DNA from: Bacillota bacterium
Lineage (GTDB): Bacteria > Bacillota > Clostridia > Ch29
Length of the DNA stretch: 64,000 nucleotides
Assembly: GCA_013540605.1 (NCBI GenBank)
Contig: JABVCK010000004.1
Location: forward strand, 186,001 to 250,000
Direction of reading: 5' to 3'
Made by a program: the position numbers and the translations under genes. This document shows, piece by piece, positions 1 through 64,000 of the stretch; position 1 is the first letter of the stretch; every line of letters starts with the position of its first letter. A model generated the notes under the pieces. The model was given only the letters and a program-made list of their open reading frames with translations, was not told the origin of the DNA and did no database searches.

Positions 1-109
1 TGTCAACTATAACCTGCACGCCGCCGGTGCAATTCTCCACAGCCTTCTTTGTCAACAGGACCGGTTCAGGGCAGGACCTTCCCCTTGCATCCACCTGGTT
101 AAGATTCAA
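1..109 (-). CDS. yedF: YedF-like selenium metabolism sulfurtransferase, N-terminal fragment
   Basis: Only the first 36 codons are in the window; the gene runs off the left edge. The reading frame gives VDARGRSCPEPVLLTKKAVE, the TusA/SirA-fold signature with the conserved Cys-Pro pair. The most likely start is the TTG at 107-109, which lies inside the last codons of yedE (11-nt overlap) and is preceded by AAGGGGG. YedF proteins are TusA-like, usually about 200 residues with a C-terminal DsrE-like half, and occur with YedE in selenium-using bacteria. Their exact reaction is not established. The overlap implies translational coupling to yedE. The family call is firm; the start codon is an inference. 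Confidence 0.85.
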   Translation of the reverse strand, partial: MNLNQVDARGRSCPEPVLLTKKAVENCTGGVQVIVD

Positions 110-1184
110 GCTTGGCATCCCCCTTCACTTTAATATCGCTGCTCCTGTCAATATTAAAATAGCCAACCGCAAATACGGCGATAAACCCTATTATTACTGC
201 AACCTGCCCGTTAGCTGTAGGCCCGTTAGCGGATGCGGCCAATCCGAAGTTGTGGGCAAAGGCTGCTCCGGCAGCCATTCCCATAACGGTTACGGCTGAA
301 TCAATGTTGCCCTCGGCCGCCAGAATCAGCTGTCTTAGGGGGCACCCACCAAGGAGCACCGATGCCCACCCGGCCAGGGCCATTCCTAGAAAATTCCACA
401 GCCCATCGGTATGCGCGATGGGTTGGCCCTCAAATCCTAGTTTAAATGTACCTGCAATAAGGTTGGCCGCCAGTGCTGCTGCAAATATTGCTATGAAGCC
501 CGATAGAAGGTGCCAATCCTTAAACATTATAAGGTCCCTCAAACCGCCAACCATACAAAGCCTGGTCCTTTGTGCAAGGGCTCCGAGAGCCAATCCTGCC
601 GCCAGGGATAAAACCACCGGCGCGTGCGCCGCGCCAGGGCCGCTTTCGCTGAAGAAGATGAATGCCGGTCTGACAATCAGAAGAACCAGCAAACCAAGGG
701 CTATTGCCGGAAAAAGGTAGCCTTCAAAACTCGAAAGAGAATAAGTCCTTTTTAGCGAGAACCCTTTATTAAGAAATACAATGCCTATTCCTATCCCTGA
801 AACAAATCCAAGAATACCGAATATCGCGTTAAGGTCTCCTCCAGCCAGCCTGAGTATCATTCTCAGAGGACATCCCAGAAACATCAACGCCCCCACTATA
901 ACAATAAATCCGAGTACAAACCTGGCAAAGGGTGATGACCCTCCCCTGACGTTAAACTCCTTTGCCCCAAAGGCCATCAGGAAGGCTCCCAGCACTATAC
1001 CCAGGATTTCCGGCCTTATGTACTGGACTACCGCAGCCCTGTGCAGCCCCAGGGCTCCCACCGTATCCCTGATGAAGCAGGCAATGCAAAGCCCATAATT
1101 CCCCGCATTTCCCGATTTAACCAGAACCACGGCCAGTATGCCTGCTATGGCTCCGGTTATCATGATGCCTTTCTTGCCACCCAT
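99..1184 (-). CDS. yedE: YedE-type selenium metabolism membrane protein (putative selenium transporter)
   Basis: A 361-residue polytopic membrane protein of the YeeE/YedE (DUF395) family. It contains the repeated Gly-Cys-Pro-hydrophobic signatures of the family (GCPLRMILRLAGGD near residue 104 and GCPLRQLILAAEGN near residue 280), one per internal half, which fits an internally duplicated transporter. The family transports thiosulfate-like species; the form next to yedF is associated with selenium use and is proposed to carry a selenium compound. The start is the ATG at 1184 (MGGKKG) because AAGGAGGGG sits five bases upstream; an in-frame ATG at 1229 has no such site. It is followed by yedF in the same operon. 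The substrate is inferred from context. Confidence 0.85.
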   Translation of the reverse strand: MGGKKGIMITGAIAGILAVVLVKSGNAGNYGLCIACFIRDTVGALGLHRAAVVQYIRPEILGIVLGAFLMAFGAKEFNVRGGSSPFARFVLGFIVIVGALMFLGCPLRMILRLAGGDLNAIFGILGFVSGIGIGIVFLNKGFSLKRTYSLSSFEGYLFPAIALGLLVLLIVRPAFIFFSESGPGAAHAPVVLSLAAGLALGALAQRTRLCMVGGLRDLIMFKDWHLLSGFIAIFAAALAANLIAGTFKLGFEGQPIAHTDGLWNFLGMALAGWASVLLGGCPLRQLILAAEGNIDSAVTVMGMAAGAAFAHNFGLAASANGPTANGQVAVIIGFIAVFAVGYFNIDRSSDIKVKGDAKLES

Positions 1185-1352
1185 GTTACCCCTCCTTATG
1201 TAGTACTGTTGCCAAAATTCACCTTTCACCAGTTATTTTATTAACAAATCCCGCAGAAGTACAATAACCGTAATTTATACAAGAACAGGTATTATAACAA
1301 ATATCTATCGTTGGAGCGGAGGGATTTGTAGTACAATAGGGTAAGAGGCCGC

Positions 1353-1475
1353 TGGTAGTTCGTAGTTGGCAGGTGGTAGGTGGCAGACATCAAGGCAAAA
1401 CTAGAGGGTAAAAAACCAAAGGCATAGCCCGGATCCCTGTGATCTGTGATCTGTGATCTAACATCTGGGAATGTC
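1353..1475. repeat. Heptamer tandem-repeat cluster
   Basis: Intergenic sequence between the divergent yedE and desulfurase genes. It begins with TAGTTCG/TAGTTGG-type heptamers and ends with CTGTGAT three times in tandem. The stretch between (about 1384-1440) resembles the reverse complement of 31321-31372, so a longer dispersed unit is shared by the two loci. No gene is seen here. Confidence 0.7.
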
Positions 1476-1501
1476 CAAAATAATAGAGGGGGGTGCTGAT
1501 G

Positions 1502-2653
1502 ATGAAAAGGGTTTATCTTGATAACGGTGCCACATCCTATCCCAAGGCCCCTGGCGTTGGAGATAGAATGAAGCACTTCATAGAAGATATCGGGTGCAGT
1601 GTAAACAGAAGCGGCTACGAGAGCGATTTCTCCACCGAAGAGGTAGTTTTTGAGACCCGCGAGATAATCGCAGGGATGTTCAATTTTGATCTGCCGGAGA
1701 ACGTAGTATTTACCCTTAACGTGACCCAGGCGTTGAATTTCCTGATTAAGGGCATCCTGGACGCAGGGGACCACTGCATAGTGTCGTCAATGGAGCATAA
1801 TGCCGTGATGCGGCCTTTGATGCAGTTAAGCAGGATGGGAGTGGAATTTACAAGAATCCAGTGTGACGAATTCGGTAGGATGGATGCGGACAGTATCCGC
1901 AGCCATATAAAGAATAATACAAAGGCAGTGATTGTTACCCATGCCTCAAACGTATGCGGCACTGTACTTCCTGTTCAAGAGATAGGCAATATATGCAGGC
2001 AAAACGGACTAAAGCTCATTATTGATACGGCTCAAACCGCAGGAATACTCGACATCGACTTTATGAAGCTGAACGCCGATGCCATAGCTTTCACAGGCCA
2101 TAAAGGGCTTCTGGGACCCCATGGCATAGGGGGCTTCCTGATCAGCAAAGAACTGGCCTCAGCTGTACAAAGCCTTATAAGCGGCGGTACGGGAAGCCTA
2201 TCGGAGTTTGAGGAGCAGCCCCCCTATATGCCGGACAAATTCGAGGCGGGCACACCCAACCTACCGGGAATATTTGGCCTCAATACCGCTCTTAAGTATA
2301 TAAACAAAGTCGGCATCAAAGGCATCAGGGAAAAGGAAATGGAACTCACCGGATTGTTTCTGAACGGGATCGGCAATATCACCGGCATTGAAACGGTAGG
2401 CCTCAGAGAAACAGCAGGAAGGACGGCGGTTATTTCGATTGATTTCGTTGGAAAGGACAATGCAAATATCGCCTATCTACTGGAAAGGGATTATGGGATT
2501 AAGACGCGCTGTGGAATGCACTGCGCCCCTTCCGCCCATAAGACACTGGGCACCTTCCCCCGCGGGACCGTGCGCTTCAGCCTTGGACATTTCAACACGA
2601 AGGAAGAAATCGAGTATACCGTTGATGCCATTAACAGGGTGCTGAAAGGATAA
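1502..2653 (+). CDS. Cysteine desulfurase-like PLP enzyme of the selenium locus
   Basis: A class-V aminotransferase-fold protein of 383 residues. It opens with MKRVYLDNGATSYPK, has SMEHNAVMRPL for cofactor stacking, the PLP lysine in TGHKGLLGP, and a catalytic-type cysteine in RCGMHCAP. This matches the EF2568-like subgroup of the NifS/SufS family, which often sits beside yedE/yedF and may release sulfur or selenium from cysteine or selenocysteine. GAGGGGGG lies eight bases before the ATG at 1502; ATG 1499 and GTG 1493 are alternatives. It is divergent from yedE and convergent with the LysR gene. A second family member lies at 37132. The substrate is inferred. Confidence 0.85.
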   Translation: MKRVYLDNGATSYPKAPGVGDRMKHFIEDIGCSVNRSGYESDFSTEEVVFETREIIAGMFNFDLPENVVFTLNVTQALNFLIKGILDAGDHCIVSSMEHNAVMRPLMQLSRMGVEFTRIQCDEFGRMDADSIRSHIKNNTKAVIVTHASNVCGTVLPVQEIGNICRQNGLKLIIDTAQTAGILDIDFMKLNADAIAFTGHKGLLGPHGIGGFLISKELASAVQSLISGGTGSLSEFEEQPPYMPDKFEAGTPNLPGIFGLNTALKYINKVGIKGIREKEMELTGLFLNGIGNITGIETVGLRETAGRTAVISIDFVGKDNANIAYLLERDYGIKTRCGMHCAPSAHKTLGTFPRGTVRFSLGHFNTKEEIEYTVDAINRVLKG

Positions 2654-2674
2654 TAGGCAGTCCCGAAGGTGTCT

Positions 2675-3580
2675 TCAGTCTCCTTTAAAGTACTCAACAA
2701 CAAAATCCTTAAACGCTCTTGCGAGAGGGCTTAACACCCTGCTCTTGTGATGAATAAAGAAAAACTTCCTCGTAAGGTCCATGTCTTCGATATGGAAGAC
2801 CTTTAACACGCCCTGTGCGGCCTCATCCATTACCGACCTCTCCGATACTATCGAAACGCCTAATCCCGCCCTCACGCACTGCTTGATGGTCTGGGGGTTT
2901 TCTATTTCCGCAATTACCTTCACATCTCTGGCGTTTATACCCTTCTTGCCGAGGGCTTTCTCAAAATGCTTCCTTGTACCGGACCCCTTCTCCCGCATAA
3001 TGAATCTCTCGCCTTTCACCTTCTCCCACGTCAAAACATTGCAGCCGGCTTCAGCATATTCACCGGCATTCGGGGTAATCAGAACCAGCTTATCGGCGCC
3101 TATTTCCATACTCTCCAATCCCTGTCTCATCACACCGGTACCGACGAAGCCGAAATCCGCATCACCCCCGGATATACTGTCTACAACTCCCTTACTGTCG
3201 AACTGCTTAATCAGATATGTGATGCCGGGATATTTACTGCTGAAGTCTTTTATCAATGCAGGGAGGAGATGCTGCTGCGGAACGTTGCTCGAGGCAATGG
3301 CCAGTTCCCCCTCCAGTCTTCCCTCATACCTTGCGACCGAATACCGCGCCTGTTCCCTCATATTCAAAATGTTTACCGCATAGTTATACAGAACCTTGCC
3401 GGCCTCAGTCAGCGTGACATTTTTGCCCGACCTGTTCAATAGGACTGTTCCAAGCTCATCCTCCAGTGCCTGGATGTGGCTGCTCAATGCGGGTTGGGTC
3501 AGGAACAGCTCTTCCGCCGCATGGGTATAACTGTTATGCTTGACAATGGTTACAAGAGTCTCCAACTGCCTGAAATCCAT
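2675..3580 (-). CDS. LysR-family regulator, selenium-metabolism-associated type
   Basis: A 301-residue LysR-type regulator. The N-terminal winged helix (residues 1-60) reads MDFRQLETLVTIVKHNSYTH and then TQPALSSHIQALE; the rest is a periplasmic-binding-protein-like effector domain with a CysB-like pattern (EKGSGTRKHFEKAL). The ATG is preceded by GGAGG at a good distance. LysR proteins of this type recur next to yedE, yedF and the desulfurase-like enzyme, so it probably controls the selenium genes. It ends 22 bp from the convergent desulfurase gene. The effector is unknown. Confidence 0.85.
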   Translation of the reverse strand: MDFRQLETLVTIVKHNSYTHAAEELFLTQPALSSHIQALEDELGTVLLNRSGKNVTLTEAGKVLYNYAVNILNMREQARYSVARYEGRLEGELAIASSNVPQQHLLPALIKDFSSKYPGITYLIKQFDSKGVVDSISGGDADFGFVGTGVMRQGLESMEIGADKLVLITPNAGEYAEAGCNVLTWEKVKGERFIMREKGSGTRKHFEKALGKKGINARDVKVIAEIENPQTIKQCVRAGLGVSIVSERSVMDEAAQGVLKVFHIEDMDLTRKFFFIHHKSRVLSPLARAFKDFVVEYFKGD

Positions 3581-3786
3581 ATTAAACCTCCGGATTTTTA
3601 TTATAATCTGATTTTACCAGAACAAAACAATTTTTTCACCATATTCAATTATCCCACCGACTGCCTCTGCAATCAAATCTCCCGAATAAGCACCAAAATC
3701 TTTGCGGGTTAATAAGATGTACTAAAAGAAGCATAGATTGATGACAAAGACTCCCAAACAAAAGTACCATTAGTATAACCTCAAAT

Positions 3787-3823
3787 ATTCACCAAAAACG
3801 AGTGAAAGTCATAGCCTATACTG
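3787..3823 (+). promoter_or_regulatory. Sigma-K-like promoter of the small protein at 3847
   Basis: ATTCACCAAAAAC (3787-3799), then 10 nt, then CATAGCCTATACTG (3810-3823). This fits the sigma-K pattern: AC in the upstream element, 17 nt, then CATANNNTA. Almost the same sequence with the same spacing lies before the paralogue at 43579, and a looser copy lies before the gene at 4103. Confidence 0.65.
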
Positions 3824-3846
3824 AAAAGTGAGTGGAGGTGAAGCTT

Positions 3847-3936
3847 GTGAGCGGTAAAGGATTCTTTGGAGCTGGATTTGACACCCTGTTTCTGCTTCTG
3901 ATAATAATCATTATTTTCTTTGCGTTCGACATCTAA
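3847..3936 (+). CDS. 29-residue single-helix membrane protein, sporulation-type (YjcZ-like)
   Basis: A tiny protein starting at GTG 3847, seven bases after GGAGGTG. It has a glycine/phenylalanine-rich head (MSGKGFFGAGFD) followed by one hydrophobic helix (TLFLLLIIIIIFFAF). This resembles the YjcZ-like tiny proteins found in spore formers. The paralogue at 43579 has nearly the same head and helix, and the helix also ends the 74-residue protein at 4103. A strong hairpin terminator follows at 3973. Function is unknown; the promoter suggests late mother-cell expression. Reality as a gene is well supported by the paralogue, ribosome-binding site and promoter. Confidence 0.8.
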   Translation: MSGKGFFGAGFDTLFLLLIIIIIFFAFDI

Positions 3937-3972
3937 ACAATAAATCCGCTTCATCCATACACCATTCAACCG

Positions 3973-3998
3973 GTGCCGGGAATACCCGGCACTTTTTT
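3973..3998 (+). terminator. Intrinsic terminator after the 29-residue gene
   Basis: GTGCCGGG pairs with CCCGGCAC across a four-base loop, followed by six T residues. A second inverted repeat, ACTGCATAAG...CTTATGCAGT (3999-4029), follows directly. Confidence 0.85.
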
Positions 3999-4040
3999 AC
4001 TGCATAAGAGAGTCCATTTCTTATGCAGTAAAAAAGGCCC

Positions 4041-4077
4041 ATTCACATTTAACAATAATGGGCCATAGCATATAGTG
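4041..4077 (+). promoter_or_regulatory. Sigma-K-like promoter of the gene at 4103
   Basis: ATTCACATTTAAC (4041-4053), 10 nt, then CATAGCATATAGTG (4064-4077). It has the same layout and spacing as the promoters at 3787 and 43515, although the upstream element is less conserved. Confidence 0.55.
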
Positions 4078-4102
4078 CAATAATCCATTGGAGGTGAAAT
4101 AC

Positions 4103-4327
4103 ATGGATAGATTCAGCAAGATTGAAGAAGATGCCCGGCGGATGGAGGAACTTCTGGTAATGCTTCGAAAAATGCTCGAGAGGATGAGAGAAATCATGGG
4201 AGAGGTGCCTTTGGAAACGAAAAATATGAAAAAAGACTCCTACGGATTATCCGCAACCTTTGGTGGAGCATTTCTGCTGCTGGTGATCATAATCATATTC
4301 TTTTCCGCTGGGTCCGTCAGAAGATAG
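4103..4327 (+). CDS. 74-residue coiled-coil plus membrane-helix protein
   Basis: The start is ATG 4103, six bases after GGAGGTG. Residues 1-40 are charged and helical (MDRFSKIEEDARRMEELLV and onward) with coiled-coil character; residues 52-70 form a membrane segment (GGAFLLLVIIIIFFSAG) that closely matches the helix of the 29- and 32-residue proteins at 3847 and 43579. I do not recognise the full-length family. Shared helix and promoter layout suggest the three belong to one sporulation regulon. It converges on mgtE across a hairpin at 4432-4465. Confidence 0.75.
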   Translation: MDRFSKIEEDARRMEELLVMLRKMLERMREIMGEVPLETKNMKKDSYGLSATFGGAFLLLVIIIIFFSAGSVRR

Positions 4328-4334
4328 CAGCGTC

Positions 4335-4403
4335 TGCAGACTGCAGATCACAGATCCTAGATCCTAGTCACTGATCATTAGCCACTGATAACTGATAACT
4401 GAT
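4335..4403. repeat. Heptamer tandem-repeat cluster
   Basis: Short tandem units of the CACAGATC/CCTAGATC and AACTGAT kinds (for example AACTGATAACTGATAACTGAT around 4385). It is intergenic and belongs to the same family as the clusters at 1353, 13987, 31203, 37010 and 38290. Confidence 0.6.
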
Positions 4404-4431
4404 GACTATATCGGGGACAACACCTTTAGCT

Positions 4432-4465
4432 GAAAGGGGACACACCTTTAAATGTGTCCCCTTTC
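4432..4465. terminator. Bidirectional terminator formed by the GGGGACA repeat
   Basis: GAAAGGGGACACA pairs perfectly with TGTGTCCCCTTTC (13 bp) around an eight-base loop. It lies between the convergent gene at 4103 and mgtE, one base beyond the mgtE stop. The stem is a member of the GGGGACA...TGTCCCC repeat family seen elsewhere in the window. Confidence 0.7.
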
Positions 4466-4466
4466 A

Positions 4467-5807
4467 CTAGAACTGCAGCCCCAACAGCCATGCAGCTATG
4501 GTAAAATACGTCATAAGCGCCATTGCATCAACGATTGTTGTTATAAGCGGACTCGCCATTATCGCAGGGTCTATCTTAATGCTCTTTGCGGCAATAGGCA
4601 GTATTCCTCCCACAATCTTTGCCGCAATTATTGTGACCGTGAGGGTCAGAGATACGGTCATCGCTACCTTGAAGCTTTCCCCTTCAATGAACAATATCCG
4701 CACAAAGTTAACAGCACCAAGCACCGGGCCAACGACCATACTTACCCGCATCTCTTTCCAGGCCACCCGGATAAAGTCCTTCATTTTTATCTCCCCGAGG
4801 GCCAATCCGCGAATTATCAGCGTTGAGGACTGGGAGCCTGCGTTACCCCCGGTATCCATGAGCATCGGGATAAAAGCCGCAAGTATAACCATAGACGACA
4901 GAACCTCCTCGTATCTGCGGATAATGTGTGCCGAAACCGTTGCCGATACCATGAGCACCATCAGCCACAGTATTCTCTTCCTGGCAAGGCTGAAGATACC
5001 CGCAGAAAGATACTCTTCATCGGAGGGTTGAATTGCAGCCATTTTATGAAAATCCTCGGTATTCTCTTCATCAATAACGTCTACAATATCATCAATAGTA
5101 ATAATACCCACCAGCCGGTTTTCATGGTCCACCACCGGAACGGTCAATAGGTCGTATTTCTTGAACACCGATGCCACTTCCTCCTGGTCACTATGCGTAC
5201 CCACGCTGACAAAGCTGGTTTTCATGATGTCCTTCACCTGCTTTTCCGGGTCCGCAAGCACCAAGTCCTTAAGGGAAATCAAACCCTGCAGGACTCTGGA
5301 ATGGTCAATAACATAACAGGTGTATACCGTCTCCTTGTCAGGGGCAGTCCTCCTGATGCGTTCAAGGGCATCGCCTATTGTCATCTCCGCTTTAAGGTCA
5401 ACAAATTCAATGGTCATTATACTTCCCGCAGAGTTCTCCGGGTAGTTTAAAAACTGGTTGATGAGCCTTCTTTCCACATCGCCGGTTTTCCTCAATATCT
5501 TCTTAACGATGTTAGCCGGCATCTCTTCAAGATAGTCTATCATGTCGTCAAAATATAAATCTTTTAGGATCGCTTCAAGCTCTCTCTCATTTATCAAGTA
5601 TGAAATTTCCGCCTGTTTGTTTGTAGAAAGATGCGAGAAAACTTCAGCAGCCTTCTCTTTTGCAAGGAGACGAAATGTCAGCAGGCCGTCCTTGCCATCC
5701 ATTTCATCTATTGCTTCTGCAATATCTGCAGCCTCTGTAACACCAAGCTCTTCCTTAAGCCTGGAAACCTTCTTTTCTTTAATAAGCTCCAGGATTCTTA
5801 CAGTCAT
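4467..5807 (-). CDS. mgtE: Magnesium transporter MgtE
   Basis: A 446-residue MgtE-family Mg2+ channel. The order is canonical: an N-terminal superhelical MgtE_N domain (about 1-130), two CBS domains that sense Mg2+ (about 135-255, including ITIDDIVDVIDEEN), and a five-helix membrane domain from about residue 285. The pore signature PMLMDTGGNAGSQSSTLIIR is intact. GGAGGAGGG precedes the ATG. The gene is preceded on its own strand by an M-box riboswitch and terminator (5969-6194), so transcription should fall when Mg2+ is plentiful. Length is normal for the family. Confidence 0.95.
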   Translation of the reverse strand: MTVRILELIKEKKVSRLKEELGVTEAADIAEAIDEMDGKDGLLTFRLLAKEKAAEVFSHLSTNKQAEISYLINERELEAILKDLYFDDMIDYLEEMPANIVKKILRKTGDVERRLINQFLNYPENSAGSIMTIEFVDLKAEMTIGDALERIRRTAPDKETVYTCYVIDHSRVLQGLISLKDLVLADPEKQVKDIMKTSFVSVGTHSDQEEVASVFKKYDLLTVPVVDHENRLVGIITIDDIVDVIDEENTEDFHKMAAIQPSDEEYLSAGIFSLARKRILWLMVLMVSATVSAHIIRRYEEVLSSMVILAAFIPMLMDTGGNAGSQSSTLIIRGLALGEIKMKDFIRVAWKEMRVSMVVGPVLGAVNFVRILFIEGESFKVAMTVSLTLTVTIIAAKIVGGILPIAAKSIKIDPAIMASPLITTIVDAMALMTYFTIAAWLLGLQF

Positions 5808-5821
5808 ATTATCCCTCCTCC

Positions 5822-5920
5822 GGTATAGTATTTTGCTTTTACCGCAAAATTACCCTTGGAGAAAACCTCTCAGGGCAGTAGAACGGAAAAATCCGTTTTT
5901 ACGGTTTTGCGGTATATAAT
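5822..5920 (-). other. Second structured leader segment between the M-box terminator and mgtE
   Basis: Read on the minus strand, ACCGCAAAA and TTTTGCGGT pair over about 75 nt and enclose two local hairpins: CCGTAAAAACGG, and CCCTGAGAGG...CTCCAAGGG. It has no U-tract. I do not recognise it as a known riboswitch; it may be a processing or stability element. Confidence 0.4.
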
Positions 5921-5968
5921 TGTCTAAACTTCCAGGGCCAGAATCCATTCCACCACCCCCCTTATTTA

Positions 5969-5996
5969 AAAAACCTTTCCTGGCAAGTGGAAAGGC
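5969..5996 (-). terminator. Terminator of the M-box leader
   Basis: On the minus strand CCTTTCC...GGAAAGG is followed by six T residues. It sits directly downstream of the M-box aptamer and upstream of mgtE, as expected for transcription-attenuation control. Confidence 0.85.
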
Positions 5997-6007
5997 TGTT
6001 TATGCAC

Positions 6008-6194
6008 CACATACTTAGCCGTTTGATACGGCCTCTCCACTCGTTGAGCTTTGGCACTATACAGCTTTGGGGTTTCCCAGCTACATTAGGTAGAACCTTG
6101 CTCCGGTAATACCTGCTGACCCATTGGCATCTTTCGATGTTTCCGGGCAGTAGCATCTATCTGTATAGGAACCTCACCTAACGGAGATTAACTT
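6008..6194 (-). ncRNA. M-box (ykoK) magnesium riboswitch
   Basis: The minus strand carries the conserved M-box elements in order: GTTAGGTGAGG with CTCCGT before it, CCTATACAGA, TGCTACTGCCCGGAAACATC, AAAGATGCCAATGGGTCAGC, ACCGGAGCAAGGTTCTA, GTAGCTGGGAAACCCCAAAG and TAGTGCCAAAGCT. It lies upstream of mgtE with a terminator in between. Mg2+ binding is expected to stop transcription early. Confidence 0.95.
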
Positions 6195-6321
6195 TTACCC
6201 TTATATCCATATTATATTATTATTTTACTCTTTTTGAAACCAGAAATATTTATATTCTTCATAATCCCTTCACAATCTCCTCCTATAATAAAATCAAACA
6301 TAAAGAAAGGAGAGATATTGC

Positions 6322-6675
6322 ATGAAAAAGGCGGTAGCACTAACGCTGGCAGTCGTTCTGGTCCTGGGTATCGTCAGCGTGGCTTTGGCCGAGAGCAGCA
6401 CAGAAATCCCCGCCTGGTTTACTGAAATGATCAAGTGGAAGAAGGATAAGGTTGACCAGGCTGTCAAGGACGGGCTGATTACCGAGGAGCAGGCCAATGC
6501 GTACAAGGAGAGGCTGGAGGCCATGGAGAAATACCACGAGGAAAACGGCTTCAACTTTGGAAACGGCTTTGGCAGCTGCATGGATGGGTTTGGCCGTAGA
6601 GGCGGATTTGGCCTAAGAGGCGGAGCCGGTCAAAGGAACTTTAACAATTTCAAAGCAGCACCCACAAATCTCTAA
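6322..6675 (+). CDS. Secreted DUF2680 (YckD-like) protein
   Basis: A 117-residue exported protein. Residues 1-24 are a signal peptide (MKKAVALTLAVVLVLGIVSV, then ALAES). The mature part has the DUF2680 pattern: WFTEMIKWKKDKVDQAVKDG, then ITEEQANAYKERLEAMEKYH, ending in a glycine/phenylalanine/arginine-rich tail. The family is common in Firmicutes but has no known biochemical role. The ATG is preceded by AAAGGAGAG. It stands alone between the mgtE leader and the arsR operon and is followed by a hairpin. Confidence 0.85.
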   Translation: MKKAVALTLAVVLVLGIVSVALAESSTEIPAWFTEMIKWKKDKVDQAVKDGLITEEQANAYKERLEAMEKYHEENGFNFGNGFGSCMDGFGRRGGFGLRGGAGQRNFNNFKAAPTNL

Positions 6676-6683
6676 ACATAGAA

Positions 6684-6710
6684 GGGGGTACCCGAACGGG
6701 TATCCTTTCT
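6684..6710 (+). terminator. Terminator after the DUF2680 gene
   Basis: GGGTACCCG pairs with CGGGTATCC (one mismatch), followed by TTTCTTATTTT. A second inverted repeat follows (6720-6757, ATCAGTAGC...GCTACTGAT). Confidence 0.7.
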
Positions 6711-6817
6711 TATTTTCTACATCAGTAGCCCACCTCCTTAAGGGTGAGCTACTGATGTAATTTTCTGAGACTTCGTGCAGCTCTTGTTAAATTGAGGTTA
6801 AATGTTTCGCTATCATA

Positions 6818-6846
6818 TTGACAGCAATAAATATGTATATTATCAT
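6818..6846 (+). promoter_or_regulatory. Vegetative promoter of arsR-acr3
   Basis: TTGACA (6818-6823), 17 nt, TATCAT (6841-6846). The spacer and downstream region hold repeated AATATGT/ATCATATAGATGA half-sites, a plausible ArsR operator. Confidence 0.75.
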
Positions 6847-6878
6847 ATAGATGACCATAAATATGTGAGGTGATATAC

Positions 6879-7205
6879 ATGGATGCGCTTATGGCAAAGC
6901 TTAAGGCTATTTGTGATGAAAGCCGGATCAGGATACTAAAATTGCTGGCCCAGAGGGAATTATGCGCGTGCGATTTCATAGAAAATCTTGATCTGTCCCA
7001 GCCTACGGTATCGCACCATTTAAAGGTACTGGTAGACAGCAATCTTATTATATGCGAAAAGCGGGGTAAATGGTGCTTTTACAGGATAAACTATAGTGAG
7101 TTCCAGGAACTCATTCGGGAGATCAATATTCTGACCGGCACCAGGGCTGAAAATGTTAAGCTATGCAGCAAGGATTGTGAAGGACGGCGAAACAATGAAT
7201 GCTGA
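6879..7205 (+). CDS. arsR: ArsR-family arsenic-sensing repressor
   Basis: A 108-residue winged-helix repressor. The start is ATG 6879 (MDALMAKLKAICDESR) after GAGGTG. The metal-site helix reads ELCACDFIENLDLSQPTVSH: the Cys-Ala-Cys pair and the recognition helix SQPTVSHHL are typical of arsenite-responsive ArsR. The Cys-rich tail (LCSKDCEG) could add ligands. It is followed after 24 nt by the arsenite exporter gene, so it should repress this operon until arsenite binds. Confidence 0.9.
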   Translation: MDALMAKLKAICDESRIRILKLLAQRELCACDFIENLDLSQPTVSHHLKVLVDSNLIICEKRGKWCFYRINYSEFQELIREINILTGTRAENVKLCSKDCEGRRNNEC

Positions 7206-7229
7206 TATCGAATCGGAGGGGAATAGTTT

Positions 7230-8303
7230 ATGGACAATAAAAGGCACATAAAAAAAGGAAAGGAACTGAGCTTTTTTGAAAGATACCTGAGCGTCTGGGT
7301 TGCGCTTTGCATCGTTGCCGGTGTTGCCGTCGGCCAGCTGTTCCCATCATTTCCGCAAACCCTAAGCAGGTTTAAATATGCACAGGTGTCCATCCCCGTG
7401 GCAATATTGATCTGGTTGATGATCTATCCCATGATGGTGCAGATCGATTTCTCCAGCATAGTGAATGCTACAAAGAATCCCAAAGGCTTGGTTGTTACCT
7501 GCGTAACCAACTGGTTGATCAAACCCTTCACTATGTATTTAATAGCATACCTGTTTCTCAAAGTCATATTCAGGGCGTTGATCCCTGCAAGCCTGTCTAC
7601 CGAGTACCTTGCAGGGGCAGTTCTGTTGGGAGCGGCTCCGTGTACGGCAATGGTATTTGTATGGAGTTACCTTACAAAGGGTGACGCCGGCTATACCCTT
7701 GTCCAGGTTGCGGTGAACGACTTGATCCTTGTTGTTGCGTTCGCTCCTATCGTGATGTTTCTCCTTGGAGTAAGCAACATACAGGTTCCCTACGATACTG
7801 TAATCCTATCGGTAATACTGTTTGTTGTAATACCCCTTACTGCGGGTTTCATATCCAGGAACTATATACTGAGAGTAAAAGGCGCCGAATGGTTCGAAAA
7901 CGTATTTCTTAGAAAGCTTGGCAACACGACTATTGTGGGATTGCTTCTTACTTTAATTATAATATTTTCGTTCCAGGGAGACGTTATACTAAAAAATCCC
8001 ATTCATATCGGGCTTATAGCCGTACCCTTAACAATACAGACCTTCTTAATATTCATTATTGCTTACCTCTGGGCAAAGGCGTGGAAGCTTAAACACTCGG
8101 TTGCCGCACCGGCCGCGCTCATTGGGGCAAGCAACTTTTTTGAGCTGGCGGTAGCCGTTGCAATTTCGCTGTTCGGCCTCGAGTCCGGTGCCGCTCTGGC
8201 AACCGTGGTCGGCGTATTGGTGGAAGTTCCCGTAATGCTTGGCCTTGTCCGGATAGCAAACCGGACTACCCACTGGTTTCCTGCCGGAACCAACAATAAT
8301 TGA
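7230..8303 (+). CDS. acr3: ACR3-family arsenite efflux transporter
   Basis: A 357-residue, ten-helix arsenite/H+ antiporter of the bile/arsenite/riboflavin transporter superfamily. The diagnostic ACR3 segment GAAPCTAMVFVWSYLTKGD (about residue 132) contains the essential cysteine; FFELAVAVAISLFG (about residue 300) is the second conserved half. GGAGGGG precedes the ATG. Co-transcribed with arsR, it expels As(III), and possibly Sb(III), from the cytoplasm. No arsenate reductase gene is adjacent, which fits an anaerobe facing mostly arsenite. Confidence 0.95.
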   Translation: MDNKRHIKKGKELSFFERYLSVWVALCIVAGVAVGQLFPSFPQTLSRFKYAQVSIPVAILIWLMIYPMMVQIDFSSIVNATKNPKGLVVTCVTNWLIKPFTMYLIAYLFLKVIFRALIPASLSTEYLAGAVLLGAAPCTAMVFVWSYLTKGDAGYTLVQVAVNDLILVVAFAPIVMFLLGVSNIQVPYDTVILSVILFVVIPLTAGFISRNYILRVKGAEWFENVFLRKLGNTTIVGLLLTLIIIFSFQGDVILKNPIHIGLIAVPLTIQTFLIFIIAYLWAKAWKLKHSVAAPAALIGASNFFELAVAVAISLFGLESGAALATVVGVLVEVPVMLGLVRIANRTTHWFPAGTNNN

Positions 8304-8305
8304 TC

Positions 8306-8356
8306 GGGGACATTCCTTAGCCATAAAGGAATACCCAAAATAAAGGTGTGTCCCCA
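8306..8356. repeat. GGGGACA...TGTCCCC palindromic element
   Basis: GGGGACA opens and TGTCCCC closes the element; inside lies a second hairpin, ATTCCTT...AAGGAAT. Directly after it comes CATACCTTAAAGGAGG, the ribosome-binding site of the phosphoesterase. The same element with the same ribosome-binding extension precedes fluC at 17006. Confidence 0.75.
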
Positions 8357-8378
8357 TACCTTAAAGGAGGAAGTTCTG

Positions 8379-9089
8379 ATGAAAATCGCATTCATCGCGG
8401 ATATTCACGCAAACATCCATGCTCTTTCGGAGGTTCTGCGGGATATTGATGATAAGAATATTGAACACGTCTACTGTCTGGGTGACCTGGTAGGATATAT
8501 GCCCTTTCCCAACGAAGTTATTGAATTGATTAAAAGCAGAAATATCCGGACTGTGCGCGGTAATTACGATGAAAGCGTGGGCGAAGACCTTCTGGTTTGC
8601 GGGTGTGACTATAAGACGCCCAGGGACATGGAATTAGCTTCCCGGTCGCTTCTTTGGACACAGGAAAACACCTCGGCTCAGAACAAGGAATACCTCAGAA
8701 GCTTACCGGAATCTATTGAATTGAACATCGGGGGCAGACGTGTGCTGCTGGTCCATGGAAGCCCGAGAAAGAATAACGAATACCTTTACGAGGATTCCCA
8801 GGAACTGAAGGAAGTTGCGGCAGACTGCAGTTTCGACGTTCTGGTATGCGGGCATACCCATCTGCCCTACTACAAGGTTCTAAACGGTAAACACATAATA
8901 AACGCAGGGAGCGCCGGAAAGCCAAAGCACATGAGCCCGGACGCCACTTACGTGGTGGCGGAAATATCGAATACCGCTGTGAGAGTGGAAATAGTTGAGA
9001 TTCCGTACGACTTCGAAAGGGCTGCAAAGGCCATAGAGGATAGTGCTCTCCCGGACGAATTTGCAGCTCTTGTGCGCAGGGGTAGTTAA
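8379..9089 (+). CDS. Metallophosphoesterase (YfcE/MJ0936-like)
   Basis: A 236-residue calcineurin-fold phosphoesterase. The metal-binding motifs appear in order: DIHANIHAL, GDLVGYMPFPNEV, GNYDESVG, LLVHGSP and CGHTHLPYY, ending with INAGSAGKPKH. ATG 8379 (MKIAFIADIH) follows AAAGGAGGA; the longer in-frame start at 8346 only translates the upstream repeat. The family hydrolyses phosphodiesters with two divalent metals; the physiological substrate is not evident. It follows acr3 but lies beyond a repeat element, so co-transcription is uncertain. Confidence 0.85.
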   Translation: MKIAFIADIHANIHALSEVLRDIDDKNIEHVYCLGDLVGYMPFPNEVIELIKSRNIRTVRGNYDESVGEDLLVCGCDYKTPRDMELASRSLLWTQENTSAQNKEYLRSLPESIELNIGGRRVLLVHGSPRKNNEYLYEDSQELKEVAADCSFDVLVCGHTHLPYYKVLNGKHIINAGSAGKPKHMSPDATYVVAEISNTAVRVEIVEIPYDFERAAKAIEDSALPDEFAALVRRGS

Positions 9090-9130
9090 TAGTTGGTAGT
9101 TCGTAGTTGGTAGTTCGTAGCAACTGACTA
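9089..9130. repeat. TAGTTGG/TAGTTCG heptamer repeat
   Basis: About five heptamer units of TAGTTGG/TAGTTCG type immediately after the phosphoesterase stop, then GCAACTGACTACTGG. It belongs to the dispersed heptamer family. Confidence 0.75.
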
Positions 9131-9149
9131 CTGGAAAGGGGGGTAGAGG

Positions 9150-9437
9150 ATGATAAGAGAGGCAAGGCTTTCGTCCCGATGGCTTGAGGAATTCATCATA
9201 GGCAAGGGTGGAACAATGACAATCAAAATGGATTTTATTATAAAAGGGTGATGAAGCGTATTTGAAGGCCCGTCGGGTTCGATGGGGAGACCGGAAGATA
9301 CTACCGGCTTCAAACAGTTTACTGCCGGGAGTATCCAAATTTATGTTCAAGACAAAGTTCTGGATCTGTTCCTTGAGAATAATAGAATTACGTTTTACCT
9401 TGATGAATACGGGAGATATGAACTGGAACTGCATTGA
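9150..9437 (+). CDS. Small selenoprotein with tandem selenocysteines (CC/Se motif family)
   Basis: ATG 9150 follows AAAGGGGGG by six bases. The frame reads MIREARLSSRWLEEFIIGKG and onward, reaches TGA TGA at 9249-9254, then continues in frame for 41 more nonoverlapping codons of convincing protein (FKQFTAGSIQIYVQDKVLDL, then ITFYLDEYGRYELELH) to a TGA at 9435-9437. Treating both internal TGAs as selenocysteine gives 95 residues. The layout, a KGG...TI strand, adjacent Cys/Sec, a M/GxP-D loop, then a C-terminal IxVY and ITFxLD block, matches what I recall as the CC/Se motif (seleno)protein family. A hairpin suited to a bacterial SECIS lies at 9262-9282. The selenium locus at 1-3580 fits. Function unknown, probably redox. 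Standard gene callers would miss or split it. Confidence 0.8.
9262..9282 (+). promoter_or_regulatory. Candidate SECIS hairpin of the selenoprotein
   Basis: TTGAA pairs with TTCGA (one G-U pair), CCC pairs with GGG, with a GG bulge and a GTC apical loop. The stem begins seven bases after the second TGA, within the usual window for a bacterial SECIS read by SelB. Folding was done by eye. Confidence 0.45.
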
Positions 9438-9448
9438 AAAGTATATCT

Positions 9449-9498
9449 ATGCCGCAGAGGTATCCTTAAGCCTTCGTTCAGGATATTTACTGCGGCAT
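9449..9498 (+). terminator. Stem-loop after the selenoprotein gene
   Basis: ATGCCGCAG pairs with CTGCGGCAT across a 32-nt loop that contains further pairing (GGTATCC...GGATAT). The T-rich TTATATTCATCTTC follows. It is probably a terminator, though the U-tract is weak. Confidence 0.5.
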
Positions 9499-9546
9499 TT
9501 ATATTCATCTTCACAGTCAGGGCATATCCATGTTTCAGGATAAGGC

Positions 9547-9575
9547 TTGACGGTATAATAGTTTTAATATAGAAT
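9547..9575 (+). promoter_or_regulatory. Promoter of the MATE exporter
   Basis: TTGACG, 17 nt, TAGAAT, about 65 nt upstream of the MATE start. Confidence 0.55.
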
Positions 9576-9640
9576 TATTTACCGAACTGAGCGATAGCTA
9601 AGACAATAATATCTTATGACAGAAACGAGGCGTTCTTACT

Positions 9641-11044
9641 ATGGAAGGCAAAAGAAGCGGTAAAGACCTGACCCAGGGAAGCATGATGCGCCATGTAATA
9701 AACTTTTCTCTCCCGATGTTGATCGGCAATCTGCTTCAGGCTCTGTACAACACGGTGGACAGTATATGGGTGGGCAATTTTCTTGGACCGGCTGCCCTGG
9801 GAGCTGTGTCGGTAAGCTTCCCGATTATATTCGTACTGCTGTCCATGATTATGGGAATAACAATGGCTACTACCATACTTGTAGCCCAATATATGGGATC
9901 AAGGCAGACGGATATGGTGAAAAAGACTATTAACAATACATTCCTGATACTATCTGTATCGGCAATTGCAGTGAGTATTCTGGGAATACTCTTTAACAGG
10001 AGCATACTGAGGCTTATCAACACACCCGAAGACATCCTGGTCATGGCTTCCAGCTACCTTAACCTGTTCCTCGCAGGGCTGATATTCATGTTTGGTTATA
10101 ACACAATAAGCGCAATTCTGAGAGGGCTGGGGGATTCTAAGACGCCGCTGTCTTTCCTGGCGATAGCAACAGTTATCAATATTATACTTGATCCCCTGTT
10201 TATACTGGGAGTAGGGCCCTTCCCCAGGCTGGAGATTGCCGGGGCGGCCCTGGCGACCACCATTGCCCAGGCAATATCCTTCATAATTTCAGTAATATAT
10301 CTAAACAGGAAGGGAGACCTTCTTACCTTTAACATTAGATATTTCAAATTTGACAGGGAACTCACCAAAAAAACGGTGAAAATCGGCGTCCCTGCCGGTA
10401 TCCAGATGTCGGTGGTTTCGGTGGGTATGCTCGTGGTGAGTGCAATAATCAACTCCTTTGGGACACAAACCGTTGCATCCTTTGGAATGGCATCCAGGCT
10501 GGACCAGTTTGCAATGCTTCCTTCCCAGTCCATATCAATGGCCACATCAGCCATTGCCGGTCAGAATATAGGTGCCGGCAAGGATGAAAATGTAAAACAA
10601 GCTGTCAGGTGGTCAACAATTTTTGCAGTAGGAATAGCTGCGGTCATTACCCTTGCAGCCCAGCTTGCTCCGAGGGCTCTCCTTGGCCTGTTCACCTCCG
10701 ATTCCGAGCTGCTGGCACTGGGTGAGCACAACCTCAGGATACTCAGCCTGGCGTATATACCTTCAGCCGTTATGTTTATAACCGTCGGTTTGCTCAGGGG
10801 TGCTGGGGACACCTTTCCTACCATGATATTCTCAATAACGTCCCTGTGGGTAATACGGGTCCCGCTGGCAAAACTCCTGTCGGGGTTCCCGAGTCTGGGT
10901 GCGGACGGTATCTGGATCGCTATTGTTACCAGTGCGGTAATAAGCATGTTGATGAGCCGCATTTACTATGCTACCGGTAAATGGAAGGAAAAGAACGTTA
11001 TCGGGCGCCCATCCGGCGACCAACATCTAGTGGTCAGTGACTAG
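9641..11044 (+). CDS. MATE-family multidrug/cation antiporter
   Basis: A 467-residue, twelve-helix MATE transporter. Characteristic segments are PMLIGNLLQALYNTVDSIWV (helix 1), GLGDSKTPL, GAALATTIAQ, and AGQNIGAGK in the second half. MATE proteins export cationic organic compounds using Na+ or H+ gradients. The last residues (GDQHLVVSD) come from the heptamer repeat CTAGTGGTCAGTGACTAGTG at the 3' end, so the original C-terminus has probably been replaced or extended by the repeat. The ribosome-binding site is weak. Substrate cannot be told from sequence. Confidence 0.9.
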   Translation: MEGKRSGKDLTQGSMMRHVINFSLPMLIGNLLQALYNTVDSIWVGNFLGPAALGAVSVSFPIIFVLLSMIMGITMATTILVAQYMGSRQTDMVKKTINNTFLILSVSAIAVSILGILFNRSILRLINTPEDILVMASSYLNLFLAGLIFMFGYNTISAILRGLGDSKTPLSFLAIATVINIILDPLFILGVGPFPRLEIAGAALATTIAQAISFIISVIYLNRKGDLLTFNIRYFKFDRELTKKTVKIGVPAGIQMSVVSVGMLVVSAIINSFGTQTVASFGMASRLDQFAMLPSQSISMATSAIAGQNIGAGKDENVKQAVRWSTIFAVGIAAVITLAAQLAPRALLGLFTSDSELLALGEHNLRILSLAYIPSAVMFITVGLLRGAGDTFPTMIFSITSLWVIRVPLAKLLSGFPSLGADGIWIAIVTSAVISMLMSRIYYATGKWKEKNVIGRPSGDQHLVVSD

Positions 11045-11179
11045 TGATCAGGTGAATGCCTGGAGGCTTTTTGGTCTAATAGCTTGCGCTGAATAATAGA
11101 ATTATTATGAAATCTGAATGATACAGGTTTGTGATTATTCCGCACTTAAAAATGCGAGTATACTTCTGGAGGGACACAT

Positions 11180-12145
11180 ATGTATCATACGCTTTTTATT
11201 ATCATAATGTTTGCTATCGGGCTGTTTCTTGTTGCGAAGGGCGGAGACTGGTTTGTGGAAGCTTCGGTTTGGATTGCACGGGTAACCGGTATACCCGAAT
11301 TAATAATAGGCGCAACCATTGTAAGCCTTGCAACAACCTTACCCGAGCTCTTCGTATCCACCATAGCATCCATCGAAGGCCACCCGGAGATGGCTTTGGG
11401 AAACGCAGTGGGTTCCACCATATGTAATATAGGGCTTGTTCTGGGAATAACAACTTTTCTTTCTCCCAGCAAGATAACAAACCCGAGAGTGTTTGTCGTC
11501 AAAGGCATCATAATGATATCAGGACTACTGATGTTATATGTATTAGCCTATGACGGGACGATAGGCAAACCGGATTCATTTATGCTTCTGCTGCTCTTAG
11601 TTGTTTTTATGGCATTTAATATTTCAGCTGCGTACTATAAAAAATCCAAAACCAGAAACCGCTCAGAGGGGTATAAAAAACCTGCATTGAACGAAGTCCT
11701 CGTGAACCTTCTGCAATTCGGTGTCGGGATAGGAAGCATTATAATAGGAGCGGACCTGCTGGTTGGATACGGGGCAAGCTTAGCAGCCCTTTTGGGTATC
11801 CCCAAGTCAATAATCAGCTTAACCCTTATCGCCCTCGGGACTTCACTTCCCGAGCTCATCACCTCGGTCTCAGCACTAATAAAGGGACATAAACTCATGG
11901 CAATAGGAAACGTAATAGGTGCAAATATATTAAATATCAGCATGGTTTTAGGTATATCAGCCCAAATTGCTGATATACCTATAGAATTGCGCACAAAGAT
12001 TATCGACCTCCCAACATCACTTCTTATGATGCTTCTTTTAGTGCTTCCGTCTATGAAGAGAAACCGGACCACCAAGGTTCAGTCGGCCGAAATGCTGTTT
12101 CTTTATATAGTCTATCTGGTAGTATTGGCTTTAGTATATATTTAG
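11180..12145 (+). CDS. Calcium/sodium antiporter (YrbG-like CaCA family)
   Basis: A 321-residue, ten-helix exchanger. Both inverted alpha repeats are present: residues about 36-82 contain ATIVSLATTLPELFVS and GNAVGSTICNIGL; residues about 210-255 contain LIALGTSLPELITS and GNVIGANILNISMVLG. The acidic residues that bind Ca2+ are intact in both. GGAGGG precedes the ATG. The family exports Ca2+ in exchange for Na+ or K+. It converges on ytaF with an 11-bp gap. Confidence 0.92.
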   Translation: MYHTLFIIIMFAIGLFLVAKGGDWFVEASVWIARVTGIPELIIGATIVSLATTLPELFVSTIASIEGHPEMALGNAVGSTICNIGLVLGITTFLSPSKITNPRVFVVKGIIMISGLLMLYVLAYDGTIGKPDSFMLLLLLVVFMAFNISAAYYKKSKTRNRSEGYKKPALNEVLVNLLQFGVGIGSIIIGADLLVGYGASLAALLGIPKSIISLTLIALGTSLPELITSVSALIKGHKLMAIGNVIGANILNISMVLGISAQIADIPIELRTKIIDLPTSLLMMLLLVLPSMKRNRTTKVQSAEMLFLYIVYLVVLALVYI

Positions 12146-12156
12146 CAAAAACCCAG

Positions 12157-12786
12157 CTAAACAAGTTTTAGTATCCCGAGGATTATAAGCAGCATACCGG
12201 GTAGAAATTTCACTTTTTCTTGTGCCGTGTACTCTGTATAAACGTTACCCAGGTTCAACCCGAAAACGGTGAATAAAAAGCTGAACAACAAGCACATTAT
12301 AGGCGTCAACAGGATGTTGATACCTGTAATGGATGAGGCAAAACCCACAGCAATGCCATCCAGGGAAACCGCCGTCCCAAGGACCAGGGCTTCCTTTGCA
12401 TCGATTGTACCGGAATGGTTTAAATCGGCCTTTTCAGGCTGCCTGAGTATCTGAATGATGATTCCAAATACCCTTATCCTGAAACTCCCGATAAACCTTT
12501 CTGAATTGGCATCTGCCGGGTATTTGAATTCGATGAATGCCTGAGTGAGGAATATTAAGCCAAGTAAAAGCAGTATAGATGAGCCCACCAGTTTTCCCCA
12601 GAACACAGGAAGCATCAAAAATATTTTCCTTCCGGCGAACATTGAAATTCCAAGGATAGCAGCCGATACGGTATTCATCAGCACCACGAGAGGGATTTTC
12701 ATCTTTATGCCTTTTATCCCGTAGCTCAGGCCAACAATAAAGCTGTCTATACCCGTCGCTATCGCTATAATCATCGAACTGATCAT
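12157..12786 (-). CDS. ytaF: YtaF-type sporulation membrane protein
   Basis: A membrane protein of about 209 residues with six predicted helices, in the MntP/LysE-like fold used by YtaF. A cytoplasmic loop carries an EF-hand-like segment, KADLNHSGTIDAKEALVLG, followed by VSLDGIAVGFASS, the usual YtaF arrangement. ATG 12786 (MISSMIIAIATGIDSF) has GGAG nine bases upstream; in-frame starts at 12801 and 12864 are less likely. YtaF genes are expressed in sporulation in Bacillus; the transported ion is uncertain (Mn2+-exporter-like fold). Confidence 0.85.
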   Translation of the reverse strand: MISSMIIAIATGIDSFIVGLSYGIKGIKMKIPLVVLMNTVSAAILGISMFAGRKIFLMLPVFWGKLVGSSILLLLGLIFLTQAFIEFKYPADANSERFIGSFRIRVFGIIIQILRQPEKADLNHSGTIDAKEALVLGTAVSLDGIAVGFASSITGINILLTPIMCLLFSFLFTVFGLNLGNVYTEYTAQEKVKFLPGMLLIILGILKLV

Positions 12787-12866
12787 TGTATCACACTCCA
12801 TATGGATTACTCTACATACCCATACTATGAAGTGTGCAATCCAATGTTGATACCCCCATCGCAAGA

Positions 12867-13200
12867 TTAACGGCGTCTTAAGTATCTGACATCCCCGATG
12901 ACCTTAGCAATGCCATAGAATACAACCATAAACTCCAGTCTGCCCAGGGCCATACCTATTGTCTGCGCCCATAATACAACCGGAGGCGCGTCGGGCGAAG
13001 TAACCCCAACAGATAAACCTACGGTGCCTATGCTTGACGCATATTCAAATACCGAGCTTCTCAGGTCATACCCGTTAAGCAGCATTATAAGGACCCCGAT
13101 AACAAAAACTATAACATATAATTTTGAGTATCCTGTTGGACATTCTCAGGGCAAAAATCAGTCCCGCCAGGCCGATAGTTATTGAGATTACTGTATATCT
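12867..13200 (-). pseudogene. Decayed TrkH/KtrB potassium transporter, C-terminal remnant
   Basis: The last 72 codons (MLLNGYDLRSSVFEYASSIG, then TVGLSVGVTSP and the closing FYGIAKVIGDVRYLRRR) are the C-terminal helix pair and selectivity segment of a TrkH/KtrB K+ transporter. Upstream the frame continues as LYVIVFVIGVLI, then breaks: a shift at the run of A residues near 13124 moves the preceding SNRILK into another frame. The first ~380 residues expected are absent. The remnant lies directly behind a c-di-AMP riboswitch, a normal control element for K+ uptake genes, so an internal deletion has joined the leader to the gene's 3' end. Confidence 0.75.
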
Positions 13201-13206
13201 TCTTCT

Positions 13207-13238
13207 AAAAAACAAAAACCGCAGAGATAACCCTGCAG
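13207..13238 (-). terminator. Terminator of the c-di-AMP riboswitch
   Basis: On the minus strand CTGCAG pairs with CTGCGG (one G-T) around an eight-base loop and is followed by TTTTTGTTTTTT. Confidence 0.75.
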
Positions 13239-13286
13239 CTACGAACAAAACAAACCATGGAGATAACCATGGCCGCAAGTATCTCC

Positions 13287-13412
13287 CCTTTCAACGCTTA
13301 CGAGGTTAGCTGACGGGCTCGGACTGAAAGAGTTATCCTATCCACCGTGACGGTGGAATTCGCCCCACGAATTGGGTCCCCCGATCTCTGTACAGAGACT
13401 CAGCGATTGCAT
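13287..13412 (-). ncRNA. ydaO/yuaA cyclic di-AMP riboswitch
   Basis: The minus strand contains the conserved elements in order: AATCGCTGAG, GATCGGGGGACCCAATT, GTGGGGCGAATT, a variable hairpin CCACCGTCACGGTGG, then AGCCCGTCAGCTAACCTCGT ending in AAGCGTTG. This is the ydaO-yuaA consensus. Binding of c-di-AMP normally switches off K+ import genes. Here the downstream gene is only a remnant. Confidence 0.95.
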
Positions 13413-13503
13413 ATTCACTTCGAACAAATTGTATCCCAAATGATCGGGACCTGTCAAGCAATGATTATCCCGCAATTTTGGCAAAATAATTGAAATTCTA
13501 TTA

Positions 13504-13968
13504 TTAGCTCAACTCCTGTTCCTGGAACCTGTCGGTTATTCTTTCAAGGTGTTTTTCTGCTGCTCTGACATCTTCATGAGATAGATTGGCATTGGAATAC
13601 CGCGCAAGCAGATATGATTCGGTAAGCCCTATTGCATCCGTATCCTCCATAGCCGTTCTGCTCAAGTATTTGCAGGGTGTCTCTCCCTTTTCCAGTTCAA
13701 GCCCTCTATGTCCCATGAGGGTCAGAAATCTGAGACAGCACCGCCTTATCCTCAGCCCCGGAGTATCGCCGGCCAATTGCTCAAACCCGCCCCTTGTATG
13801 GAAGATACTATTGCCCAGTTTTATAAGACCGGACACTGCCCTTCTCATTACCCCGGAATATGTAAAGATGCGTTCCCGGATCTCCTCCACATCATCCTTT
13901 GCTTCGCCATGCCTCCTTGATAGATTAAGATAAACGGCAATTGAATCGACGACTTTTCCTGCGCTCAC
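13504..13968 (-). CDS. DUF4129-like C-terminal domain, stand-alone fragment
   Basis: A soluble protein of about 154 residues from GTG 13968 (VSAGKVVDSIAVYLNLSRRH), with GGGGGG six bases upstream. The pattern of a basic start, a central leucine-rich helix, then ELEKGETPCKYLSRT and LTESYLLARYS, resembles the C-terminal DUF4129 tail of TgpA-like transglutaminases. No transglutaminase domain or membrane segments are present, so it is either a truncated gene or an independent version. A longer in-frame start at 14064 only translates heptamer repeats (the NYELRTTNYEL stretch). It follows the dynamin-like gene on the same strand but is separated from it by the repeat block. Confidence 0.55.
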   Translation of the reverse strand: MSAGKVVDSIAVYLNLSRRHGEAKDDVEEIRERIFTYSGVMRRAVSGLIKLGNSIFHTRGGFEQLAGDTPGLRIRRCCLRFLTLMGHRGLELEKGETPCKYLSRTAMEDTDAIGLTESYLLARYSNANLSHEDVRAAEKHLERITDRFQEQELS

Positions 13969-13986
13969 TAAAATCCCCCCTGATAT

Positions 13987-14122
13987 TAGTTCATAGTTGG
14001 TAGTTCGTAGTTCGTAGTTGACCACTGCCGACTGATAATTGGCAACTTGACTTTTGACCTTCAACTTTTGACCTTACTGTTATCTGTCACCTGGTAACTG
14101 GTAACTATACTCTGGTCACAGA
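13987..14122. repeat. Heptamer tandem-repeat cluster
   Basis: TAGTTGG/TAGTTCG units (13987-14020), then TGACTTTTGACCT-type repeats, CTGGTAACTGGTAAC and TATACTCTGGTCACAG. The phrase AACTATACTCTGGTCAC also occurs in the cluster at 31203-31500. Confidence 0.7.
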
Positions 14123-15856
14123 TCACTTGCTCAGGCGTTCAATTTCTCTTTTTATGTCCATGAGCCTGTTAATCGCTCCGGATGTGTCCTCTTCCGCTTT
14201 CTTTCTTTCCTCAATAATCCTATCCACCATGCTGTGCGTATTGTCAATGAGCGAATATATCTTTTCCCTGAACAACCTTTCAAATATAAACTTGCTGTCC
14301 CTTAGCCTGCATACATACTCCCATTTCAGGTTTGCGCCGTTGTTTTCCATTTGCTGCTCTACAGTGGCAATCACCTCATTGAATATCATTTTGTTCCCCA
14401 GACTTCTGGGCATGAGCTTGGCAACATCCATTTTGCTGGGAAGCAGCAAAGTCGGACTGGTGGGGCCGAACTTGAAATAAAAAACATCCCTATTAACGAG
14501 CTCCACATTCTCCACCGGCTGGGACACCTGAAATCCGAAGACATCCCTGGAAACGCCGTTAATATACTCTATGGATTTGTTCAGTCTCTCGGTGAACCTG
14601 CCTATGAGTTTCTCGAATTCTGCCCTCACATGCTCCTTTTCTTTTGCATTGAAGGCCTCATAGATCTCTTTTATCCTGCATTCCATGGTTTCCTGCAGCA
14701 GCTGCGCCATTGCCCTGGGTTTCAGCCCTTTGTTCCCGTCATACAGCTTTTCGAGCGCATCAACGATGCCCTTAAGGTTGTCCTTTATTACGGTTTCAAT
14801 ATGCTTTTCCACATCATCGATAATATATTTTATATAGGTATCCACAAGCTGTACCGTTTCTCTCTCCTGGATCCCGAGTTCATGCCTGCAGTTTTCAAAA
14901 TCGGCCAGCTTGCCCTCCAGTTCTTCTACCGGAGCTTCCAGGTTTGAAATCCTGAAGCCGATATAGTCGAGAACATCCTCCAGCATCCTGTTGAACTTGT
15001 TTTTCGCCGATGACAGCAGCACTTCCCCTTTCCCGCTAATAAGAAAGGTATTCAGGTCGTGCTCAAAGGCAGCCATCCTGCTCTTCTCAAACCTTTCCCT
15101 TTCATCCTTCTTAACTCCGTTCAGAGCGTTAAGCGCAGAGACAGGATATATCTCGACTTGTTCCTCCAGCTTGTTTTTGATCACCCTTTCAGAGAACTCA
15201 ACGGTTGTTTTTACCTGTTCATCATCGAGATAATCAATTTTGTTCTGGATTATGAACACCTTGTCCACAAACTTCTTCACTTCTCTGAGAAACTCTATTT
15301 CCAGTTCACTGATGGGCGGGTCTGAGGATATGACAAATACTACGGCATCCGCCTGGGGCAGATGCCCATACGCAACCTCGGTGTTGTGCTTAAATATCGA
15401 ACCGATACCGGGGGTATCAATCAGCACCAATCCGTTCTTCAGGTTCTGCGAGGGGTAATGGACCCGGATAATCCTTACGTTCTTTTCATTCTCCGGGTTC
15501 CTTTCCTCGCTCACATATTCGGGAAGGTCATCCGTCGCAACCTCCCTGACGCTGCCGTCAGTAAAGACAACATACGCCCCCGGCCTGTCGCCGTATTTGA
15601 TTTCAGTTATTATTGAAGTTATCGGTATCACACCGGTAGGGAGAATTTCATCCCCAATGAGATAATTAAGCAGCGTACTCTTGCCCCTCTTGAACTGACC
15701 GACTACCATAAGGTTGAACTCGCTTGCCTCCAGTTTGTCCAATTCCTGCTTCAACCTGTCGCAGACGTTCTCGTACTGAACGTCCCGGGAGTATTCATAC
15801 AATGCTTTGAGTTTTTGGATAATCTCTTCTTTTCTTATATTGAAGTCCTGCAGCAT
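14123..15856 (-). CDS. Bacterial dynamin-like GTPase
   Basis: A 577-residue large GTPase. The G domain has G1 GQFKRGKSTLLN (about residue 53), G2 threonine region PTGVIPITSI, G3 LIDTPGIGS (about 145) and G4 IIQNKIDYLD (about 205). The remainder is long amphipathic helices (stalk-like) with a short hydrophobic stretch near residue 465 (TSPTLLLPS) that could touch membrane, and a coiled-coil end. Dynamin-like proteins remodel or stabilise membranes. GAGGTG precedes the ATG. It starts 29 bp after the DUF190 gene, so it is probably part of the fluoride-riboswitch operon. The role in fluoride stress is inference from position only. Confidence 0.88.
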   Translation of the reverse strand: MLQDFNIRKEEIIQKLKALYEYSRDVQYENVCDRLKQELDKLEASEFNLMVVGQFKRGKSTLLNYLIGDEILPTGVIPITSIITEIKYGDRPGAYVVFTDGSVREVATDDLPEYVSEERNPENEKNVRIIRVHYPSQNLKNGLVLIDTPGIGSIFKHNTEVAYGHLPQADAVVFVISSDPPISELEIEFLREVKKFVDKVFIIQNKIDYLDDEQVKTTVEFSERVIKNKLEEQVEIYPVSALNALNGVKKDERERFEKSRMAAFEHDLNTFLISGKGEVLLSSAKNKFNRMLEDVLDYIGFRISNLEAPVEELEGKLADFENCRHELGIQERETVQLVDTYIKYIIDDVEKHIETVIKDNLKGIVDALEKLYDGNKGLKPRAMAQLLQETMECRIKEIYEAFNAKEKEHVRAEFEKLIGRFTERLNKSIEYINGVSRDVFGFQVSQPVENVELVNRDVFYFKFGPTSPTLLLPSKMDVAKLMPRSLGNKMIFNEVIATVEQQMENNGANLKWEYVCRLRDSKFIFERLFREKIYSLIDNTHSMVDRIIEERKKAEEDTSGAINRLMDIKREIERLSK

Positions 15857-15885
15857 ATCAACACCTCGCAGTTTAATATCCCCAA

Positions 15886-16212
15886 TTAGTGTATGTCAAT
15901 AAACTCTACATCTGCAACCACAATAAAACCCTTGTTTACCATCGGCTTTATCGCCTCCAGTATTCTGTCTATCTGCTCCCCGGTGTCCACCACCTCAATA
16001 ATCACCGGAAGGCCGGAACTGGTGTCAAGTATTCTTGCCGTATGGATCTGGTGCTTGTCGCCAAATCCCTCGATCCCCCTATAGACTGTTGCTCCTCTTA
16101 CATTCAGCCTGTTTAGTTCCACAATTATTGCGTGATAGAGTGAAGTATGTTTCCATTTTTGGGTTTCATCTATATAGATTTTGAGCAATTTGCCTTTCTC
16201 TTTCTCACACAT
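15886..16212 (-). CDS. DUF190 (PII-like) protein
   Basis: A 108-residue protein of the DUF190 family, which has a ferredoxin-like PII-type fold. Visible family features are KLLKIYIDETQKWKHTSLY at the N-terminus, GATVYRGIEGFG in the middle and PVIIEVVDTGEQIDRIL followed by a final acidic strand. DUF190 genes are often next to crcB/fluC, and a regulatory or trimeric partner role for the fluoride channel has been suggested. It starts ten bases after the second fluC subunit and precedes the dynamin-like gene. Confidence 0.85.
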   Translation of the reverse strand: MCEKEKGKLLKIYIDETQKWKHTSLYHAIIVELNRLNVRGATVYRGIEGFGDKHQIHTARILDTSSGLPVIIEVVDTGEQIDRILEAIKPMVNKGFIVVADVEFIDIH

Positions 16213-16221
16213 ACCTTTATC

Positions 16222-16605
16222 CTACCCTCCTGTTACTGAAATTATTGAATAGTATCCGGCTGCTGCCCCCGAAATCCCCAATACCATGCTCAATAACAAA
16301 TAGAGTGCGGCATTCCGGATTTCCCCATGGCGTGCCAGGGCCAGATCCTCATAAATAAACGTGGAAAAGGTTGTAAAGGAACCGAAAAAGCCTATTGTAA
16401 AGAACATCCTCAACTCGGTATCCGCAGCGTCCCCGGTTGATCCCCCAAAAACTATAGCCGAAAGAAGGAAGGATCCCAGGGTGTTCACAACCAGAGTTCC
16501 GATAGGTATTCTACTGTTTGCGGTTCTAAGCGAGATATACTTGCTGACGTAGAATCTCGCTATACTGCCAAAGACACCGCCTAAGCCTACAGCAATGATT
16601 TTCAT
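16222..16605 (-). CDS. crcB: Fluoride channel FluC/CrcB subunit 2
   Basis: A 127-residue, four-helix FluC protein. It shows GGVFGSIARFYVSKYI at the N-terminus, PIGTLVVNTLGSFLLS (helix 2) and the pore signature GFFGSFTTFSTFIYED, with the Na+-site and phenylalanine-box residues. ATG 16605 is chosen because AAGGAGA sits six bases upstream. It overlaps the preceding fluC end region by only a few bases. Paired FluC genes in one operon commonly make a hetero-dimeric fluoride channel. Confidence 0.93.
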   Translation of the reverse strand: MKIIAVGLGGVFGSIARFYVSKYISLRTANSRIPIGTLVVNTLGSFLLSAIVFGGSTGDAADTELRMFFTIGFFGSFTTFSTFIYEDLALARHGEIRNAALYLLLSMVLGISGAAAGYYSIISVTGG

Positions 16606-16607
16606 GA

Positions 16608-17006
16608 TCATTCTCCTTGTCCGTTTGTTATGGTCCGTTTTTTTTCAATTCTCGCCGCAACTGCAATTCCCGCATAGGCAGATAACAATCCTGCAGCCCC
16701 GCTTACAGCGGGATAAAGCGCTGCCTTCAATATCTCTCCTGATAAAAGCAACTGAAAAACTTCAATGGTAAATGTTGAAAAGGTAGTCAAAGCCCCTATA
16801 AAGCCCACCGCAATTCCTGTTCTCAGTTCACTGCTTAAAGTCAATATGTCCAACGAAAGCGTCAGCAGCAGCCCAATCAGGAAGCACCCGGTCAAGTTGG
16901 CAAGGAGGGTAGCTGTTGAACTGCCGTAATGTTTCAGCAAAAGCGATATCAAGTATCTCGTTACTGCTCCCGCTGCTCCGCCAAAACCAATATATAATGC
17001 CTGCAT
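16608..17006 (-). CDS. crcB: Fluoride channel FluC/CrcB subunit 1
   Basis: A 132-residue, four-helix FluC protein starting at ATG 17006 (MQALYIGFGGAAGAVTRYLI). The core signature is GFIGALTTFSTFTIEV (about residue 73). AAAGGAGGA precedes the start and is part of a dispersed GGGGACA element. An in-frame start at 17036 would add a segment encoded by the repeat and is unlikely. It is the first gene after a fluoride riboswitch and terminator. With subunit 2 it should expel F-. Confidence 0.93.
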   Translation of the reverse strand: MQALYIGFGGAAGAVTRYLISLLLKHYGSSTATLLANLTGCFLIGLLLTLSLDILTLSSELRTGIAVGFIGALTTFSTFTIEVFQLLLSGEILKAALYPAVSGAAGLLSAYAGIAVAARIEKKRTITNGQGE

Positions 17007-17076
17007 AGTCTCCTCCTTTAAGGTATGGGGACACACCGCTGCTCCGCGGGTATTCCTTGCCGCCGAATGTCCCCGT
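17007..17076. repeat. GGGGACA...TGTCCCC palindromic element
   Basis: On the minus strand GGGGACATTC and GTGTGTCCCC frame two small inner hairpins (ATTC...GGAAT and CCGC...GCGG), followed by ATACCTTAAAGGAGGA. It lies between the fluoride riboswitch terminator and the fluC start and supplies fluC with its ribosome-binding site. It is nearly identical to 44974-45023 and 31430-31485. Confidence 0.8.
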
Positions 17077-17082
17077 TTGATT

Positions 17083-17114
17083 AAAAAAGCTCCTGCATGA
17101 ATAATGCAGAAGCT
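17083..17114 (-). terminator. Terminator of the fluoride riboswitch
   Basis: AGCTTCTGCA pairs with TGCAGGAGCT (one mismatch), followed by six T residues, on the minus strand. It overlaps the 3' edge of the aptamer, as in other transcription-controlling fluoride riboswitches. Confidence 0.9.
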
Positions 17115-17165
17115 ATCAGCCGTTCGACGGTTTGGACATCACCCCGGGGAGCTTCATCCCCAACT
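17104..17165 (-). ncRNA. Fluoride (crcB motif) riboswitch
   Basis: The minus strand reads GGGGATGAAGCTCCCC, then GTGATGTCCAAACCGTCGAA and CGGCTGATAGCTTCTGC. These are the crcB-motif elements: the GATG-containing first stem, AACC, the pseudoknot stem and the CTGAT(G/A) core. It precedes fluC-fluC-DUF190 and should allow read-through when fluoride is bound. Confidence 0.9.
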
Positions 17166-17283
17166 CTAATTTATGCAGTTTTCACAATAATATTATAGCT
17201 TGCATTATCGTATTTTGCAAACTAAAATCTTTCGGCCGCTCCCATATATCTCAATATACACCTGCTTTATATTTAAACCGGCC

Positions 17284-17607
17284 TTACTGCTGGCAGTCGC
17301 ACTTGACATTGCCCGCAAGAATCTCCTTCCAGTCTCCGATCACATCATGGGTCCAGCAGTCATCCGCTCCTGCTGCTTCCCTCATCACCAGGGCAAAGAT
17401 GTAGCAGAGTTCCTGGACCGATGCTCCTGCATCAAGGGCTCCCTTGAAGTGTTTAAGTACGCAGGGCTTTGACCTTGCCTTAATTGACAGGGCAAAGCAT
17501 ATGAACTGGTAGGTCTTCTCGTCGATCATCCGTTTCTCTTTGTATAACTCGTCGATCTCATCAAGTTTCTTTGTAAACTCCGGGAAAAACTCCTCAAGCA
17601 TTCTCAT
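17284..17607 (-). CDS. Carboxymuconolactone decarboxylase (AhpD-like) family protein
   Basis: A 107-residue all-helical CMD-family protein. The core is KARSKPCVLKHFKGALDAGA, then ELCYIFALVMREAAGADDCW. In AhpD-like members a CxxC...H site acts as a peroxidase-linked thiol; here only Cys-x4-His-like spacing (CVLKH) is visible, with further cysteines at CWTHD and the CDC tail. It is last in an operon with a thioredoxin-like protein and an ArsP-type permease. A redox role in that system is an inference. Confidence 0.8.
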   Translation of the reverse strand: MRMLEEFFPEFTKKLDEIDELYKEKRMIDEKTYQFICFALSIKARSKPCVLKHFKGALDAGASVQELCYIFALVMREAAGADDCWTHDVIGDWKEILAGNVKCDCQQ

Positions 17608-17624
17608 TGAAACCCCTCCTTCTT

Positions 17625-17855
17625 TTACTGTAAAATCTTCTTGATCTCGTCCACGGTCGCGACCTTGCCGACTACCTTAACCTGCTCATCCACCACAAGG
17701 GCGGGTGTCCTCATAACGCCATAGTTGATTATGTCTTTCATTTCTTTTACTTTTTCTATGCTTGCGTCAATACCGAGTTCCTGAACGGCCTGCCTTGCGT
17801 TTTCCTCCAGCTTTTTGCAGTTGGCGCATCCCGAGCCCAATACCTTGATAACCAT
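17625..17855 (-). CDS. Small thioredoxin-like protein (TM0996/MTH895 type)
   Basis: A 76-residue thioredoxin-fold protein with the redox motif GSGCANCKKLEENA at residues 7-20 and the cis-proline strand MRTPALVVDEQVKVVGKV. This minimal glutaredoxin-like type commonly accompanies DUF318 permeases and ArsR genes. AAAGGAGGGAA precedes the ATG. It lies between the permease and the CMD-like gene. Confidence 0.9.
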   Translation of the reverse strand: MVIKVLGSGCANCKKLEENARQAVQELGIDASIEKVKEMKDIINYGVMRTPALVVDEQVKVVGKVATVDEIKKILQ

Positions 17856-17885
17856 GTATTATTCCCTCCTTTCATTTTTACATAT

Positions 17886-19058
17886 TTAGCCCCATATCGC
17901 TCCAAAAATCATGCCTGATATTGTGGCCATAACTACAACCAGCGATACGTAAACAACTGTCTTCTTGGTCCCTATTACACTCCTTATAACCAGCATGTTT
18001 GGCAGAGACAACGCAGGACCGGCAAGCAGAAGTGCCAGGGCAGGGCCCTTACCCATTCCCGCACCCAACAGCCCCTGCAGTATTGGAACCTCGGTCAGGG
18101 TGGCAAAGTACATGAATGCCCCCGCTACCGAAGCGAACAGGTTTGCTCCAAATGAGTTGCCTCCTACCAATGAGTTTACCCATTGCGAGGGTATAATACC
18201 TTCATATCCGGGACGTCCGAGTAAAAACCCGGCAACCAGCACGCCGCCAAACAGTAATGGCAGGATTTTCAGCGCGAATCCCCATGTTGAGGAGTACCAT
18301 TCTTTACGCTCATCCTTCCCATACCACTGAGAAACTGAGAACAGAGCCGCTGCAAAGAATATACCGGCAATAACCCATTTTACTCTGAACACTGCCGCCC
18401 AAGCCCCTGTGGTATCTATTGGCTTTGCCCAGTTAGCAAAAACCAGGAAGCCGATCATGGATGCGAAAAACAGCATATCCTTCCATATGGGACGGCTTTG
18501 CTGGATGTCAAAGTCAAACATGCCTGCATCCTTGTCGGTTCTGTCTTTTTCTTCATTAATGAATATCAAGTGCATCAGCAAACCGATAACAACACTGAAC
18601 AAAACGGCCCCTACTGCCCTTGCAATACCAAGTTCAGGTCCAAGAACCCTTGCAGTAATTATTATCGCAAGCACGTTTATTGCAGGACCGGAGTAAAGAA
18701 AGGCTGTGGCAGGCCCAAGACCCGCACCTCTCATATAGATGCCTGAAAAAAGCGGCAGTACTGTACAGGAACATACAGCCAATATGGATCCGGATACCGA
18801 GGCTACTGAATAGGACACCCACTTTTTGGCTTTAGGACCTAAATACTTCATTACAGAGTCCTGCGAAATAAAAACCGAAATACCACCGGCTATGAAGAAT
18901 GCCGGAACCAGGCATAAAAGAACGTGTTCCCTAGCATATTCGTGCAGCATGGCAAAGGACTCGATAAGCGCTCCCTGCACCCGGGCATCTGCTGCAGGAA
19001 TGAAATATGCAGCTAAAAACACTCCAAAAATAATCAAGAACTTTTTGCGTTCACTCAC
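17886..19058 (-). CDS. ArsP/DUF318-family permease
   Basis: A 390-residue membrane permease of the ArsP (DUF318) family with eight or more helices. Both half-repeats are visible: SVSGSILAVCSCTVLPLFSG (contains the conserved Cys-Ser-Cys), AFLYSGPAINVLA, then ATLTEVPILQGLLGAGMGKG and LLLAGPALSLPNM in the second half. ArsP proteins export organoarsenicals, but the family is broad. GTG 19058 is chosen because AGGGGGAG lies five bases upstream; starts further out translate heptamer repeat. An ArsR-type gene precedes it and thioredoxin- and CMD-like genes follow, so metal- or arsenic-responsive export is likely. Confidence 0.85.
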   Translation of the reverse strand: MSERKKFLIIFGVFLAAYFIPAADARVQGALIESFAMLHEYAREHVLLCLVPAFFIAGGISVFISQDSVMKYLGPKAKKWVSYSVASVSGSILAVCSCTVLPLFSGIYMRGAGLGPATAFLYSGPAINVLAIIITARVLGPELGIARAVGAVLFSVVIGLLMHLIFINEEKDRTDKDAGMFDFDIQQSRPIWKDMLFFASMIGFLVFANWAKPIDTTGAWAAVFRVKWVIAGIFFAAALFSVSQWYGKDERKEWYSSTWGFALKILPLLFGGVLVAGFLLGRPGYEGIIPSQWVNSLVGGNSFGANLFASVAGAFMYFATLTEVPILQGLLGAGMGKGPALALLLAGPALSLPNMLVIRSVIGTKKTVVYVSLVVVMATISGMIFGAIWG

Positions 19059-19146
19059 AAAGACTCCCCCTGACATTATAGTTGGTAGTTCGTAGTTTAC
19101 TAACAAGTAATATAAAGTTCAATAAAAATTGGTGAACAGACGGCAG

Positions 19147-19473
19147 TTACAGACTCCTTATTAGTTCATCCTTTTCCTCATGCTGCTCCTTTATTACGGC
19201 ATCTATACACCCCAAAAAAGAACTGACACAGGGAGTTTTTAACCTGTAATAAATATTAAGTCCTTCTTTTTTTGTCTCAACGATTCCTGCGTTTCTAAGA
19301 GTCGCCAGATGCCTGGAAACGCTTGACTGTTTTTCTCCAAGGTATTCAACGATTTCGCAGACACATCTCTCCCTTTCCTCCAGGTAGTCGACAATAGCTA
19401 ATCTTACCGGGCTGGAAAGGGCCTTGAAAACCTCTGCCCTCAAAATGTATTTTTGCTTTTCCCGATTGTCCAT
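19147..19473 (-). CDS. ArsR-family metalloregulator
   Basis: A 108-residue winged-helix repressor starting at ATG 19473 (MDNREKQKYILRAEVFKALS). The metal helix reads RERCVCEIVEYLGEKQSSVS with a Cys-Val-Cys pair, and additional cysteines lie at TPCVSSFLGC near the C-terminus. It heads the operon with the ArsP-type permease. A perfect 50-bp palindrome (19482-19531) overlaps its ribosome-binding site and is the likely self-operator. Confidence 0.9.
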   Translation of the reverse strand: MDNREKQKYILRAEVFKALSSPVRLAIVDYLEERERCVCEIVEYLGEKQSSVSRHLATLRNAGIVETKKEGLNIYYRLKTPCVSSFLGCIDAVIKEQHEEKDELIRSL

Positions 19474-19481
19474 AGTAACCA

Positions 19482-19531
19482 CCCTAATAATATAGTATAT
19501 TACTATATAGTAATATACTATATTATTAGGG
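19482..19531. promoter_or_regulatory. Perfect 50-bp palindrome, likely ArsR operator
   Basis: The left 25 bases CCCTAATAATATAGTATATTA plus CTAT are exactly the reverse complement of the right 25 bases. It contains internal repeats of TATAGTATATTACTATA type. It lies immediately before the ArsR start, so the repressor would cover both promoter and ribosome-binding site. Confidence 0.8.
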
Positions 19532-19710
19532 TGCCGTCAAGCGCTTTCCAAAATCTGAATTCGCTTGTATTAACACTATCGGTATGTTAAATTATGTATA
19601 AAGCAAAATTTTACAGAATAAAATTTTTTATGACAATTTATTTTGTGTAAATTATGTAATAAATTTATAGGGCTAATATCATATGAGTTTTCGGTAAAAG
19701 GGGAGTAACA

Positions 19711-20487
19711 ATGATGGACAGACAGGCTATTATTCAAAAAGAAAAGATGTCAGATTTTACACGCCGTTCACTTGCTATGCCCCATCGCGCCATTTGCTAT
19801 TTCGCGGTTAAAAAAGCGCATATTTTTGCAGGTATTATTGCACTGATTAGTATTATCGGTGTAATTACTTTATTGAGAAAGCAGATTTGGAACTGGCAGA
19901 TTACCACCTGGAAAAACATTACTGATCTTTTGGGGTTGGATATAATAGCCGCAGGGTACAGGTTTTACTGGGAGCAGTACTTTGTCATACTCAGTTGGAG
20001 GCAAATGGTTATAAGCACAGCGATAGTAATTCTGGTTACATGGCTTATACTTCGTTCTCCGGTAGTACCTACGATAAAGGGTTTATACCTTATGATCATA
20101 GTGCCTATTTTTTTATTCTGTTTTGTTGTTTTTTTAGTTGGAGAGCCGCCTGTCGGTGTTCTAGACCATGTTGGTCCTGAATGGCTTTACGGAGAGCTAA
20201 TTCTTTGGTTTCTTATCCCCCTTTTATACGCTTTGTTTGTTTTTCCTATTCCTTTTTCTCTAATCATAAAGTTAATGTCATTGGTTGTCATTTTGCTTAT
20301 GTCTATTGTTTGGCGCACGTTAACTCCTATTGCATATATAGTTATAGCTGTTTTTTCCAAGGGATTGCTGGCTATTCCCGCCTGGATGATTTTGGGTCCA
20401 TGGGCGGATTATCTTTATGTTATTCCGGCATTTTCAGCTACACTATGCCTATATAAGGGGGATAAACGGGATGATCTTAGGGCTTAA
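19711..20487 (+). CDS. Polytopic membrane protein of the glycan cluster
   Basis: A 258-residue protein with six or seven predicted membrane segments (for example AHIFAGIIALISIIGVITLL and GLYLMIIVPIFLFCFVVFLV). I recognise no family. GGGGAG precedes the ATG. It overlaps the following glycosyltransferase gene by 17 bp, so the two are translationally coupled. It could help form a membrane synthase with that enzyme, but this is inference. The cluster from here to 26754 is visibly richer in A+T than its neighbours. Confidence 0.75.
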   Translation: MMDRQAIIQKEKMSDFTRRSLAMPHRAICYFAVKKAHIFAGIIALISIIGVITLLRKQIWNWQITTWKNITDLLGLDIIAAGYRFYWEQYFVILSWRQMVISTAIVILVTWLILRSPVVPTIKGLYLMIIVPIFLFCFVVFLVGEPPVGVLDHVGPEWLYGELILWFLIPLLYALFVFPIPFSLIIKLMSLVVILLMSIVWRTLTPIAYIVIAVFSKGLLAIPAWMILGPWADYLYVIPAFSATLCLYKGDKRDDLRA

Positions 20488-21730
20488 AATATGGTTGGGG
20501 GCTGTAGTCCTGGTTACGTTGATGTATACAATCCGCCATTTACTTTTTGCCTTTGTCCGTCTTTATTATCCTCAAAGACATTCTTATCAGGATATTGCGG
20601 GGGTCTATTTGCCAACTGTATGCATAATGGTTCCTATGCATAATGAGGAATTGGTGGTATCCCAGACAATAAGGGCGTTAAAGAAGATTGACTATCCTAA
20701 AGATTTATTAAAAATAATCATAATTGATGACCGTTCGACAGATAGGACAGGGGCTATTCTGGACGAACTTTGTGCATCTTCACCACATATCACTGTACTG
20801 CATCGTACAGATAGAGATGGTTCGGAAGGAGGCAAGCCTGCTGCTTTAAATCATGCATTAAGGTTTACTGATGCTGAAGTTATACTGACTTTTGATGCTG
20901 ATTATTGGCCAAGCCGTGATTCAGTAATGAGGTTAGTTGCACCTTTAGTGGACCCTAAGGTTGTTTTAACTATGGGCCGCGTGGTCCCTCGTAACCCTGA
21001 TGCTAATTTTTTGACCAGAATGCTTGATCTTGAGAGGGCAGGCGGGTATCAGGTTAATCAACAGACCAGACATACTTTAAATTTACTGCCTCAATATGGT
21101 GGAACTGTCGGGGCCATCCGGCGTTCGTTTATAATGACTCTAAATGGCTGGGATGCATCATATCTTGCCGAAGACACATATTTAACGGTTCAGGCGTTTA
21201 TACATGGGCTTTCAGTAACCTATGTTAATTTGGAGGAAACAACTGAAGAAGTTCCCACAACCTGGTCGGTCAGGCAAAAGCAATTACGGCGCTGGGTGAT
21301 AGGGCATAACCAGGTGGCATTTCGGCTGGGTGCTAAAATGCTGCGTTCTCCGTTCCTTTCAATTTGGCAAAAAATTGACGGCATTTTTATGATGTTTCTT
21401 TATGGGAGTACAATGCTGTTAGCTACCGGCTATGTCGCAGCGATAATACTTTTGCTTTTAGGAGACGGACTCTTTGCGGGAGCCAGTATGGCAGTAATAT
21501 TGTTTACAACCTATAGTACATTGGGAAATTCCGCTGCGTTTATTGAAATTGCTGTTTCAGCTATCCTGGATTCCAGGCCTCGTGCTGTGTTGAGCGTTCC
21601 AGGTATGATTTTTCATTTTGCAGGCTCTCTTTATGTTGTAATATATGCAACTTTGGATTGGCTGTGGCTGGAGTTAAGGGGCAAGCGGCAAGTACAATGG
21701 CAGAAAACAGCAAGAACAGGGGGCGAGTAA
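20471..21730 (+). CDS. Family-2 processive-type glycosyltransferase
   Basis: A 419-residue membrane glycosyltransferase, GT2 (BcsA/NodC-like). After one N-terminal helix the GT-A domain shows VPMHNEELVVSQTIRALKKI, IIDDRSTDRTG, FDADYWPS (DxD), LAEDTYLTVQAFIHG (catalytic ED) and RQKQLRRWVIGH (the Q/RxxRW motif of processive synthases). Three to four helices follow. The start is ATG 20471 with AAGGGG upstream. It probably polymerises a sugar from a nucleotide-sugar donor across the membrane with partners in this cluster; the sugar is unknown. Confidence 0.9.
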   Translation: MILGLKIWLGAVVLVTLMYTIRHLLFAFVRLYYPQRHSYQDIAGVYLPTVCIMVPMHNEELVVSQTIRALKKIDYPKDLLKIIIIDDRSTDRTGAILDELCASSPHITVLHRTDRDGSEGGKPAALNHALRFTDAEVILTFDADYWPSRDSVMRLVAPLVDPKVVLTMGRVVPRNPDANFLTRMLDLERAGGYQVNQQTRHTLNLLPQYGGTVGAIRRSFIMTLNGWDASYLAEDTYLTVQAFIHGLSVTYVNLEETTEEVPTTWSVRQKQLRRWVIGHNQVAFRLGAKMLRSPFLSIWQKIDGIFMMFLYGSTMLLATGYVAAIILLLLGDGLFAGASMAVILFTTYSTLGNSAAFIEIAVSAILDSRPRAVLSVPGMIFHFAGSLYVVIYATLDWLWLELRGKRQVQWQKTARTGGE

Positions 21731-21731
21731 T

Positions 21732-22871
21732 ATAGTTATCTTTTATTTTGCAATAAGCTTAATCGCGCTATGGGGTATTATTGTTGTTATTTCTTATATT
21801 ATAATAAAAAGAAAAGGCGGTGAAATTCCGGTTGATAATGACCGGGATATTAACCCTCGCCACTTTAGTATAGTTTTCCGGAATCTACTCCGGCCAATTA
21901 TTGAAAACTCTTCATCAGAGAGTTCATCAAACAATTGGCATTATGCTAAATTGAAGATGCATCGCAGAGAGGAAACGGTTGGGTTATACCGTGGTGACTT
22001 ATATCTTGACCATGGGCCGTCTGGATTAGCAGTAATAGTAATAACAGGTTCTCTAACTATTGCAGACAATACGCAAGTAAGCTGTGACATTTGGTGTCTG
22101 GGTGATGTTATAGCCGGTTCAAAATGCAATTTACGCAGTATTACAGCCGATGGCTATATAAAAGTAGGAGAAAAAACTGTTGTGAACCGTTGGCTGGATG
22201 CCGGTACCAGCCTGTATCTCGGTCCGGCTGTCAGTATTATTGCCAGCGCTTCTGCCAGCGAGAAAATAATAATCGGCCCTGGTTTTAAGGGTGGAAAGGT
22301 ATATGCTCCAACAATCCAAGCCCTTTTTGATATAAATATTCTTTCAGAGGCATTACAAGAAGCGGCGTCTGCTTCTCAATATAATTTAAGAGAAGACATT
22401 GCCAATAAGATTTCTTACTGGACTTCAATACGCGATTCTTCAGAGACCAAGACATATCCTATAGATGAAAATGATAAAGTTCGGTGGATCAAAGAAAAAT
22501 CTGTAAATAGCTTGGGTGATTATTCAGTTGGACCTAATTCAGTAGTATTGCATGATATTATTAGCAGTGGTTCTGTTGATATCGGTAACAACTGTATTAT
22601 TGTCGGAAGTATTCATACCGATAAGGACCTGTACCTGGGCAGGAAAAGCTTAGTAACAGGAAATGTTGCATGTGGAAATCTTTATGTTGAAAATGAGGTT
22701 ATTATAGCAGGGGCGCTGCATGCCGCAGGAGATGCGGTTATAAACGCGGACACTGTAATAGGGCTAAGACAAAATGAAGGCGGATTAGCTGTTACTGGTT
22801 CTGTGCAATTAAAAGACAGGGTTACTGTATCTCAAGAAATTTTTGCCGGCGATACGATTTACACTGTGTAA
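21732..22871 (+). CDS. Membrane-anchored bactofilin-like beta-helix protein (non-standard start)
   Basis: The open frame begins right after the glycosyltransferase stop and encodes an N-terminal helix (IVIFYFAISLIALWGIIVVI), a linker, then two blocks of hydrophobic repeats typical of polymer-forming bactofilin-like beta-helices (residues ~90-190 and ~250-375; for example GDVIAGSKCNLRSITADG and SGSVDIGNNCIIVGSIHTD). No ATG, GTG or TTG lies upstream of the helix: the first standard start is TTG 21951. AGGGGG lies eight bases before ATA 21732, so either ATA is used, or an ATG has mutated or been misread. The protein would be 379 residues and could scaffold the synthase. Confidence 0.7.
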   Translation: MVIFYFAISLIALWGIIVVISYIIIKRKGGEIPVDNDRDINPRHFSIVFRNLLRPIIENSSSESSSNNWHYAKLKMHRREETVGLYRGDLYLDHGPSGLAVIVITGSLTIADNTQVSCDIWCLGDVIAGSKCNLRSITADGYIKVGEKTVVNRWLDAGTSLYLGPAVSIIASASASEKIIIGPGFKGGKVYAPTIQALFDINILSEALQEAASASQYNLREDIANKISYWTSIRDSSETKTYPIDENDKVRWIKEKSVNSLGDYSVGPNSVVLHDIISSGSVDIGNNCIIVGSIHTDKDLYLGRKSLVTGNVACGNLYVENEVIIAGALHAAGDAVINADTVIGLRQNEGGLAVTGSVQLKDRVTVSQEIFAGDTIYTV

Positions 22872-22892
22872 TCATTAAACGGGGTGGTTGAT

Positions 22893-24755
22893 TTGTATTT
22901 AGGCATTTCATGTGCCTTGCTGGTAGCCAACGGCTATCTGAGCGCAAGGTTGGCAGGATTACATTCCCTTTGGGAAAAATATATTGGGACATTTATACTT
23001 GCTTTGGCTCAGATGATTGTTATTACTCTTACTCTAGGTATGATACCGGGTTGGTACCGCGCATTGCCACTAACAGCAGCTACGGCGATAATTTTTGTTC
23101 TGCTTTTGGTCATATGCTTTAGGAAAGGCTGTTTAGCAAAAGAGAGCTATGATAGTAATGATAAATCATATATCAAATCTTTTGTTTTAGTATTGGCAGT
23201 GACTTTACCCGTTTGGTTGTGGGAATTTTTCAACGGCGTGCTGCTCCCGCCAATCTACTGGGACGAATTGTATTATCATCTTTTTTATCCGGCAGTTTGG
23301 GCCCGTGATGGGTATATCCATTTTTTTGATATGAGTAATACCTTTGTTGCCGGTTATCCGGCAAACTTAGATTTGATATCCGGCTGGACTATGGTTATGA
23401 CAGGGACGGATGTCTGGGCTGAGCTAACAGGATTGCCTTTTGTCTTTTTAGGCATTGCTGTTCTATTTGCTTTTTGTAAGCGTTTGGATATTTGTCCGAG
23501 AAACAGCTTCTGGGCGGGCCTGCTTTTTGCGACGACTCCTTTAGTAATTTTTCATTCTAAGGCAGCTTATATTGACCTTCCGGTATCGGTTTTATTCGGA
23601 TCGGCGATTTATTTCTTGTTTCTATATTTTAGAGAAGGCCGGCTTAACTATCTCATTATCGGAGCTGTAACCATGGGAATTATTGTTGGAGCCAAATATA
23701 GCGGGCCTTATATGGCTATTGCCGGACTGATACCGATTATTTACAGAGGCTGTATAACCCGGAAACGATTATTTCGACCGAGTTGGATAAAGATTATAGC
23801 TTATTATTGCATACCGGTTATTTTGTTAGGATCATTTTTTTATATCAGAAATCTAATTCTTTTTGGAAATCCATTTTACCCTATGACTTTAAGAATATGG
23901 GGAGTAACAATTTTTGAAGGCCTATATTTTACCGACGCATTTAATTTTACCGCTCCGGAAAGTTCATGGGTGACACTGGCTAAAGCCCTTATAGAAACTG
24001 AGCCTCTTCCTCTTATAGACAGCTTTTATGCAGGGTTTGGCCCACAACTAATAGTAATGGCTATCCCCGCATTTTTTCTATTCTTAATTAATGATAAACA
24101 ATGGCGTACACCTGTTATTATAATTTTTATAATTCCTTTATTTATATCAATAGCATCATTGCCTGCAAAATACCCGCGTTATCTAATACATATTAATCTT
24201 TTTTTACTACCGTTTATTGCATGGATGTTTGGCAAACTCCCGAGCTGGCCAGGGCGTATACTTAAGGCTCTAGCTGTTTGTTGCGCATTGTATTCTGTTT
24301 TAATTGCCACTCCGATGTATCATGTGGGAGTGCAAGATTATGAAATTGCGGCAAATTCTATCTGGAGCGTTAATCAGGTTTCGGAAGGCCATTTTTATAA
24401 ATATATTACTGACTTTAATGAAATAAAGGGCGGACCCTTGCGAATGGCTACTGGAACTACAATACAGAGCTATTCATTACTAGGAGAAAACTGGCAGAAT
24501 CAAATATTCTATATTCAACCGACAACTGAAGAAGAGTGGATTAAGGAAATGCTTGATAAAAATATTGATTTGTTTATTTGTGACTTTATTGGATATGATA
24601 ATCCGGAATTAAAGTGGATTGCCGACAATCCGGAATATTTTAAATTAATCTATTCCAGTCACCCTTATTATGTTTATTTAGTAATACCAGGTGATAGTGA
24701 ACACCAAAATTTTGTAGATAAATTGGGTGCTTATCAAATGGAGGAACATATATGA
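22893..24755 (+). CDS. GT-C-type membrane glycosyltransferase
   Basis: A protein of about 620 residues with a dozen or more helices. The first large loop contains the acidic pair PIYWDELYYHLFYPAVWARD typical of GT-C enzymes that use polyprenyl-phosphate sugars (ArnT/PMT-like), and the region FATTPLVIFHSKAAYIDLPV is also typical. The C-terminal ~110 residues are soluble. TTG 22893 fits the GGGGTGG ribosome-binding site; GTG 22884 is an alternative. It overlaps the ILEI-domain gene by 4 bp. It probably transfers a lipid-linked sugar outside the membrane. Confidence 0.82.
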   Translation: MYLGISCALLVANGYLSARLAGLHSLWEKYIGTFILALAQMIVITLTLGMIPGWYRALPLTAATAIIFVLLLVICFRKGCLAKESYDSNDKSYIKSFVLVLAVTLPVWLWEFFNGVLLPPIYWDELYYHLFYPAVWARDGYIHFFDMSNTFVAGYPANLDLISGWTMVMTGTDVWAELTGLPFVFLGIAVLFAFCKRLDICPRNSFWAGLLFATTPLVIFHSKAAYIDLPVSVLFGSAIYFLFLYFREGRLNYLIIGAVTMGIIVGAKYSGPYMAIAGLIPIIYRGCITRKRLFRPSWIKIIAYYCIPVILLGSFFYIRNLILFGNPFYPMTLRIWGVTIFEGLYFTDAFNFTAPESSWVTLAKALIETEPLPLIDSFYAGFGPQLIVMAIPAFFLFLINDKQWRTPVIIIFIIPLFISIASLPAKYPRYLIHINLFLLPFIAWMFGKLPSWPGRILKALAVCCALYSVLIATPMYHVGVQDYEIAANSIWSVNQVSEGHFYKYITDFNEIKGGPLRMATGTTIQSYSLLGENWQNQIFYIQPTTEEEWIKEMLDKNIDLFICDFIGYDNPELKWIADNPEYFKLIYSSHPYYVYLVIPGDSEHQNFVDKLGAYQMEEHI

Positions 24756-25405
24756 AAAGGGGCTATATTTTTGTCTTACTGATTCTTTTTGCTGCCGTAG
24801 CTTATTTTTATTCGCCTGTCCATAGGGAAAGTATTGGCTATGCACAACTTTGGTGGACAAGGTGGTACGCTGTTTCACAGACAAATCTTTTGCCCGATGA
24901 ACGCGGTTTGAATGTCGCTGTTTTAGATGCCGACGGGATGATTGTAGAAGCGCGCTCCTTTGACACATGTGTAAATGCAGATTCGGGCTTTGCGGAATAT
25001 ATAAAAGCTTTGCCAATTGACTCCTGGGTTGTTATAGCGGCCAAGGATGATGCCGCTACCAGTTTGAGTTCTGATGATTTGCTTGCTTTGAAGTATTTGG
25101 GAGGCAGTGATGAATTGGAGGGCAAGTATACATGGGCTTATATATTAGTGGGTCGTCCTAACTTAGGTGAGGGTAATGGTTTGGAATGGCTTGATGAGTT
25201 GAAGTTGAATGTAAAGCTAACGAAGAAGGACATTGTAGGAGATTTACCACTGCCTACCGGTATGCATATCTATAGTTTTGGATACTATACCGGAACGAAT
25301 GGTTATTGGGGATATGAATCTTACAAATTTGCAGGATTAAACATAGAAACTGAGGAACATAAAAATCTGAAATATTGGATAAAAACCGCAATAGAGAGGA
25401 TATAA
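24752..25405 (+). CDS. Membrane-anchored ILEI-domain protein
   Basis: A 217-residue protein with an N-terminal anchor (MKRGYIFVLLILFAAVAYFY). Residues ~50-140 match the interleukin-like EMT inducer (ILEI/PANDER) domain: GLNVAVLDADGMIVEARSFD, then WVVIAAKDDAATSLSSDDLL and TWAYILVG. This fold is related to carbohydrate-handling domains in vertebrate FAM3 proteins and POMGNT1, and is occasionally found in bacteria. The 4-bp overlap with the GT-C gene implies a functional pair. A sugar-binding role outside the membrane is an inference. Confidence 0.75.
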   Translation: MKRGYIFVLLILFAAVAYFYSPVHRESIGYAQLWWTRWYAVSQTNLLPDERGLNVAVLDADGMIVEARSFDTCVNADSGFAEYIKALPIDSWVVIAAKDDAATSLSSDDLLALKYLGGSDELEGKYTWAYILVGRPNLGEGNGLEWLDELKLNVKLTKKDIVGDLPLPTGMHIYSFGYYTGTNGYWGYESYKFAGLNIETEEHKNLKYWIKTAIERI

Positions 25406-25431
25406 ACAATTATTAATAATGGAGAGATACT

Positions 25432-25788
25432 ATGAAAACATGGATTATGTTATTAGCGTCGATCTTTTTGGGTTCTGTCGGACAATTACTTATTAAGTAT
25501 GGATTAAATGGCTCCCGCACAGAGGGATTGGCATCAGCAGCGTATATTTATACGGCTATTTTGAACCCCCACGTAGCTGCAGGATTGTTATCATATGGGC
25601 TAAGCATGATTTTCTGGTTTTTGGCGTTAAGGCAGGCTCCTTTAAGCCTTCTCTATCCGATGGTAAGTCTCAGTTATATCTTTGTTGCCGCCGGCTCAGC
25701 AGTTTTTCTTGGTGAGACCTTATCACCAATGAGGATACTGGGTATAGGCGTTATTATAGTTGGGGTTGTACTTGTAGCCAGAACTTAA
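25432..25788 (+). CDS. Small EamA/SMR-type transporter (ArnE-like)
   Basis: A 118-residue, four-helix protein of the EamA/SMR superfamily: MKTWIMLLASIFLGSVGQLL at the start, then LRQAPLSLLYPMVSLSYIFV and GETLSPMRILGIGVIIVGVV. It resembles the ArnE/ArnF subunits that flip undecaprenyl-phosphate-linked aminoarabinose. Next to a GT-C enzyme and a UbiA-type prenyltransferase, a lipid-linked sugar flippase is a good inference; a drug transporter is less likely here. Confidence 0.8.
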   Translation: MKTWIMLLASIFLGSVGQLLIKYGLNGSRTEGLASAAYIYTAILNPHVAAGLLSYGLSMIFWFLALRQAPLSLLYPMVSLSYIFVAAGSAVFLGETLSPMRILGIGVIIVGVVLVART

Positions 25789-25839
25789 GCAATAGATTAC
25801 AGCCCATGGGATTATTGCGAAAGAAAAGAAGGGATGATA

Positions 25840-26754
25840 ATGTCTAAAACAAACTGTTTTGAAACAGAAAAATTTCAGGATATTGGAGAGCAAAGTACTT
25901 TGTTAAATTTTCTTATACTTATGAGACCTAAGCAGTGGATTAAAAATCTATTTGTGTTTGCCGGGTTGCTATTTTCCGGGAATCTGTTTAATTTCGAATT
26001 GGCTACCCGCTCTATCTATGCCTTTGCGGCTTTTTGCCTGGCTTCCAGTAGTACCTATATAATAAATGATATTTTAGATGCTGAAAAAGACAGGCTTCAT
26101 CCTGCAAAAAGATGTAGACCAATTGCCTCAGGCAAAGTCCGGATTGTACCAGCGGGAATAATGGCAGTACTCTTAGGATTAGGAGCAATAATATTTTCTT
26201 ATAATCTGAATATATATTTTTTCTTAATACTTTCTTTTTACATGACAGAAACATTACTCTATTCCATCTGGCTGAAGAAAGTCATTATTTTGGAATTGTT
26301 TGTAGTATCTTCAGGCTTTGTTCTTCGTGCCATAGCCGGTGTTGTAATAATTGAGGATATAATTTCTCCGTGGCTTCTTGTTTGTACCTTTCTTTTGTCG
26401 CTATTTATTATATTAAATAAAAGAAGACATGAACTGGAAATCCTTGACGATAATGCCGGCTTCCATCGTAAAACCTTAAGCGATTATTCCATTTCATTAC
26501 TTCAAAACATGACTTCTGTTGTTACGTCGTCTATTGTAGTAACATACTCGCTTTATACTTTTACATCAGAACACAGTATATATTTGATGGCAACAATTCC
26601 GTTTGTTGTATACGGAATATTTCGTTATTTATATATAATTGAGAAAAAAGATATGGCTGGCAGTCCCGAAACGATTATTATCAAAGATAAACCTATGCTA
26701 ATCAACCTGCTATTGTGGGTGATTATCTCAATTATAATCGTTTACGGGTGCTAA
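25840..26754 (+). CDS. UbiA-family polyprenyl-phosphate phosphoribosyltransferase-like enzyme
   Basis: A 304-residue, nine-helix UbiA-fold enzyme. The motifs are those of decaprenyl-phosphate 5-phosphoribosyltransferases: MRPKQWIKNLFVFAGLLFSG, the NDILDAEKDRLHP diphosphate-binding motif followed by CRPIASGKV, and the second aspartate motif NKRRHELEILDDN. In mycobacteria this reaction starts synthesis of lipid-linked arabinose. ATG 25840 is favoured because AAGAAGGG lies six bases upstream. In this cluster it could make the lipid-linked pentose used by the GT-C enzyme; no epimerase is present nearby. Confidence 0.82.
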   Translation: MSKTNCFETEKFQDIGEQSTLLNFLILMRPKQWIKNLFVFAGLLFSGNLFNFELATRSIYAFAAFCLASSSTYIINDILDAEKDRLHPAKRCRPIASGKVRIVPAGIMAVLLGLGAIIFSYNLNIYFFLILSFYMTETLLYSIWLKKVIILELFVVSSGFVLRAIAGVVIIEDIISPWLLVCTFLLSLFIILNKRRHELEILDDNAGFHRKTLSDYSISLLQNMTSVVTSSIVVTYSLYTFTSEHSIYLMATIPFVVYGIFRYLYIIEKKDMAGSPETIIIKDKPMLINLLLWVIISIIIVYGC

Positions 26755-26760
26755 AATATT

Positions 26761-26791
26761 ATGCTTCCCCCCTCTGCTCGGGGGGAAGCAT
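26761..26791. terminator. Bidirectional terminator between the glycan cluster and the chemoreceptor
   Basis: ATGCTTCCCCCC pairs perfectly with GGGGGGAAGCAT around a seven-base loop, between two convergent transcription units. Confidence 0.8.
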
Positions 26792-26798
26792 ATCTCAA

Positions 26799-28772
26799 TC
26801 ACACTTTGAATACCTCTATAGTCTCTTGAAGCTTTACGGCCATGCTTGCGAGGTTCTCTGCTGAAGAAGCAATCTGCTCTATGGCTGCGGTTTGTTCCTC
26901 CGTAGCCGCTGCGACTTCCTCGGTTCCGGCCGCGCTTTCCTCTATTATGCTTGCTATATTCTGCATGGTTTCTCCGACTAAGACCGTGCTTGAATTCAGT
27001 TCCTTTGCTCCCTGTGCGACTTCTTTCATTCGCTGGGATAATTCCATCGTAGCCTTCATTATATCGTTAAAGGCATCAGTAGTTTGGCCGACAGCCTTTT
27101 CCTGTTCACCAACTATTACTTCGGTATTTTTAACCTCCACCACAACCTTGTCCACACCGCTCTGTATCTGCCTGATCAACTCTCCGATTTCCTCGGTTGC
27201 TTTTCTCGATTCTTCGGCGAGCTTTCTCACTTCATCGGCAACAACTGCAAATCCGCGGCCTTGGTCTCCGGCTCTTGCGGCTTCTATCGCTGCATTCAGG
27301 GCAAGCAGGTTGGTCTGCTCCGCTATGCCATTGATTACGTTTATTATCTGTCCGATCTGCTTCGACTTTTCCGACAGGTCATAAATCTCTTTACCAACAT
27401 TCTGTGATGCCTGCTTATTCTCTACCATCTTGACTTTTTGCAGTTCTACGGTCTTCACGCCATTTTCAACGGTTGCCTTTACATTCTCCGTTAGCTCCCC
27501 GGAGTGTGATACGTTGGCTGCAAGCTGCCCTGTACCTTCTACTGCATTGTTTACCATATTGCCTGCCCTCTGGGTTTCTTCTGCCTGTTCCGCGGCTCCC
27601 TTCGCCAATTCTGAAATAGTATTTGCGATCTGTTCCGCAACCTTGCTCGCTTCCTGTGAGGATGCCAGCATCTCCTGTGAAGATGATGCAACTGCGAGCC
27701 CCACTTCCTTAGTCTGCGCAAGCAGGTTTTTCATCTTATCCACCATGTTGTTGAAATTGGCGGCAAGCGTACCGACTTCATCATTGCTGTTTGCATCAAC
27801 CTTGACCCTCAGGTTTCCGTCTGCTACCTCCTTGGTAACTTCAGCCATACTGAGAATCGGTTTGATAGCCCTTCCAATAAGGAAGCTTACCAGAATAATA
27901 ATGAGTATCGTTGCGATTAAACCGATTGCCAGGGTTATGTTCCTGAGGTTGTTTACTGCTCTGGTCATCTCTGCCTTCGCTGTGGTCATAGCCACAGGCC
28001 ATCCGGTTGTCTTAAGCGGTTTATAGACCCCTATCCTCTCCTCACCCTCGAAGTCGTAGTAATCAACACCGCTTTCCCCGTTTATCATTTTTTGCCCCAT
28101 CGCCACCAGGCTTTTACTTTCATACTCCTGTATCCTATTATTGAGGACCTTATTCTGATCAGGATGAGCAATCATAAGGCCCTGCTTGTCCAGCATGAAA
28201 GCATAGCCGGACTCCCCCAGTTTTTCTGCATTGATCATCTCCGATATCGATGTAAGCTCAACAGTGCCGCCAATTAGCCCTAAGACCGCTCCTCCCTCGC
28301 CGATGACCGGGGCAGCCACCACTACTATCGGTTTACCCGTAGCCTTGCTTACTACCGGGTCGGATATCGCCGTTTTCCCCTTCATGACCGCAGAAAAATA
28401 CTCCCTATCGGCTATGTTACCGGCACTATTATCGTTACTTGCAAATCTGCCGGTACTGTCTGCAATGAGCACCATTTCAAAATGCTTGATGACTTCCTTC
28501 CTGTCCGGGTCTTCCACATACCGGATAAACCCGTCGAAATCCATGGTTTCCGCTGCGTCTGATGCTGCCAGAAATTTTACCTCCGACAACCATCTTTCAA
28601 ACTTCTCATCGGCTATACCGGCCATTTTATCCACCTTGCCGTAGGCAACATCTTCAACATAACCTAAAATTGCTTTTTGGGCAATTATATAACTCCCAAC
28701 CCCTATAACCGCAAATCCTGCCAGTGCCAGTGATAAAACAGGCACCAGTATTTTTGTTTTCAAGCTTTTCAT
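26799..28772 (-). CDS. Methyl-accepting chemotaxis protein with Cache domain
   Basis: A 657-residue chemoreceptor: N-terminal helix (about 7-30), a periplasmic dCache-type sensor (about 35-280; [20 protein letters not shown]), a second helix (about 285-305), a HAMP domain ([20 protein letters not shown]) and a long signalling coiled coil with the conserved tip [18 protein letters not shown] 28772 is preceded by AAAGGGGG. It follows cheW in an operon governed by a c-di-GMP-I riboswitch. The Cache ligand, perhaps an amino or organic acid, is unknown. A paralogue is at 46744. Confidence 0.93.
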
Positions 28773-28792
28773 GCTTTTAACCCCCTTTAGCA

Positions 28793-29260
28793 CTATACGT
28801 GCTGATTATTGTCGATTGCCTCAAGCCTGCTCTTCTCGGTGCTTGAAAGAACTTCGTTTACATTCAGGAGAATAACGAGTCTTTCTCCAAGCTTCCCAAC
28901 CCCGTTTATGTACTGCTTATCAATTCCTCCCATGATCTCCGGTACCGTATCTATGCTTTCTTTTGAAATCTTTAGGACTTCTTCAACCGAGTCTACTACG
29001 AAACCAATGTGTCTGCTGTTAATATTGGTCACAATAATCCTTGAGCTGTCGGTTTTTTCTTTTTCCCCTACGTTAAACCTTTTGGCCAGATCTATGACAG
29101 GGGTGGTACTGTCGCGGTAGTTTATTACCCCTTCTATAAAATCTGGTGCGTCCGGTATCTTAACTGTCCTCTGGTACTTTATTATCTCCTTCACCTGCAT
29201 TATTTCTATGCCGTACTCCCCGTCAATGAGCTTAAAGACAACATACTGTTTCTCAGCCAT
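28793..29260 (-). CDS. cheW: Chemotaxis coupling protein CheW
   Basis: A 155-residue CheW adaptor with two SH3-like subdomains. Family features are [46 protein letters not shown] and [11 protein letters not shown]. It links chemoreceptors to the kinase CheA. ATG 29260 (MAEKQYVVF) follows GGAGGTG. It lies upstream of its chemoreceptor partner and downstream of a c-di-GMP riboswitch, so chemosensory protein levels would follow c-di-GMP. No cheA gene is in this window. Confidence 0.93.
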
Positions 29261-29310
29261 TATATTCACCTCCTTTTTTTAAGGTCAGGGGACGCACCTC
29301 CCTTATAGCA

Positions 29311-29356
29311 TTTTAAAAATAAAGGCTAACCCCAGACACAACGGCAAAGGTTAGCC
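29311..29356 (-). terminator. Terminator of the c-di-GMP riboswitch
   Basis: On the minus strand GGCTAACC pairs with GGTTAGCC, followed by TTTATTTTTAAAAT. It lies between the aptamer and cheW. Confidence 0.85.
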
Positions 29357-29369
29357 ATAAACTTTTACA

Positions 29370-29458
29370 GGCGGCCCGGCTGCCGTGGCAATATAGCTTG
29401 CTTTAGGCCCGTGGCTTTGCGTCCCCACCTTTCGATGGGTTTGCCTTTGTCCGTATGC
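29370..29458 (-). ncRNA. Cyclic di-GMP-I (GEMM-I) riboswitch
   Basis: The minus strand has GACAAAGGCAAACC, the GAAA tetraloop with its stem (CCATCGAAAGGTGG), GGACGCAAAGCCACGGGCCT, then the second stem closing with GGCAGCCGGGCCGCC. These are the diagnostic GEMM-I elements. It controls cheW and the chemoreceptor. Confidence 0.95.
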
Positions 29459-29637
29459 AGATATGTAATTCATATATACCCCATTAATTAACTATAACTG
29501 AAATTTAATAGAGATAATTCTACAAAAATTTGCATATTCCTCCAACATTCTTCAAATTTCGACAAATAAAATAGAAACGCATTCTTTTCTCCCTCCTTTC
29601 CCGGAGACATTCCTTAATATCGGAGACATTATATGTA

Positions 29638-29666
29638 TTGAAAGCTGCTTAAAATAGTGCTATACT
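29638..29666 (+). promoter_or_regulatory. Promoter of the padR operon with likely operator
   Basis: TTGAAA, 17 nt, TATACT. Immediately downstream ACATATATATG and ACATATATAG form a direct repeat (29677-29703), a plausible PadR binding site. Confidence 0.65.
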
Positions 29667-29768
29667 TTATTCAAAACATATATATGATTATAACATATAT
29701 AGAAAAACGTTTAATTATGGATTATGAAACGCTATTTTATATTATAGAAGGAAAGGAAGGTGCAAAAA

Positions 29769-30161
29769 ATGTGCGGCCAAGATAATCCAAAGCATCAATG
29801 CCACTGCCAGGGAACCAGAATGGAAAGGTTTATACAGCCCTGCCTGCTGCTGCTTCTACACGAGAAACCGACCCACGGTTACGAGCTTATGGAAAGCTTA
29901 AAAGAATTCGGGTTCGAAGATGGGGGCGACCCAGGACTGGTATACAGAAACCTGCGCAAGTTAGAGGAGGAAGGTTTCGTGACCTCCGAGTGGGAGACGG
30001 AGGGAACAGGCCCCGCCAAGAGGCTCTACAGCGTAACTGATACCGGTATTGACCTGATACACAGCTGGTCTGCCCATATACAGAGCAACATCAACAGGCT
30101 TCAGTACTTCCTGCAAAGATACAGGAACAGCCTGGGCAGCCAACCAAAAAATGAGGAATAG
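29769..30161 (+). CDS. PadR-family transcriptional regulator
   Basis: A 130-residue PadR-type winged-helix regulator. The domain runs from FIQPCLLLLLHEKPTHGYEL through GDPGLVYRNLRKLEEEGFVT to AKRLYSVTDTG, followed by a dimerisation helix. The N-terminus is rich in Cys and His (MCGQDNPKHQCHCQG), which could bind metal; this is unusual for PadR and fits a neighbouring permease of the ArsP family. ATG 29769 is used with AGGAAGG upstream. It heads an operon with the two half-permease genes. Confidence 0.88.
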   Translation: MCGQDNPKHQCHCQGTRMERFIQPCLLLLLHEKPTHGYELMESLKEFGFEDGGDPGLVYRNLRKLEEEGFVTSEWETEGTGPAKRLYSVTDTGIDLIHSWSAHIQSNINRLQYFLQRYRNSLGSQPKNEE

Positions 30162-30180
30162 AATATAGGAGGAAGCCGAC

Positions 30181-30660
30181 ATGTTTGAGAAAGCCTTATA
30201 TGCAATTGCTATAGCTGCATTACTGGTATCCTATAAAAAAGACAGGGTAAAAACTAAAAAAGCGCTGAAGAAGGCTTGGAAATCCTTTGTTAACATCTTT
30301 CCCGCCTTTGCAGGGGTACTATCCCTTATAGGACTTACACTCACCATCCTGTCCCCCGATATCATTTCACGGTTCATTGGAAATAATACGGGTTTTATCG
30401 GAATGTTCATTACATCAGTGATAGGTGCAATCACGTTGATACCCGGTTTCATCGCCTTCCCATTGGCAAGCTCATTACTTGAAAAGGGTGCCGGAATCGT
30501 GCAAATTGCGGTATTTATCTCAACCTTGATGATGGTGGGCATAGTTACCGCTCCCCTTGAAATCCAATACTTCGGAAGGAAAGAAACCCTTCTACGAAAC
30601 TCTTTGAGCTACATCTTTTCCTTTGTTGTGGCTGCCGTAATAGGGGTGATATTATCATGA
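30181..30660 (+). CDS. Half-size ArsP/DUF318-like permease, first half
   Basis: A 159-residue protein with four or five helices, matching one half of a DUF318 permease: FPAFAGVLSLIGLTLTILSP, then ITLIPGFIAFPLASSLLEKG, whose PGFIAFPL loop is the pore-type segment. It overlaps the next gene by 4 bp. The two together replace the single-chain permease seen at 17886. Substrate is unknown. The Cys-rich PadR neighbour hints at metal or metalloid response. Confidence 0.82.
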   Translation: MFEKALYAIAIAALLVSYKKDRVKTKKALKKAWKSFVNIFPAFAGVLSLIGLTLTILSPDIISRFIGNNTGFIGMFITSVIGAITLIPGFIAFPLASSLLEKGAGIVQIAVFISTLMMVGIVTAPLEIQYFGRKETLLRNSLSYIFSFVVAAVIGVILS

Positions 30661-31202
30661 AAAAAATCAAACCATACCTCTTGCTGATTATCGTTGCGAT
30701 TGCAGATATATTTGTACTCTTGACCAATCCGGAGCTTGGCTCAAAGGTCCTCAAAAGTACAGGTCTCAATTTTTACCAGATGCTTGGAATAATACCGCCA
30801 ATATTTCTGCTAATAGGCCTGCTTGATGTCTGGGTCCCAAGGGAAAAGGTCATAAGATACATGGGAGAAAACTCCGGAGTGACGGGAATCGCCCTCAGCA
30901 TATTCATGGGGGCCGCTGCTGCCGGGCCGCTGTATGCAGCGTTCCCCGTGGCCAGTATTATGATAAAAAAAGGGGCAAAGTTTTCTAATATTTTGATTTT
31001 CCTCGGTGCATGGTCAACCATGAAGATACCCATGTTCCTGTTTGAGATGGCAAACCTCGGCCATCGGTTTGCTGTAACCAGGATGGTCATGAGCTTTATC
31101 GGCATATTGCTCATGTCCTGGCTGATTGATAAGCTTATATCGTCAGAAGAAAAACGACTCATATATCAGAATCCAATGCATGGCATCGGATCCACTGACT
31201 AA
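30657..31202 (+). CDS. Half-size ArsP/DUF318-like permease, second half
   Basis: A 181-residue protein with four or five helices (LLDVWVPREKVIRYMGENSG, then GAAAAGPLYAAFPVASIMIK). The GPLYAAFP loop mirrors the pore loop of the first half. The start overlaps the upstream stop (ATGA), so the halves are translated together and probably form a heterodimer. The 3' end abuts a repeat cluster. Confidence 0.82.
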   Translation: MKKIKPYLLLIIVAIADIFVLLTNPELGSKVLKSTGLNFYQMLGIIPPIFLLIGLLDVWVPREKVIRYMGENSGVTGIALSIFMGAAAAGPLYAAFPVASIMIKKGAKFSNILIFLGAWSTMKIPMFLFEMANLGHRFAVTRMVMSFIGILLMSWLIDKLISSEEKRLIYQNPMHGIGSTD

Positions 31203-31500
31203 AAGGAAAGGGGACACACCTCGTGCTAGTTCGTAGTTCGTAGTTGGTAGTTCGTAGTTGGTAGTTCGTAGTTGGTAGTTCGTAGTTGGTAGTTCGTAAA
31301 TCACAGTTCACAGTTCACAGGTGTCCGGGTTAGGCTTTTAGGTTTTTACTCTATAGCCTTGCCCTGATGTCTGTCATCTGTCATCTGTTAACTGATAACT
31401 ATACTCTGGTCACTGGCAACTATAATGTTAGGGGGCACACCGCCGCTTGCGGGTATTCCTTGCCGCGGAATGTCCCCTTTTGATTAAGGAATGTCCCCGA
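31203..31500. repeat. Compound intergenic repeat block
   Basis: No gene is seen in this 343-nt gap. It contains part of a GGGGACA element (31208), ten or so TAGTTCG/TAGTTGG heptamers (31227-31300), CACAGTT repeats, a core related to 1384-1440, TCTGTCATCTGTCATCTG, AACTATACTCTGGTCACTGG, and a nearly complete inverted GGGGACA element (31430-31485, GGCACACCGCCG...GGAATGTCCCC). Confidence 0.8.
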
Positions 31501-31545
31501 TGTAAGGGCAGCGAAAAAAACCGCTGCCCTTTTGATTATTGTAAG

Positions 31546-32163
31546 CTACGCTCCGCTCTGGTTGCCTGCGGTTCTGTTTCTAACTCCCTTTTCCGCCTTT
31601 GGCAGTCTGATTTCCAAAACACCGCTGTTCTGGATGGTAGCGTCGGCTGCCTCGGCTCTAATGCTGGTGGGTAAAGCTACGGTTCTGTTTAGAACCACGT
31701 TTTGATTACCCATCCAGGCTGAAGCCGAAATGGTTACTGAGTTTTCGGTAACATTCAGGCTGGTGTTGTTGAGATTAATGTTCGGCACATACGCGGATAC
31801 CACTACATCGCTTGATGTTTCGGAAATATCCACGTTGGGTTGAATCAGTGTATTCCATGCCGGCTGTATATACCTGAACTGTTGATTGTAACCAAAATGC
31901 ATCCCGCTTACCGGTTGATTATATTGGCCGGCTGATATGATTGGCTGTACATTATTGTACGCAAACGCACTCCAGGGTGTCTGAGGGAAGAACCCTGCGT
32001 TACCGGAAATGGAAGTTCCTGCGTTGAAGGCATTAATTCCGGTTGCGTCCTGAACTCCATAGGTTACCGTGGTGCCGACATTTGTGAAGTTGGTAGCAAT
32101 TGGTGCAAATCTTACCTGTTTTGCTCCGGGTGAAATCTGTTGGTTCATCGTTTGTCCATCCAT
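31546..32163 (-). CDS. Hsp20/alpha-crystallin family protein
   Basis: A 205-residue protein with a long Asn/Gln-rich N-terminal region (about 1-105) and a C-terminal alpha-crystallin domain (about 108-198): PNVDISETSSDVVVSAYVPN, then NTSLNVTENSVTISASAW, ending with SGVLEIRLPKAEKG, the beta8-9 and IxL/I-type end. The domain is canonical although the N-terminus is much longer and less charged than in typical Hsp20 chaperones, which resembles spore-coat-type Hsp20 relatives (CotM-like). GGAGG precedes the ATG. It diverges from the ClpP-fold protease gene at 32317. Confidence 0.82.
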   Translation of the reverse strand: MDGQTMNQQISPGAKQVRFAPIATNFTNVGTTVTYGVQDATGINAFNAGTSISGNAGFFPQTPWSAFAYNNVQPIISAGQYNQPVSGMHFGYNQQFRYIQPAWNTLIQPNVDISETSSDVVVSAYVPNINLNNTSLNVTENSVTISASAWMGNQNVVLNRTVALPTSIRAEAADATIQNSGVLEIRLPKAEKGVRNRTAGNQSGA

Positions 32164-32316
32164 AAAAATCCTCCTTTTTTATTGTATTTCTTAAAATATT
32201 TTTTCTAGTTTCCTTAAAATTATTCAGCAAAAGCTTTTCCCATTTACGAATATTAGAGGCCCCACGCTCAAAAAATAACTGTGCATAGATACCAAAGGAA
32301 GGGATTATACTACGAC

Positions 32317-33315
32317 ATGTACAACGAACGCAAAGAGCTAATTAAAAGAATATCCGAACTAAGACAGTCAAATGTAATATGTTATATCGGAGGGGATAGG
32401 CACAATATCAGCACCAGGATTGCACCGGATATCATACCGGTTTTTTATAACCACCTTGAGCACCTAGGCGAAAGCGAAAGAATCGATTTATTTTTATACA
32501 CAAAGGGAGGGGATGTACTTACTGCATTAAGATTGGTACATTTGATATACGAATACACCGACAATTTCTCTGTATTGATACCCTACAAATGCTACAGCGC
32601 CGGTACTCTGATTTCATTAGGGGCTTCAGAAATAGTTATGGGTAAACTGGGCGAATTAAGTCCCGTTGATCCGAACATTACAAGCGCCTTTAATCCCGAC
32701 GATCCCGGCAACCCCCAGGTAAGGCTTCCAATTAATGTAGAGGATGTTTACTCGTTTTTTTCAATTGCAAAGGATGTAGTCGGCATTAGGGACGACGACG
32801 CCCTGGCTAAAATATTCACCGGTCTCACAGAACATGTTCACCCTTTGGCCGTAGGAGCAATCCACAGGACCTATTCGCTGATCCGCCTTATTGCAAGGAA
32901 ACTTCTCCTTACCCATATGGATGCTTCGGAAGAAGCAAGGATCGATGATATTATCAACAACCTTACCGAGAAACTTTTTGCCCATAACTATATGATCAGC
33001 CGAAAAGAAGCCAGGGAAGCCCTGAAGCTTCCCGTAAGCTGCTGCGGCTGCGAACTTGAAAGGACTATGTGGAAGCTCTATGAGCATTATAAAAATGATT
33101 TGCTCCTGGACAGGCCCTTTATACCGGAGAAGGCAGCAGATGCAGACGGCAATTTCTCGGTTTACTGCGGATATATAGAAAGCCCGGACATGTTGGATGG
33201 ATATGCTTTTGAAGGCATTATTCAAAAACCATTCATGCAGGATGAAAATTACACAGGAAACGTAAGCATAGTAAATCAAGGATGGAAGGCTATAGAAAGG
33301 GTGAACCGTATATGA
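32317..33315 (+). CDS. SDH-family ClpP-fold serine protease
   Basis: A 332-residue protein related to the serine dehydrogenase proteinase (SDH/SppA-ClpP fold) family. ClpP-like features: FLYTKGGDVLTALRLVHLI (oxyanion strand), then the nucleophile region LIPYKCYSAGTLISLGASEI (Ser in YSAGT) and MGKLGELSPVDPNI. A C-terminal helical region follows. Lengths of 280-340 are normal. The start is uncertain: ATG 32317 is used, but AAGGAAGGG is 13 bases away; a GTG at 32281 is possible. The cytoplasmic-face protease may act on membrane or stress proteins; the neighbouring Hsp20 fits quality control. Confidence 0.82.
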   Translation: MYNERKELIKRISELRQSNVICYIGGDRHNISTRIAPDIIPVFYNHLEHLGESERIDLFLYTKGGDVLTALRLVHLIYEYTDNFSVLIPYKCYSAGTLISLGASEIVMGKLGELSPVDPNITSAFNPDDPGNPQVRLPINVEDVYSFFSIAKDVVGIRDDDALAKIFTGLTEHVHPLAVGAIHRTYSLIRLIARKLLLTHMDASEEARIDDIINNLTEKLFAHNYMISRKEAREALKLPVSCCGCELERTMWKLYEHYKNDLLLDRPFIPEKAADADGNFSVYCGYIESPDMLDGYAFEGIIQKPFMQDENYTGNVSIVNQGWKAIERVNRI

Positions 33316-33476
33316 TGGAAAGACGCAGCCCGTGGCAGAAAAAGTACATCAAAATATCCCAGAAATCCGGATGCATATCTGCAAACTATAATATTATTGA
33401 GAAGGATGAGGATAGTATTATCGTTTCATACGAAAACGATGAGAGCAGCGGTGAGTTCAGGTATCCAAATCACTGA
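33312..33476 (+). CDS. Small hypothetical protein coupled to the protease
   Basis: A 54-residue, charged soluble protein (MMERRSPWQKKYIKISQKSG, then DEDSIIVSYENDESSGEFRY). I recognise no family. The ATG overlaps the protease stop (ATGA), so it is translationally coupled. Its 3' end overlaps the convergent hemolysin-III gene by 7 bp. The tight coupling argues for a real gene, perhaps a regulator or adaptor of the protease. Confidence 0.6.
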   Translation: MMERRSPWQKKYIKISQKSGCISANYNIIEKDEDSIIVSYENDESSGEFRYPNH

Positions 33477-34114
33477 CAGAACCTATAGATCATCAAAAAA
33501 TGACTGATGCTCCCCAGTATGATAAATACGTGGAATATTTCGTGAAACCCTAGCCATCTAGGTATGATATTAGGCCGTTTCAGACCGTAAATAACTCCCC
33601 CGATTGTATAAAAAACTCCCCCGGCAAGCAGCCATAGGACTCCTCTCCATCCGGCAGCTCCAAACAACGGCACGATAACAAATAGGGCCATCCACCCCAT
33701 TAGCAGGTATACGCCGGTATACAGCCACCTGGGAATGTTAAAAAAGAACATCTTGAAAATTATTCCCAGTATCGCACAAAACCAGATGACAGACAGCAAA
33801 GAGTAACCTATTGCTCCCCTTAAAAGCACAAGACATATGGGCGTGTATGTACCTGCGATCAGAACAAAAATCATGCTGTGGTCGAGCTTCCTCAACGCCC
33901 GTATAACCCTGTCCGAACCGCTGACCAGGTGATACGTGGCGCTGGCCGAATAGAGGAGTATCATACTGGAACCGAAGATTGAAAACGAGACTATCTGCCA
34001 TACGTCTTTGTTTGCTATTGCCGCGAACAATAGGGCAACCAAAGCAGCTGCCGCCAGCAAGGCCCCGAACAAATGGCTTAAACCGCTTACGGGTTCTCTA
34101 AATTTATACTTCAT
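33470..34114 (-). CDS. Hemolysin III (YqfA/PAQR) family membrane protein
   Basis: A 214-residue, seven-helix protein of the HlyIII/PAQR superfamily. The metal-site motifs are present: the N-terminal EPVSGLSHLFGALLA, SATYHLV with the Ser-His site, LDHSMIFVLIAGTYTPI, and GFHEIFHVFIILGSISHFLM near the C-terminus, which has the HxxxH pair. Some members affect membrane lipids. GGGAGGG precedes the ATG. It stands alone, convergent with the preceding small gene. Confidence 0.9.
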   Translation of the reverse strand: MKYKFREPVSGLSHLFGALLAAAALVALLFAAIANKDVWQIVSFSIFGSSMILLYSASATYHLVSGSDRVIRALRKLDHSMIFVLIAGTYTPICLVLLRGAIGYSLLSVIWFCAILGIIFKMFFFNIPRWLYTGVYLLMGWMALFVIVPLFGAAGWRGVLWLLAGGVFYTIGGVIYGLKRPNIIPRWLGFHEIFHVFIILGSISHFLMIYRFCQ

Positions 34115-34167
34115 GACCTTCCCTCCCGCCCTGATACTTAATTAATATTATACAACACAAAATAAAA

Positions 34168-34198
34168 TTACGAAAATACGCCCCGTATAAAGGCGTAT
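34168..34198 (-). terminator. Terminator after metY
   Basis: On the minus strand ATACGCC pairs with GGCGTAT around a nine-base loop, followed by a T-rich tract (TTTCGTAATTTTATTTT). Confidence 0.6.
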
Positions 34199-34231
34199 CT
34201 TCATATAGTACAACGGCTATCCCAACGAATA

Positions 34232-35536
<1,305 letters not shown>

Positions 35537-35572
35537 TTATTTTGTCCTGTCAGCTTCTCTGCCGCATAATAT

Positions 35573-36493
35573 TCATCCCTTGATGGCAGCAATATCATAG
35601 GGAGTTTCCTGGTATACGTAATAGTTGAGCCAGTTTGAAAACAGCAGGTTCGCGTGTCCCCGCCATCTCACTATGGGACTGCTGTCCGGATTGTCACCCG
35701 GGAAGTAGTATTGAGGCACTTTTGTACCGGCGCCCTTTGCCAGATCCCTTTCAAACTCGTTCTTAAGGGTATACGGGTCATATTCGGAATGCCCGGTGGC
35801 AAATACCTGCCTTCCACCCTTTCCCACTATTAAGTACACTCCTGCGGCTTCAGATTCTGCAACGATTTTCAGGTCAGGCACCCTTGACACATCTTCCCGC
35901 GCCACCTCAGTATAACGCGAATGGGGTGCATAAAACTCGTCATCAAAGCCCCTCACCAGTTTTTCGGTCCTGGTAGTGAGATAATGTGGAAAAACCCCGA
36001 ACCTTTTTTCCGGGAGCCGGCGTTTGGGAATGCCGTAAAAATGATAGAGCGCCGCCTGGGCTCCCCAGCATATGAAAAATGCAGAAGTAACGCTGCTTAC
36101 GGTATAGTCCAATACTTCCTTCAGTTCATCCCAGTATGCAACTTCCTCAAATTCCATGTGCTCCACAGGGGCCCCAGTTATAATCATACCGTCAAATTTT
36201 TTGCCCCTTATATCCTTGAAGGTCTTATAAAAGGATACAAGATGCTGTTCCGGGGTATTGGACGGCTTATACGAGCTTGGAAGGATAAGCTCTACCTCAA
36301 CCTGTATAGGGGTGTTCCCCACCAGGCGCAAAAGCTGCGTTTCGGTTTCTATCTTTGTCGGCATCAGATTCAGTATCGCTATTTTCAGCGGCCTGATATC
36401 CTGGCTTAAAGCCCTCCTTTCCTTCATAATAAAGATGTTCTCCTTTTCCAGCGTTTTCACTGCCGGCAAATCTTCAGGGATTACTACTGGCAT
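35573..36493 (-). CDS. metA: Homoserine O-acyltransferase MetA
   Basis: A 306-residue MetA (HTS) enzyme. It acylates homoserine with acetyl- or succinyl-CoA. The catalytic cysteine lies in [19 protein letters not shown], the catalytic His-Glu in [12 protein letters not shown], and [20 protein letters not shown] is the classic N-terminal block. The start is ATG 36493 ([10 protein letters not shown]) after GAGGAGG; the open frame extends 61 codons upstream only because the riboswitch terminator region lacks stops. Pairing with metY suggests acetyl-CoA is the donor. Confidence 0.95.
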
Positions 36494-36576
36494 ACTCGAC
36501 CTCCTCTCCGGCAGGGAACTCCCACCCTGCACCCTTTCCCTTTTAATTGCATAAGAAATATGCTTTCTCGTGCAAT

Positions 36577-36608
36577 TAAAAAACCTTCCCCGGCAAATGG
36601 AGAAGGCT
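36577..36608 (-). terminator. Terminator of the SAM-I riboswitch
   Basis: On the minus strand CCTTCTCC pairs with GGGGAAGG followed by TTTTTTAATT. A further inverted repeat, TTTTAATTGCA...TGCAATTAAAA, lies just downstream (36541-36580). Confidence 0.85.
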
Positions 36609-36633
36609 CGTTCACAGTCAATAGCTGTTTGAT

Positions 36634-36748
36634 TCTTCTCATCTGCCAGGACATTACATCCTGCTGGAATTAGCACCTTTTAGGCACTCCCCTAAAGGTT
36701 GCTGAGACATCATAGGGCCAGTCCCTCCGCCTCTCTTGATGAGATTTG
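36634..36748 (-). ncRNA. SAM-I (S-box) riboswitch
   Basis: The minus strand begins ATCTCATCAAGAGAGGCGGA and continues with GGGACTGGCCC, ATGATGTCTCAGCAACC, then GGTGCTAATTCCAGCAG and ends GGCAGATGAGAAG. These are the conserved S-box elements in order. It controls metA-metY; SAM binding should terminate transcription. Confidence 0.95.
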
Positions 36749-36813
36749 ATATTAAATTGTCGTATATTGATTGCTATATTATCAGATTGATTATCGCCCT
36801 GTCAACTGGTAGT

Positions 36814-36849
36814 TTTTTATAGCTGCCCATATTTTTATAGCTGCCCATA
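36814..36849. repeat. Perfect tandem duplication, 2 x 18 bp
   Basis: TTTTTATAGCTGCCCATA occurs twice in direct succession upstream of the SAM riboswitch. It is probably a replication slippage product. Nothing else is seen in the AT-rich stretch 36750-37000. Confidence 0.8.
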
Positions 36850-37009
36850 TTAATAAAAATATTTTTTCGTTCGGCGCATAAAACCGGTCTTTCTGTGCGC
36901 GCCGGGTATACTAATGGACAGGGGCTTGTATCCATGTTGACATATCGATGAATATCCATTAAAATGGTTTCAAATCCTAGTAAAACAGTAGGACTTGATT
37001 GGAGACATT

Positions 37010-37113
37010 CGGTGTTGGTAGTTCGCAGTTCACAGTTCGCAGTTCACAGATTACAGGTCCTAGGTGCTAGGTGCTAGTTACTGATTACTGATCACTGGCC
37101 ACTGGCCACTGTA
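37010..37113. repeat. Heptamer tandem-repeat cluster
   Basis: TTGGTAGTTCGCAGTTCACAG, GTTCGCAGTTCACAG, then TAGGTGCTAGGTGCTAG and CACTGGCCACTGGCCACTG units. It immediately precedes the desulfurase gene at 37132. Confidence 0.7.
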
Positions 37114-37131
37114 TAAGGGAGGGTGCTAAAT

Positions 37132-38283
37132 ATGGTTGTCTATTTGGATAACGCTGCTACTACATGGCCCAAGCCCGCTTCGGTTTATCAATCCATGAGG
37201 GACTGCATGGAAAATTTCGGCGCCAATCCGGGGCGTTCAGGACACTCAATGGCGGTCCGGGCTGAGAGGATGATAGACCAAACCAGGGAACTGCTGGCAA
37301 AGTTTTTCAATATATCGGACCCGTCACGCCTGGTTTTCACTCTGAACGCTACCGAAGCAATAAACCTTGGGATAAAGGGACTGCTGAAGCCCGGGGACCA
37401 CGTAATAACCGGCAGCATGGAACATAACTCTGTCATCCGTCCCCTGACCCTACTATCCGACCATGGAGTTGAAGTCACAAAAATAACCGTGTCCCAGGCG
37501 GACGGTATTTCACCCGATGATGTCCGGAACGCTATAAAAAAGAATACAAAGCTCATAGTGCTTAACCATGGTTCCAACGTCACCGGAACCCTCAACCCGA
37601 TCGGTGAAATCGGCAGGATTGCGCATGAAAGCGAGGTCTATTTCATGGTAGACTGTGCGCAGACAGCGGGGATGTTTTCTGTCGACGTACAGGAGATGAA
37701 TATCGACCTTCTTGCGTTTCCCGGCCACAAGGGCCTGTTCGGGCCGCAGGGAATCGGTGGTCTGTATATAGGCGAAGGAATAAACCTGGTTCCGCTTAAA
37801 GAGGGTGGAACCGGCGGTAATTCTGAAGCCTATTATCAACCTGAACAGCTGCCTTCAAGATATGAAAGCGGCACGCCCAATACCCCCGGAATAGCGGGCC
37901 TTTCGGCAGGACTAAAGTTCATTATGAACGAAGGGATAGAAAAAATCCGTTCAAAGGAGGAAGGCCTGGTAGATCAACTGTTGTCCGGCCTTCATCAGAT
38001 ACCCCATATTATTCTCTACGGTCCCCAAACCCATAAAAACAGGGCTGCGGTAATCTCTTTCAACATAAATAACGCCGACCCCTCGGATGTATCGGTGGTT
38101 ATGGAGCAAATCTTTAATATAGCCGCGCGTTCAGGACTTCACTGCGCGCCGGATGCGCATAAAACTATCGGTACTTTTAAAAACGGGACGGTTCGTGTCA
38201 GCCTAAGCTATTTCAATTCTCCGGATGATGTCAATAAATGCCTGGAGGCAGTATCAGCCATTTCCAGAGAACTGGCCCGATAA
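37132..38283 (+). CDS. Cysteine desulfurase family protein (second copy)
   Basis: A 383-residue class-V PLP enzyme, paralogous to the one at 1502. It has MVVYLDNAATTWPKPASVYQ at the start, SMEHNSVIRPL, PLP lysine in FPGHKGLFGPQGIGG and the active cysteine in RSGLHCAPDAHKTIGT. It releases sulfur from cysteine as a persulfide. ATG 37132 follows GGGAGGG. It is followed by a ThiF/MoeB-type adenylating enzyme, suggesting delivery of sulfur to a thiocarboxylated carrier, for molybdopterin, thiamine or a related pathway. Confidence 0.88.
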   Translation: MVVYLDNAATTWPKPASVYQSMRDCMENFGANPGRSGHSMAVRAERMIDQTRELLAKFFNISDPSRLVFTLNATEAINLGIKGLLKPGDHVITGSMEHNSVIRPLTLLSDHGVEVTKITVSQADGISPDDVRNAIKKNTKLIVLNHGSNVTGTLNPIGEIGRIAHESEVYFMVDCAQTAGMFSVDVQEMNIDLLAFPGHKGLFGPQGIGGLYIGEGINLVPLKEGGTGGNSEAYYQPEQLPSRYESGTPNTPGIAGLSAGLKFIMNEGIEKIRSKEEGLVDQLLSGLHQIPHIILYGPQTHKNRAAVISFNINNADPSDVSVVMEQIFNIAARSGLHCAPDAHKTIGTFKNGTVRVSLSYFNSPDDVNKCLEAVSAISRELAR

Positions 38284-38289
38284 AATAAG

Positions 38290-38385
38290 TGACATTCCTA
38301 GATGCCAGATCACAGCTCACAGATCGCTGATCACAGATCACTGGTCACTGGCCACTGGTCACTAATAGGAGGTGTGTCCTCGCAT
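38290..38385. repeat. Heptamer tandem-repeat cluster with GGGGACA-like end
   Basis: AGATCACAGCTCACAGATCGC, then CACTGGT/CACTGGC heptamers (38340-38363), then AGGAGGTGTGTCCTCGC, a decayed copy of the GGTGTGTCCCC repeat end, just before the ribosome-binding site of the ThiF-like gene. Confidence 0.65.
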
Positions 38386-38403
38386 CTGAAAGGAGGTGGA
38401 CCG

Positions 38404-39420
38404 ATGAGTTTGGAGAGATATTCAAGGCAAATGCTGTTTTATGATATTGGCCAGCACGGCCAAACCCTGATCGGTAAGGCAAAGGTCGCCATCATCGGAG
38501 TTGGCGCCCTGGGGACGGTTATCGCAAACAACCTGGCCCGGGCCGGCGTAGGTTACATCCGCCTGGTAGACCGGGATTATGTTGAACTCAGCAACCTGCA
38601 GAGACAAACGCTGTTTGACGAACAGGACTTCAACGAACGCTTGCCCAAATCCGCAGCAGCCGCCAGGCACCTGAAAAGGGTAAACTCGGAAATCCATGTG
38701 GATCCGGTCGTTACCGATGTAAACCCGTCAAATGTTGAAAGCCTGATATCCGACGTCGACCTGGTCATGGACGGGACGGATAATTTTGAAACCAGGTTCC
38801 TTATCAACGATGCATGCGTAAAAAACAGCATCCCGTGGATCTACGGCGCTGCTCTGGGGAGCTGCGGGACGACCATGAATATCATTCCGGGTCAAACGCC
38901 CTGCATCCGCTGTTTTATCAGGGATATCCCCTCCCCCGGGAAGGTGCAGACATGCAGTTCTGCCGGCGTTCTGAATATGATTACCGGCATCGTTGGATGT
39001 TATGAATCGGTAGAAGCGCTGAAATTCATCACAGGCAGCCCTGACCTGAACACAAAAATGCTCTATATTGATATCTGGAAGAACTCTTTTGAAGCAATCA
39101 AGCTTGAAAGGGACACCGGCTGTCCCGTATGCTCGGGAAACACTTACGAGTTTTTGGATAGTCAGGTCCGCTCATACACGACAAAGCTCTGCGGCAGCAA
39201 TTCCGTTCAAATCGTACCGCATAAAACCGGCAGGATAAATTTCGAGGAGATTGCCGACAGGATGAAGAAACTGGGTAAAGTCGAATATAATAGTTTTTTG
39301 CTGAAGTTTTACGCAGGGTCCTTTGAGCTGACCCTGTTCCCTGACGGGAGAGCCATTATTAAGAATGTTGATGACGAAAACGTCGCCAAATCAATCTACA
39401 GCGAATATCTTGGAATCTAA
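38404..39420 (+). CDS. ThiF/MoeB-type E1-like adenylyltransferase
   Basis: A 338-residue E1-like enzyme. The nucleotide-binding part shows GVGALGTVIANNLARAGVG, DRDYVELSNLQRQTLFDE with the conserved Asp/Arg, and DGTDNFETRFLINDACVK. Two CxxC pairs (CIRC, CPVC) form the structural zinc site. The last ~75 residues make a small added domain (SFELTLFPDGRAIIKNVDDE). Such enzymes adenylate the C-terminal Gly-Gly of ThiS/MoaD-like carriers. ATG 38404 follows AAAGGAGGTGG. The desulfurase upstream would supply sulfur. No carrier protein gene is adjacent. Confidence 0.88.
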   Translation: MSLERYSRQMLFYDIGQHGQTLIGKAKVAIIGVGALGTVIANNLARAGVGYIRLVDRDYVELSNLQRQTLFDEQDFNERLPKSAAAARHLKRVNSEIHVDPVVTDVNPSNVESLISDVDLVMDGTDNFETRFLINDACVKNSIPWIYGAALGSCGTTMNIIPGQTPCIRCFIRDIPSPGKVQTCSSAGVLNMITGIVGCYESVEALKFITGSPDLNTKMLYIDIWKNSFEAIKLERDTGCPVCSGNTYEFLDSQVRSYTTKLCGSNSVQIVPHKTGRINFEEIADRMKKLGKVEYNSFLLKFYAGSFELTLFPDGRAIIKNVDDENVAKSIYSEYLGI

Positions 39421-39475
39421 AAGTGGTTGTCTATCTTTTCATTCAATGGCTCCCTAGGAAAAAAACCTCGGCAGC

Positions 39476-39661
39476 ATGTTCGCATACTGGTTCCTGTGGA
39501 CGGCTTTTGCAATCGGAATCGAATACGTATTCTTGGTTACAGGACATATAAAGTACTACAGGGGGTGGTCCCTATGGCACTCCTACGCAGCAGACTGGCT
39601 GTTGCATTGGATATTCTATATGGCTCACAGAATCTTCAAGCTGGAAAGACTCACGATCTGA
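39476..39661 (+). CDS. Small hydrophobic, aromatic-rich membrane protein
   Basis: A 61-residue open frame (MFAYWFLWTAFAIGIEYVFL, then WHSYAADWLLHWIFYMAHRI) with two hydrophobic segments and a basic end (FKLERLTI). I recognise no family. The ribosome-binding site is weak (TAGGAAA, 16 bases away). Amino-acid composition is that of a real membrane protein, better than the overlapping frame at 39427. It may belong to the desulfurase-ThiF operon. Confidence 0.45.
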   Translation: MFAYWFLWTAFAIGIEYVFLVTGHIKYYRGWSLWHSYAADWLLHWIFYMAHRIFKLERLTI

Positions 39662-39712
39662 GCTATTGACATTGGCATATTTTGGGCATATCATATTGAA
39701 GGATGATTATTT

Positions 39713-40105
39713 ATGTTCCGTGATAAAACCTTGATAGGCCTTAATACCGCGGCTTTTTTAATGATGCTGGGTGTAGGCATGATAGTGGCTTTACTTCCTC
39801 AAAGGGTTATTGATCTTACAGGCTCCAACGAAAAAGTCGGGTATCTGGCTTCTGCATTTGCAATTTCTTATATACTTTTGCAGGTGCCGATAGGCAGCCT
39901 GTCGGATAAAATAGGATTTAAAAAATTGATAACATCAGGGTATTTACTATGCTTTGCAACGGGCATGCTGTTTTTCGTGTCAAAGAGTTCCACGCTGATT
40001 TTCTTTGGAAGAATTATCCAGGGTGCGGGGGAAGCGCCTATCTGGGCGTTGGCGCCGGCTCTCCTATCCATCAAATACTCTGCTACAAAAGGAAAATTAC
40101 AATGA
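39713..40105 (+). pseudogene. Truncated major facilitator transporter
   Basis: 130 codons covering the first four helices of an MFS transporter, including the motif A loop GSLSDKIGFKKLITSGYLLC. The frame stops soon after AGEAPIWALAPALLSIKYS, whereas a full protein needs about 400 residues. No continuation is seen in the other frames before the hairpin at 40161. It is a gene remnant left by a 3' deletion. Confidence 0.75.
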
Positions 40106-40160
40106 CAATAGCCTGCAGGAATAAGAGTAGCATGGAAAGCAGCTTTCCTAAAAATAGCTA

Positions 40161-40190
40161 AAAAGCTGAAAAGGTTTCTTTTCAGCTTTT
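40161..40190. terminator. Bidirectional terminator beside the spoVA operon
   Basis: AAAAGCTGAAAAG pairs perfectly with CTTTTCAGCTTTT around a four-base loop, five bases beyond the end of the last gene of the spoVA operon. Confidence 0.85.
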
Positions 40191-40195
40191 ATGCG

Positions 40196-40402
40196 TTATT
40201 GCTGCTTATACTGGGGTTCCTGCATCTCAATATACCTCTGCCTTTGTTTGAGGGTTTCAGTTGCGTCATCCAGAGTTTGTGCAAGCTGTTGGAATGTCTG
40301 TTTCGCCTGCTGGTCCTGGGTTTCCAGAGCAAAGGTTTTCATGCTGGATGCTGCGCTCTGGACGCTTGCTATCGCCTGCTTCAGCTGTGTAGCTACGGTC
40401 AA
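40196..40402 (-). CDS. DUF1657 protein, spoVA operon end
   Basis: A 68-residue helical protein. It starts at TTG 40402 (read as MTVATQLKQAIASVQSAASS), seven bases after GGAGGTG, and ends EMQEPQYKQQ, the family's usual EQQEPQY-type end. DUF1657 proteins occur almost only in spore formers, often flanking spoVA2mob-type operons. The paralogue at 43169 begins this operon, so the pair brackets it. Confidence 0.88.
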   Translation of the reverse strand: MTVATQLKQAIASVQSAASSMKTFALETQDQQAKQTFQQLAQTLDDATETLKQRQRYIEMQEPQYKQQ

Positions 40403-40428
40403 ATATTTCACCTCCTTTAAGGTAACTC

Positions 40429-40791
40429 TTAGCCTTTGGATTTAAATAATAGGGACGCCATAAACCCAAATATTATTGCTGAAGATACGCCTGCGCTCGT
40501 AACCTCAAAGATACCTGTAAGAACTCCTATAATACCGCTTCTCTCGGCCTCGGCCAGGGCTCCCTTGACTAAGGAGTTCCCGAAACTGCTTATAGGTACT
40601 GTCGCCCCGGCGCCGGCGAATTTTATTAGCGGTTCATATAGTCCAAGTCCTCCCAGTATCGCTCCGATTACCACCAACGAACTCATGGTATGGGCCGGCG
40701 TCAGTTTGAAAACATCCATCGCAATCTGTCCTATTACGCATATCGCCCCGCCTATAATAAATGCCCAGATGAACTTTTCCAAGGTTAACAT
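40429..40791 (-). CDS. spoVAE: Stage V sporulation protein AE (SpoVAEb)
   Basis: A 120-residue, four-helix membrane protein: FIWAFIIGGAICVIGQIAMD, GLGLYEPLIKFAGAGATVPI and SFGNSLVKGALAEAERSG. It is part of the SpoVA channel that moves Ca2+-dipicolinate into the forespore and out on germination. It lies nine bases after spoVAD. It is paralogous to SpoVAC, as usual. Confidence 0.93.
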   Translation of the reverse strand: MLTLEKFIWAFIIGGAICVIGQIAMDVFKLTPAHTMSSLVVIGAILGGLGLYEPLIKFAGAGATVPISSFGNSLVKGALAEAERSGIIGVLTGIFEVTSAGVSSAIIFGFMASLLFKSKG

Positions 40792-40799
40792 CTTCCTTT

Positions 40800-41801
40800 C
40801 TACATTTCTATTGATACCGCATGGGCCACACAGGGTATGCTTTCCTTCTGCTGGTAAGATAAGGGTGACAGCAGTGCTCCCGTCGCAACAATCAATATCC
40901 TCTTAAGCTCACCTTTGTGCATGCGTTTGAAAAAATGACCGTAAGTGGTAGTAGCTGAACATGCGCAGCCGCTCCCGCCAGCCATTACAGGCTGCTTGTC
41001 CCCGTAAATCAGAATCCCGCAGTCGGTAAATATCTCCGGAGGTATCTCCAATCCATGGTCTCTCAGCAAATCCCCTGCTATTCTATGCCCCACTCTTCCC
41101 AGATCTCCTGTTGCAATCAAATCATAGAAAGAGGGGTCCCGGTTCAGGTCTCTAAAGTGGGCCTGTATTGTATCAACCGCAGCCGGTGCCATTGCAGTGC
41201 CCATGTTAAAGGGGTCTGACAGACCCATGTCTACAACCCTGCCGATAGTGGCGCAGGTAACCTTCGGACCTTCTCCGCGCTGCCCTAGCAATACCGCTCC
41301 CGAACCCGTTACCGTCCATTGGGCGGTAGGGGGCTTCTGCGCCCCGTATTCGGTTGGATACCTGTACTGCTTTTCGGATGCCGAATTATGGCTGGATGTG
41401 GCAGCCAGAGCATACTCCGCAGCTTTGCTATCTATCATCAAGGCTGCAAGCGATAGGCCCTCCATCGAGCTGGAACAAGCCCCGTATAAACCGAGAAAAG
41501 GAATAGCAAGGGTACGGGCCGCGAAACTGCTGGAGATAATCTGATTCATCAGATCACCGCAAAGGAAGAAGTTGATATCTTCCTTTTTTATCTTTGCCTT
41601 ATGAATTGCAATTTCACACGCCTGTTCTATTAGCTTTTTTTCCGCCTTTTCAAAGCTGTCCTGCCCTAGCCGGGTATCCTGGTGAAGTATATCGAAATCC
41701 TTGGCTAAGGGGCCCTTGGCTTCGAAGGGGCCTCCCACAGCGGAGGAGGACAATATAACAGGTTTGTTGTTAAAAATCCATGACTGGTGTCCCTGAAGCA
41801 T
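40800..41801 (-). CDS. spoVAD: Stage V sporulation protein AD
   Basis: A 333-residue thiolase-fold protein that binds dipicolinic acid at the membrane. Family features: FNNKPVILSSSAVGGPFEAK, GLYGACSSSMEGLSLAALMI, YRYPTEYGAQKPPTAQWTVT, TGSGAVLLG and MAGGSGCACSATTTYGHF. The ATG follows the spoVAC stop without a gap, implying coupled translation. Length is normal. Confidence 0.95.
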   Translation of the reverse strand: MLQGHQSWIFNNKPVILSSSAVGGPFEAKGPLAKDFDILHQDTRLGQDSFEKAEKKLIEQACEIAIHKAKIKKEDINFFLCGDLMNQIISSSFAARTLAIPFLGLYGACSSSMEGLSLAALMIDSKAAEYALAATSSHNSASEKQYRYPTEYGAQKPPTAQWTVTGSGAVLLGQRGEGPKVTCATIGRVVDMGLSDPFNMGTAMAPAAVDTIQAHFRDLNRDPSFYDLIATGDLGRVGHRIAGDLLRDHGLEIPPEIFTDCGILIYGDKQPVMAGGSGCACSATTTYGHFFKRMHKGELKRILIVATGALLSPLSYQQKESIPCVAHAVSIEM

Positions 41802-42281
41802 CTACATCCCACCTAACGCTTTGACTGCTATTCTGACAATTGCTACGACAAAAGCCGAGAATACCCCGAAGGTTATAACGGGGCCGGATATCTTGAACAT
41901 ATTCCCTCCGACGCCCAGCACATACCCTTCGGTACGGTGTTCTATGGCAGCAGATGCTACGGTATTGGCAAAACCGGTTACCGGTACCGCAGTTCCCGCC
42001 CCGCCCCACTGGGCAATATGGTCATAAACTCCTAACCCTGTGAGTGTTACAGAGATGATTATCAGAACGGCTACAGTAGGATTACCTGCGCTAACCTCAT
42101 CGAAGTTGAAATACGTCATGAACACCCACTGCAGTACCTGTCCGATAGTGCAGACAATGCCTCCCACAAAAAAGGCTCTGATTGAATTTAACAGCACAGG
42201 ACGTTTGGGTTCCCTGATTTTGGCATAGGCCTGGTACTTCTGCTGCGTTGGTGAAAGCTTTTTCTTCTTTTTGCTTGACAT
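41802..42281 (-). CDS. spoVAC: Stage V sporulation protein AC
   Basis: A 159-residue membrane protein with a lysine-rich N-terminus (MSSKKKKKLSPTQQKYQAYA) and four helices, including RAFFVGGIVCTIGQVLQWVF and GAGTAVPVTGFANTVASAAI. SpoVAC is the mechanosensitive channel subunit of the SpoVA complex. It lies 13 bp after the DUF421 gene. Confidence 0.94.
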   Translation of the reverse strand: MSSKKKKKLSPTQQKYQAYAKIREPKRPVLLNSIRAFFVGGIVCTIGQVLQWVFMTYFNFDEVSAGNPTVAVLIIISVTLTGLGVYDHIAQWGGAGTAVPVTGFANTVASAAIEHRTEGYVLGVGGNMFKISGPVITFGVFSAFVVAIVRIAVKALGGM

Positions 42282-42294
42282 TTTTAACCACCTT

Positions 42295-43155
42295 CTAGCG
42301 CATCAAATATGGTTCAAGTTCTTTATTCAGACTTTCAAGTTTTTTTGCATTACTCATGTACATTTTCCTTGCTGTTTTGTCGTTCGTCTCCAGGGCGTAT
42401 TTAGCAATATCGGCCTGGCATTTCTGCAGGTTTGCGAAAAGAAGCTCTTTTACTTTGGGCTGGGGGAGCTGCACTGCATCATTAAAGAGGTCAAGGTATA
42501 AATCCCCCGATGAATCCACCTGGCCAACAAAGACGTTGTCCAGTGAAACCCCTGAATGCTCAAGCTGTTCTTCAAGCCATTCCCTATTCAGCCCTAGATT
42601 GGCCAGTGGCTCGTCCAGGATGTTCCCGTCAAGGATCACAGTCTGTGGTTCAGCCTGGGGTGCCACCTTCCACTCCAGGTCATGGGGAGTTACCGGCTTC
42701 TTATCGGACTTGAGCATCACATTTAAGTCACCCGTTGTCTCCATGATTGCAAATTCTACATCTGCAAGATTGAAAACATTCTTGGAGCGAAGGCCGCGCA
42801 GCAGTTCTTCCCCTGTCATCCTTACCCGTATCAGATTCTCTTCCATAATTTTCCCCTGCTTAACCAGTATAGTTTCCTTTCCATTGACCAGCTCACTCAT
42901 CCACTTGCTCTTTAATGCCAGATAATCCAGAATGAAAAGCAAGCCAAACCATACTCCAAGCGCAATAAATCCAAATACGGTATTCTCAACTATATCCAGC
43001 GAAATCATGGAAGCGATGATGGCAATGACAATGTAGCTTATATAATAAACGGGAGGCATCCTCGAAGGATGCTTTTTTCCTATTAAACGAACCATAAGTG
43101 CAACTATAAAGAACAATGCTACAGATCTTAATAAAACGTTCAGCCAACTCTGCAT
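42295..43155 (-). CDS. DUF421 (YetF-like) membrane protein
   Basis: A 286-residue protein with three N-terminal helices (FIVALMVRLIGKKHPSRMPP, then YISYIVIAIIASMIS) and a soluble C-terminal half carrying the duplicated YetF domain (GKETILVKQGKIMEENLIRV, GLRSKNVFNLADVEFAIMET). The C-terminus resembles a DUF1657-like helical tail. A YetF-like gene accompanies spoVAC/AD/AE in the mobile spoVA2mob operons that raise spore heat resistance in Bacillus. It starts 13 bp after the first DUF1657 gene. Confidence 0.88.
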   Translation of the reverse strand: MQSWLNVLLRSVALFFIVALMVRLIGKKHPSRMPPVYYISYIVIAIIASMISLDIVENTVFGFIALGVWFGLLFILDYLALKSKWMSELVNGKETILVKQGKIMEENLIRVRMTGEELLRGLRSKNVFNLADVEFAIMETTGDLNVMLKSDKKPVTPHDLEWKVAPQAEPQTVILDGNILDEPLANLGLNREWLEEQLEHSGVSLDNVFVGQVDSSGDLYLDLFNDAVQLPQPKVKELLFANLQKCQADIAKYALETNDKTARKMYMSNAKKLESLNKELEPYLMR

Positions 43156-43168
43156 TCATATCCCTCGC

Positions 43169-43375
43169 TTAGTTTCCCTTGTATTGTGGTTCCTGGAGCT
43201 CCAGCGTCTGCAGCCTTTCCTCCAGGTCTTTTATGATTTCCCCGGTAATCGCAGCTGCTTTGTCAAACGCATCTGCTGTTTCCTTGTTTCTTGTTTGCAC
43301 TGCATAAATCTTCATGGTCGCCTGGGCGCTCTTTAGAGACGATAGGGTTTGTTTCACCTGCGAGCCTACAGTCAT
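43169..43375 (-). CDS. DUF1657 protein, first gene of the spoVA operon
   Basis: A 68-residue helical protein starting at ATG 43375 (MTVGSQVKQTLSSLKSAQAT), eight bases after GAGGAGG, and ending LELQEPQYKGN. It is paralogous to the protein at 40196. The open frame continues upstream to 43441, but the start with the ribosome-binding site matches the family N-terminus exactly. Confidence 0.88.
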   Translation of the reverse strand: MTVGSQVKQTLSSLKSAQATMKIYAVQTRNKETADAFDKAAAITGEIIKDLEERLQTLELQEPQYKGN

Positions 43376-43394
43376 ATACAAAACCTCCTCTTCA

Positions 43395-43424
43395 GTATTA
43401 TCTTTAATACAAAAAAAAAGATGC
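43395..43424 (-). promoter_or_regulatory. Candidate sigma-G promoter of the spoVA operon
   Basis: On the minus strand TGCATC, 17 nt (including nine T residues), GATAATA, close to the forespore sigma-G pattern TGMATA / CATAMTA. It ends about 20 nt before the first gene. Confidence 0.4.
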
Positions 43425-43514
43425 ATGCCATAAAATTCCAAACATGGGAGTGTGGTCGGATCAGCTTGAAATGGCTGTCATACAGAGTAATTGAGGCTGC
43501 AAATTGGAAAATGT

Positions 43515-43551
43515 ATTCACCAAAAACCACTATGTGCCATACCATATACTG
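43515..43551 (+). promoter_or_regulatory. Sigma-K-like promoter of the small protein at 43579
   Basis: ATTCACCAAAAAC (43515-43527), 10 nt, CATACCATATACTG (43538-43551). The first element is identical to that at 3787 and the spacing is the same to the base. Confidence 0.7.
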
Positions 43552-43578
43552 CAAGAACAAAATAAGGGGGGTATAGAC

Positions 43579-43677
43579 ATGGTAGATATGGAAGGTTTCT
43601 TCGGGAAAGGATTTGGGACCCTGTTCCTGCTCCTGATCATAATCATAATCTTCTTCGCTGCACTAGATCCCAAGTAA
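43579..43677 (+). CDS. 32-residue single-helix membrane protein, sporulation-type
   Basis: ATG 43579 follows AAGGGGGG by seven bases. The protein is MVDMEGFFGKGFGTLFLLLI plus IIIIFFAALDPK, nearly the same as the 29-residue protein at 3847 (GKGFFGAGFDTLFLLL). It is transcribed divergently from the spoVA operon, from a promoter of the sigma-K type. Similar tiny YjcZ-like proteins occur in many spore formers; function is unknown. Confidence 0.82.
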   Translation: MVDMEGFFGKGFGTLFLLLIIIIIFFAALDPK

Positions 43678-43700
43678 CAATTTTTATTGCTGCACCTCTG

Positions 43701-43732
43701 TAATTGCCAGGGAATACTTGCCCTGGCAATTA
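43701..43732 (+). terminator. Hairpin after the 32-residue gene
   Basis: TAATTGCCAGGG pairs perfectly with CCCTGGCAATTA around an eight-base loop. The T-tract is weak (TTACATTATATT). The remaining gap to 43960 shows no gene. Confidence 0.6.
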
Positions 43733-43960
43733 CATTATATTGGGGATATATCATTTCTTTTTTTTATAATCAGTTCCTGAAAATTGCAATATTAAATGCC
43801 ATACATTTTATAAGAACACTCATACTCATCTAGCCAATCCCCGCGAACTTTTGTTAAAGATGCAGATGGAATTATATCATTGGATCCCCACTCACCAAAC
43901 CGGCCCCCCTGAATATAATGGTTATGTAAATTAAATTTCGCTGTAAAGGAGGGAAATTGG

Positions 43961-44968
43961 TTGAAGCCAGCAACCAGAGTTTCAATATTCTTACTTATAC
44001 TTGTTCTTGTACTGGGGTTTGTGCCCGGATGTACCAGCAGTCAGGAGCTTGTGACAATCAGGCTTAATGAGGTTGTCCGCTCCATATTCTATGCACCCCA
44101 GTATGTTGCGCTTAACAAGGGATTCTTTGAGGAGGAAGGCCTCAAGGTGGAGCTGTACACCGGGCAGGGTGCAGACAAGACGATGACAGCGCTGCTGTCA
44201 GGTCAGGCCGATATAGGTTTCATGGGTCCGGAGGCAAGTATATACGTATTCAACCAGGGCAAAGACGACTATTCGGTGATTTTCGCGCAGCTCACGCAAA
44301 GGGACGGGTCATTCCTCGTCGGCAGGAATCCGGAGCCGGACTTCAAATGGGAGAACTTAAAGGGCAAGTCCATTATAGGAGGAAGGCCCGGAGGGGTTCC
44401 CGAGATGACGCTGGAATATGTCTTGAAACAGCATGGTGTAGATCCCTTTAAGGATGTCGAAATAATAACCAACCTGCAGTTCACCGCCACTGCGGGGGCA
44501 TTCGCAGGCGGTACCGGCGATTACGTAGCGCTGTTTGAACCCACAGCGTCAATGCTGGAGGCTGAAGGAACCGGCACCATAGTGGCTTCCATAGGTGAAG
44601 CCGGAGGGCCGATAGCGTATACTGCCTACAGCGCGCTCAAGAGCTACATTGAGAAGAATCCTGAGATAATCCAGAAATTCACGAATGCAATCTACAAAGG
44701 CCAATTATGGGTAGATCAGCATACACCCGAAGAGATCGCCAGGGAGATTGAGCCTTTCTTCCCGGATACGGATATAGATCTTCTCGCTACAGTGGTAAAG
44801 AGATACAAGGACCAGGATACATGGTGCAAAAACCCGGTAATGATTCCCGAAACCCTGGACCATTTGCAGGATATAATCCAGACTGCAGGAGAACTCGACA
44901 AGGTTGTGCCCTATGATAAGATTGCCACTACCAGGTTTGCTGAAGAAGCAGTAAAAAATATTAAGTAA
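43961..44968 (+). CDS. NitT/TauT-type ABC transporter substrate-binding lipoprotein
   Basis: A 335-residue lipoprotein. The signal peptide ends in a lipobox (LGFVPGC, Cys at about residue 24). The mature part has the SsuA/THI5-like pattern: SIFYAPQYVALNKGFFEEEG, TALLSGQADIGFMGPEAS, GGRPGGVPEMTLEYVLKQHG. TTG 43961 is the start, seven bases after AAAGGAGGG. The family binds nitrate, sulfonates, pyrimidine precursors or similar; the ligand is not evident. An ATPase and a permease gene follow. Confidence 0.87.
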   Translation: MKPATRVSIFLLILVLVLGFVPGCTSSQELVTIRLNEVVRSIFYAPQYVALNKGFFEEEGLKVELYTGQGADKTMTALLSGQADIGFMGPEASIYVFNQGKDDYSVIFAQLTQRDGSFLVGRNPEPDFKWENLKGKSIIGGRPGGVPEMTLEYVLKQHGVDPFKDVEIITNLQFTATAGAFAGGTGDYVALFEPTASMLEAEGTGTIVASIGEAGGPIAYTAYSALKSYIEKNPEIIQKFTNAIYKGQLWVDQHTPEEIAREIEPFFPDTDIDLLATVVKRYKDQDTWCKNPVMIPETLDHLQDIIQTAGELDKVVPYDKIATTRFAEEAVKNIK

Positions 44969-44973
44969 ACAAT

Positions 44974-45023
44974 TGGGGACATTCCGCGGCAAGGAATACC
45001 CGCGTAGCAGCGGTGTGTCCCCT
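44974..45023. repeat. GGGGACA...TGTCCCC palindromic element
   Basis: GGGGACATTCC and GGTGTGTCCCC frame two inner hairpins (ATTCC...GGAAT and CCGC...GCGG). It lies between the binding-protein and ATPase genes of one ABC operon. Confidence 0.8.
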
Positions 45024-45044
45024 GACATTAAAAAAGGGGGGATA

Positions 45045-45821
45045 ATGGTGGTTGACGACATCATAGTAAGTCTGAGGGATGTAACAAAAAAATTTCATAC
45101 CCTTGAAGGCGAGACAGAGGCTATAAAAGACCTATCACTGGATGTCCGCAGGGGGGAATTCGTTACAATAGTCGGTCCCAGTGGCTGTGGCAAGACTACT
45201 CTGCTATCGCTTATCTCAGGCCTTATCAAGCCTTCAAGGGGAGAAATTCTATTGAATGGGGAAAAAATAAACGGAACGTCCGGAAACGTCGGGTACATGC
45301 TGCAGGAAGACCATCTTTTCAAGTGGAGGACAATTCTGCAAAACGTATATATAGGGCTTGAAATCAAGGGTGCCATGACGCCGGAGAACAAGAAGAGGAC
45401 AGAGCTTCTGCTTGATAAATATGGGTTAGGTGAATTTAAAAACCATTATCCCCACCAATTATCGGGTGGTATGAGACAGCGGGTAGCGCTGATCAGAACC
45501 CTTGCAGTTGACCCGGATATCCTGCTGCTTGACGAACCCTTTGCAGCCCTCGACTATCAGACCCGGCTCAAGGTATCGGATGATATAGCGGCAATAATAA
45601 AGCGGGAAGCCAAAACAGCCATAATGGTTACGCATGATATAGCAGAAGCGATCTCCATGGCCGATAGGGTGGTTGTTCTTTCCAAAAGGCCGGCAGAGGT
45701 TAAAACTATACACGATATCGTATTGTCCTGTGAAGAGCGAACTCCCATCAAGTGCCGCGAGGCGCCCGAGTTCCGCATCTACTTCAACAGGATATGGAAG
45801 GAGCTGGATGTGCATGTATAA
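45045..45821 (+). CDS. NitT/TauT-type ABC transporter ATPase
   Basis: A 258-residue ABC ATPase (SsuB/TauB-like). Walker A GPSGCGKTTLLSLISGL, Q-loop YMLQEDHLFKW, signature LSGGMRQRVALIRTLAVDPD, Walker B ILLLDEPFAALD and switch MVTHDIAEAISMADRV. ATG 45045 follows AAAGGGGGG; the frame upstream only translates the repeat. It overlaps the permease gene by 8 bp. Confidence 0.93.
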   Translation: MVVDDIIVSLRDVTKKFHTLEGETEAIKDLSLDVRRGEFVTIVGPSGCGKTTLLSLISGLIKPSRGEILLNGEKINGTSGNVGYMLQEDHLFKWRTILQNVYIGLEIKGAMTPENKKRTELLLDKYGLGEFKNHYPHQLSGGMRQRVALIRTLAVDPDILLLDEPFAALDYQTRLKVSDDIAAIIKREAKTAIMVTHDIAEAISMADRVVVLSKRPAEVKTIHDIVLSCEERTPIKCREAPEFRIYFNRIWKELDVHV

Positions 45822-46656
45822 CGGCAGCAGCTTAATGAATCAAAACACCGATGGAAGCTCCGGTCATATTTCCAAAGAACACCGGGAGTTTCTCGAACAG
45901 GTAAGGCGAAACAGAATATATGTCAGGGTAACCCAGATAGCCCTCCTGATACTTTTCTTCGTCGTATGGGAGGCCGCTGCGAGAAGCGGTATAATAGACC
46001 CCTTTATCACAAGCCAGCCTTCCAGGATGTTTAAGACATTTATCGGACTTCATAACAACGGGTCGCTGTATATGCATATAGGCTATACCCTGGCTGAAAC
46101 AATCGGCGGCTTTGTCAGCGGAACAATACTGGGCATCGTTATAGCTATAGTCCTATGGTGGTCCGAGTTCATCGCACAAGTACTCGACCCCTACCTGGTG
46201 GTTCTCAACAGTTTGCCCAAAATAGCATTGGGGCCCATCATCCTGGTATGGATAGGGGCAGGGGCGCCGGCCATAATAACAATGGCCTTGATTATTTCCT
46301 TAATTGTAACAATAATCGGAGTATACAACGGCTTCAAGCAGGTTGACGAAGATAAGATTAAACTTCTGAAAACCTTTGGAGCAACCAAGTTTCAAGTAAT
46401 GCAGAAGGTGATGCTGCCGGCCAGTATTTCCACCATAGTATCCGCCATGAAGATAAACGTGGGCCTCGCCTGGGTCGGGGTAATAGTCGGAGAATTCCTT
46501 GTATCCAAAGCCGGTTTGGGATATCTGATAGTCTATGGGGGGCAGGTGTTCAAACTGGATCTGGTAATGACCAGCGTGATAATACTGGCGGTACTGGCAG
46601 CACTTATGTACCAGTTCGTATCCTGGGTAGAGGGAAAATTGGTCAAGTGGCAGTAA
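45814..46656 (+). CDS. NitT/TauT-type ABC transporter permease
   Basis: A 280-residue permease with about six helices and the EAA loop FKQVDEDKIKLLKTFGATKF followed by VMLPASISTI. ATG 45814 lies within the ATPase 3' end (ATGTATAA) behind AAGGAG. Together the three genes form an importer; a terminator follows at once. Confidence 0.93.
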   Translation: MYNGSSLMNQNTDGSSGHISKEHREFLEQVRRNRIYVRVTQIALLILFFVVWEAAARSGIIDPFITSQPSRMFKTFIGLHNNGSLYMHIGYTLAETIGGFVSGTILGIVIAIVLWWSEFIAQVLDPYLVVLNSLPKIALGPIILVWIGAGAPAIITMALIISLIVTIIGVYNGFKQVDEDKIKLLKTFGATKFQVMQKVMLPASISTIVSAMKINVGLAWVGVIVGEFLVSKAGLGYLIVYGGQVFKLDLVMTSVIILAVLAALMYQFVSWVEGKLVKWQ

Positions 46657-46686
46657 AGGGGTAATCCTGTTCAGGATGCCCCTTTA
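46655..46686 (+). terminator. Terminator of the ABC operon
   Basis: AAAGGGGTAATCCTG pairs with CAGGATGCCCCTTT (one bulge) around a two-base loop; its T-tract is short. It overlaps the permease stop. Confidence 0.75.
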
Positions 46687-46743
46687 TCCTTTGCACACAT
46701 ATATTCCTACAAAAAATGAAAGGAAAAACCTATATCATAGAAT

Positions 46744-48711
46744 CTAAATCTTGAACCTTTGTATGACTTCCTGCAGCCTCTGGGCCATACCGGCAAGGTT
46801 CTCCGCCGATGATGCAATCTGCTGTATAGCTGCAGTCTGCTCCTCGGTGGAGGCGGCCACTTCCTCGGTACCGGCGGCGTTAACCTCTATGGCAGCAGCG
46901 ATATTATTTATAGCTTCTCCTACGGTTACTGCATTGCTGTTGAGCTGCAAAGAGGCATGGGATACTTCACTTATACTTTCCTCAAGGTTTACCGAAGCCT
47001 TGAGGATTTCATTGAATGCGTTTTCGGTATGCCCAACTGCATTCTCCTGCTCGCCGACCAGTTTTGCCGATTTTTTCATTCCTTCCGCAGCCTTCTCAAT
47101 CCCTTGCTGTATATGGCTTATAAGGACGCTTATCTTCTTAGCAGCCTGTCCCGATTCCTCTGCCAGCTTTCTAACCTCTTCGGCTACAACTGCAAAGCCC
47201 CTTCCCTGCTCCCCGGCCCTGGCAGCCTCGATGGCAGCGTTCAGAGCCAGCAGGTTGGTCTGATCCGCTATATCGCCTATAAGGCTTACTATATCGCCGA
47301 TCTGTTTCGATTTATCCGCCAGGGTAAATACCTCGTTTCCGACTTCCTCCGCGGCCTGCTTGCTTTCCTGCATTTTAACCCTCTGGTTCTCCACTGCTTC
47401 AATGCCCCTCTGAACGGTGTCCTTGGTCCTGTTGGTAAGCTGTTCCGCATTTTTTGCTCTCTCAGATATCCGCCCTATCCCCGATACCACTTCACTAACC
47501 ATGCTGCTGCCTTGCTGGGCTGTTTCTGCCTGTTCTGTGGCGTTCCTGGCCAGCTCGGAAACAGTATTAGCTATCTGCTCCGAAACCCTCCCGGCTTCCT
47601 GGGAGGACGCGAGCATCTGCTGGGCTGCAGAGGCAACGGTAGCACCAGCATCCTGCATCTCCGAAAGCAGCCCTTTCATCTCCTTCACCATGTTGTTGAA
47701 GTGGCCCGCCAGCAGCCCTATTTCATCCTGCGATTTTACATCTACACTGGCGCTCAGGTTGCCCGCCGCCACTTCTTCGGTAACTTCGGCTATTCTCCTC
47801 AATGGCTTGATGGTATTACCGATTAAAAAGTTGATAATAATAAGCATTAAACCCACCGCAGTAAGGCCTATAATCAGCGAACTGCCGCGGAGCCTCTCCA
47901 CGCCCTTGCTCATCTCACTCCTTGCTGCCGTAATAGCCACAGACCAGCCGGTATTTTTTACGGGTTCATATACTACCAGTCTGTCCCCGCCATCAGTTTT
48001 GTAATATTCTCTGCCGCTCTCTCCACGCATCATTTTATTGCCTATATCGGCAAGCCCCTGGTTCTGTTCTTCAAGTATGCTGCTTACAAACACTCTGCTA
48101 ATATCGGGATGAGCAACTATCTTACCCTTACTATCTACCATGAAGGCGTATCCCTCTTCGCCCATCTTTTCTCCACTAACCAGATCTACTATCTCCTTAA
48201 TTCCCGCAACTGCTCCTACAATACCCGCTACGTTGTTATCATAATCCAACACCGGCGCTGCGATTACAACGGCCGGGTCCCCTGTGATATCGGATATAAA
48301 AGGATCCGAAACCACTGTCCGGAAACCCATCGCTTCAGAAAAATATTCCTGGTCGGATATATTGCCGGTAAAACCTTTTGTATCCATATAGTTACCGTTA
48401 CGGTCCGCTATAAAAACCTTATCAAAATGCATGAATATGCTTTTCCAAATGGAGACGTATTCCATGGCCCCATCGAAATTCATTTCCCTGGCAGGGCTGG
48501 ATTCCGCCAGCATATGGACTTCGGGTTTCCATTTGCTCAGCCTGTCGTCGGCATACATCACAAGATGTTCGACCTTGCTGTAGGCTATGTCCTCATTGTT
48601 TGCAACAATAATGCTGCTGGCCACATAATACACACTCGCAGTCAGTGCTGTAAGACCCAATACTGACAGTATCAGTATCGGCATCATGATTTTCAGTTTT
48701 ATACTTCTCAC
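46744..48711 (-). CDS. Methyl-accepting chemotaxis protein with Cache domain (second copy)
   Basis: A 655-residue chemoreceptor with the same layout as that at 26799: N-terminal helix, dCache sensor (about 35-275; [20 protein letters not shown]), second helix, HAMP ([20 protein letters not shown]) and a signalling domain with [15 protein letters not shown]. The start is GTG 48711 behind GGAGG. The sensor halves differ much more than the signalling halves, so the two probably respond to different ligands. No riboswitch is seen upstream of this one. Confidence 0.93.
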
Positions 48712-48837
48712 CGTTAAACCTCCTCCGTTTGCAGCAACATAGGCCTGTCGCTTATTACAGTCCTGGCTATATTTACTAATTCGATGCCTTTTTCAAATTA
48801 CCTCCTCATTTTGATTTTTTTCGCTGTTAATCGACTT

Positions 48838-49923
48838 TTATTTTGTTTGTCCATGACACGCTTGCCTTCTGAGACCATCAATAGATATCAAATCACCATT
48901 TCTTTCAACATACCAGTAATCCCAGCCGTTGTTGGCTTTCTTACCTAAAATATCGGCGCTTACCCTATGAATTGATCCTACTGTATCCTTATACGTCAAA
49001 GAGCTGTCCGCTTGTACAATTGCTTTGTACTTTTTATCTTTTGAATACAAAGCTTCGCCAACCTTAATATAGCCAGAGGCTATCAGGTCCCCGAATGGAA
49101 CCTTAGGGGGCTTATACTCTATCCTGTATTCCAGCAGCCGTTTATTCTCAATTGGCTTGACGCTCTCTATTCTTTCATTTGCTATTTGGACATACTCTGC
49201 CTCTTTCTCGAATCCAATAAAATTCCGGTGCAGTTTCTTTGCCACAGCCCCGGTTGTCCCGCTTCCCATAAAAGGGTCCAGTACAATGTCCCCAACATCG
49301 GAAGACGCCAGAATAACCCTGTATAGCAGTTCTTCCGGCTTCTGTGTTGAGTGGGCCTTCTTTCCGTTAATCTTTATCCTTTCGTTTCCAATACATATGG
49401 GTATATCCCAATCACTTCTCATCTGCTTGTCTTCATTATACGTTTTAAGGGATTTATAATGAAAGGTATATTTCGAGGCCTCGGACTTTGAAGCCCAAAT
49501 CAATGTTTCATGGGCATTGTTAAACCGCGTCCCTTTGAAATTCGGCATGGGGTTGGACTTGATCCATACAACGTCGTTCAAAATCCAATAACCTAAATCC
49601 TGCATTATCTTGCCAACCCTAAAAATGTTGTGATAGGTGCCGATAACCCAGATTGTACCATCTTTTTTGAGAACCCTTCTGCATTCTTTAAGCCAGTTAT
49701 ACGTAAATTCGTCGTATTCACCATACCCCTGGAACTTATCCCATTCGTCATTAACCGCATCAACCTTGGCCTGATTTGTTCTGTACAGGTCACCTCTTAA
49801 CTGCAAGAAATATGGGGGGTCTGCAAATATTAAATCTATGCTTTCATCATCCAAGTCACCCATTAGCTCAATACAATCGCCTTCATGTATCTTGTTCAAA
49901 TATTTGCCGATATTATTTCTCAT
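48838..49923 (-). CDS. Orphan CcrM-like beta-class DNA methyltransferase
   Basis: A 361-residue amino-methyltransferase of the N4/N6 type. Catalytic motif IV LIFADPPYF comes first (about residue 33) and the AdoMet motif DPFMGSGTTGAVAKKL later (about 218), the beta-class order. After residue 275 a RAMA-like domain follows (GDLIASGYIKVGEALYSKDK, then GWDYWYVERNGDLISIDGLR), as in CcrM and M.HinfI, which methylate GANTC. No restriction endonuclease gene is adjacent. It could be an epigenetic regulator; specificity is an inference. Confidence 0.88.
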   Translation of the reverse strand: MRNNIGKYLNKIHEGDCIELMGDLDDESIDLIFADPPYFLQLRGDLYRTNQAKVDAVNDEWDKFQGYGEYDEFTYNWLKECRRVLKKDGTIWVIGTYHNIFRVGKIMQDLGYWILNDVVWIKSNPMPNFKGTRFNNAHETLIWASKSEASKYTFHYKSLKTYNEDKQMRSDWDIPICIGNERIKINGKKAHSTQKPEELLYRVILASSDVGDIVLDPFMGSGTTGAVAKKLHRNFIGFEKEAEYVQIANERIESVKPIENKRLLEYRIEYKPPKVPFGDLIASGYIKVGEALYSKDKKYKAIVQADSSLTYKDTVGSIHRVSADILGKKANNGWDYWYVERNGDLISIDGLRRQACHGQTK

Positions 49924-49962
49924 AGACTAATTCCTCCATATTTTTGTACATCTACGATTATA

Positions 49963-50691
49963 CTATGAAACCTTCGATTTGTGAATTATCCTATTCAGTT
50001 CGATTAAAGTATCCCTGGCTTTTCCCTGCAGCACCATGTCAAACCGGCTGCCCCCGCTGTACGCCTCATAATTTATTAATACGGCCCTACCCTTTGTCAT
50101 AGTGGGCAGCTGATTCGCCGGGTATACCTGAAGGCTCGTTCCTATTACTATGACAAGGTCCGCCCTTTTGATATCCCTTAACGCACATTCCCAGGCATCC
50201 TGCGGCAGCATTTCACCGAAAAGGACAACCCCCGGCCTCAGCCTTTCCCCGCAAGACCGGCAGGCCACCCTGTCAAGAAAATCCTCTACTGTGCCGGGTT
50301 TTCCACAGCCGCTGCACCTGATGCTGCGCAGCGAGCCATGCAGCTCATACACCCTGCTGCTGCCTGCGGCTTTGTGAAAACCATCCACATTCTGTGTCAC
50401 TATGCTGTGTACCAAATTTCTTTTTTCCCACTCAGCCAGTATGTAATGGCCCTCATGCGGGCTGCAGGCTTCCAGTGTCTTAAGCCTCATACTGTAAAAA
50501 TCGTGAAACAAAGAATAATTGGTTTCCAAGGCATCAACCGTTGCAACGGTTGACGGATCGATGTTCCTCCACCATCCGCTCTTTGACCTGAAATCAGGAA
50601 GTCCGCTTTCGGTTGACATGCCGGCGCCCGTCAGAATAACCGTAAAGCCCGATGCTTTTATCCAGTGCGACAAGCTCTTTATTTCCTGCAT
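49963..50691 (-). CDS. NAD-dependent protein deacylase (sirtuin)
   Basis: A 242-residue Sir2 protein. The NAD motifs GAGMSTESGLPDFR, TQNVDGFHKAAG and IGTSLQVYPANQL are present, with the catalytic His in ELHGSLRSIRC and the zinc cysteines CSGC...CRSC. ATG 50691 follows AAGGGGTG. Sirtuins deacylate lysines using NAD+. It stands alone; substrates are unknown. Confidence 0.94.
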   Translation of the reverse strand: MQEIKSLSHWIKASGFTVILTGAGMSTESGLPDFRSKSGWWRNIDPSTVATVDALETNYSLFHDFYSMRLKTLEACSPHEGHYILAEWEKRNLVHSIVTQNVDGFHKAAGSSRVYELHGSLRSIRCSGCGKPGTVEDFLDRVACRSCGERLRPGVVLFGEMLPQDAWECALRDIKRADLVIVIGTSLQVYPANQLPTMTKGRAVLINYEAYSGGSRFDMVLQGKARDTLIELNRIIHKSKVS

Positions 50692-50859
50692 ATCTATCAC
50701 CCCTTGTTTCATTATTCTATTCAGCAATCGGAGTTATGTCCCCTTTCCTCACATGGGTTAATCCTTAACAAAATTATACAGTGTATTTAGACCAACAACA
50801 ATCATAACCATATTCTATAATCAAGGGGTATATGATTCGCATGAAGTGCTTATAAGAAA

Positions 50860-51084
50860 CTAGCGCAGCTGAAATTGTTCGCTTCTAACAAGATCTAAAA
50901 CCTTTTTAGCCGGTATATCAAGCACATTAGATATATCCATGATTGTAGAATTGGGGTGTCTTTCGATATACTCTTTTATCCTTTCGTATACGTCTTTGTT
51001 TTCATTGGAACAGGAATCGCAAATAGAGCTACCCTTACTAATAAACAGTCTATTGCACACCTTGCAGTTTACAAGTGCTGCCAT
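50860..51084 (-). CDS. YvyF-like flagellar region protein
   Basis: A 74-residue protein with an N-terminal zinc-ribbon (CKVCNRLF...CDSCSNE) and a helical end (KDVYERIKEYIERHPNSTIM, then DIPAKKVLDLVRSEQF). This is the pattern of the YvyF/TIGR03826 family, usually found in flagellar operons. ATG 51084 has GAGGTG six bases upstream. Here its neighbour is an HD-domain gene instead of flagellar genes. Confidence 0.8.
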   Translation of the reverse strand: MAALVNCKVCNRLFISKGSSICDSCSNENKDVYERIKEYIERHPNSTIMDISNVLDIPAKKVLDLVRSEQFQLR

Positions 51085-51135
51085 TCTCATCACCTCAATA
51101 CACAGTTTGTTATGAAGGTACAATAAGCCATTGGC

Positions 51136-52101
51136 CTATATTACTATTTCTTCTATAAAAAGAGAAAGACATTTCATAAGGTCGTACCGTTCATTCTCCG
51201 TACGCACAATAGGCCTGAACGGAAAGTCATCATTCTGTCCGACGACAACTGCCAGTTTTTTGTTGTTAAGTTTCACAGGTAAACCAACAGGGTATAGATA
51301 AATTGACTTTTTGAAAGCCTCATATACATGAAGGTCAAACTTAATGTTTACAAGTGACTGGAGCTTTTCAAAACATTCATGTGGCAAAAGCGAATTACCG
51401 CTGGCCAGGTTTTCATAATAGTTGCACAGGCTTAGCACTCTTACCGCTTCATTCTGTTTTTCCTTGGGTAACTTGGCCGGTCCTTCTCCATCTATAGTTT
51501 CATGGTGAAACCGTACAGCAGTATACACAAGAGCCGAATAAGTATTACTCTTTAAGATTTCATATGCTGCTTCTTCATGCCTACCCTGATTATGTTTATT
51601 ATTCTGCACTAATTTGCCAAAGTCATGCAGTAAAGCAGCCTTAGCAATTGCCTCTATATTTTTGGGTTCAAGATTCAGGTTTCTTGCTACGGCTACCGAA
51701 AGCAGGCATACGTTTAAGGAGTGTTCTGCAATATCATGGCTGTCCCCTGGTTTACTCAAAGGAAGGCTAACGGGCCCGTTCGGGACCTCCGGCAGTATCT
51801 CGCCGGCTATAAATCTGCTTAACTCAAACTCGTTGAAATTGTTATGTATAAGCTTTTCATACAATACCTGTAGTTGTCTTATAATTTTTAGCCTCTGCCC
51901 ATCGGTCAATGTGGTTTTTGTATCAAACACGATACCCGGCTCGTCTACATACACCGAGCTAAATCCGTACCTTTTTAACGCTGCAACCAGTTTTTCAGTT
52001 ATTCTCACACCCTTATCCGCCAGTTTGAAATTCGAAGGCAGTATAACCGGCATTGCGAGCTTTTTGTTGATGACATTCTCGTCCAGTTTAGCAAGTCTCA
52101 T
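51136..52101 (-). CDS. HD-GYP-related HD-domain phosphohydrolase
   Basis: A 321-residue protein. Residues 1-75 form a DUF3391-like N-terminal part (MPVILPSNFKLADKGVRITE). The HD domain carries AEHSLNVCLLSVAVA, LLHDFGKLVQ, RHEEAA and RFHHETIDGEGPAKLPKEK. The last is a diverged HHExxDGxGYP motif (GEGP-x-KLP), so c-di-GMP hydrolysis is possible but not certain. It sits upstream of the YvyF-like gene and is probably co-transcribed. No clear ribosome-binding site is seen. Confidence 0.8.
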   Translation of the reverse strand: MRLAKLDENVINKKLAMPVILPSNFKLADKGVRITEKLVAALKRYGFSSVYVDEPGIVFDTKTTLTDGQRLKIIRQLQVLYEKLIHNNFNEFELSRFIAGEILPEVPNGPVSLPLSKPGDSHDIAEHSLNVCLLSVAVARNLNLEPKNIEAIAKAALLHDFGKLVQNNKHNQGRHEEAAYEILKSNTYSALVYTAVRFHHETIDGEGPAKLPKEKQNEAVRVLSLCNYYENLASGNSLLPHECFEKLQSLVNIKFDLHVYEAFKKSIYLYPVGLPVKLNNKKLAVVVGQNDDFPFRPIVRTENERYDLMKCLSLFIEEIVI

Positions 52102-52407
52102 AGCATATTACTACAGCCTTAGAGCCGTATGATCCCCCTTTCCAGGTGTTTTCTTTTTTCGCCCCAATTTTTTTCATCCCAATTAATAAAGGGATTACGC
52201 GTGTACCCGGATTATTAGCATAGTATTTTAAAGTTAACACAACTTGGGTTTTTATATATATTCGTCGACTAATAAAGAAATTTGTCGGTAGTGGTAAAAT
52301 TTCATATGCTTTTAAGTTCTTCCCGTCATATGCATATAGTTTGTAATTTGGTATAATTTCCTTGTGATATATCCCTTATATCTTTATTAAGTTCTGGGGG
52401 TGCCGCC
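52102..52407. other. AT-rich intergenic region without recognised features
   Basis: About 300 nt between the HD gene and the small gene at 52408. No convincing gene or hairpin is seen. It must hold both divergent promoters. Confidence 0.5.
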
Positions 52408-52611
52408 ATGAACGCTTTCATTCTATTAATACCAATGCTGCTCATCCAGTATGGCCTGCTGAACATTGTCGGCAGAGAAGCTGCCAGGCGCGCTAGGTTT
52501 TTCCCTCCCGTTGAGGGAAAAGAAAGACTGGCTTTTGAGGAGAGATGGTGCCTCAAGGAATTTGGAGACGAGTACAGGGACTATATGAATAAGGTCGGCC
52601 GTTACTTTTAG
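52408..52611 (+). CDS. Miniature isoprenylcysteine-methyltransferase-like protein (internally deleted)
   Basis: A 67-residue protein. The N-terminal helix (NAFILLIPMLLIQYGLLNIV) and RARFFPPVEGKERLAFEE look like the start of an ICMT/PEMT-type membrane methyltransferase; the end, ERWCLKEFGDEYRDYMNKVG plus RYF, looks like the family's C-terminus (EExx..FGxxYxxY...RY). The central ~100 residues with the AdoMet site are missing. GGGGGTG lies before the ATG. It is either an internally deleted gene or a mini-protein. Confidence 0.5.
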   Translation: MNAFILLIPMLLIQYGLLNIVGREAARRARFFPPVEGKERLAFEERWCLKEFGDEYRDYMNKVGRYF

Positions 52612-52812
52612 CAGCAGCTATGCCGTCTAACTAATGGCTTGTAATGCGCAAATCTTTTTGTGTCACAATTTGGCATGGACATAATGCTGTATGTAATATT
52701 TCCGCTGAAAATTTTCCGGCGTCTAACCTTCTCAATATGAAGGAATCCGCCATCACCCGTTGAATATCTGTCGCAGGAGGAGAGTATTCTGATAAGATGG
52801 AGAGTGGTCTTT

Positions 52813-52896
52813 ATGGCAGATAAGAAGGATACCAAAAAAACCTGCGGTACCGGTAAAACCTCTAAGCCTCCGAAGTCAACCAAGAACCCCAAATAG
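52813..52896 (+). CDS. Possible 27-residue Lys/Thr-rich peptide
   Basis: ATG 52813 opens MADKKDTKKTCGTGKTSKPP and seven further residues, then TAG. GGAG lies 11 bases upstream. Very basic; no family recognised. A hairpin (ATCCCC...GGGGTAT, 52905-52926) follows. It could be a small basic protein of spore formers or chance. Confidence 0.3.
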   Translation: MADKKDTKKTCGTGKTSKPPKSTKNPK

Positions 52897-53114
52897 TTTT
52901 ATGTAATCCCCTGTAATCGGGGTATTATTTTAACCCTTAGTTACTAACTGCTCTCCTCCATCTGCTTTACCTTCGCTTATTTATGGATAAACATACTTTG
53001 TTGCAGGGGGGTCTATATATTCAACCCTTTCTGCCCTGATAACGGTAAGCTCCGCTAAGAACCCTACTGCCTCGGCATCAGCAGCGCAGCATGTCACAGC
53101 ATGTCGGCAGCATA

Positions 53115-53147
53115 TTGAATATATGCCTATAGTATTATAAAATACTA
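53115..53147 (+). promoter_or_regulatory. Promoter and Fur-family operator of zur
   Basis: TTGAAT (53115-53120), 17 nt, TAAAAT (53138-53143). The perfect inverted repeat TAGTATT-ATAA-AATACTA (53130-53147) covers the -10 element, as expected for self-repression. Confidence 0.65.
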
Positions 53148-53173
53148 CTATAGACTGCTTAGGAGTGAAACCG

Positions 53174-53611
53174 ATGATCAGTAAAGAATCCATAGAGGAA
53201 AAGCTCAAGGACAACAATTATAAGCTAACGCCTCAGCGGAAAGCAATCATTGAAGCCTTGTTTGATTGCAAAGGCCATTTTGTAACGGCTGAGGAGATAT
53301 TTATTAAAACCATGGGGAAATATCCTCAAACGAATTTTTCAACCGTCTACCGCAACCTGGAAATCCTTGAGGAAATCGATATTATTCATAAAACCAGTAT
53401 AAAAGATGGCGCTGCCGTCTATGAACTGATTTGTGATGATTCTCACCACCATCACATTATTTGCAGCAAGTGTGGGAAGACAGAGATTATTAAGTTCTGT
53501 CCTTTGGAACAAATGAAAATCAGTATTGAAGATAAAGATTTCACCCTTACCGGCCACAAATTTGAGTTATACGGTCACTGCAATAAATGCAAGGAGAAAG
53601 AAACATCTTAG
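53174..53611 (+). CDS. zur: Fur-family regulator, probably Zur
   Basis: A 145-residue Fur-family repressor. The winged helix reads NNYKLTPQRKAIIEALFDCK and FSTVYRNLEILEEIDIIHK; the metal region has SHHHHIICSKCGKTEIIKF and a C-terminal CNKCKE, giving the structural Cys4 zinc site. ATG 53174 follows AGGAG. It converges on znuB with a 4-bp overlap, so zinc is the likely signal; Fur or PerR roles cannot be excluded. Confidence 0.85.
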   Translation: MISKESIEEKLKDNNYKLTPQRKAIIEALFDCKGHFVTAEEIFIKTMGKYPQTNFSTVYRNLEILEEIDIIHKTSIKDGAAVYELICDDSHHHHIICSKCGKTEIIKFCPLEQMKISIEDKDFTLTGHKFELYGHCNKCKEKETS

Positions 53612-54417
53612 GTTTTCTGCATAACACCTTTGAAACCAATAACCAATAGCAAAATGATTACGGATAATAGCACAATGGTCCCGCCGGAAGCCAGTTCCAT
53701 GTAGTAAGATATAATAATCCCCGAAACCACTGATAATTCCGCGATAACAACAGATAGAAGAGCAGCCTGCTTGAAGCTCTTCGCAACCTGCAGGCTGGCA
53801 GCCACAGGAATAACCATCAGGGAGGACACCAATAGCACCCCTACAATCCTCATAGATAAGGTTATGGTCATGGCTATTATAACGATGAAGAAAAGGTTGA
53901 TTCGCTTTACGGGAATGCCTGCAATCCTTGCCCCTTCCTCATCAAAGGCTATGTAGAACAGCTCCTTGTACAGCAGCTTAACGAACATGATAATCAAGAT
54001 TCCTAAGCCGGTAATCAACCGCATATCGCTGGAGCGTACAGTCAATATATTACCGAACAGATAGCCGAATAGGTCTACGTTAATCGACTTCGCATAACTT
54101 ATAAGTACCACGGCTATGCCTATCCCCGCCGACAGGATTATGGCTATTGCCAGCTCTGCATATTCCTCATATTTTTTTCTCAATTGCTCTATCCCTAACG
54201 CTGCCAGAACCGAAAACACCAGCGCCATGGCGAGGGGATATACACCTGAAACTATCCCCGCCGCGACACCCGATAAGGCCACATGGGACAAGCTGTCCCC
54301 GATTAAGGACATTCTCCTTAATACCAAAAATATCCCAATCAAAGGACACAATATTCCTATTATAATGCCTGCCATTAACGCCCTCTGCATAAAGCCGTAC
54401 TGCAATAGCTCCAACAT
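53608..54417 (-). CDS. znuB: Zinc/manganese ABC transporter permease
   Basis: A 269-residue permease of the ABC-3 family with eight or nine helices: ALMAGIIIGILCPLIGIFLV, RRMSLIGDSLSHVALSGVAA and IVGVLLVSSLMVIPVAASLQ. It forms the membrane part of the ZnuABC importer. It ends against zur. Confidence 0.92.
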   Translation of the reverse strand: MLELLQYGFMQRALMAGIIIGILCPLIGIFLVLRRMSLIGDSLSHVALSGVAAGIVSGVYPLAMALVFSVLAALGIEQLRKKYEEYAELAIAIILSAGIGIAVVLISYAKSINVDLFGYLFGNILTVRSSDMRLITGLGILIIMFVKLLYKELFYIAFDEEGARIAGIPVKRINLFFIVIIAMTITLSMRIVGVLLVSSLMVIPVAASLQVAKSFKQAALLSVVIAELSVVSGIIISYYMELASGGTIVLLSVIILLLVIGFKGVMQKT

Positions 54418-54434
54418 TTTTCATGCTCCTTTAT

Positions 54435-55184
54435 TTAATGCCTATGTATCAGCAGATTCATCTTGTCACCATAGACTTCCTTTAGTATATCCGTAATTTC
54501 CAGGTGAGAGTTGTTCGTGTGGCAAATCAGCCTGCTGTCGCCCATGCAAGCAAACCTGTTCACTTTTTCAGTGATAACCCCTATATCATGGGAAACCATT
54601 ACAATGGTTATATGCATTTCCTTATTGAGCTTTTCCATAAGCCCGTAAAACTCCCTCTGGGAATCCAAATCTATACCTACCGTAGGTTCATCCAGGAACA
54701 GAATTTCAGGTGAATTGACCAGCGCCCTTGCAATGAACACCTTCTGCTGCTGCCCCCCGGATAGGTTCCCTATGAGTTTTCTGTTGAACTTCTCCATTTC
54801 AACTATTTCCAGTGCTTTATAAACCATTTCCCTGTGGCTTCTTGTGATCGGCTTGAAAATTCCTATCCGTGAGAAGAGGTTGGCTGCGACGATCTCTTCA
54901 ACAGTGGCCGGGAAGCCTGTATTAAAGGATGTTGCCTTTTGACGCACATATCCTATCTTCCCCCAGTCCCTGAAGTCGTCAATATTCTTGCCAAACATCT
55001 CTATGCTTCCTTTTGAGGGCTTCAAGATATTGAGCATTATTTTAATAAGGGTGCTCTTGCCTGAGCCATTCGGACCCACAATCCCCAGGTAGTCGCCTTC
55101 ATAAATATCCAGGTTTACATTTTTAAGCACTAATTCATTCTCGTATCCGAAGCATACGTCCTTTACACTGACTAGTTTTTTCAT
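54435..55184 (-). CDS. znuC: Zinc/manganese ABC transporter ATPase
   Basis: A 249-residue ATPase: Walker A GPNGSGKSTLIKIML, Q-loop IGYVRQKATSFNTGFPATVE, signature NLSGGQQQKVFIARALVNSP, Walker B ILFLDEPTVGID and MVSHDIGVITEKVNRF. The FNTGFPATVEEIV block is typical of metal importers. It starts 2 bp after znuA and lies 17 bp before znuB. Confidence 0.93.
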   Translation of the reverse strand: MKKLVSVKDVCFGYENELVLKNVNLDIYEGDYLGIVGPNGSGKSTLIKIMLNILKPSKGSIEMFGKNIDDFRDWGKIGYVRQKATSFNTGFPATVEEIVAANLFSRIGIFKPITRSHREMVYKALEIVEMEKFNRKLIGNLSGGQQQKVFIARALVNSPEILFLDEPTVGIDLDSQREFYGLMEKLNKEMHITIVMVSHDIGVITEKVNRFACMGDSRLICHTNNSHLEITDILKEVYGDKMNLLIHRH

Positions 55185-55186
55185 AT

Positions 55187-56161
55187 TTATTCACCCAATA
55201 CTGCTTTTAATGTTTCCAGGTTTTCCTCCATGACGGTTATGTAATCCTTGCCGGCATCTATCTCCTCCTGGGTAAGTCCACCGATTGGATTCAAAACGGC
55301 TGTCCTGGCACCAACTTCATTTGCCAAAACCTCCGATAGCTTTGGACTGGTAAGCGTCTCGAAAAATACATATTTTATATCTTTTTCCCTGAGAAGCTGT
55401 GTTATCTGTACCAGTTTGGCAGCGCTTGGTTCCTCCTGCGGATTTAGTCCGCTAACCGGTATCTGTTCCAGGCCGTATCTGTCGGCAATATACCCGAAGG
55501 CTGCGTGGGCAACGACTATTTCCTTTCTCTTGACATTGCTAAGGGCTTCCTTATATCTTGCATCCAATGCCTTCAGTTTGTCAGCAAATTCCTGATAGTT
55601 CGCCTCATAGAAATCCCTATTGCTTTCGTCGGCTTGAATTAAGGCATCCTTAATATTCTCTGCCTGCTTGATTGCCCTTATAGGATCCAACCATACATGC
55701 GGATCATACTCGCCATGATGGTGCCCGCCTTCGTCGTGTTCTTCATCTTGTTCTTCATGCTCTTTATCATGCTCGTGCCCATGGAATTTCAATAAATCGA
55801 TTCCCCTGGAAGCCTCAACGATTATCAGTTTATCATTTGCAAGGGTCGTAAATATATTATCGGCCCAGGTTTCCATTCCTACCCCATTGTATATGAAAAC
55901 ATCTGCCTCTTCCATCTGAACCATAACCTTAGCCGTAGGTTCCCAGTCATGGGGCTCAGCTCCTGCCGGTACAACCATCCTCAGGTCAATCTTATCCTTG
56001 CCTATATTTTTTGCAAAATCGTACATCGGATAGATGCTCGCGTATACGACAGGGTTACCCTCACCGGACATGACCTGGCTTTGTTTGTCTATATCGTTTC
56101 TGCACCCCGTCATAAGAAGAACCGTTGCCAGCAAAAAGACACTTAATACCTTGGCTTTCAA
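55187..56161 (-). CDS. znuA: Zinc-binding lipoprotein ZnuA
   Basis: A 324-residue cluster-A1 binding protein. The lipobox LLMTGC ends the signal peptide (Cys about 20). Metal ligands are visible: GAEPHDWEPTAKV, YNGVGMETWADN, DPHVWLDPIRAIKQAENI, VAHAAFGYIADRYGL and FFETLTSPKLSEVLANEVGA. The His/Asp/Glu-rich loop (HGHEHDKEHEE...HHHGEYDPH, about 125-155) is typical of zinc- rather than manganese-specific members. First gene of znuACB. Confidence 0.93.
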   Translation of the reverse strand: MKAKVLSVFLLATVLLMTGCRNDIDKQSQVMSGEGNPVVYASIYPMYDFAKNIGKDKIDLRMVVPAGAEPHDWEPTAKVMVQMEEADVFIYNGVGMETWADNIFTTLANDKLIIVEASRGIDLLKFHGHEHDKEHEEQDEEHDEGGHHHGEYDPHVWLDPIRAIKQAENIKDALIQADESNRDFYEANYQEFADKLKALDARYKEALSNVKRKEIVVAHAAFGYIADRYGLEQIPVSGLNPQEEPSAAKLVQITQLLREKDIKYVFFETLTSPKLSEVLANEVGARTAVLNPIGGLTQEEIDAGKDYITVMEENLETLKAVLGE

Positions 56162-56229
56162 GACAAACTCCTCCTATAATTTAGGCTCGTTTCATTTATA
56201 ACCTTAAAGAGTTAAAACCATCCAGTTGA

Positions 56230-56271
56230 ATTATAACACGCCGGTATCATAAATGCAAATGATTTGTATTT
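56230..56271 (-). promoter_or_regulatory. Promoter and Zur-type operator of znuACB
   Basis: On the minus strand TTGCAT, 17 nt, TATAAT. The -35 lies within AAATACAAAT-C-ATTTGCATTT (56251-56271), a 21-bp near-perfect inverted repeat of Zur/Fur-box type. Confidence 0.7.
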
Positions 56272-56346
56272 GTAATTGTTTTTACAGAACGCGAATAAGT
56301 TTTCCCAACCTTTTTCTATTTTTGCCCGAATTTACGCTTTAAAACA

Positions 56347-56390
56347 CTATAATAAAAGTGCCCCAACCCGAGGGGACACTTTTATTATAG
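56347..56390. terminator. Long bidirectional terminator
   Basis: CTATAATAAAAGTGCCCC pairs with GGGGACACTTTTATTATAG (one mismatch) around a seven-base loop. The A/T-rich stem ends work as U-tracts in both directions. It is downstream of the lipoprotein gene. Confidence 0.8.
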
Positions 56391-56421
56391 ACGGGCTAGA
56401 AAATTCGGCGGCTCGGAATAG

Positions 56422-57099
56422 CTATTGCTGACCGGAAAAATTCTCCAGGCTTGAAGTCACCCTGGTGTCCCCTGAAATAAACTCTCTCTTTACCAAACCG
56501 ATGTCCTTCTTGTAGTATTCATACACCGTGGAATTGGGATTGTCGATTTCGACTTTGATGCACTGGTCAAAATTCCCCGCCGGCGTGCTGACAGCAGCGT
56601 TAGTGTCGATGATTTCCCTGGTACCGTTCGGCTCCTCCCATTTGGTGCCCACCTCAAGGGGGGCTTTAAGGATAGCAACGTTCGAGTTGGGTACGCTGTT
56701 GAGATAGTTGTCGTCACCATATGCTTCACCCAAAAAATAAACCAGGGTGACCGCTTCGGAGTCCGTTTTGAAGACTGACGCCGTAACTGTCCCTCCATTG
56801 TCCTCACGGATTTGCCCTAGATTGCCGTCGGTGAATACAACCTCCCTTGTAAAAGAAGCATATTCGTTGCCCTCTCCCTGGTACTCCCATGAAAGGCCCA
56901 GTTCCAGAGGAAAAAAATCCGCAGGTCTTATCCCGGGAGTTTCTTCATCCGGAGCCTCACGCGGCTCCTCCTCCGGCTCAGTATCTTCATCCTGGCCGGG
57001 AACCTGGGGTGCAGGTTCAGGGGTCCTGACACATCCGGCTGCCAGAATGCAAAACAAAATAACTGCTGTCAGCATAAACAAGCTTGTGGTCCTTTTCAT
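56422..57099 (-). CDS. Hypothetical lipoprotein
   Basis: A 225-residue lipoprotein: signal peptide MKRTTSLFMLTAVILFCILA ending in the lipobox LAAGC, then a 40-residue Pro/Glu/Asp linker, then a beta-rich domain (PLELGLSWEYQGEGNEYASF, GTKWEEPNGTREI, IDNPNSTVYEYYKKDIGLVK). The pattern of a G-x-x-W-x-Y start and an ending YYKKDIGLVKRE is common in clostridial lipoproteins of unknown role. It is a single-gene unit. Confidence 0.8.
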   Translation of the reverse strand: MKRTTSLFMLTAVILFCILAAGCVRTPEPAPQVPGQDEDTEPEEEPREAPDEETPGIRPADFFPLELGLSWEYQGEGNEYASFTREVVFTDGNLGQIREDNGGTVTASVFKTDSEAVTLVYFLGEAYGDDNYLNSVPNSNVAILKAPLEVGTKWEEPNGTREIIDTNAAVSTPAGNFDQCIKVEIDNPNSTVYEYYKKDIGLVKREFISGDTRVTSSLENFSGQQ

Positions 57100-57299
57100 A
57101 CGGCACGCCCTCCTGCAACTTCATTTTCCAGTAGTTTACCCCTGCCGGCAAAACGTATGCGCAGCTCCGGACAACCCTTATTTATGATTATACTTTAAAC
57201 CTTATGATTTAGCACTAATATAGGCTTAACAAAGTTTCAAGCTTTCTTGACGATGACCGGCTTAAATGATATTATTTAACCGTAAAAACCAATCATTAT

Positions 57300-57455
57300 A
57301 GTCTTACGGTCCATAGATGGATAATAGGGAAAACGGTGAAAACCCGTTGCAGCCCCCGCTACTGTAAGCGATGACAATCCCCGAAATGCCACCAGCTATT
57401 GGGAAGGCCGGGAAGAGGATGAATCGTGAGCCAGGAGACCTGCCTAAGACTTGGT
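57300..57455 (+). ncRNA. Cobalamin (adenosylcobalamin-type) riboswitch
   Basis: In order: GATAATAGGGAAAACGGTGA, AAACCCGTTGCAGCCCCCGC, the TACTGTAAGCGATG core, and the B12 box GAGCCAGGAGACCTGCC. This is the B12-element consensus. It precedes btuFCD, with a terminator at 57503. Confidence 0.95.
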
Positions 57456-57502
57456 GCTTGGCCTTCGGAGGGAAGGTGACCATGCATTACGCAAGTCTCA
57501 TT

Positions 57503-57535
57503 CCTGCCTCCCAAAAGGCAGGTTTATTATTTCCC
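57503..57535 (+). terminator. Terminator of the cobalamin riboswitch
   Basis: CCTGCCT pairs with AGGCAGG around a short loop (CCCAAA), followed by TTTATTATTT. It lies about 50 nt after the aptamer and just before btuF. Confidence 0.8.
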
Positions 57536-57573
57536 TTCCATGCCGGAAATACTTTAAGATGGGAGAGAGAAAT

Positions 57574-58506
57574 GTGAAGCAGAAAAGAAATCTTGTATTA
57601 TTGCTGGCAGTGCTGACAATTTCTGTTCTGTTGTCTGCTTGTTATGCAGGCAGTAATAACAGCACCCCACCCGCTGAACAGCAGCATGAACCGGGTTACC
57701 CCCTGACAATAACCGATTTTCTTGAAAGGGAGATAACCATTGAAAAGGCCCCGGAAAGAATCGTATCCCTTGCTCCCAGTACTACCGAAATCCTTTTTGC
57801 CCTCGGAGCTGGTGAGAAGGTTGTGGGGGTGACCGATTATGATGATTACCCGGAGGAGGTAAAGAAATTGCCCAAAGTCGGAGGTTTTAAGGGCCCTAAT
57901 ATGGAGGCAATAGCAGCCCAAAATCCTGATATCGTCTTTGCTTCTTCCCTGTCGGGCAAGAGCAGCATGGAAGCCCTTGAGAATCTCGGCATCCCGGTGG
58001 TTGTGCTCGAAGCCAAGGGTATTCAGGAAATCTATAAATCCATAGAAATCCTCGGCAGGATAACAGGTACCGCTGCAGAAGGTGAAAAGCTTTTCAATGA
58101 AATGAAATCAAAGCTGGATACTATCAAAGAAAAGGTGTCCGGGCTGTCAAAGCCAAAGGTATTCTATATAGTTGACCTCAACGGCAACTATACTGCGGGT
58201 AAGGGTACCTTCATAGATGAACTGATAAACCTTGCCGGTGGTTTAAACGTCGCCGGCGAGGCCGAGGGCTGGGTACAGTACAGCGTGGAGAAAATCGTTG
58301 AGCAAAACCCGGATATTATAATCACCGCCCCCCATGCCGGGGATATTAATTCCATAAAAACGGCAACGGGTTACAAGGAAACCGAGGCAGTTAAGAATGA
58401 CAGGGTTTTTGTAGTAAGCGATGATAATATTATAAGCAGGGCATCCTACAGGATAGTCCAGGGCCTCGAAGAGATTGCCAAATACCTTCATCCTGAGGCG
58501 TTTTAA
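57574..58506 (+). CDS. btuF: Cobalamin ABC transporter substrate-binding lipoprotein
   Basis: A 310-residue BtuF-like binding protein. GTG 57574 follows GGGAGAGAGA; lipobox LLSAC at about residue 21. Features: PERIVSLAPSTTEILFALGA, GVTDYDDYPEEVKKLPKVGG, NPDIVFASSLSGKSSMEALE. Cluster A-II proteins bind corrinoids or siderophores; the riboswitch upstream points to cobalamin. Longer in-frame starts overlap the terminator. Confidence 0.9.
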   Translation: MKQKRNLVLLLAVLTISVLLSACYAGSNNSTPPAEQQHEPGYPLTITDFLEREITIEKAPERIVSLAPSTTEILFALGAGEKVVGVTDYDDYPEEVKKLPKVGGFKGPNMEAIAAQNPDIVFASSLSGKSSMEALENLGIPVVVLEAKGIQEIYKSIEILGRITGTAAEGEKLFNEMKSKLDTIKEKVSGLSKPKVFYIVDLNGNYTAGKGTFIDELINLAGGLNVAGEAEGWVQYSVEKIVEQNPDIIITAPHAGDINSIKTATGYKETEAVKNDRVFVVSDDNIISRASYRIVQGLEEIAKYLHPEAF

Positions 58507-58548
58507 CATTTGGTGAGCTTCTCCATTATTCTACCGGAGGTTCGAATA

Positions 58549-59526
58549 TTGAAGCACTTTTACCGTTTTACAATACTCTTGTTACTGTTGATATTAACAA
58601 CAATCGCCGCGTGCAGTATCGGTACTGTGAAGATTCCTCCCGCTGAAGTACTATCTATAATGAAGGGTGAAGGCAGTCCGATCTATGAAACAATACTGCT
58701 TAAAATCAGGCTTCCCAGGGTAATCCAGTCTGCTGCCGTGGGAATGGGTCTGGCGGTCAGCGGTGCATTCTTCCAGGGTCTTTTGTCAAATCCCCTTGCG
58801 GACCCGTACATACTGGGAGTGTCTTCGGGCGCTGCGGTGGGAGCTGCCGCTTCAATCATGCTGGGACTGGGAATACTAGGCACACAGGCCTTTGCTTTCA
58901 TTGGAGCTCTGGCGACAATATACCTTGTCATCGCCCTGTCGCAAATAGGTTCCAGGGCCTATGCCGTAACGATGCTCCTGGCCGGAATTGCCGTAAGTAC
59001 CTTCCTTTCATCCGTTGTATCCTTTCTCATGCTTCTGAGCGACCATAAGCTGGCAAGCATTGTATTCTGGATGATGGGAGGGTTCAACCTGATATCATGG
59101 AAAGAGGTCATCATTTCGGCGCCTATTATACTTACGGGAATCATTATAATGTACCTTTTTTCCAGGGACCTTAACGCCATAATAATGGGCGATGAAACAG
59201 CGCGGCATCTTGGGGTGGACACAGAAAGGGTTAGAAGAATTGTGCTTGTGTGCGGTTCCCTTGTTACCGCAACCGCAGTTTCGGTAAGCGGCATAATCGG
59301 ATTTGTGGGGCTGATGATCCCACACATAACACGAATGCTGGTGGGGCCGGATAACAGGATACTTGTTCCTTACAGCGCTGTTATCGGAGGGCTGTTTCTC
59401 GTTATTACCGACACCGTTTCGAGAACGGTGATACAACCCACAGAGATACCCATAGGCATAATTACCGCAGCCTTCGGGGGACCCTTTTTCCTGTACATTC
59501 TGAAAACCAATAGGAATCTTAGGTAA
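58549..59526 (+). CDS. btuC: Cobalamin ABC transporter permease
   Basis: A 325-residue FecCD-family permease with about ten helices: LPRVIQSAAVGMGLAVSGAF, NPLADPYILGVSSGAAVGAA and GIIGFVGLMIPHITRMLVGP. TTG 58549 is chosen because GGAGG lies eight bases upstream; TTG 58510 lacks a site. It pairs with btuF and the following ATPase. Confidence 0.93.
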   Translation: MKHFYRFTILLLLLILTTIAACSIGTVKIPPAEVLSIMKGEGSPIYETILLKIRLPRVIQSAAVGMGLAVSGAFFQGLLSNPLADPYILGVSSGAAVGAAASIMLGLGILGTQAFAFIGALATIYLVIALSQIGSRAYAVTMLLAGIAVSTFLSSVVSFLMLLSDHKLASIVFWMMGGFNLISWKEVIISAPIILTGIIIMYLFSRDLNAIIMGDETARHLGVDTERVRRIVLVCGSLVTATAVSVSGIIGFVGLMIPHITRMLVGPDNRILVPYSAVIGGLFLVITDTVSRTVIQPTEIPIGIITAAFGGPFFLYILKTNRNLR

Positions 59527-59537
59527 GGGATGATCAT

Positions 59538-60590
59538 ATGTATGCAGTGGAAATAAACGGCTTAAGCTTTTCATACGGAAACAAAACCGTGCTGGACAAT
59601 ATAAATCTGAAGATAATCAAGGGCAGCTTCACTGCCCTGGTGGGTCCTAACGGCTGCGGCAAGACTACGCTCCTGAAGAATATATCAGGTTACCTCAAAC
59701 CCAAAGCGGGACGGGTTGTGCTGCTGGATAAGGCGGTAGATACCCTTGGGATTAAAGAGAGGGCCCGATTGGTGGGCTATATCCCCCAAACAACATCCCC
59801 GGAATTCAACTTCACCTGCCATGACGTCGTTATGATGGGAAGGATGCCCTTCCTCAGCCTCCTGCAGCGTGAGGGGGCCCGGGACAGGGAAATAGTCAGG
59901 GAATCCATGGAGATAACGGGAACCTGGGATCTCAGGGACAGGACGCTTGATGAATTGAGTGGTGGGGAAAGACAGCGGGTGCTAATCGCCAGGGCTCTTG
60001 CACAGAATCCTTCTATTTTGCTAATGGATGAACCGGTTTCCCACCTCGATATAAAGCACCAGGTAGAGATCGTCAATACGATAGGCAGTTTGTGTGATAA
60101 CCTTGGCATTACTGCCCTGTCGGTCCTTCATGATATCAACCTGGCATCAAGATACTGTAAACAGATTATTATGATGAAGGAAGGCACCATCAGATATGTG
60201 GGCGCACCCTCCCAGATTGTGACACAGGCAAGCGTTAAGGAGGTCTTACCTCGAACTATTTCCCGGTCCGCATTGCCTTCGCGCTGCAGGCTGCATGCAT
60301 GGAAACCTTCCCATCACGATATCATAGCTTGTAAAATTAAATCTGACGAGGTATTTTGCGGACATAACCCATCTTCCTATCTCGGGTCAATAATTCCCGC
60401 CATCCTGATTACTTCTATTCCCCTTGCTTCAAGCTTAGTAAGTATCCCGTTCATACCTACGGAATCGCTTGCCATATGGCCTGCTACAACAATATTACCT
60501 ATGTTCTGCTCCTTGACTGCCTTGATAACGTCTTCCTTGGCATGCATAACTACAAGGGTGCCTATTCCGGCCTCAAAGTATGCCTTATAA
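59538..60590 (+). CDS. btuD: Cobalamin ABC transporter ATPase with frameshifted C-terminus
   Basis: The first ~235 residues are a normal BtuD/FepC-like ATPase: Walker A GPNGCGKTTLLKNISGYL, signature ELSGGERQRVLIARALAQNP, Walker B ILLMDEPVSHLD and SVLHDINLASRYC. After VTQASVKEV (about 60243) the open frame becomes unlike the family and runs 214 nt antisense into the NIF3-like gene. In the alternative frame the text continues as LELFPGPHCLRAAGCMHGNL and stops at TAG 60325-60327, a more natural end. A single-base indel near 60245-60255 (mutation or assembly error) is likely. The catalytic domain is intact. Confidence 0.82.
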   Translation: MYAVEINGLSFSYGNKTVLDNINLKIIKGSFTALVGPNGCGKTTLLKNISGYLKPKAGRVVLLDKAVDTLGIKERARLVGYIPQTTSPEFNFTCHDVVMMGRMPFLSLLQREGARDREIVRESMEITGTWDLRDRTLDELSGGERQRVLIARALAQNPSILLMDEPVSHLDIKHQVEIVNTIGSLCDNLGITALSVLHDINLASRYCKQIIMMKEGTIRYVGAPSQIVTQASVKEVLPRTISRSALPSRCRLHAWKPSHHDIIACKIKSDEVFCGHNPSSYLGSIIPAILITSIPLASSLVSIPFIPTESLAIWPATTILPMFCSLTALITSSLACITTRVPIPASKYAL

Positions 60591-61204
60591 ACATTTACAC
60601 CGCCGCCGGTGCCCCCTGCCATGGTTACAAATATACGCCCGCAGTAATCATCATTGCTTCCAACTCTAATAACCGGGCCGGCGGGGGTTTTCTTGTACTC
60701 CGGCAGTTTCATCAAACAATCGATTAGGTCTTTAAGTTTAGCCTTCGGTTCATCCCCGAGGCATTTGTCAATGTGTTCCTGGACCGTACGCTGCGCGATA
60801 ATATCCGAAGGCGTATGTATGTTCATAAAGGGCATCCCTAAAAGTTTTGCCGCAGATACTGCCCTGTCATAATTGGTTACATGCAAGGTTCTTTCCACTT
60901 CATCCATTTTTTCCTTCAGCGCTTTTTGCGCTTTGTTTATGGGAACTCCTGCTTCCATCATTCTGTCTATCTGGTTTACCATTACCTTGTGAAGGTTAAC
61001 CCTTGGCGACCCTGCTGCCGGGTGATGGGCTATCACCAGGTCGGCCCCCAGCTGCTTGGCCAGCATAATCTCCGCCGTATCCATGTCTATCCCGGTAAAT
61101 ACCTTCTTAATATTTTCTCCTTCAACGAGAATACCACTGTCCTCCGGAACTTCATCCAAGCCCGCCAGTTTCAACGCCAGTTCCATAATTTGTATCGTAT
61201 TCAT
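60377..61204 (-). CDS. NIF3-like (NGG1p-interacting factor 3-type) protein
   Basis: A 275-residue protein related to the NIF3/DUF34 family, which binds two metals. Likely ligands are in LVIAHHPAAGSP (His-His) and the C-terminal part VAGHMASDSVGMN; a central stretch, GRIFVTMAGGTGGGVNVYKA, is glycine-rich. ATG 61204 (MNTIQIMELA) follows GGAGGGG. Biochemical role is not settled for the family. Its 3' end is overlapped by the frameshifted end of btuD. Confidence 0.8.
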   Translation of the reverse strand: MNTIQIMELALKLAGLDEVPEDSGILVEGENIKKVFTGIDMDTAEIMLAKQLGADLVIAHHPAAGSPRVNLHKVMVNQIDRMMEAGVPINKAQKALKEKMDEVERTLHVTNYDRAVSAAKLLGMPFMNIHTPSDIIAQRTVQEHIDKCLGDEPKAKLKDLIDCLMKLPEYKKTPAGPVIRVGSNDDYCGRIFVTMAGGTGGGVNVYKAYFEAGIGTLVVMHAKEDVIKAVKEQNIGNIVVAGHMASDSVGMNGILTKLEARGIEVIRMAGIIDPR

Positions 61205-61300
61205 AAAATCCCCTCCATATAAAAAAAGTATACAGTAAAATTGTACCACATATTGGCTAATAATATGAATGGGGATATTTCATAATTCAAAAACCTCTAA

Positions 61301-61377
61301 TGTGGATAATTTTTGTTGAGATTTTAAAAATTGTGCATGAAAGAATAGACTATTTATATGACAGATAGTTATCCACA
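61301..61377. promoter_or_regulatory. Pair of consensus DnaA boxes in inverted orientation
   Basis: TGTGGATAA (61301-61309) and TTATCCACA (61369-61377) are perfect DnaA boxes facing each other, 59 nt apart, with an AT-rich spacer. No dnaA or dnaN gene is present, so this may be a DnaA-titration or regulatory site. Confidence 0.5.
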
Positions 61378-61499
61378 GCTATAAAGTTTTGGGTTAATGA
61401 TATATCACGTCCTGTTCTTTGAAAACTGAATTATTAAGCTGCAGTATTTGCCGATTGTTCTGCTTTTGCCATCCTTGCAGCAATAATTGCAATGCAGGT

Positions 61500-61710
61500 T
61501 AAATCTATAAATACTATTGCTTTTTTAATTCTGCAACCCTTAGGTTATTTAGAGCATAATTTTCTATCACGTAAGGAAAATTCAAAGTGCAAACAAACTG
61601 TCCTTCCCATTTGATACCTTCAGGTGGAATCTTCGTAGGTTCTACCATTTGCAATTAGTCCTGTTTGGTCAATGTCAACTACCACCTTGTTACCACAGGA
61701 TAAAGAATAA
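61500..61710 (-). pseudogene. Transposase remnant
   Basis: On the minus strand (61632-61690) the frame reads KVVVDIDQTGLIANGRTYE, which resembles the catalytic strand of DDE transposases (D-x-D-x-TGL-x-A-NGxT-E). The flanking sequence continues in other frames with stops (for example LHFEFSLRDRKL). It is a short, decayed piece; no terminal repeats are seen. The remainder of the gap 61205-61941 shows no gene. Confidence 0.45.
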
Positions 61711-61941
61711 CTGTTTTTCATAAAAAGGTTGTAATTAATTTGTGTAAGCTGTTCTATTACACAGGGTAATACCACCTTGCCTTGTTATTTGTATTGATTT
61801 ACTGTTTCGAAAGGCTTGCGGTATTACCCTTTATGTATTTGTTGGATAGTTTACCAAGGAAACATCATCCATTTATCAGAATGTTATCTGTACGAAAGTT
61901 AGGTAGCTAAACATATATTTTACAACCTACTGTACTACCCT

Positions 61942-63558
61942 CTATATAGAACTTGATTGTCTTATAACCCTTCCTAAGGTCTTGCCATTATACACCTTGT
62001 GGTCAACTACTATTTCGCCATTCATAATTACATAATCGATGCCTTCGGCCTGCTGGAATGGATTTTTATAAGTAGCTTTATCGATTATAGTTTCGGGGTC
62101 AAAAATAACCATATCAGCTATTAAACCTTCTTTTATGAATCCACGATTTTTGATTCCAAACCTTGTTGCCGGAAAACCTGTCATCTTCCAGACTGCAGTT
62201 TCTAAAGATAATACTTTATCTTCTCGGACATATTTACCGAGTACTCTTGGGAATGTTCCAAAACAGCGGGGGTGGGGTTTACCCTGCCCCAGCGCACCGG
62301 AAAATGAACATGCCAAAGCATCTGAGCCAATCATAGATAGCCTATGCGCCACTATTCTATTATTATCATTATCATCCATCATGAAAATCGCCATTGTTGA
62401 CTTACCACGTTCTTTAGATATAATATCAAATAAAGCATCTACCGGGTTCATTCCGCGCTCATCGGCAATCTCCTGAATTGTTTTTCCCTCGCACGCCTTA
62501 TCGTTTTCGCAAGAGCATATCAAAATGCCGTTCCACCCTGCTCCTTTAGCAAGGTTTTCCCATCCCGGAATATCTTCCTTTAATTCTTCCGCTATTCGTT
62601 TCCTTGTATTACTATTATTGATACGCTCCAACATTTTTTCAACCCCGCCGTCATGAACCCATTTCGGCAGTAAAGCACTTATCAGAGTTGAACCAGCTGT
62701 ATAAGGGTATACGTCGCAGGTAACATCAATCCCCTCCTGGCGGGCTTTCTCCATTATGCCCAGGGTTTTTTCTGAGAGGCCGAAATTTTCTCGGCCAGCA
62801 ACCTTATGATGAGATATTTGAACAGGACAGCCGCTCTGTCTCCCTATATCTATAGCTTCCTCAAGAGCCTGTATCACCTCTACCCCTTCACTCCGCATAT
62901 GTGTAATGTATATACCGCCGTACTTAGCCACAACTTTGCAAAGCTCTATCAGTTCGTCTTTTTTGGAATAACATCCTGGTGGATAGATAAGCCCAGTAGA
63001 AAGGCCAAGAGCACCTTCTTCCATTGCCTGGGCTACTAATTTTTTCATCTCTTCCATTTCCTCAGCTCTTGGTTCACGGTTATCAAATCCCATAACAGCA
63101 ATACGTATAGCGCCATGCCCTACAAATACTGCTAGGTTAGTAGAATTACCCTGTTTGTCGATAATATCCATCCAGTCCCCCATTGACCTCCAATTCCAGT
63201 TCATTTCCACCTCTTTCGGTATAAATGGCGCTAAATACTGCTTCAACTGATTCAAAGTACCAGGGTTAACCGGTGCCGGTGTCAGACCGCACATCCCCGA
63301 TACATCTGTTGTTACGCCTTGAGTTATCTTGCTTTCGGCGTTATTAACCGCTACTGCAACAAAATCAGTGTGTGCATGGGCATCAATAAATCCTGGCGAA
63401 ACTACTTTGCCTGCAGCATCTATAACATTATCAGCTTCAATATCCCCTAATTTACCTACCTTTTTGATCATTCCATCCTTTACAGCAATATCAGCTTTGA
63501 ACCAAGGACTTCCGCTACCGTCTATTACCTTAGCATTTTTAATCAAAAGGTCGAACAT
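61942..63558 (-). CDS. N-acyl-D-amino-acid deacylase family amidohydrolase
   Basis: A 538-residue amidohydrolase of the D-aminoacylase type. It has DLLIKNAKVIDGSGSPWFKA, the metal motif PGFIDAHAHTDF (HxH), GVTTDVSGMCGLTPAPVN (metal cysteine), THMRSEGVEVIQALEEAIDI (His) and VQISHHKVAGR (His). Such enzymes remove acyl groups from D-amino acids; some act on N-carbamoyl or dipeptide substrates. CGAGATG context with AGGAGGAAAG upstream supports the start. A second copy follows at 63666, in the same direction. Confidence 0.9.
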   Translation of the reverse strand: MFDLLIKNAKVIDGSGSPWFKADIAVKDGMIKKVGKLGDIEADNVIDAAGKVVSPGFIDAHAHTDFVAVAVNNAESKITQGVTTDVSGMCGLTPAPVNPGTLNQLKQYLAPFIPKEVEMNWNWRSMGDWMDIIDKQGNSTNLAVFVGHGAIRIAVMGFDNREPRAEEMEEMKKLVAQAMEEGALGLSTGLIYPPGCYSKKDELIELCKVVAKYGGIYITHMRSEGVEVIQALEEAIDIGRQSGCPVQISHHKVAGRENFGLSEKTLGIMEKARQEGIDVTCDVYPYTAGSTLISALLPKWVHDGGVEKMLERINNSNTRKRIAEELKEDIPGWENLAKGAGWNGILICSCENDKACEGKTIQEIADERGMNPVDALFDIISKERGKSTMAIFMMDDNDNNRIVAHRLSMIGSDALACSFSGALGQGKPHPRCFGTFPRVLGKYVREDKVLSLETAVWKMTGFPATRFGIKNRGFIKEGLIADMVIFDPETIIDKATYKNPFQQAEGIDYVIMNGEIVVDHKVYNGKTLGRVIRQSSSI

Positions 63559-63665
63559 CTCGCACTTTCCTCCTTATTTGTAAAATTCTAAATTATATGG
63601 TTTCTTACTAACCTATCTAGTACACAAATAACTCTATACAAGTATTACCGTCGGCCAAAAAACCC

Positions 63666-64000
63666 TTATCCCCGTCTAATAACCTTACCTACCGTTTTGC
63701 CCGTATATTTCCCATTATCCAGGACTACTTCGCCGTTTATAACTACATAATTAATTCCGACAGGGTCTTTGAAGGGATCTTTAAAATCCGCCCCGTCGAT
63801 GACAGTATCCGGGTCAAAAACTACCAAGTCAGCATCCATACCAACCCTAATCAGACCCTTGCCCTGCATTTTTAACCTGGTGGCAGGGAAACCGGTCATC
63901 TTCCATATAGCTTCTTCCAGCCTTAGAGTGCCTTCTTCACGTACGTACTTACCTAATACCCTGGGGAATGTGCCGTTAGTCCTGGGATGGCATCTTGCTC
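63666..64000 (-). CDS. N-acyl-D-amino-acid deacylase family amidohydrolase, C-terminal part
   Basis: The frame is open to the window edge; the C-terminal 111 codons are present. It reads ARCHPRTNGTFPRVLGKYVR, then WKMTGFPATRLKMQGKGLIR, GMDADLVVFDPDTVIDGADF and the closing GKTVGKVIRRG. This closely parallels the C-terminus of the neighbouring gene (HPRCFGTFPRVLGKYVREDK; WKMTGFPATRFGIK), so the two are tandem paralogues. The HPRTNGTFPRVLG block is typical of D-aminoacylases. Confidence 0.88.
   Translation of the reverse strand, partial: ARCHPRTNGTFPRVLGKYVREEGTLRLEEAIWKMTGFPATRLKMQGKGLIRVGMDADLVVFDPDTVIDGADFKDPFKDPVGINYVVINGEVVLDNGKYTGKTVGKVIRRG

Follow-up and report, generated by a model that had tools for sequence, protein, structure and literature searches.

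The locus

The window, by which we mean the whole 64-kb stretch of Bacillota DNA that was analysed, carries four genes in the order arsR-acr3-phosphoesterase-UU, all on one strand and separated by short gaps. UU denotes here a gene with two adjacent in-frame TGA codons, after the pair of selenocysteine (Sec, U) residues it is predicted to encode. The first gene encodes an ArsR/SmtB-family metalloregulator (6870..7205, plus strand; NF033788 E 1.6e-25, above cut-off, and PF01022), the second an ACR3-family arsenite efflux transporter (7230..8303, plus strand; TIGR00832 406.5 bits, cut-off 282.8) and the third a YfcE-like calcineurin-fold phosphoesterase that is a conserved neighbour (8346..9089, plus strand; TIGR00040 67.6 bits). 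Upstream of arsR lies a sigma-70-like sequence, TTGACA-17-TATCAT (6818..6846, plus strand), a putative operon promoter that matches the pattern at 11/12 positions and is by itself no evidence of function. No terminator-like site was found on that strand between acr3 and the UU gene, the one weak match lying inside acr3. The UU gene is probably the last gene of this arsenic operon. The gap between the phosphoesterase and UU genes (9090-9121) contains a short direct repeat, tagttggtagttcg.

The UU gene itself (9150..9437, plus strand) opens with an ATG at 9150, preceded by a purine-rich ribosome-binding site, aaaggggggtagagg, within the region ggaaaggggggtagagg (9133..9149, plus strand); a strong Shine-Dalgarno sequence stands before the other UU genes too. 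From the ATG, 33 codons lead to TGA TGA at 9249-9254, and 60 sense codons follow up to a TGA at 9435-9437. Read through, the frame gives a product of 95 residues with two adjacent Sec, at residues 34 (9249..9251, plus strand) and 35 (9252..9254, plus strand). All elements of the paired-TGA selenoprotein put forward in the original prediction, the frame, its 33 + 60 codons and the ribosome-binding site, are thus present, and the comparisons below support recoding. Gene callers of the standard type halt at the first TGA and would miss UU genes.

Two further sets of observations concern the rest of the window. A second metalloid-related locus, with an ArsP-type permease and an ArsR regulator, occupies 17886-19482 on the minus strand. 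Six riboswitches are present: M-box (6029-6192), c-di-AMP (13280-13415), fluoride (17100-17170), c-di-GMP-I-GGC (29366-29454), SAM (36636-36745) and cobalamin (57289-57461).

Family membership and conservation of the TGA pair

The TGA TGA layout by itself is unremarkable: counting both strands, the 64-kb window has three read-through TGATGA frames that are open to this extent before and after the pair. It is comparison that sets the UU gene apart from chance: TGA TGA recurs at 27 loci, the hairpin covaries and keeps a fixed distance, and the codons after the pair are under purifying selection.

The sole profile match of the window protein is to NCBIfam NF041239, the "CC/Se motif family (seleno)protein". 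The match (E 2.4e-9) covers residues 13-85 and thus extends to either side of the TGA pair; at 37.1 bits, the window protein taken alone is 3 bits below the curated cut-off of 40. E values for other UU members go down to 1.4e-14, 17 of 18 UU members match the family, and a profile-profile comparison of the UU members with NF041239 gives E 2.3e-21 with full-length similarity and the motif at the same position. The earlier guess of a CC/Se-type protein was therefore right by profile, and within the CC/Se motif family the UU genes make up a double-Sec subfamily. As a first homologue query, the lone window protein found no relatives, and an alignment was required; searches of viral contigs, and of the PDB by sequence, returned no UU relatives.

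Members of NF041239 occur in 92 of 398 sampled genomes of the phylum. One TGA is the commonest state; some members lack a TGA, and a group carries two, which always adjoin each other. Close relatives of the UU genes have TGA TGA without exception. In total, 27 distinct TGA TGA loci were found, the window included. A profile built from UU members (A1) recovered ten further loci in named genomes, partly already known, and eight strong matches in a further order, all of them TGA TGA; it also sets UU genes (E 1e-36 or better) apart from the single-Sec paralogues that share their genomes (1e-6 to 1e-11). Carriers include the cultured Thermovorax subterraneus, Thermosediminibacter litoriperuensis and Alkaliphilus peptidifermentans, as well as one Anaerolineae metagenome-assembled genome. 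In a tree of 109 members, built on few columns and weak at its other forks, the 20 UU rows form one side of a branch with SH-aLRT 98.

Within the family alignment, the first U lines up with the single Sec that members usually have; the column of the second holds Cys (22 members), Ala (30 members) or Gly in single-Sec relatives. The frame of single-Sec and Cys relatives is continuous through the site of the TGA pair. Homologues might have ended before the pair; instead, sequence similarity carries on past it and is conserved downstream. For the 60 downstream codons, closely related pairs that have accumulated enough changes give a dN/dS of about 0.07-0.08, which indicates purifying selection.

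The source genome has a second UU paralogue (G000:C35:156529-156777; L001, L020), which also has two TGA codons and reads NTUUFKVKKCPLG. It adjoins genes for an aldehyde:ferredoxin oxidoreductase (AOR), a ferredoxin and a class-III aminotransferase.

Selenium machinery and the bSECIS hairpin

Selenocysteine decoding depends on dedicated machinery, whose absence would have spoken against recoding. The source genome has all of it on one contig (C11): tRNA-Sec (70.7 bits), selB, selA and selD. The selD gene (G000:C11, L019, about 4396-5412) has its own in-frame TGA and reads SSGUAAK, making it a selenoprotein gene as well. SelB is present in 10 of 10 further genomes with UU loci, those of the named-genome set of profile A1. 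The window holds a selenium locus (99-3580) in which the yedE part of the expected yedE/yedF locus was found, with a YedE selenium transporter at 99-1229 and a selenium-metabolism LysR regulator at 2675-3580; a cysteine-desulfurase/selenocysteine-lyase-like enzyme lies between them (1493-2653).

Downstream of the TGA pair lies a bSECIS hairpin, CCCGUCG-GGUU-CGAUGGG (9269..9286, plus strand), recognised by covariation, geometry and a synonymous-codon control. The original prediction of a hairpin here holds, but its distance does not: the 7-bp stem begins 14 nt after the second TGA, not seven. Published limits for bSECIS elements are a loop of 3-9 nt, a stem of 4-16 bp, G in the first two loop positions, a distance of 16-37 nt from the UGA and a minimum free energy of -7.5 or lower (PMC13188914). 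With a loop of 4 (GGUU, 9276-9279), a stem of 7, GG, distances of 21 and 24 nt from the UGAs and -10.1 kcal/mol, the window hairpin lies within all of them.

Folded alone, the hairpin stretch is no more stable than its shuffles (z -0.7). Because the single sequence is not significant, comparative tests were used instead. When 18 UU loci are aligned without gaps, a stem of 7 bp capped by a GGUY loop is paired in 98.4% of cells, and pairing collapses once the partner strand is slid. Two pairs show double changes (nine cells), and none of 500 shuffles was as good. At one Ser codon, the synonymous third base (A, G or U) varies together with the base it pairs with in the codons that follow, where the amino acids therefore go with the pairing. 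The loop starts exactly 21 nt past the second UGA and 24 nt past the first in 25 of 27 loci. All published limits are satisfied by 20 of 27 loci, against 1.9 +/- 1.2 (maximum 6) under synonymous-codon randomisation, and the mean hairpin energy is -9.0 kcal/mol against -2.6 under the same randomisation.

In single-Sec relatives, read by eye, the distance from the only UGA down to the loop GU is 25-26 nt; for UU genes the corresponding distances are 23-24 nt from the second UGA and 26-27 nt from the first. This placement suggests that one hairpin may be positioned to serve both UGAs.

Neighbouring genes in other genomes

Arsenic-resistance genes recur beside UU genes, arranged in three or more different orders. 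The order is acr3-arsR-phosphoesterase-UU in a genome from the family to which the source belongs, and other loci read arsR-acr3-phosphoesterase-arsD-arsA-rhodanese-UU (L071), arsR-UU-arsD-arsA (L075), UU-arsR-arsD-arsA (G583 and G593) and UU-arsR-phosphoesterase with arsC, arsD and arsA further on (L077). At one locus, arsR-acr3-UU (L072), ars and AOR genes both stand beside the UU gene. ACR3, ArsA or ArsD is encoded within 1.5 kb at 7 of 26 UU loci and at none of 57 single-Sec/Cys loci (Fisher 1.6e-4, a value that overstates independence since the UU loci are related by descent). The ars clusters of several UU loci also include a YfcE-like phosphoesterase gene or have one close by (L077, G000a, G400, L071 and G583).

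A second type of neighbour, AOR with a ferredoxin, is found at about ten UU loci and at the second copy of the source genome. Together, ars or AOR genes lie within 1.5 kb of 16 of the 26 UU loci and of 0 of the 57 other family members; a few UU loci have neither. The ars or AOR neighbours of UU genes are a new observation, and the sampled single-Sec relatives are without them.

Predicted fold

An AlphaFold2 model was built from 11 UU sequences (pLDDT 93.9, pTM 0.85); its leading PDB matches are all proteins of the IscA/SufA/HesB fold, the best Foldseek E being 6.6e-3. With VIA-align, IscA/SufA/HesB chains score Z 5.5 to 3.4, and the next unrelated chain 2.2. Such moderate Z values suggest a similarity of fold only. 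Weak profile matches agree with the fold: of 17 CC/Se members, 9 hit PF01521, the best at 0.0014 and below cut-off, and NF038090 is hit by 3 of 18 UU members. The window protein has no match in Pfam, PF01521 included. As judged by eye, the Sec loop comes after the strand that bears the first ligand Cys of IscA; of the three Cys ligands of IscA, the last two form a C-terminal CxC, and no such C-terminal Cys pair is present in the UU alignment. The source genome, which is 99.5% complete, has no conventional IscA/HesB protein by PF01521 at E <= 10.

Proposed function and alternatives

The window gene very probably encodes a protein with a Sec-Sec pair, and sequence comparison makes a strong case that both UGAs are decoded as Sec. 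Below, we set out a mechanism that may follow from such a product and the alternatives to it. SelB, together with one shared bSECIS hairpin, would decode both adjacent UGA codons as Sec, giving a small selenoprotein of IscA/HesB-like fold that would expose a vicinal selenol pair. This pair would bind a soft metal(loid), in the window As(III), and bound As(III) might then be scavenged or passed to efflux, after the manner of the vicinal Cys of ArsD. Since several UU genes lie beside arsenic-resistance genes, the role of the protein is probably to deal with a toxic metalloid or to carry out some related redox task. The original prediction suggested a diselenide or metal binding; the ars neighbourhood, which it did not mention, favours metal(loid) binding, and we lean slightly towards the binding of a soft metal(loid) as the function. 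By analogy with ArsD, As(III) is, with moderate confidence, the putative ligand in ars operons. Against arsenic as the sole context, about ten UU loci adjoin AOR instead. For the reading as a whole, a widespread Sec-Sec family made by two consecutive SelB-dependent recodings through one hairpin and serving, where encoded in arsenic operons, to ligate As(III) as a diselenolate, we estimate a probability of about 0.5.

The main rival to metal(loid) binding is a redox role for the Sec pair, in which the protein would be a selenol/diselenide electron carrier, a reductase or a peroxidase, with the ars and oxidoreductase neighbours as its redox partners. Proteins with Sec are mostly redox proteins (PMC13188914), and AOR with a 4Fe-4S ferredoxin is found at about ten, or roughly half, of the UU loci. 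The predicted fold, however, is IscA/HesB-like rather than thioredoxin-like, and seven UU loci are contained directly in ars clusters. On general chemical grounds, a dichalcogenide between adjacent residues would also be strained. On balance, we regard a redox role as rather unlikely.

The fold gives rise to another proposal, that of an A-type-carrier-like protein for the assembly of Fe-S, Se or tungsten cofactors, which would have AOR as its main client and would protect or repair arsenite-sensitive centres when encoded in arsenic operons. AOR stands beside UU in Thermosediminibacterales-type genomes and at the second copy of the source genome, and L072 combines ars and AOR genes around one UU gene, as this proposal would have it. 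The missing C-terminal CxC ligands speak against such a carrier, as do the ars loci, which show no link to cofactor assembly genes, and its chances appear slimmer than those of a redox role.

That TGA TGA is a double stop after a 33-residue peptide, with downstream similarity left by a decayed or separately started frame, is highly improbable and is discarded along with two separate ORFs: such layouts do arise by chance (the three in the window) and the hairpin alone is of ordinary stability, but single-Sec and Cys relatives are continuous across the site, the downstream frame is under purifying selection, both TGAs are kept in 27/27 loci and the hairpin covaries at fixed spacing. Whole-genome reassignment of TGA was likewise ruled out, as TGA terminates other ORFs of the window and the Sec machinery is present.

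Relation to known systems and significance

The Moorella-type members of the CC/Se family NF041239 resemble the UU proteins in length, in profile similarity over the whole chain and in the column of the Sec; they share a P six to seven residues on, a G-x-P block and a SECIS just downstream. They differ in having one Sec, Cys-Cys, Cys-Sec or Sec-Cys where UU proteins have two adjacent Sec, and the UU genes are set apart from the rest of the family as a separate clade with ars or AOR neighbours. NF041239 is listed as CxxU with 1 Sec in a review from 2026 that covers 119 families of prokaryotic selenoproteins and includes no UU motif (PMC13188914).

IscA/SufA/HesB carriers and HesB-like selenoproteins (PF01521, NF038090, TIGR01911) share with UU proteins the predicted fold and weak profile matches, and the Sec loop follows the strand of the first ligand Cys of IscA. 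Unlike them, UU proteins are without the C-terminal CxC, score below the family cut-offs and have Sec-Sec.

The metallochaperone ArsD is likewise encoded in ars operons and has a vicinal pair of soft ligands; its Cys12, Cys13 and Cys18 bind As(III) (PMC4562236). Its sequence is unrelated, with no match between the ArsD profile NF033727 and the window protein. ArsD is encoded beside UU in the operons of L071, L077, G583 and G593, and this sharing of operons rules out UU as an ArsD substitute.

Adjacent Sec-Sec is also found in the algal protein PDI_e, which has the motif GUGUU and was described as the first selenoprotein in which two Sec were known to follow one another directly (PMC7539508). 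PDI_e is eukaryotic, has a thioredoxin/PDI fold and a SECIS in its 3'-UTR, and shows no homology to UU proteins. A search of the open-access PMC literature yielded no paper that describes adjacent Sec-Sec for prokaryotes or connects NF041239 with arsenic. To judge from the open literature searched, decoding of UGA UGA as Sec-Sec is undescribed in prokaryotes, the one reported case being the algal one.

The UU genes raise a mechanistic question, namely how one bSECIS could support two consecutive UGAs, each in competition with release factor 2. Their operon context gives a selenoprotein family a concrete functional hypothesis, and the binding of arsenite, a soft metalloid, offers a testable answer to the cost of placing two Sec in a 95-residue protein. 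If this proves true, the Sec-Sec family would be the vicinal-selenol counterpart of vicinal-thiol As(III) sites.
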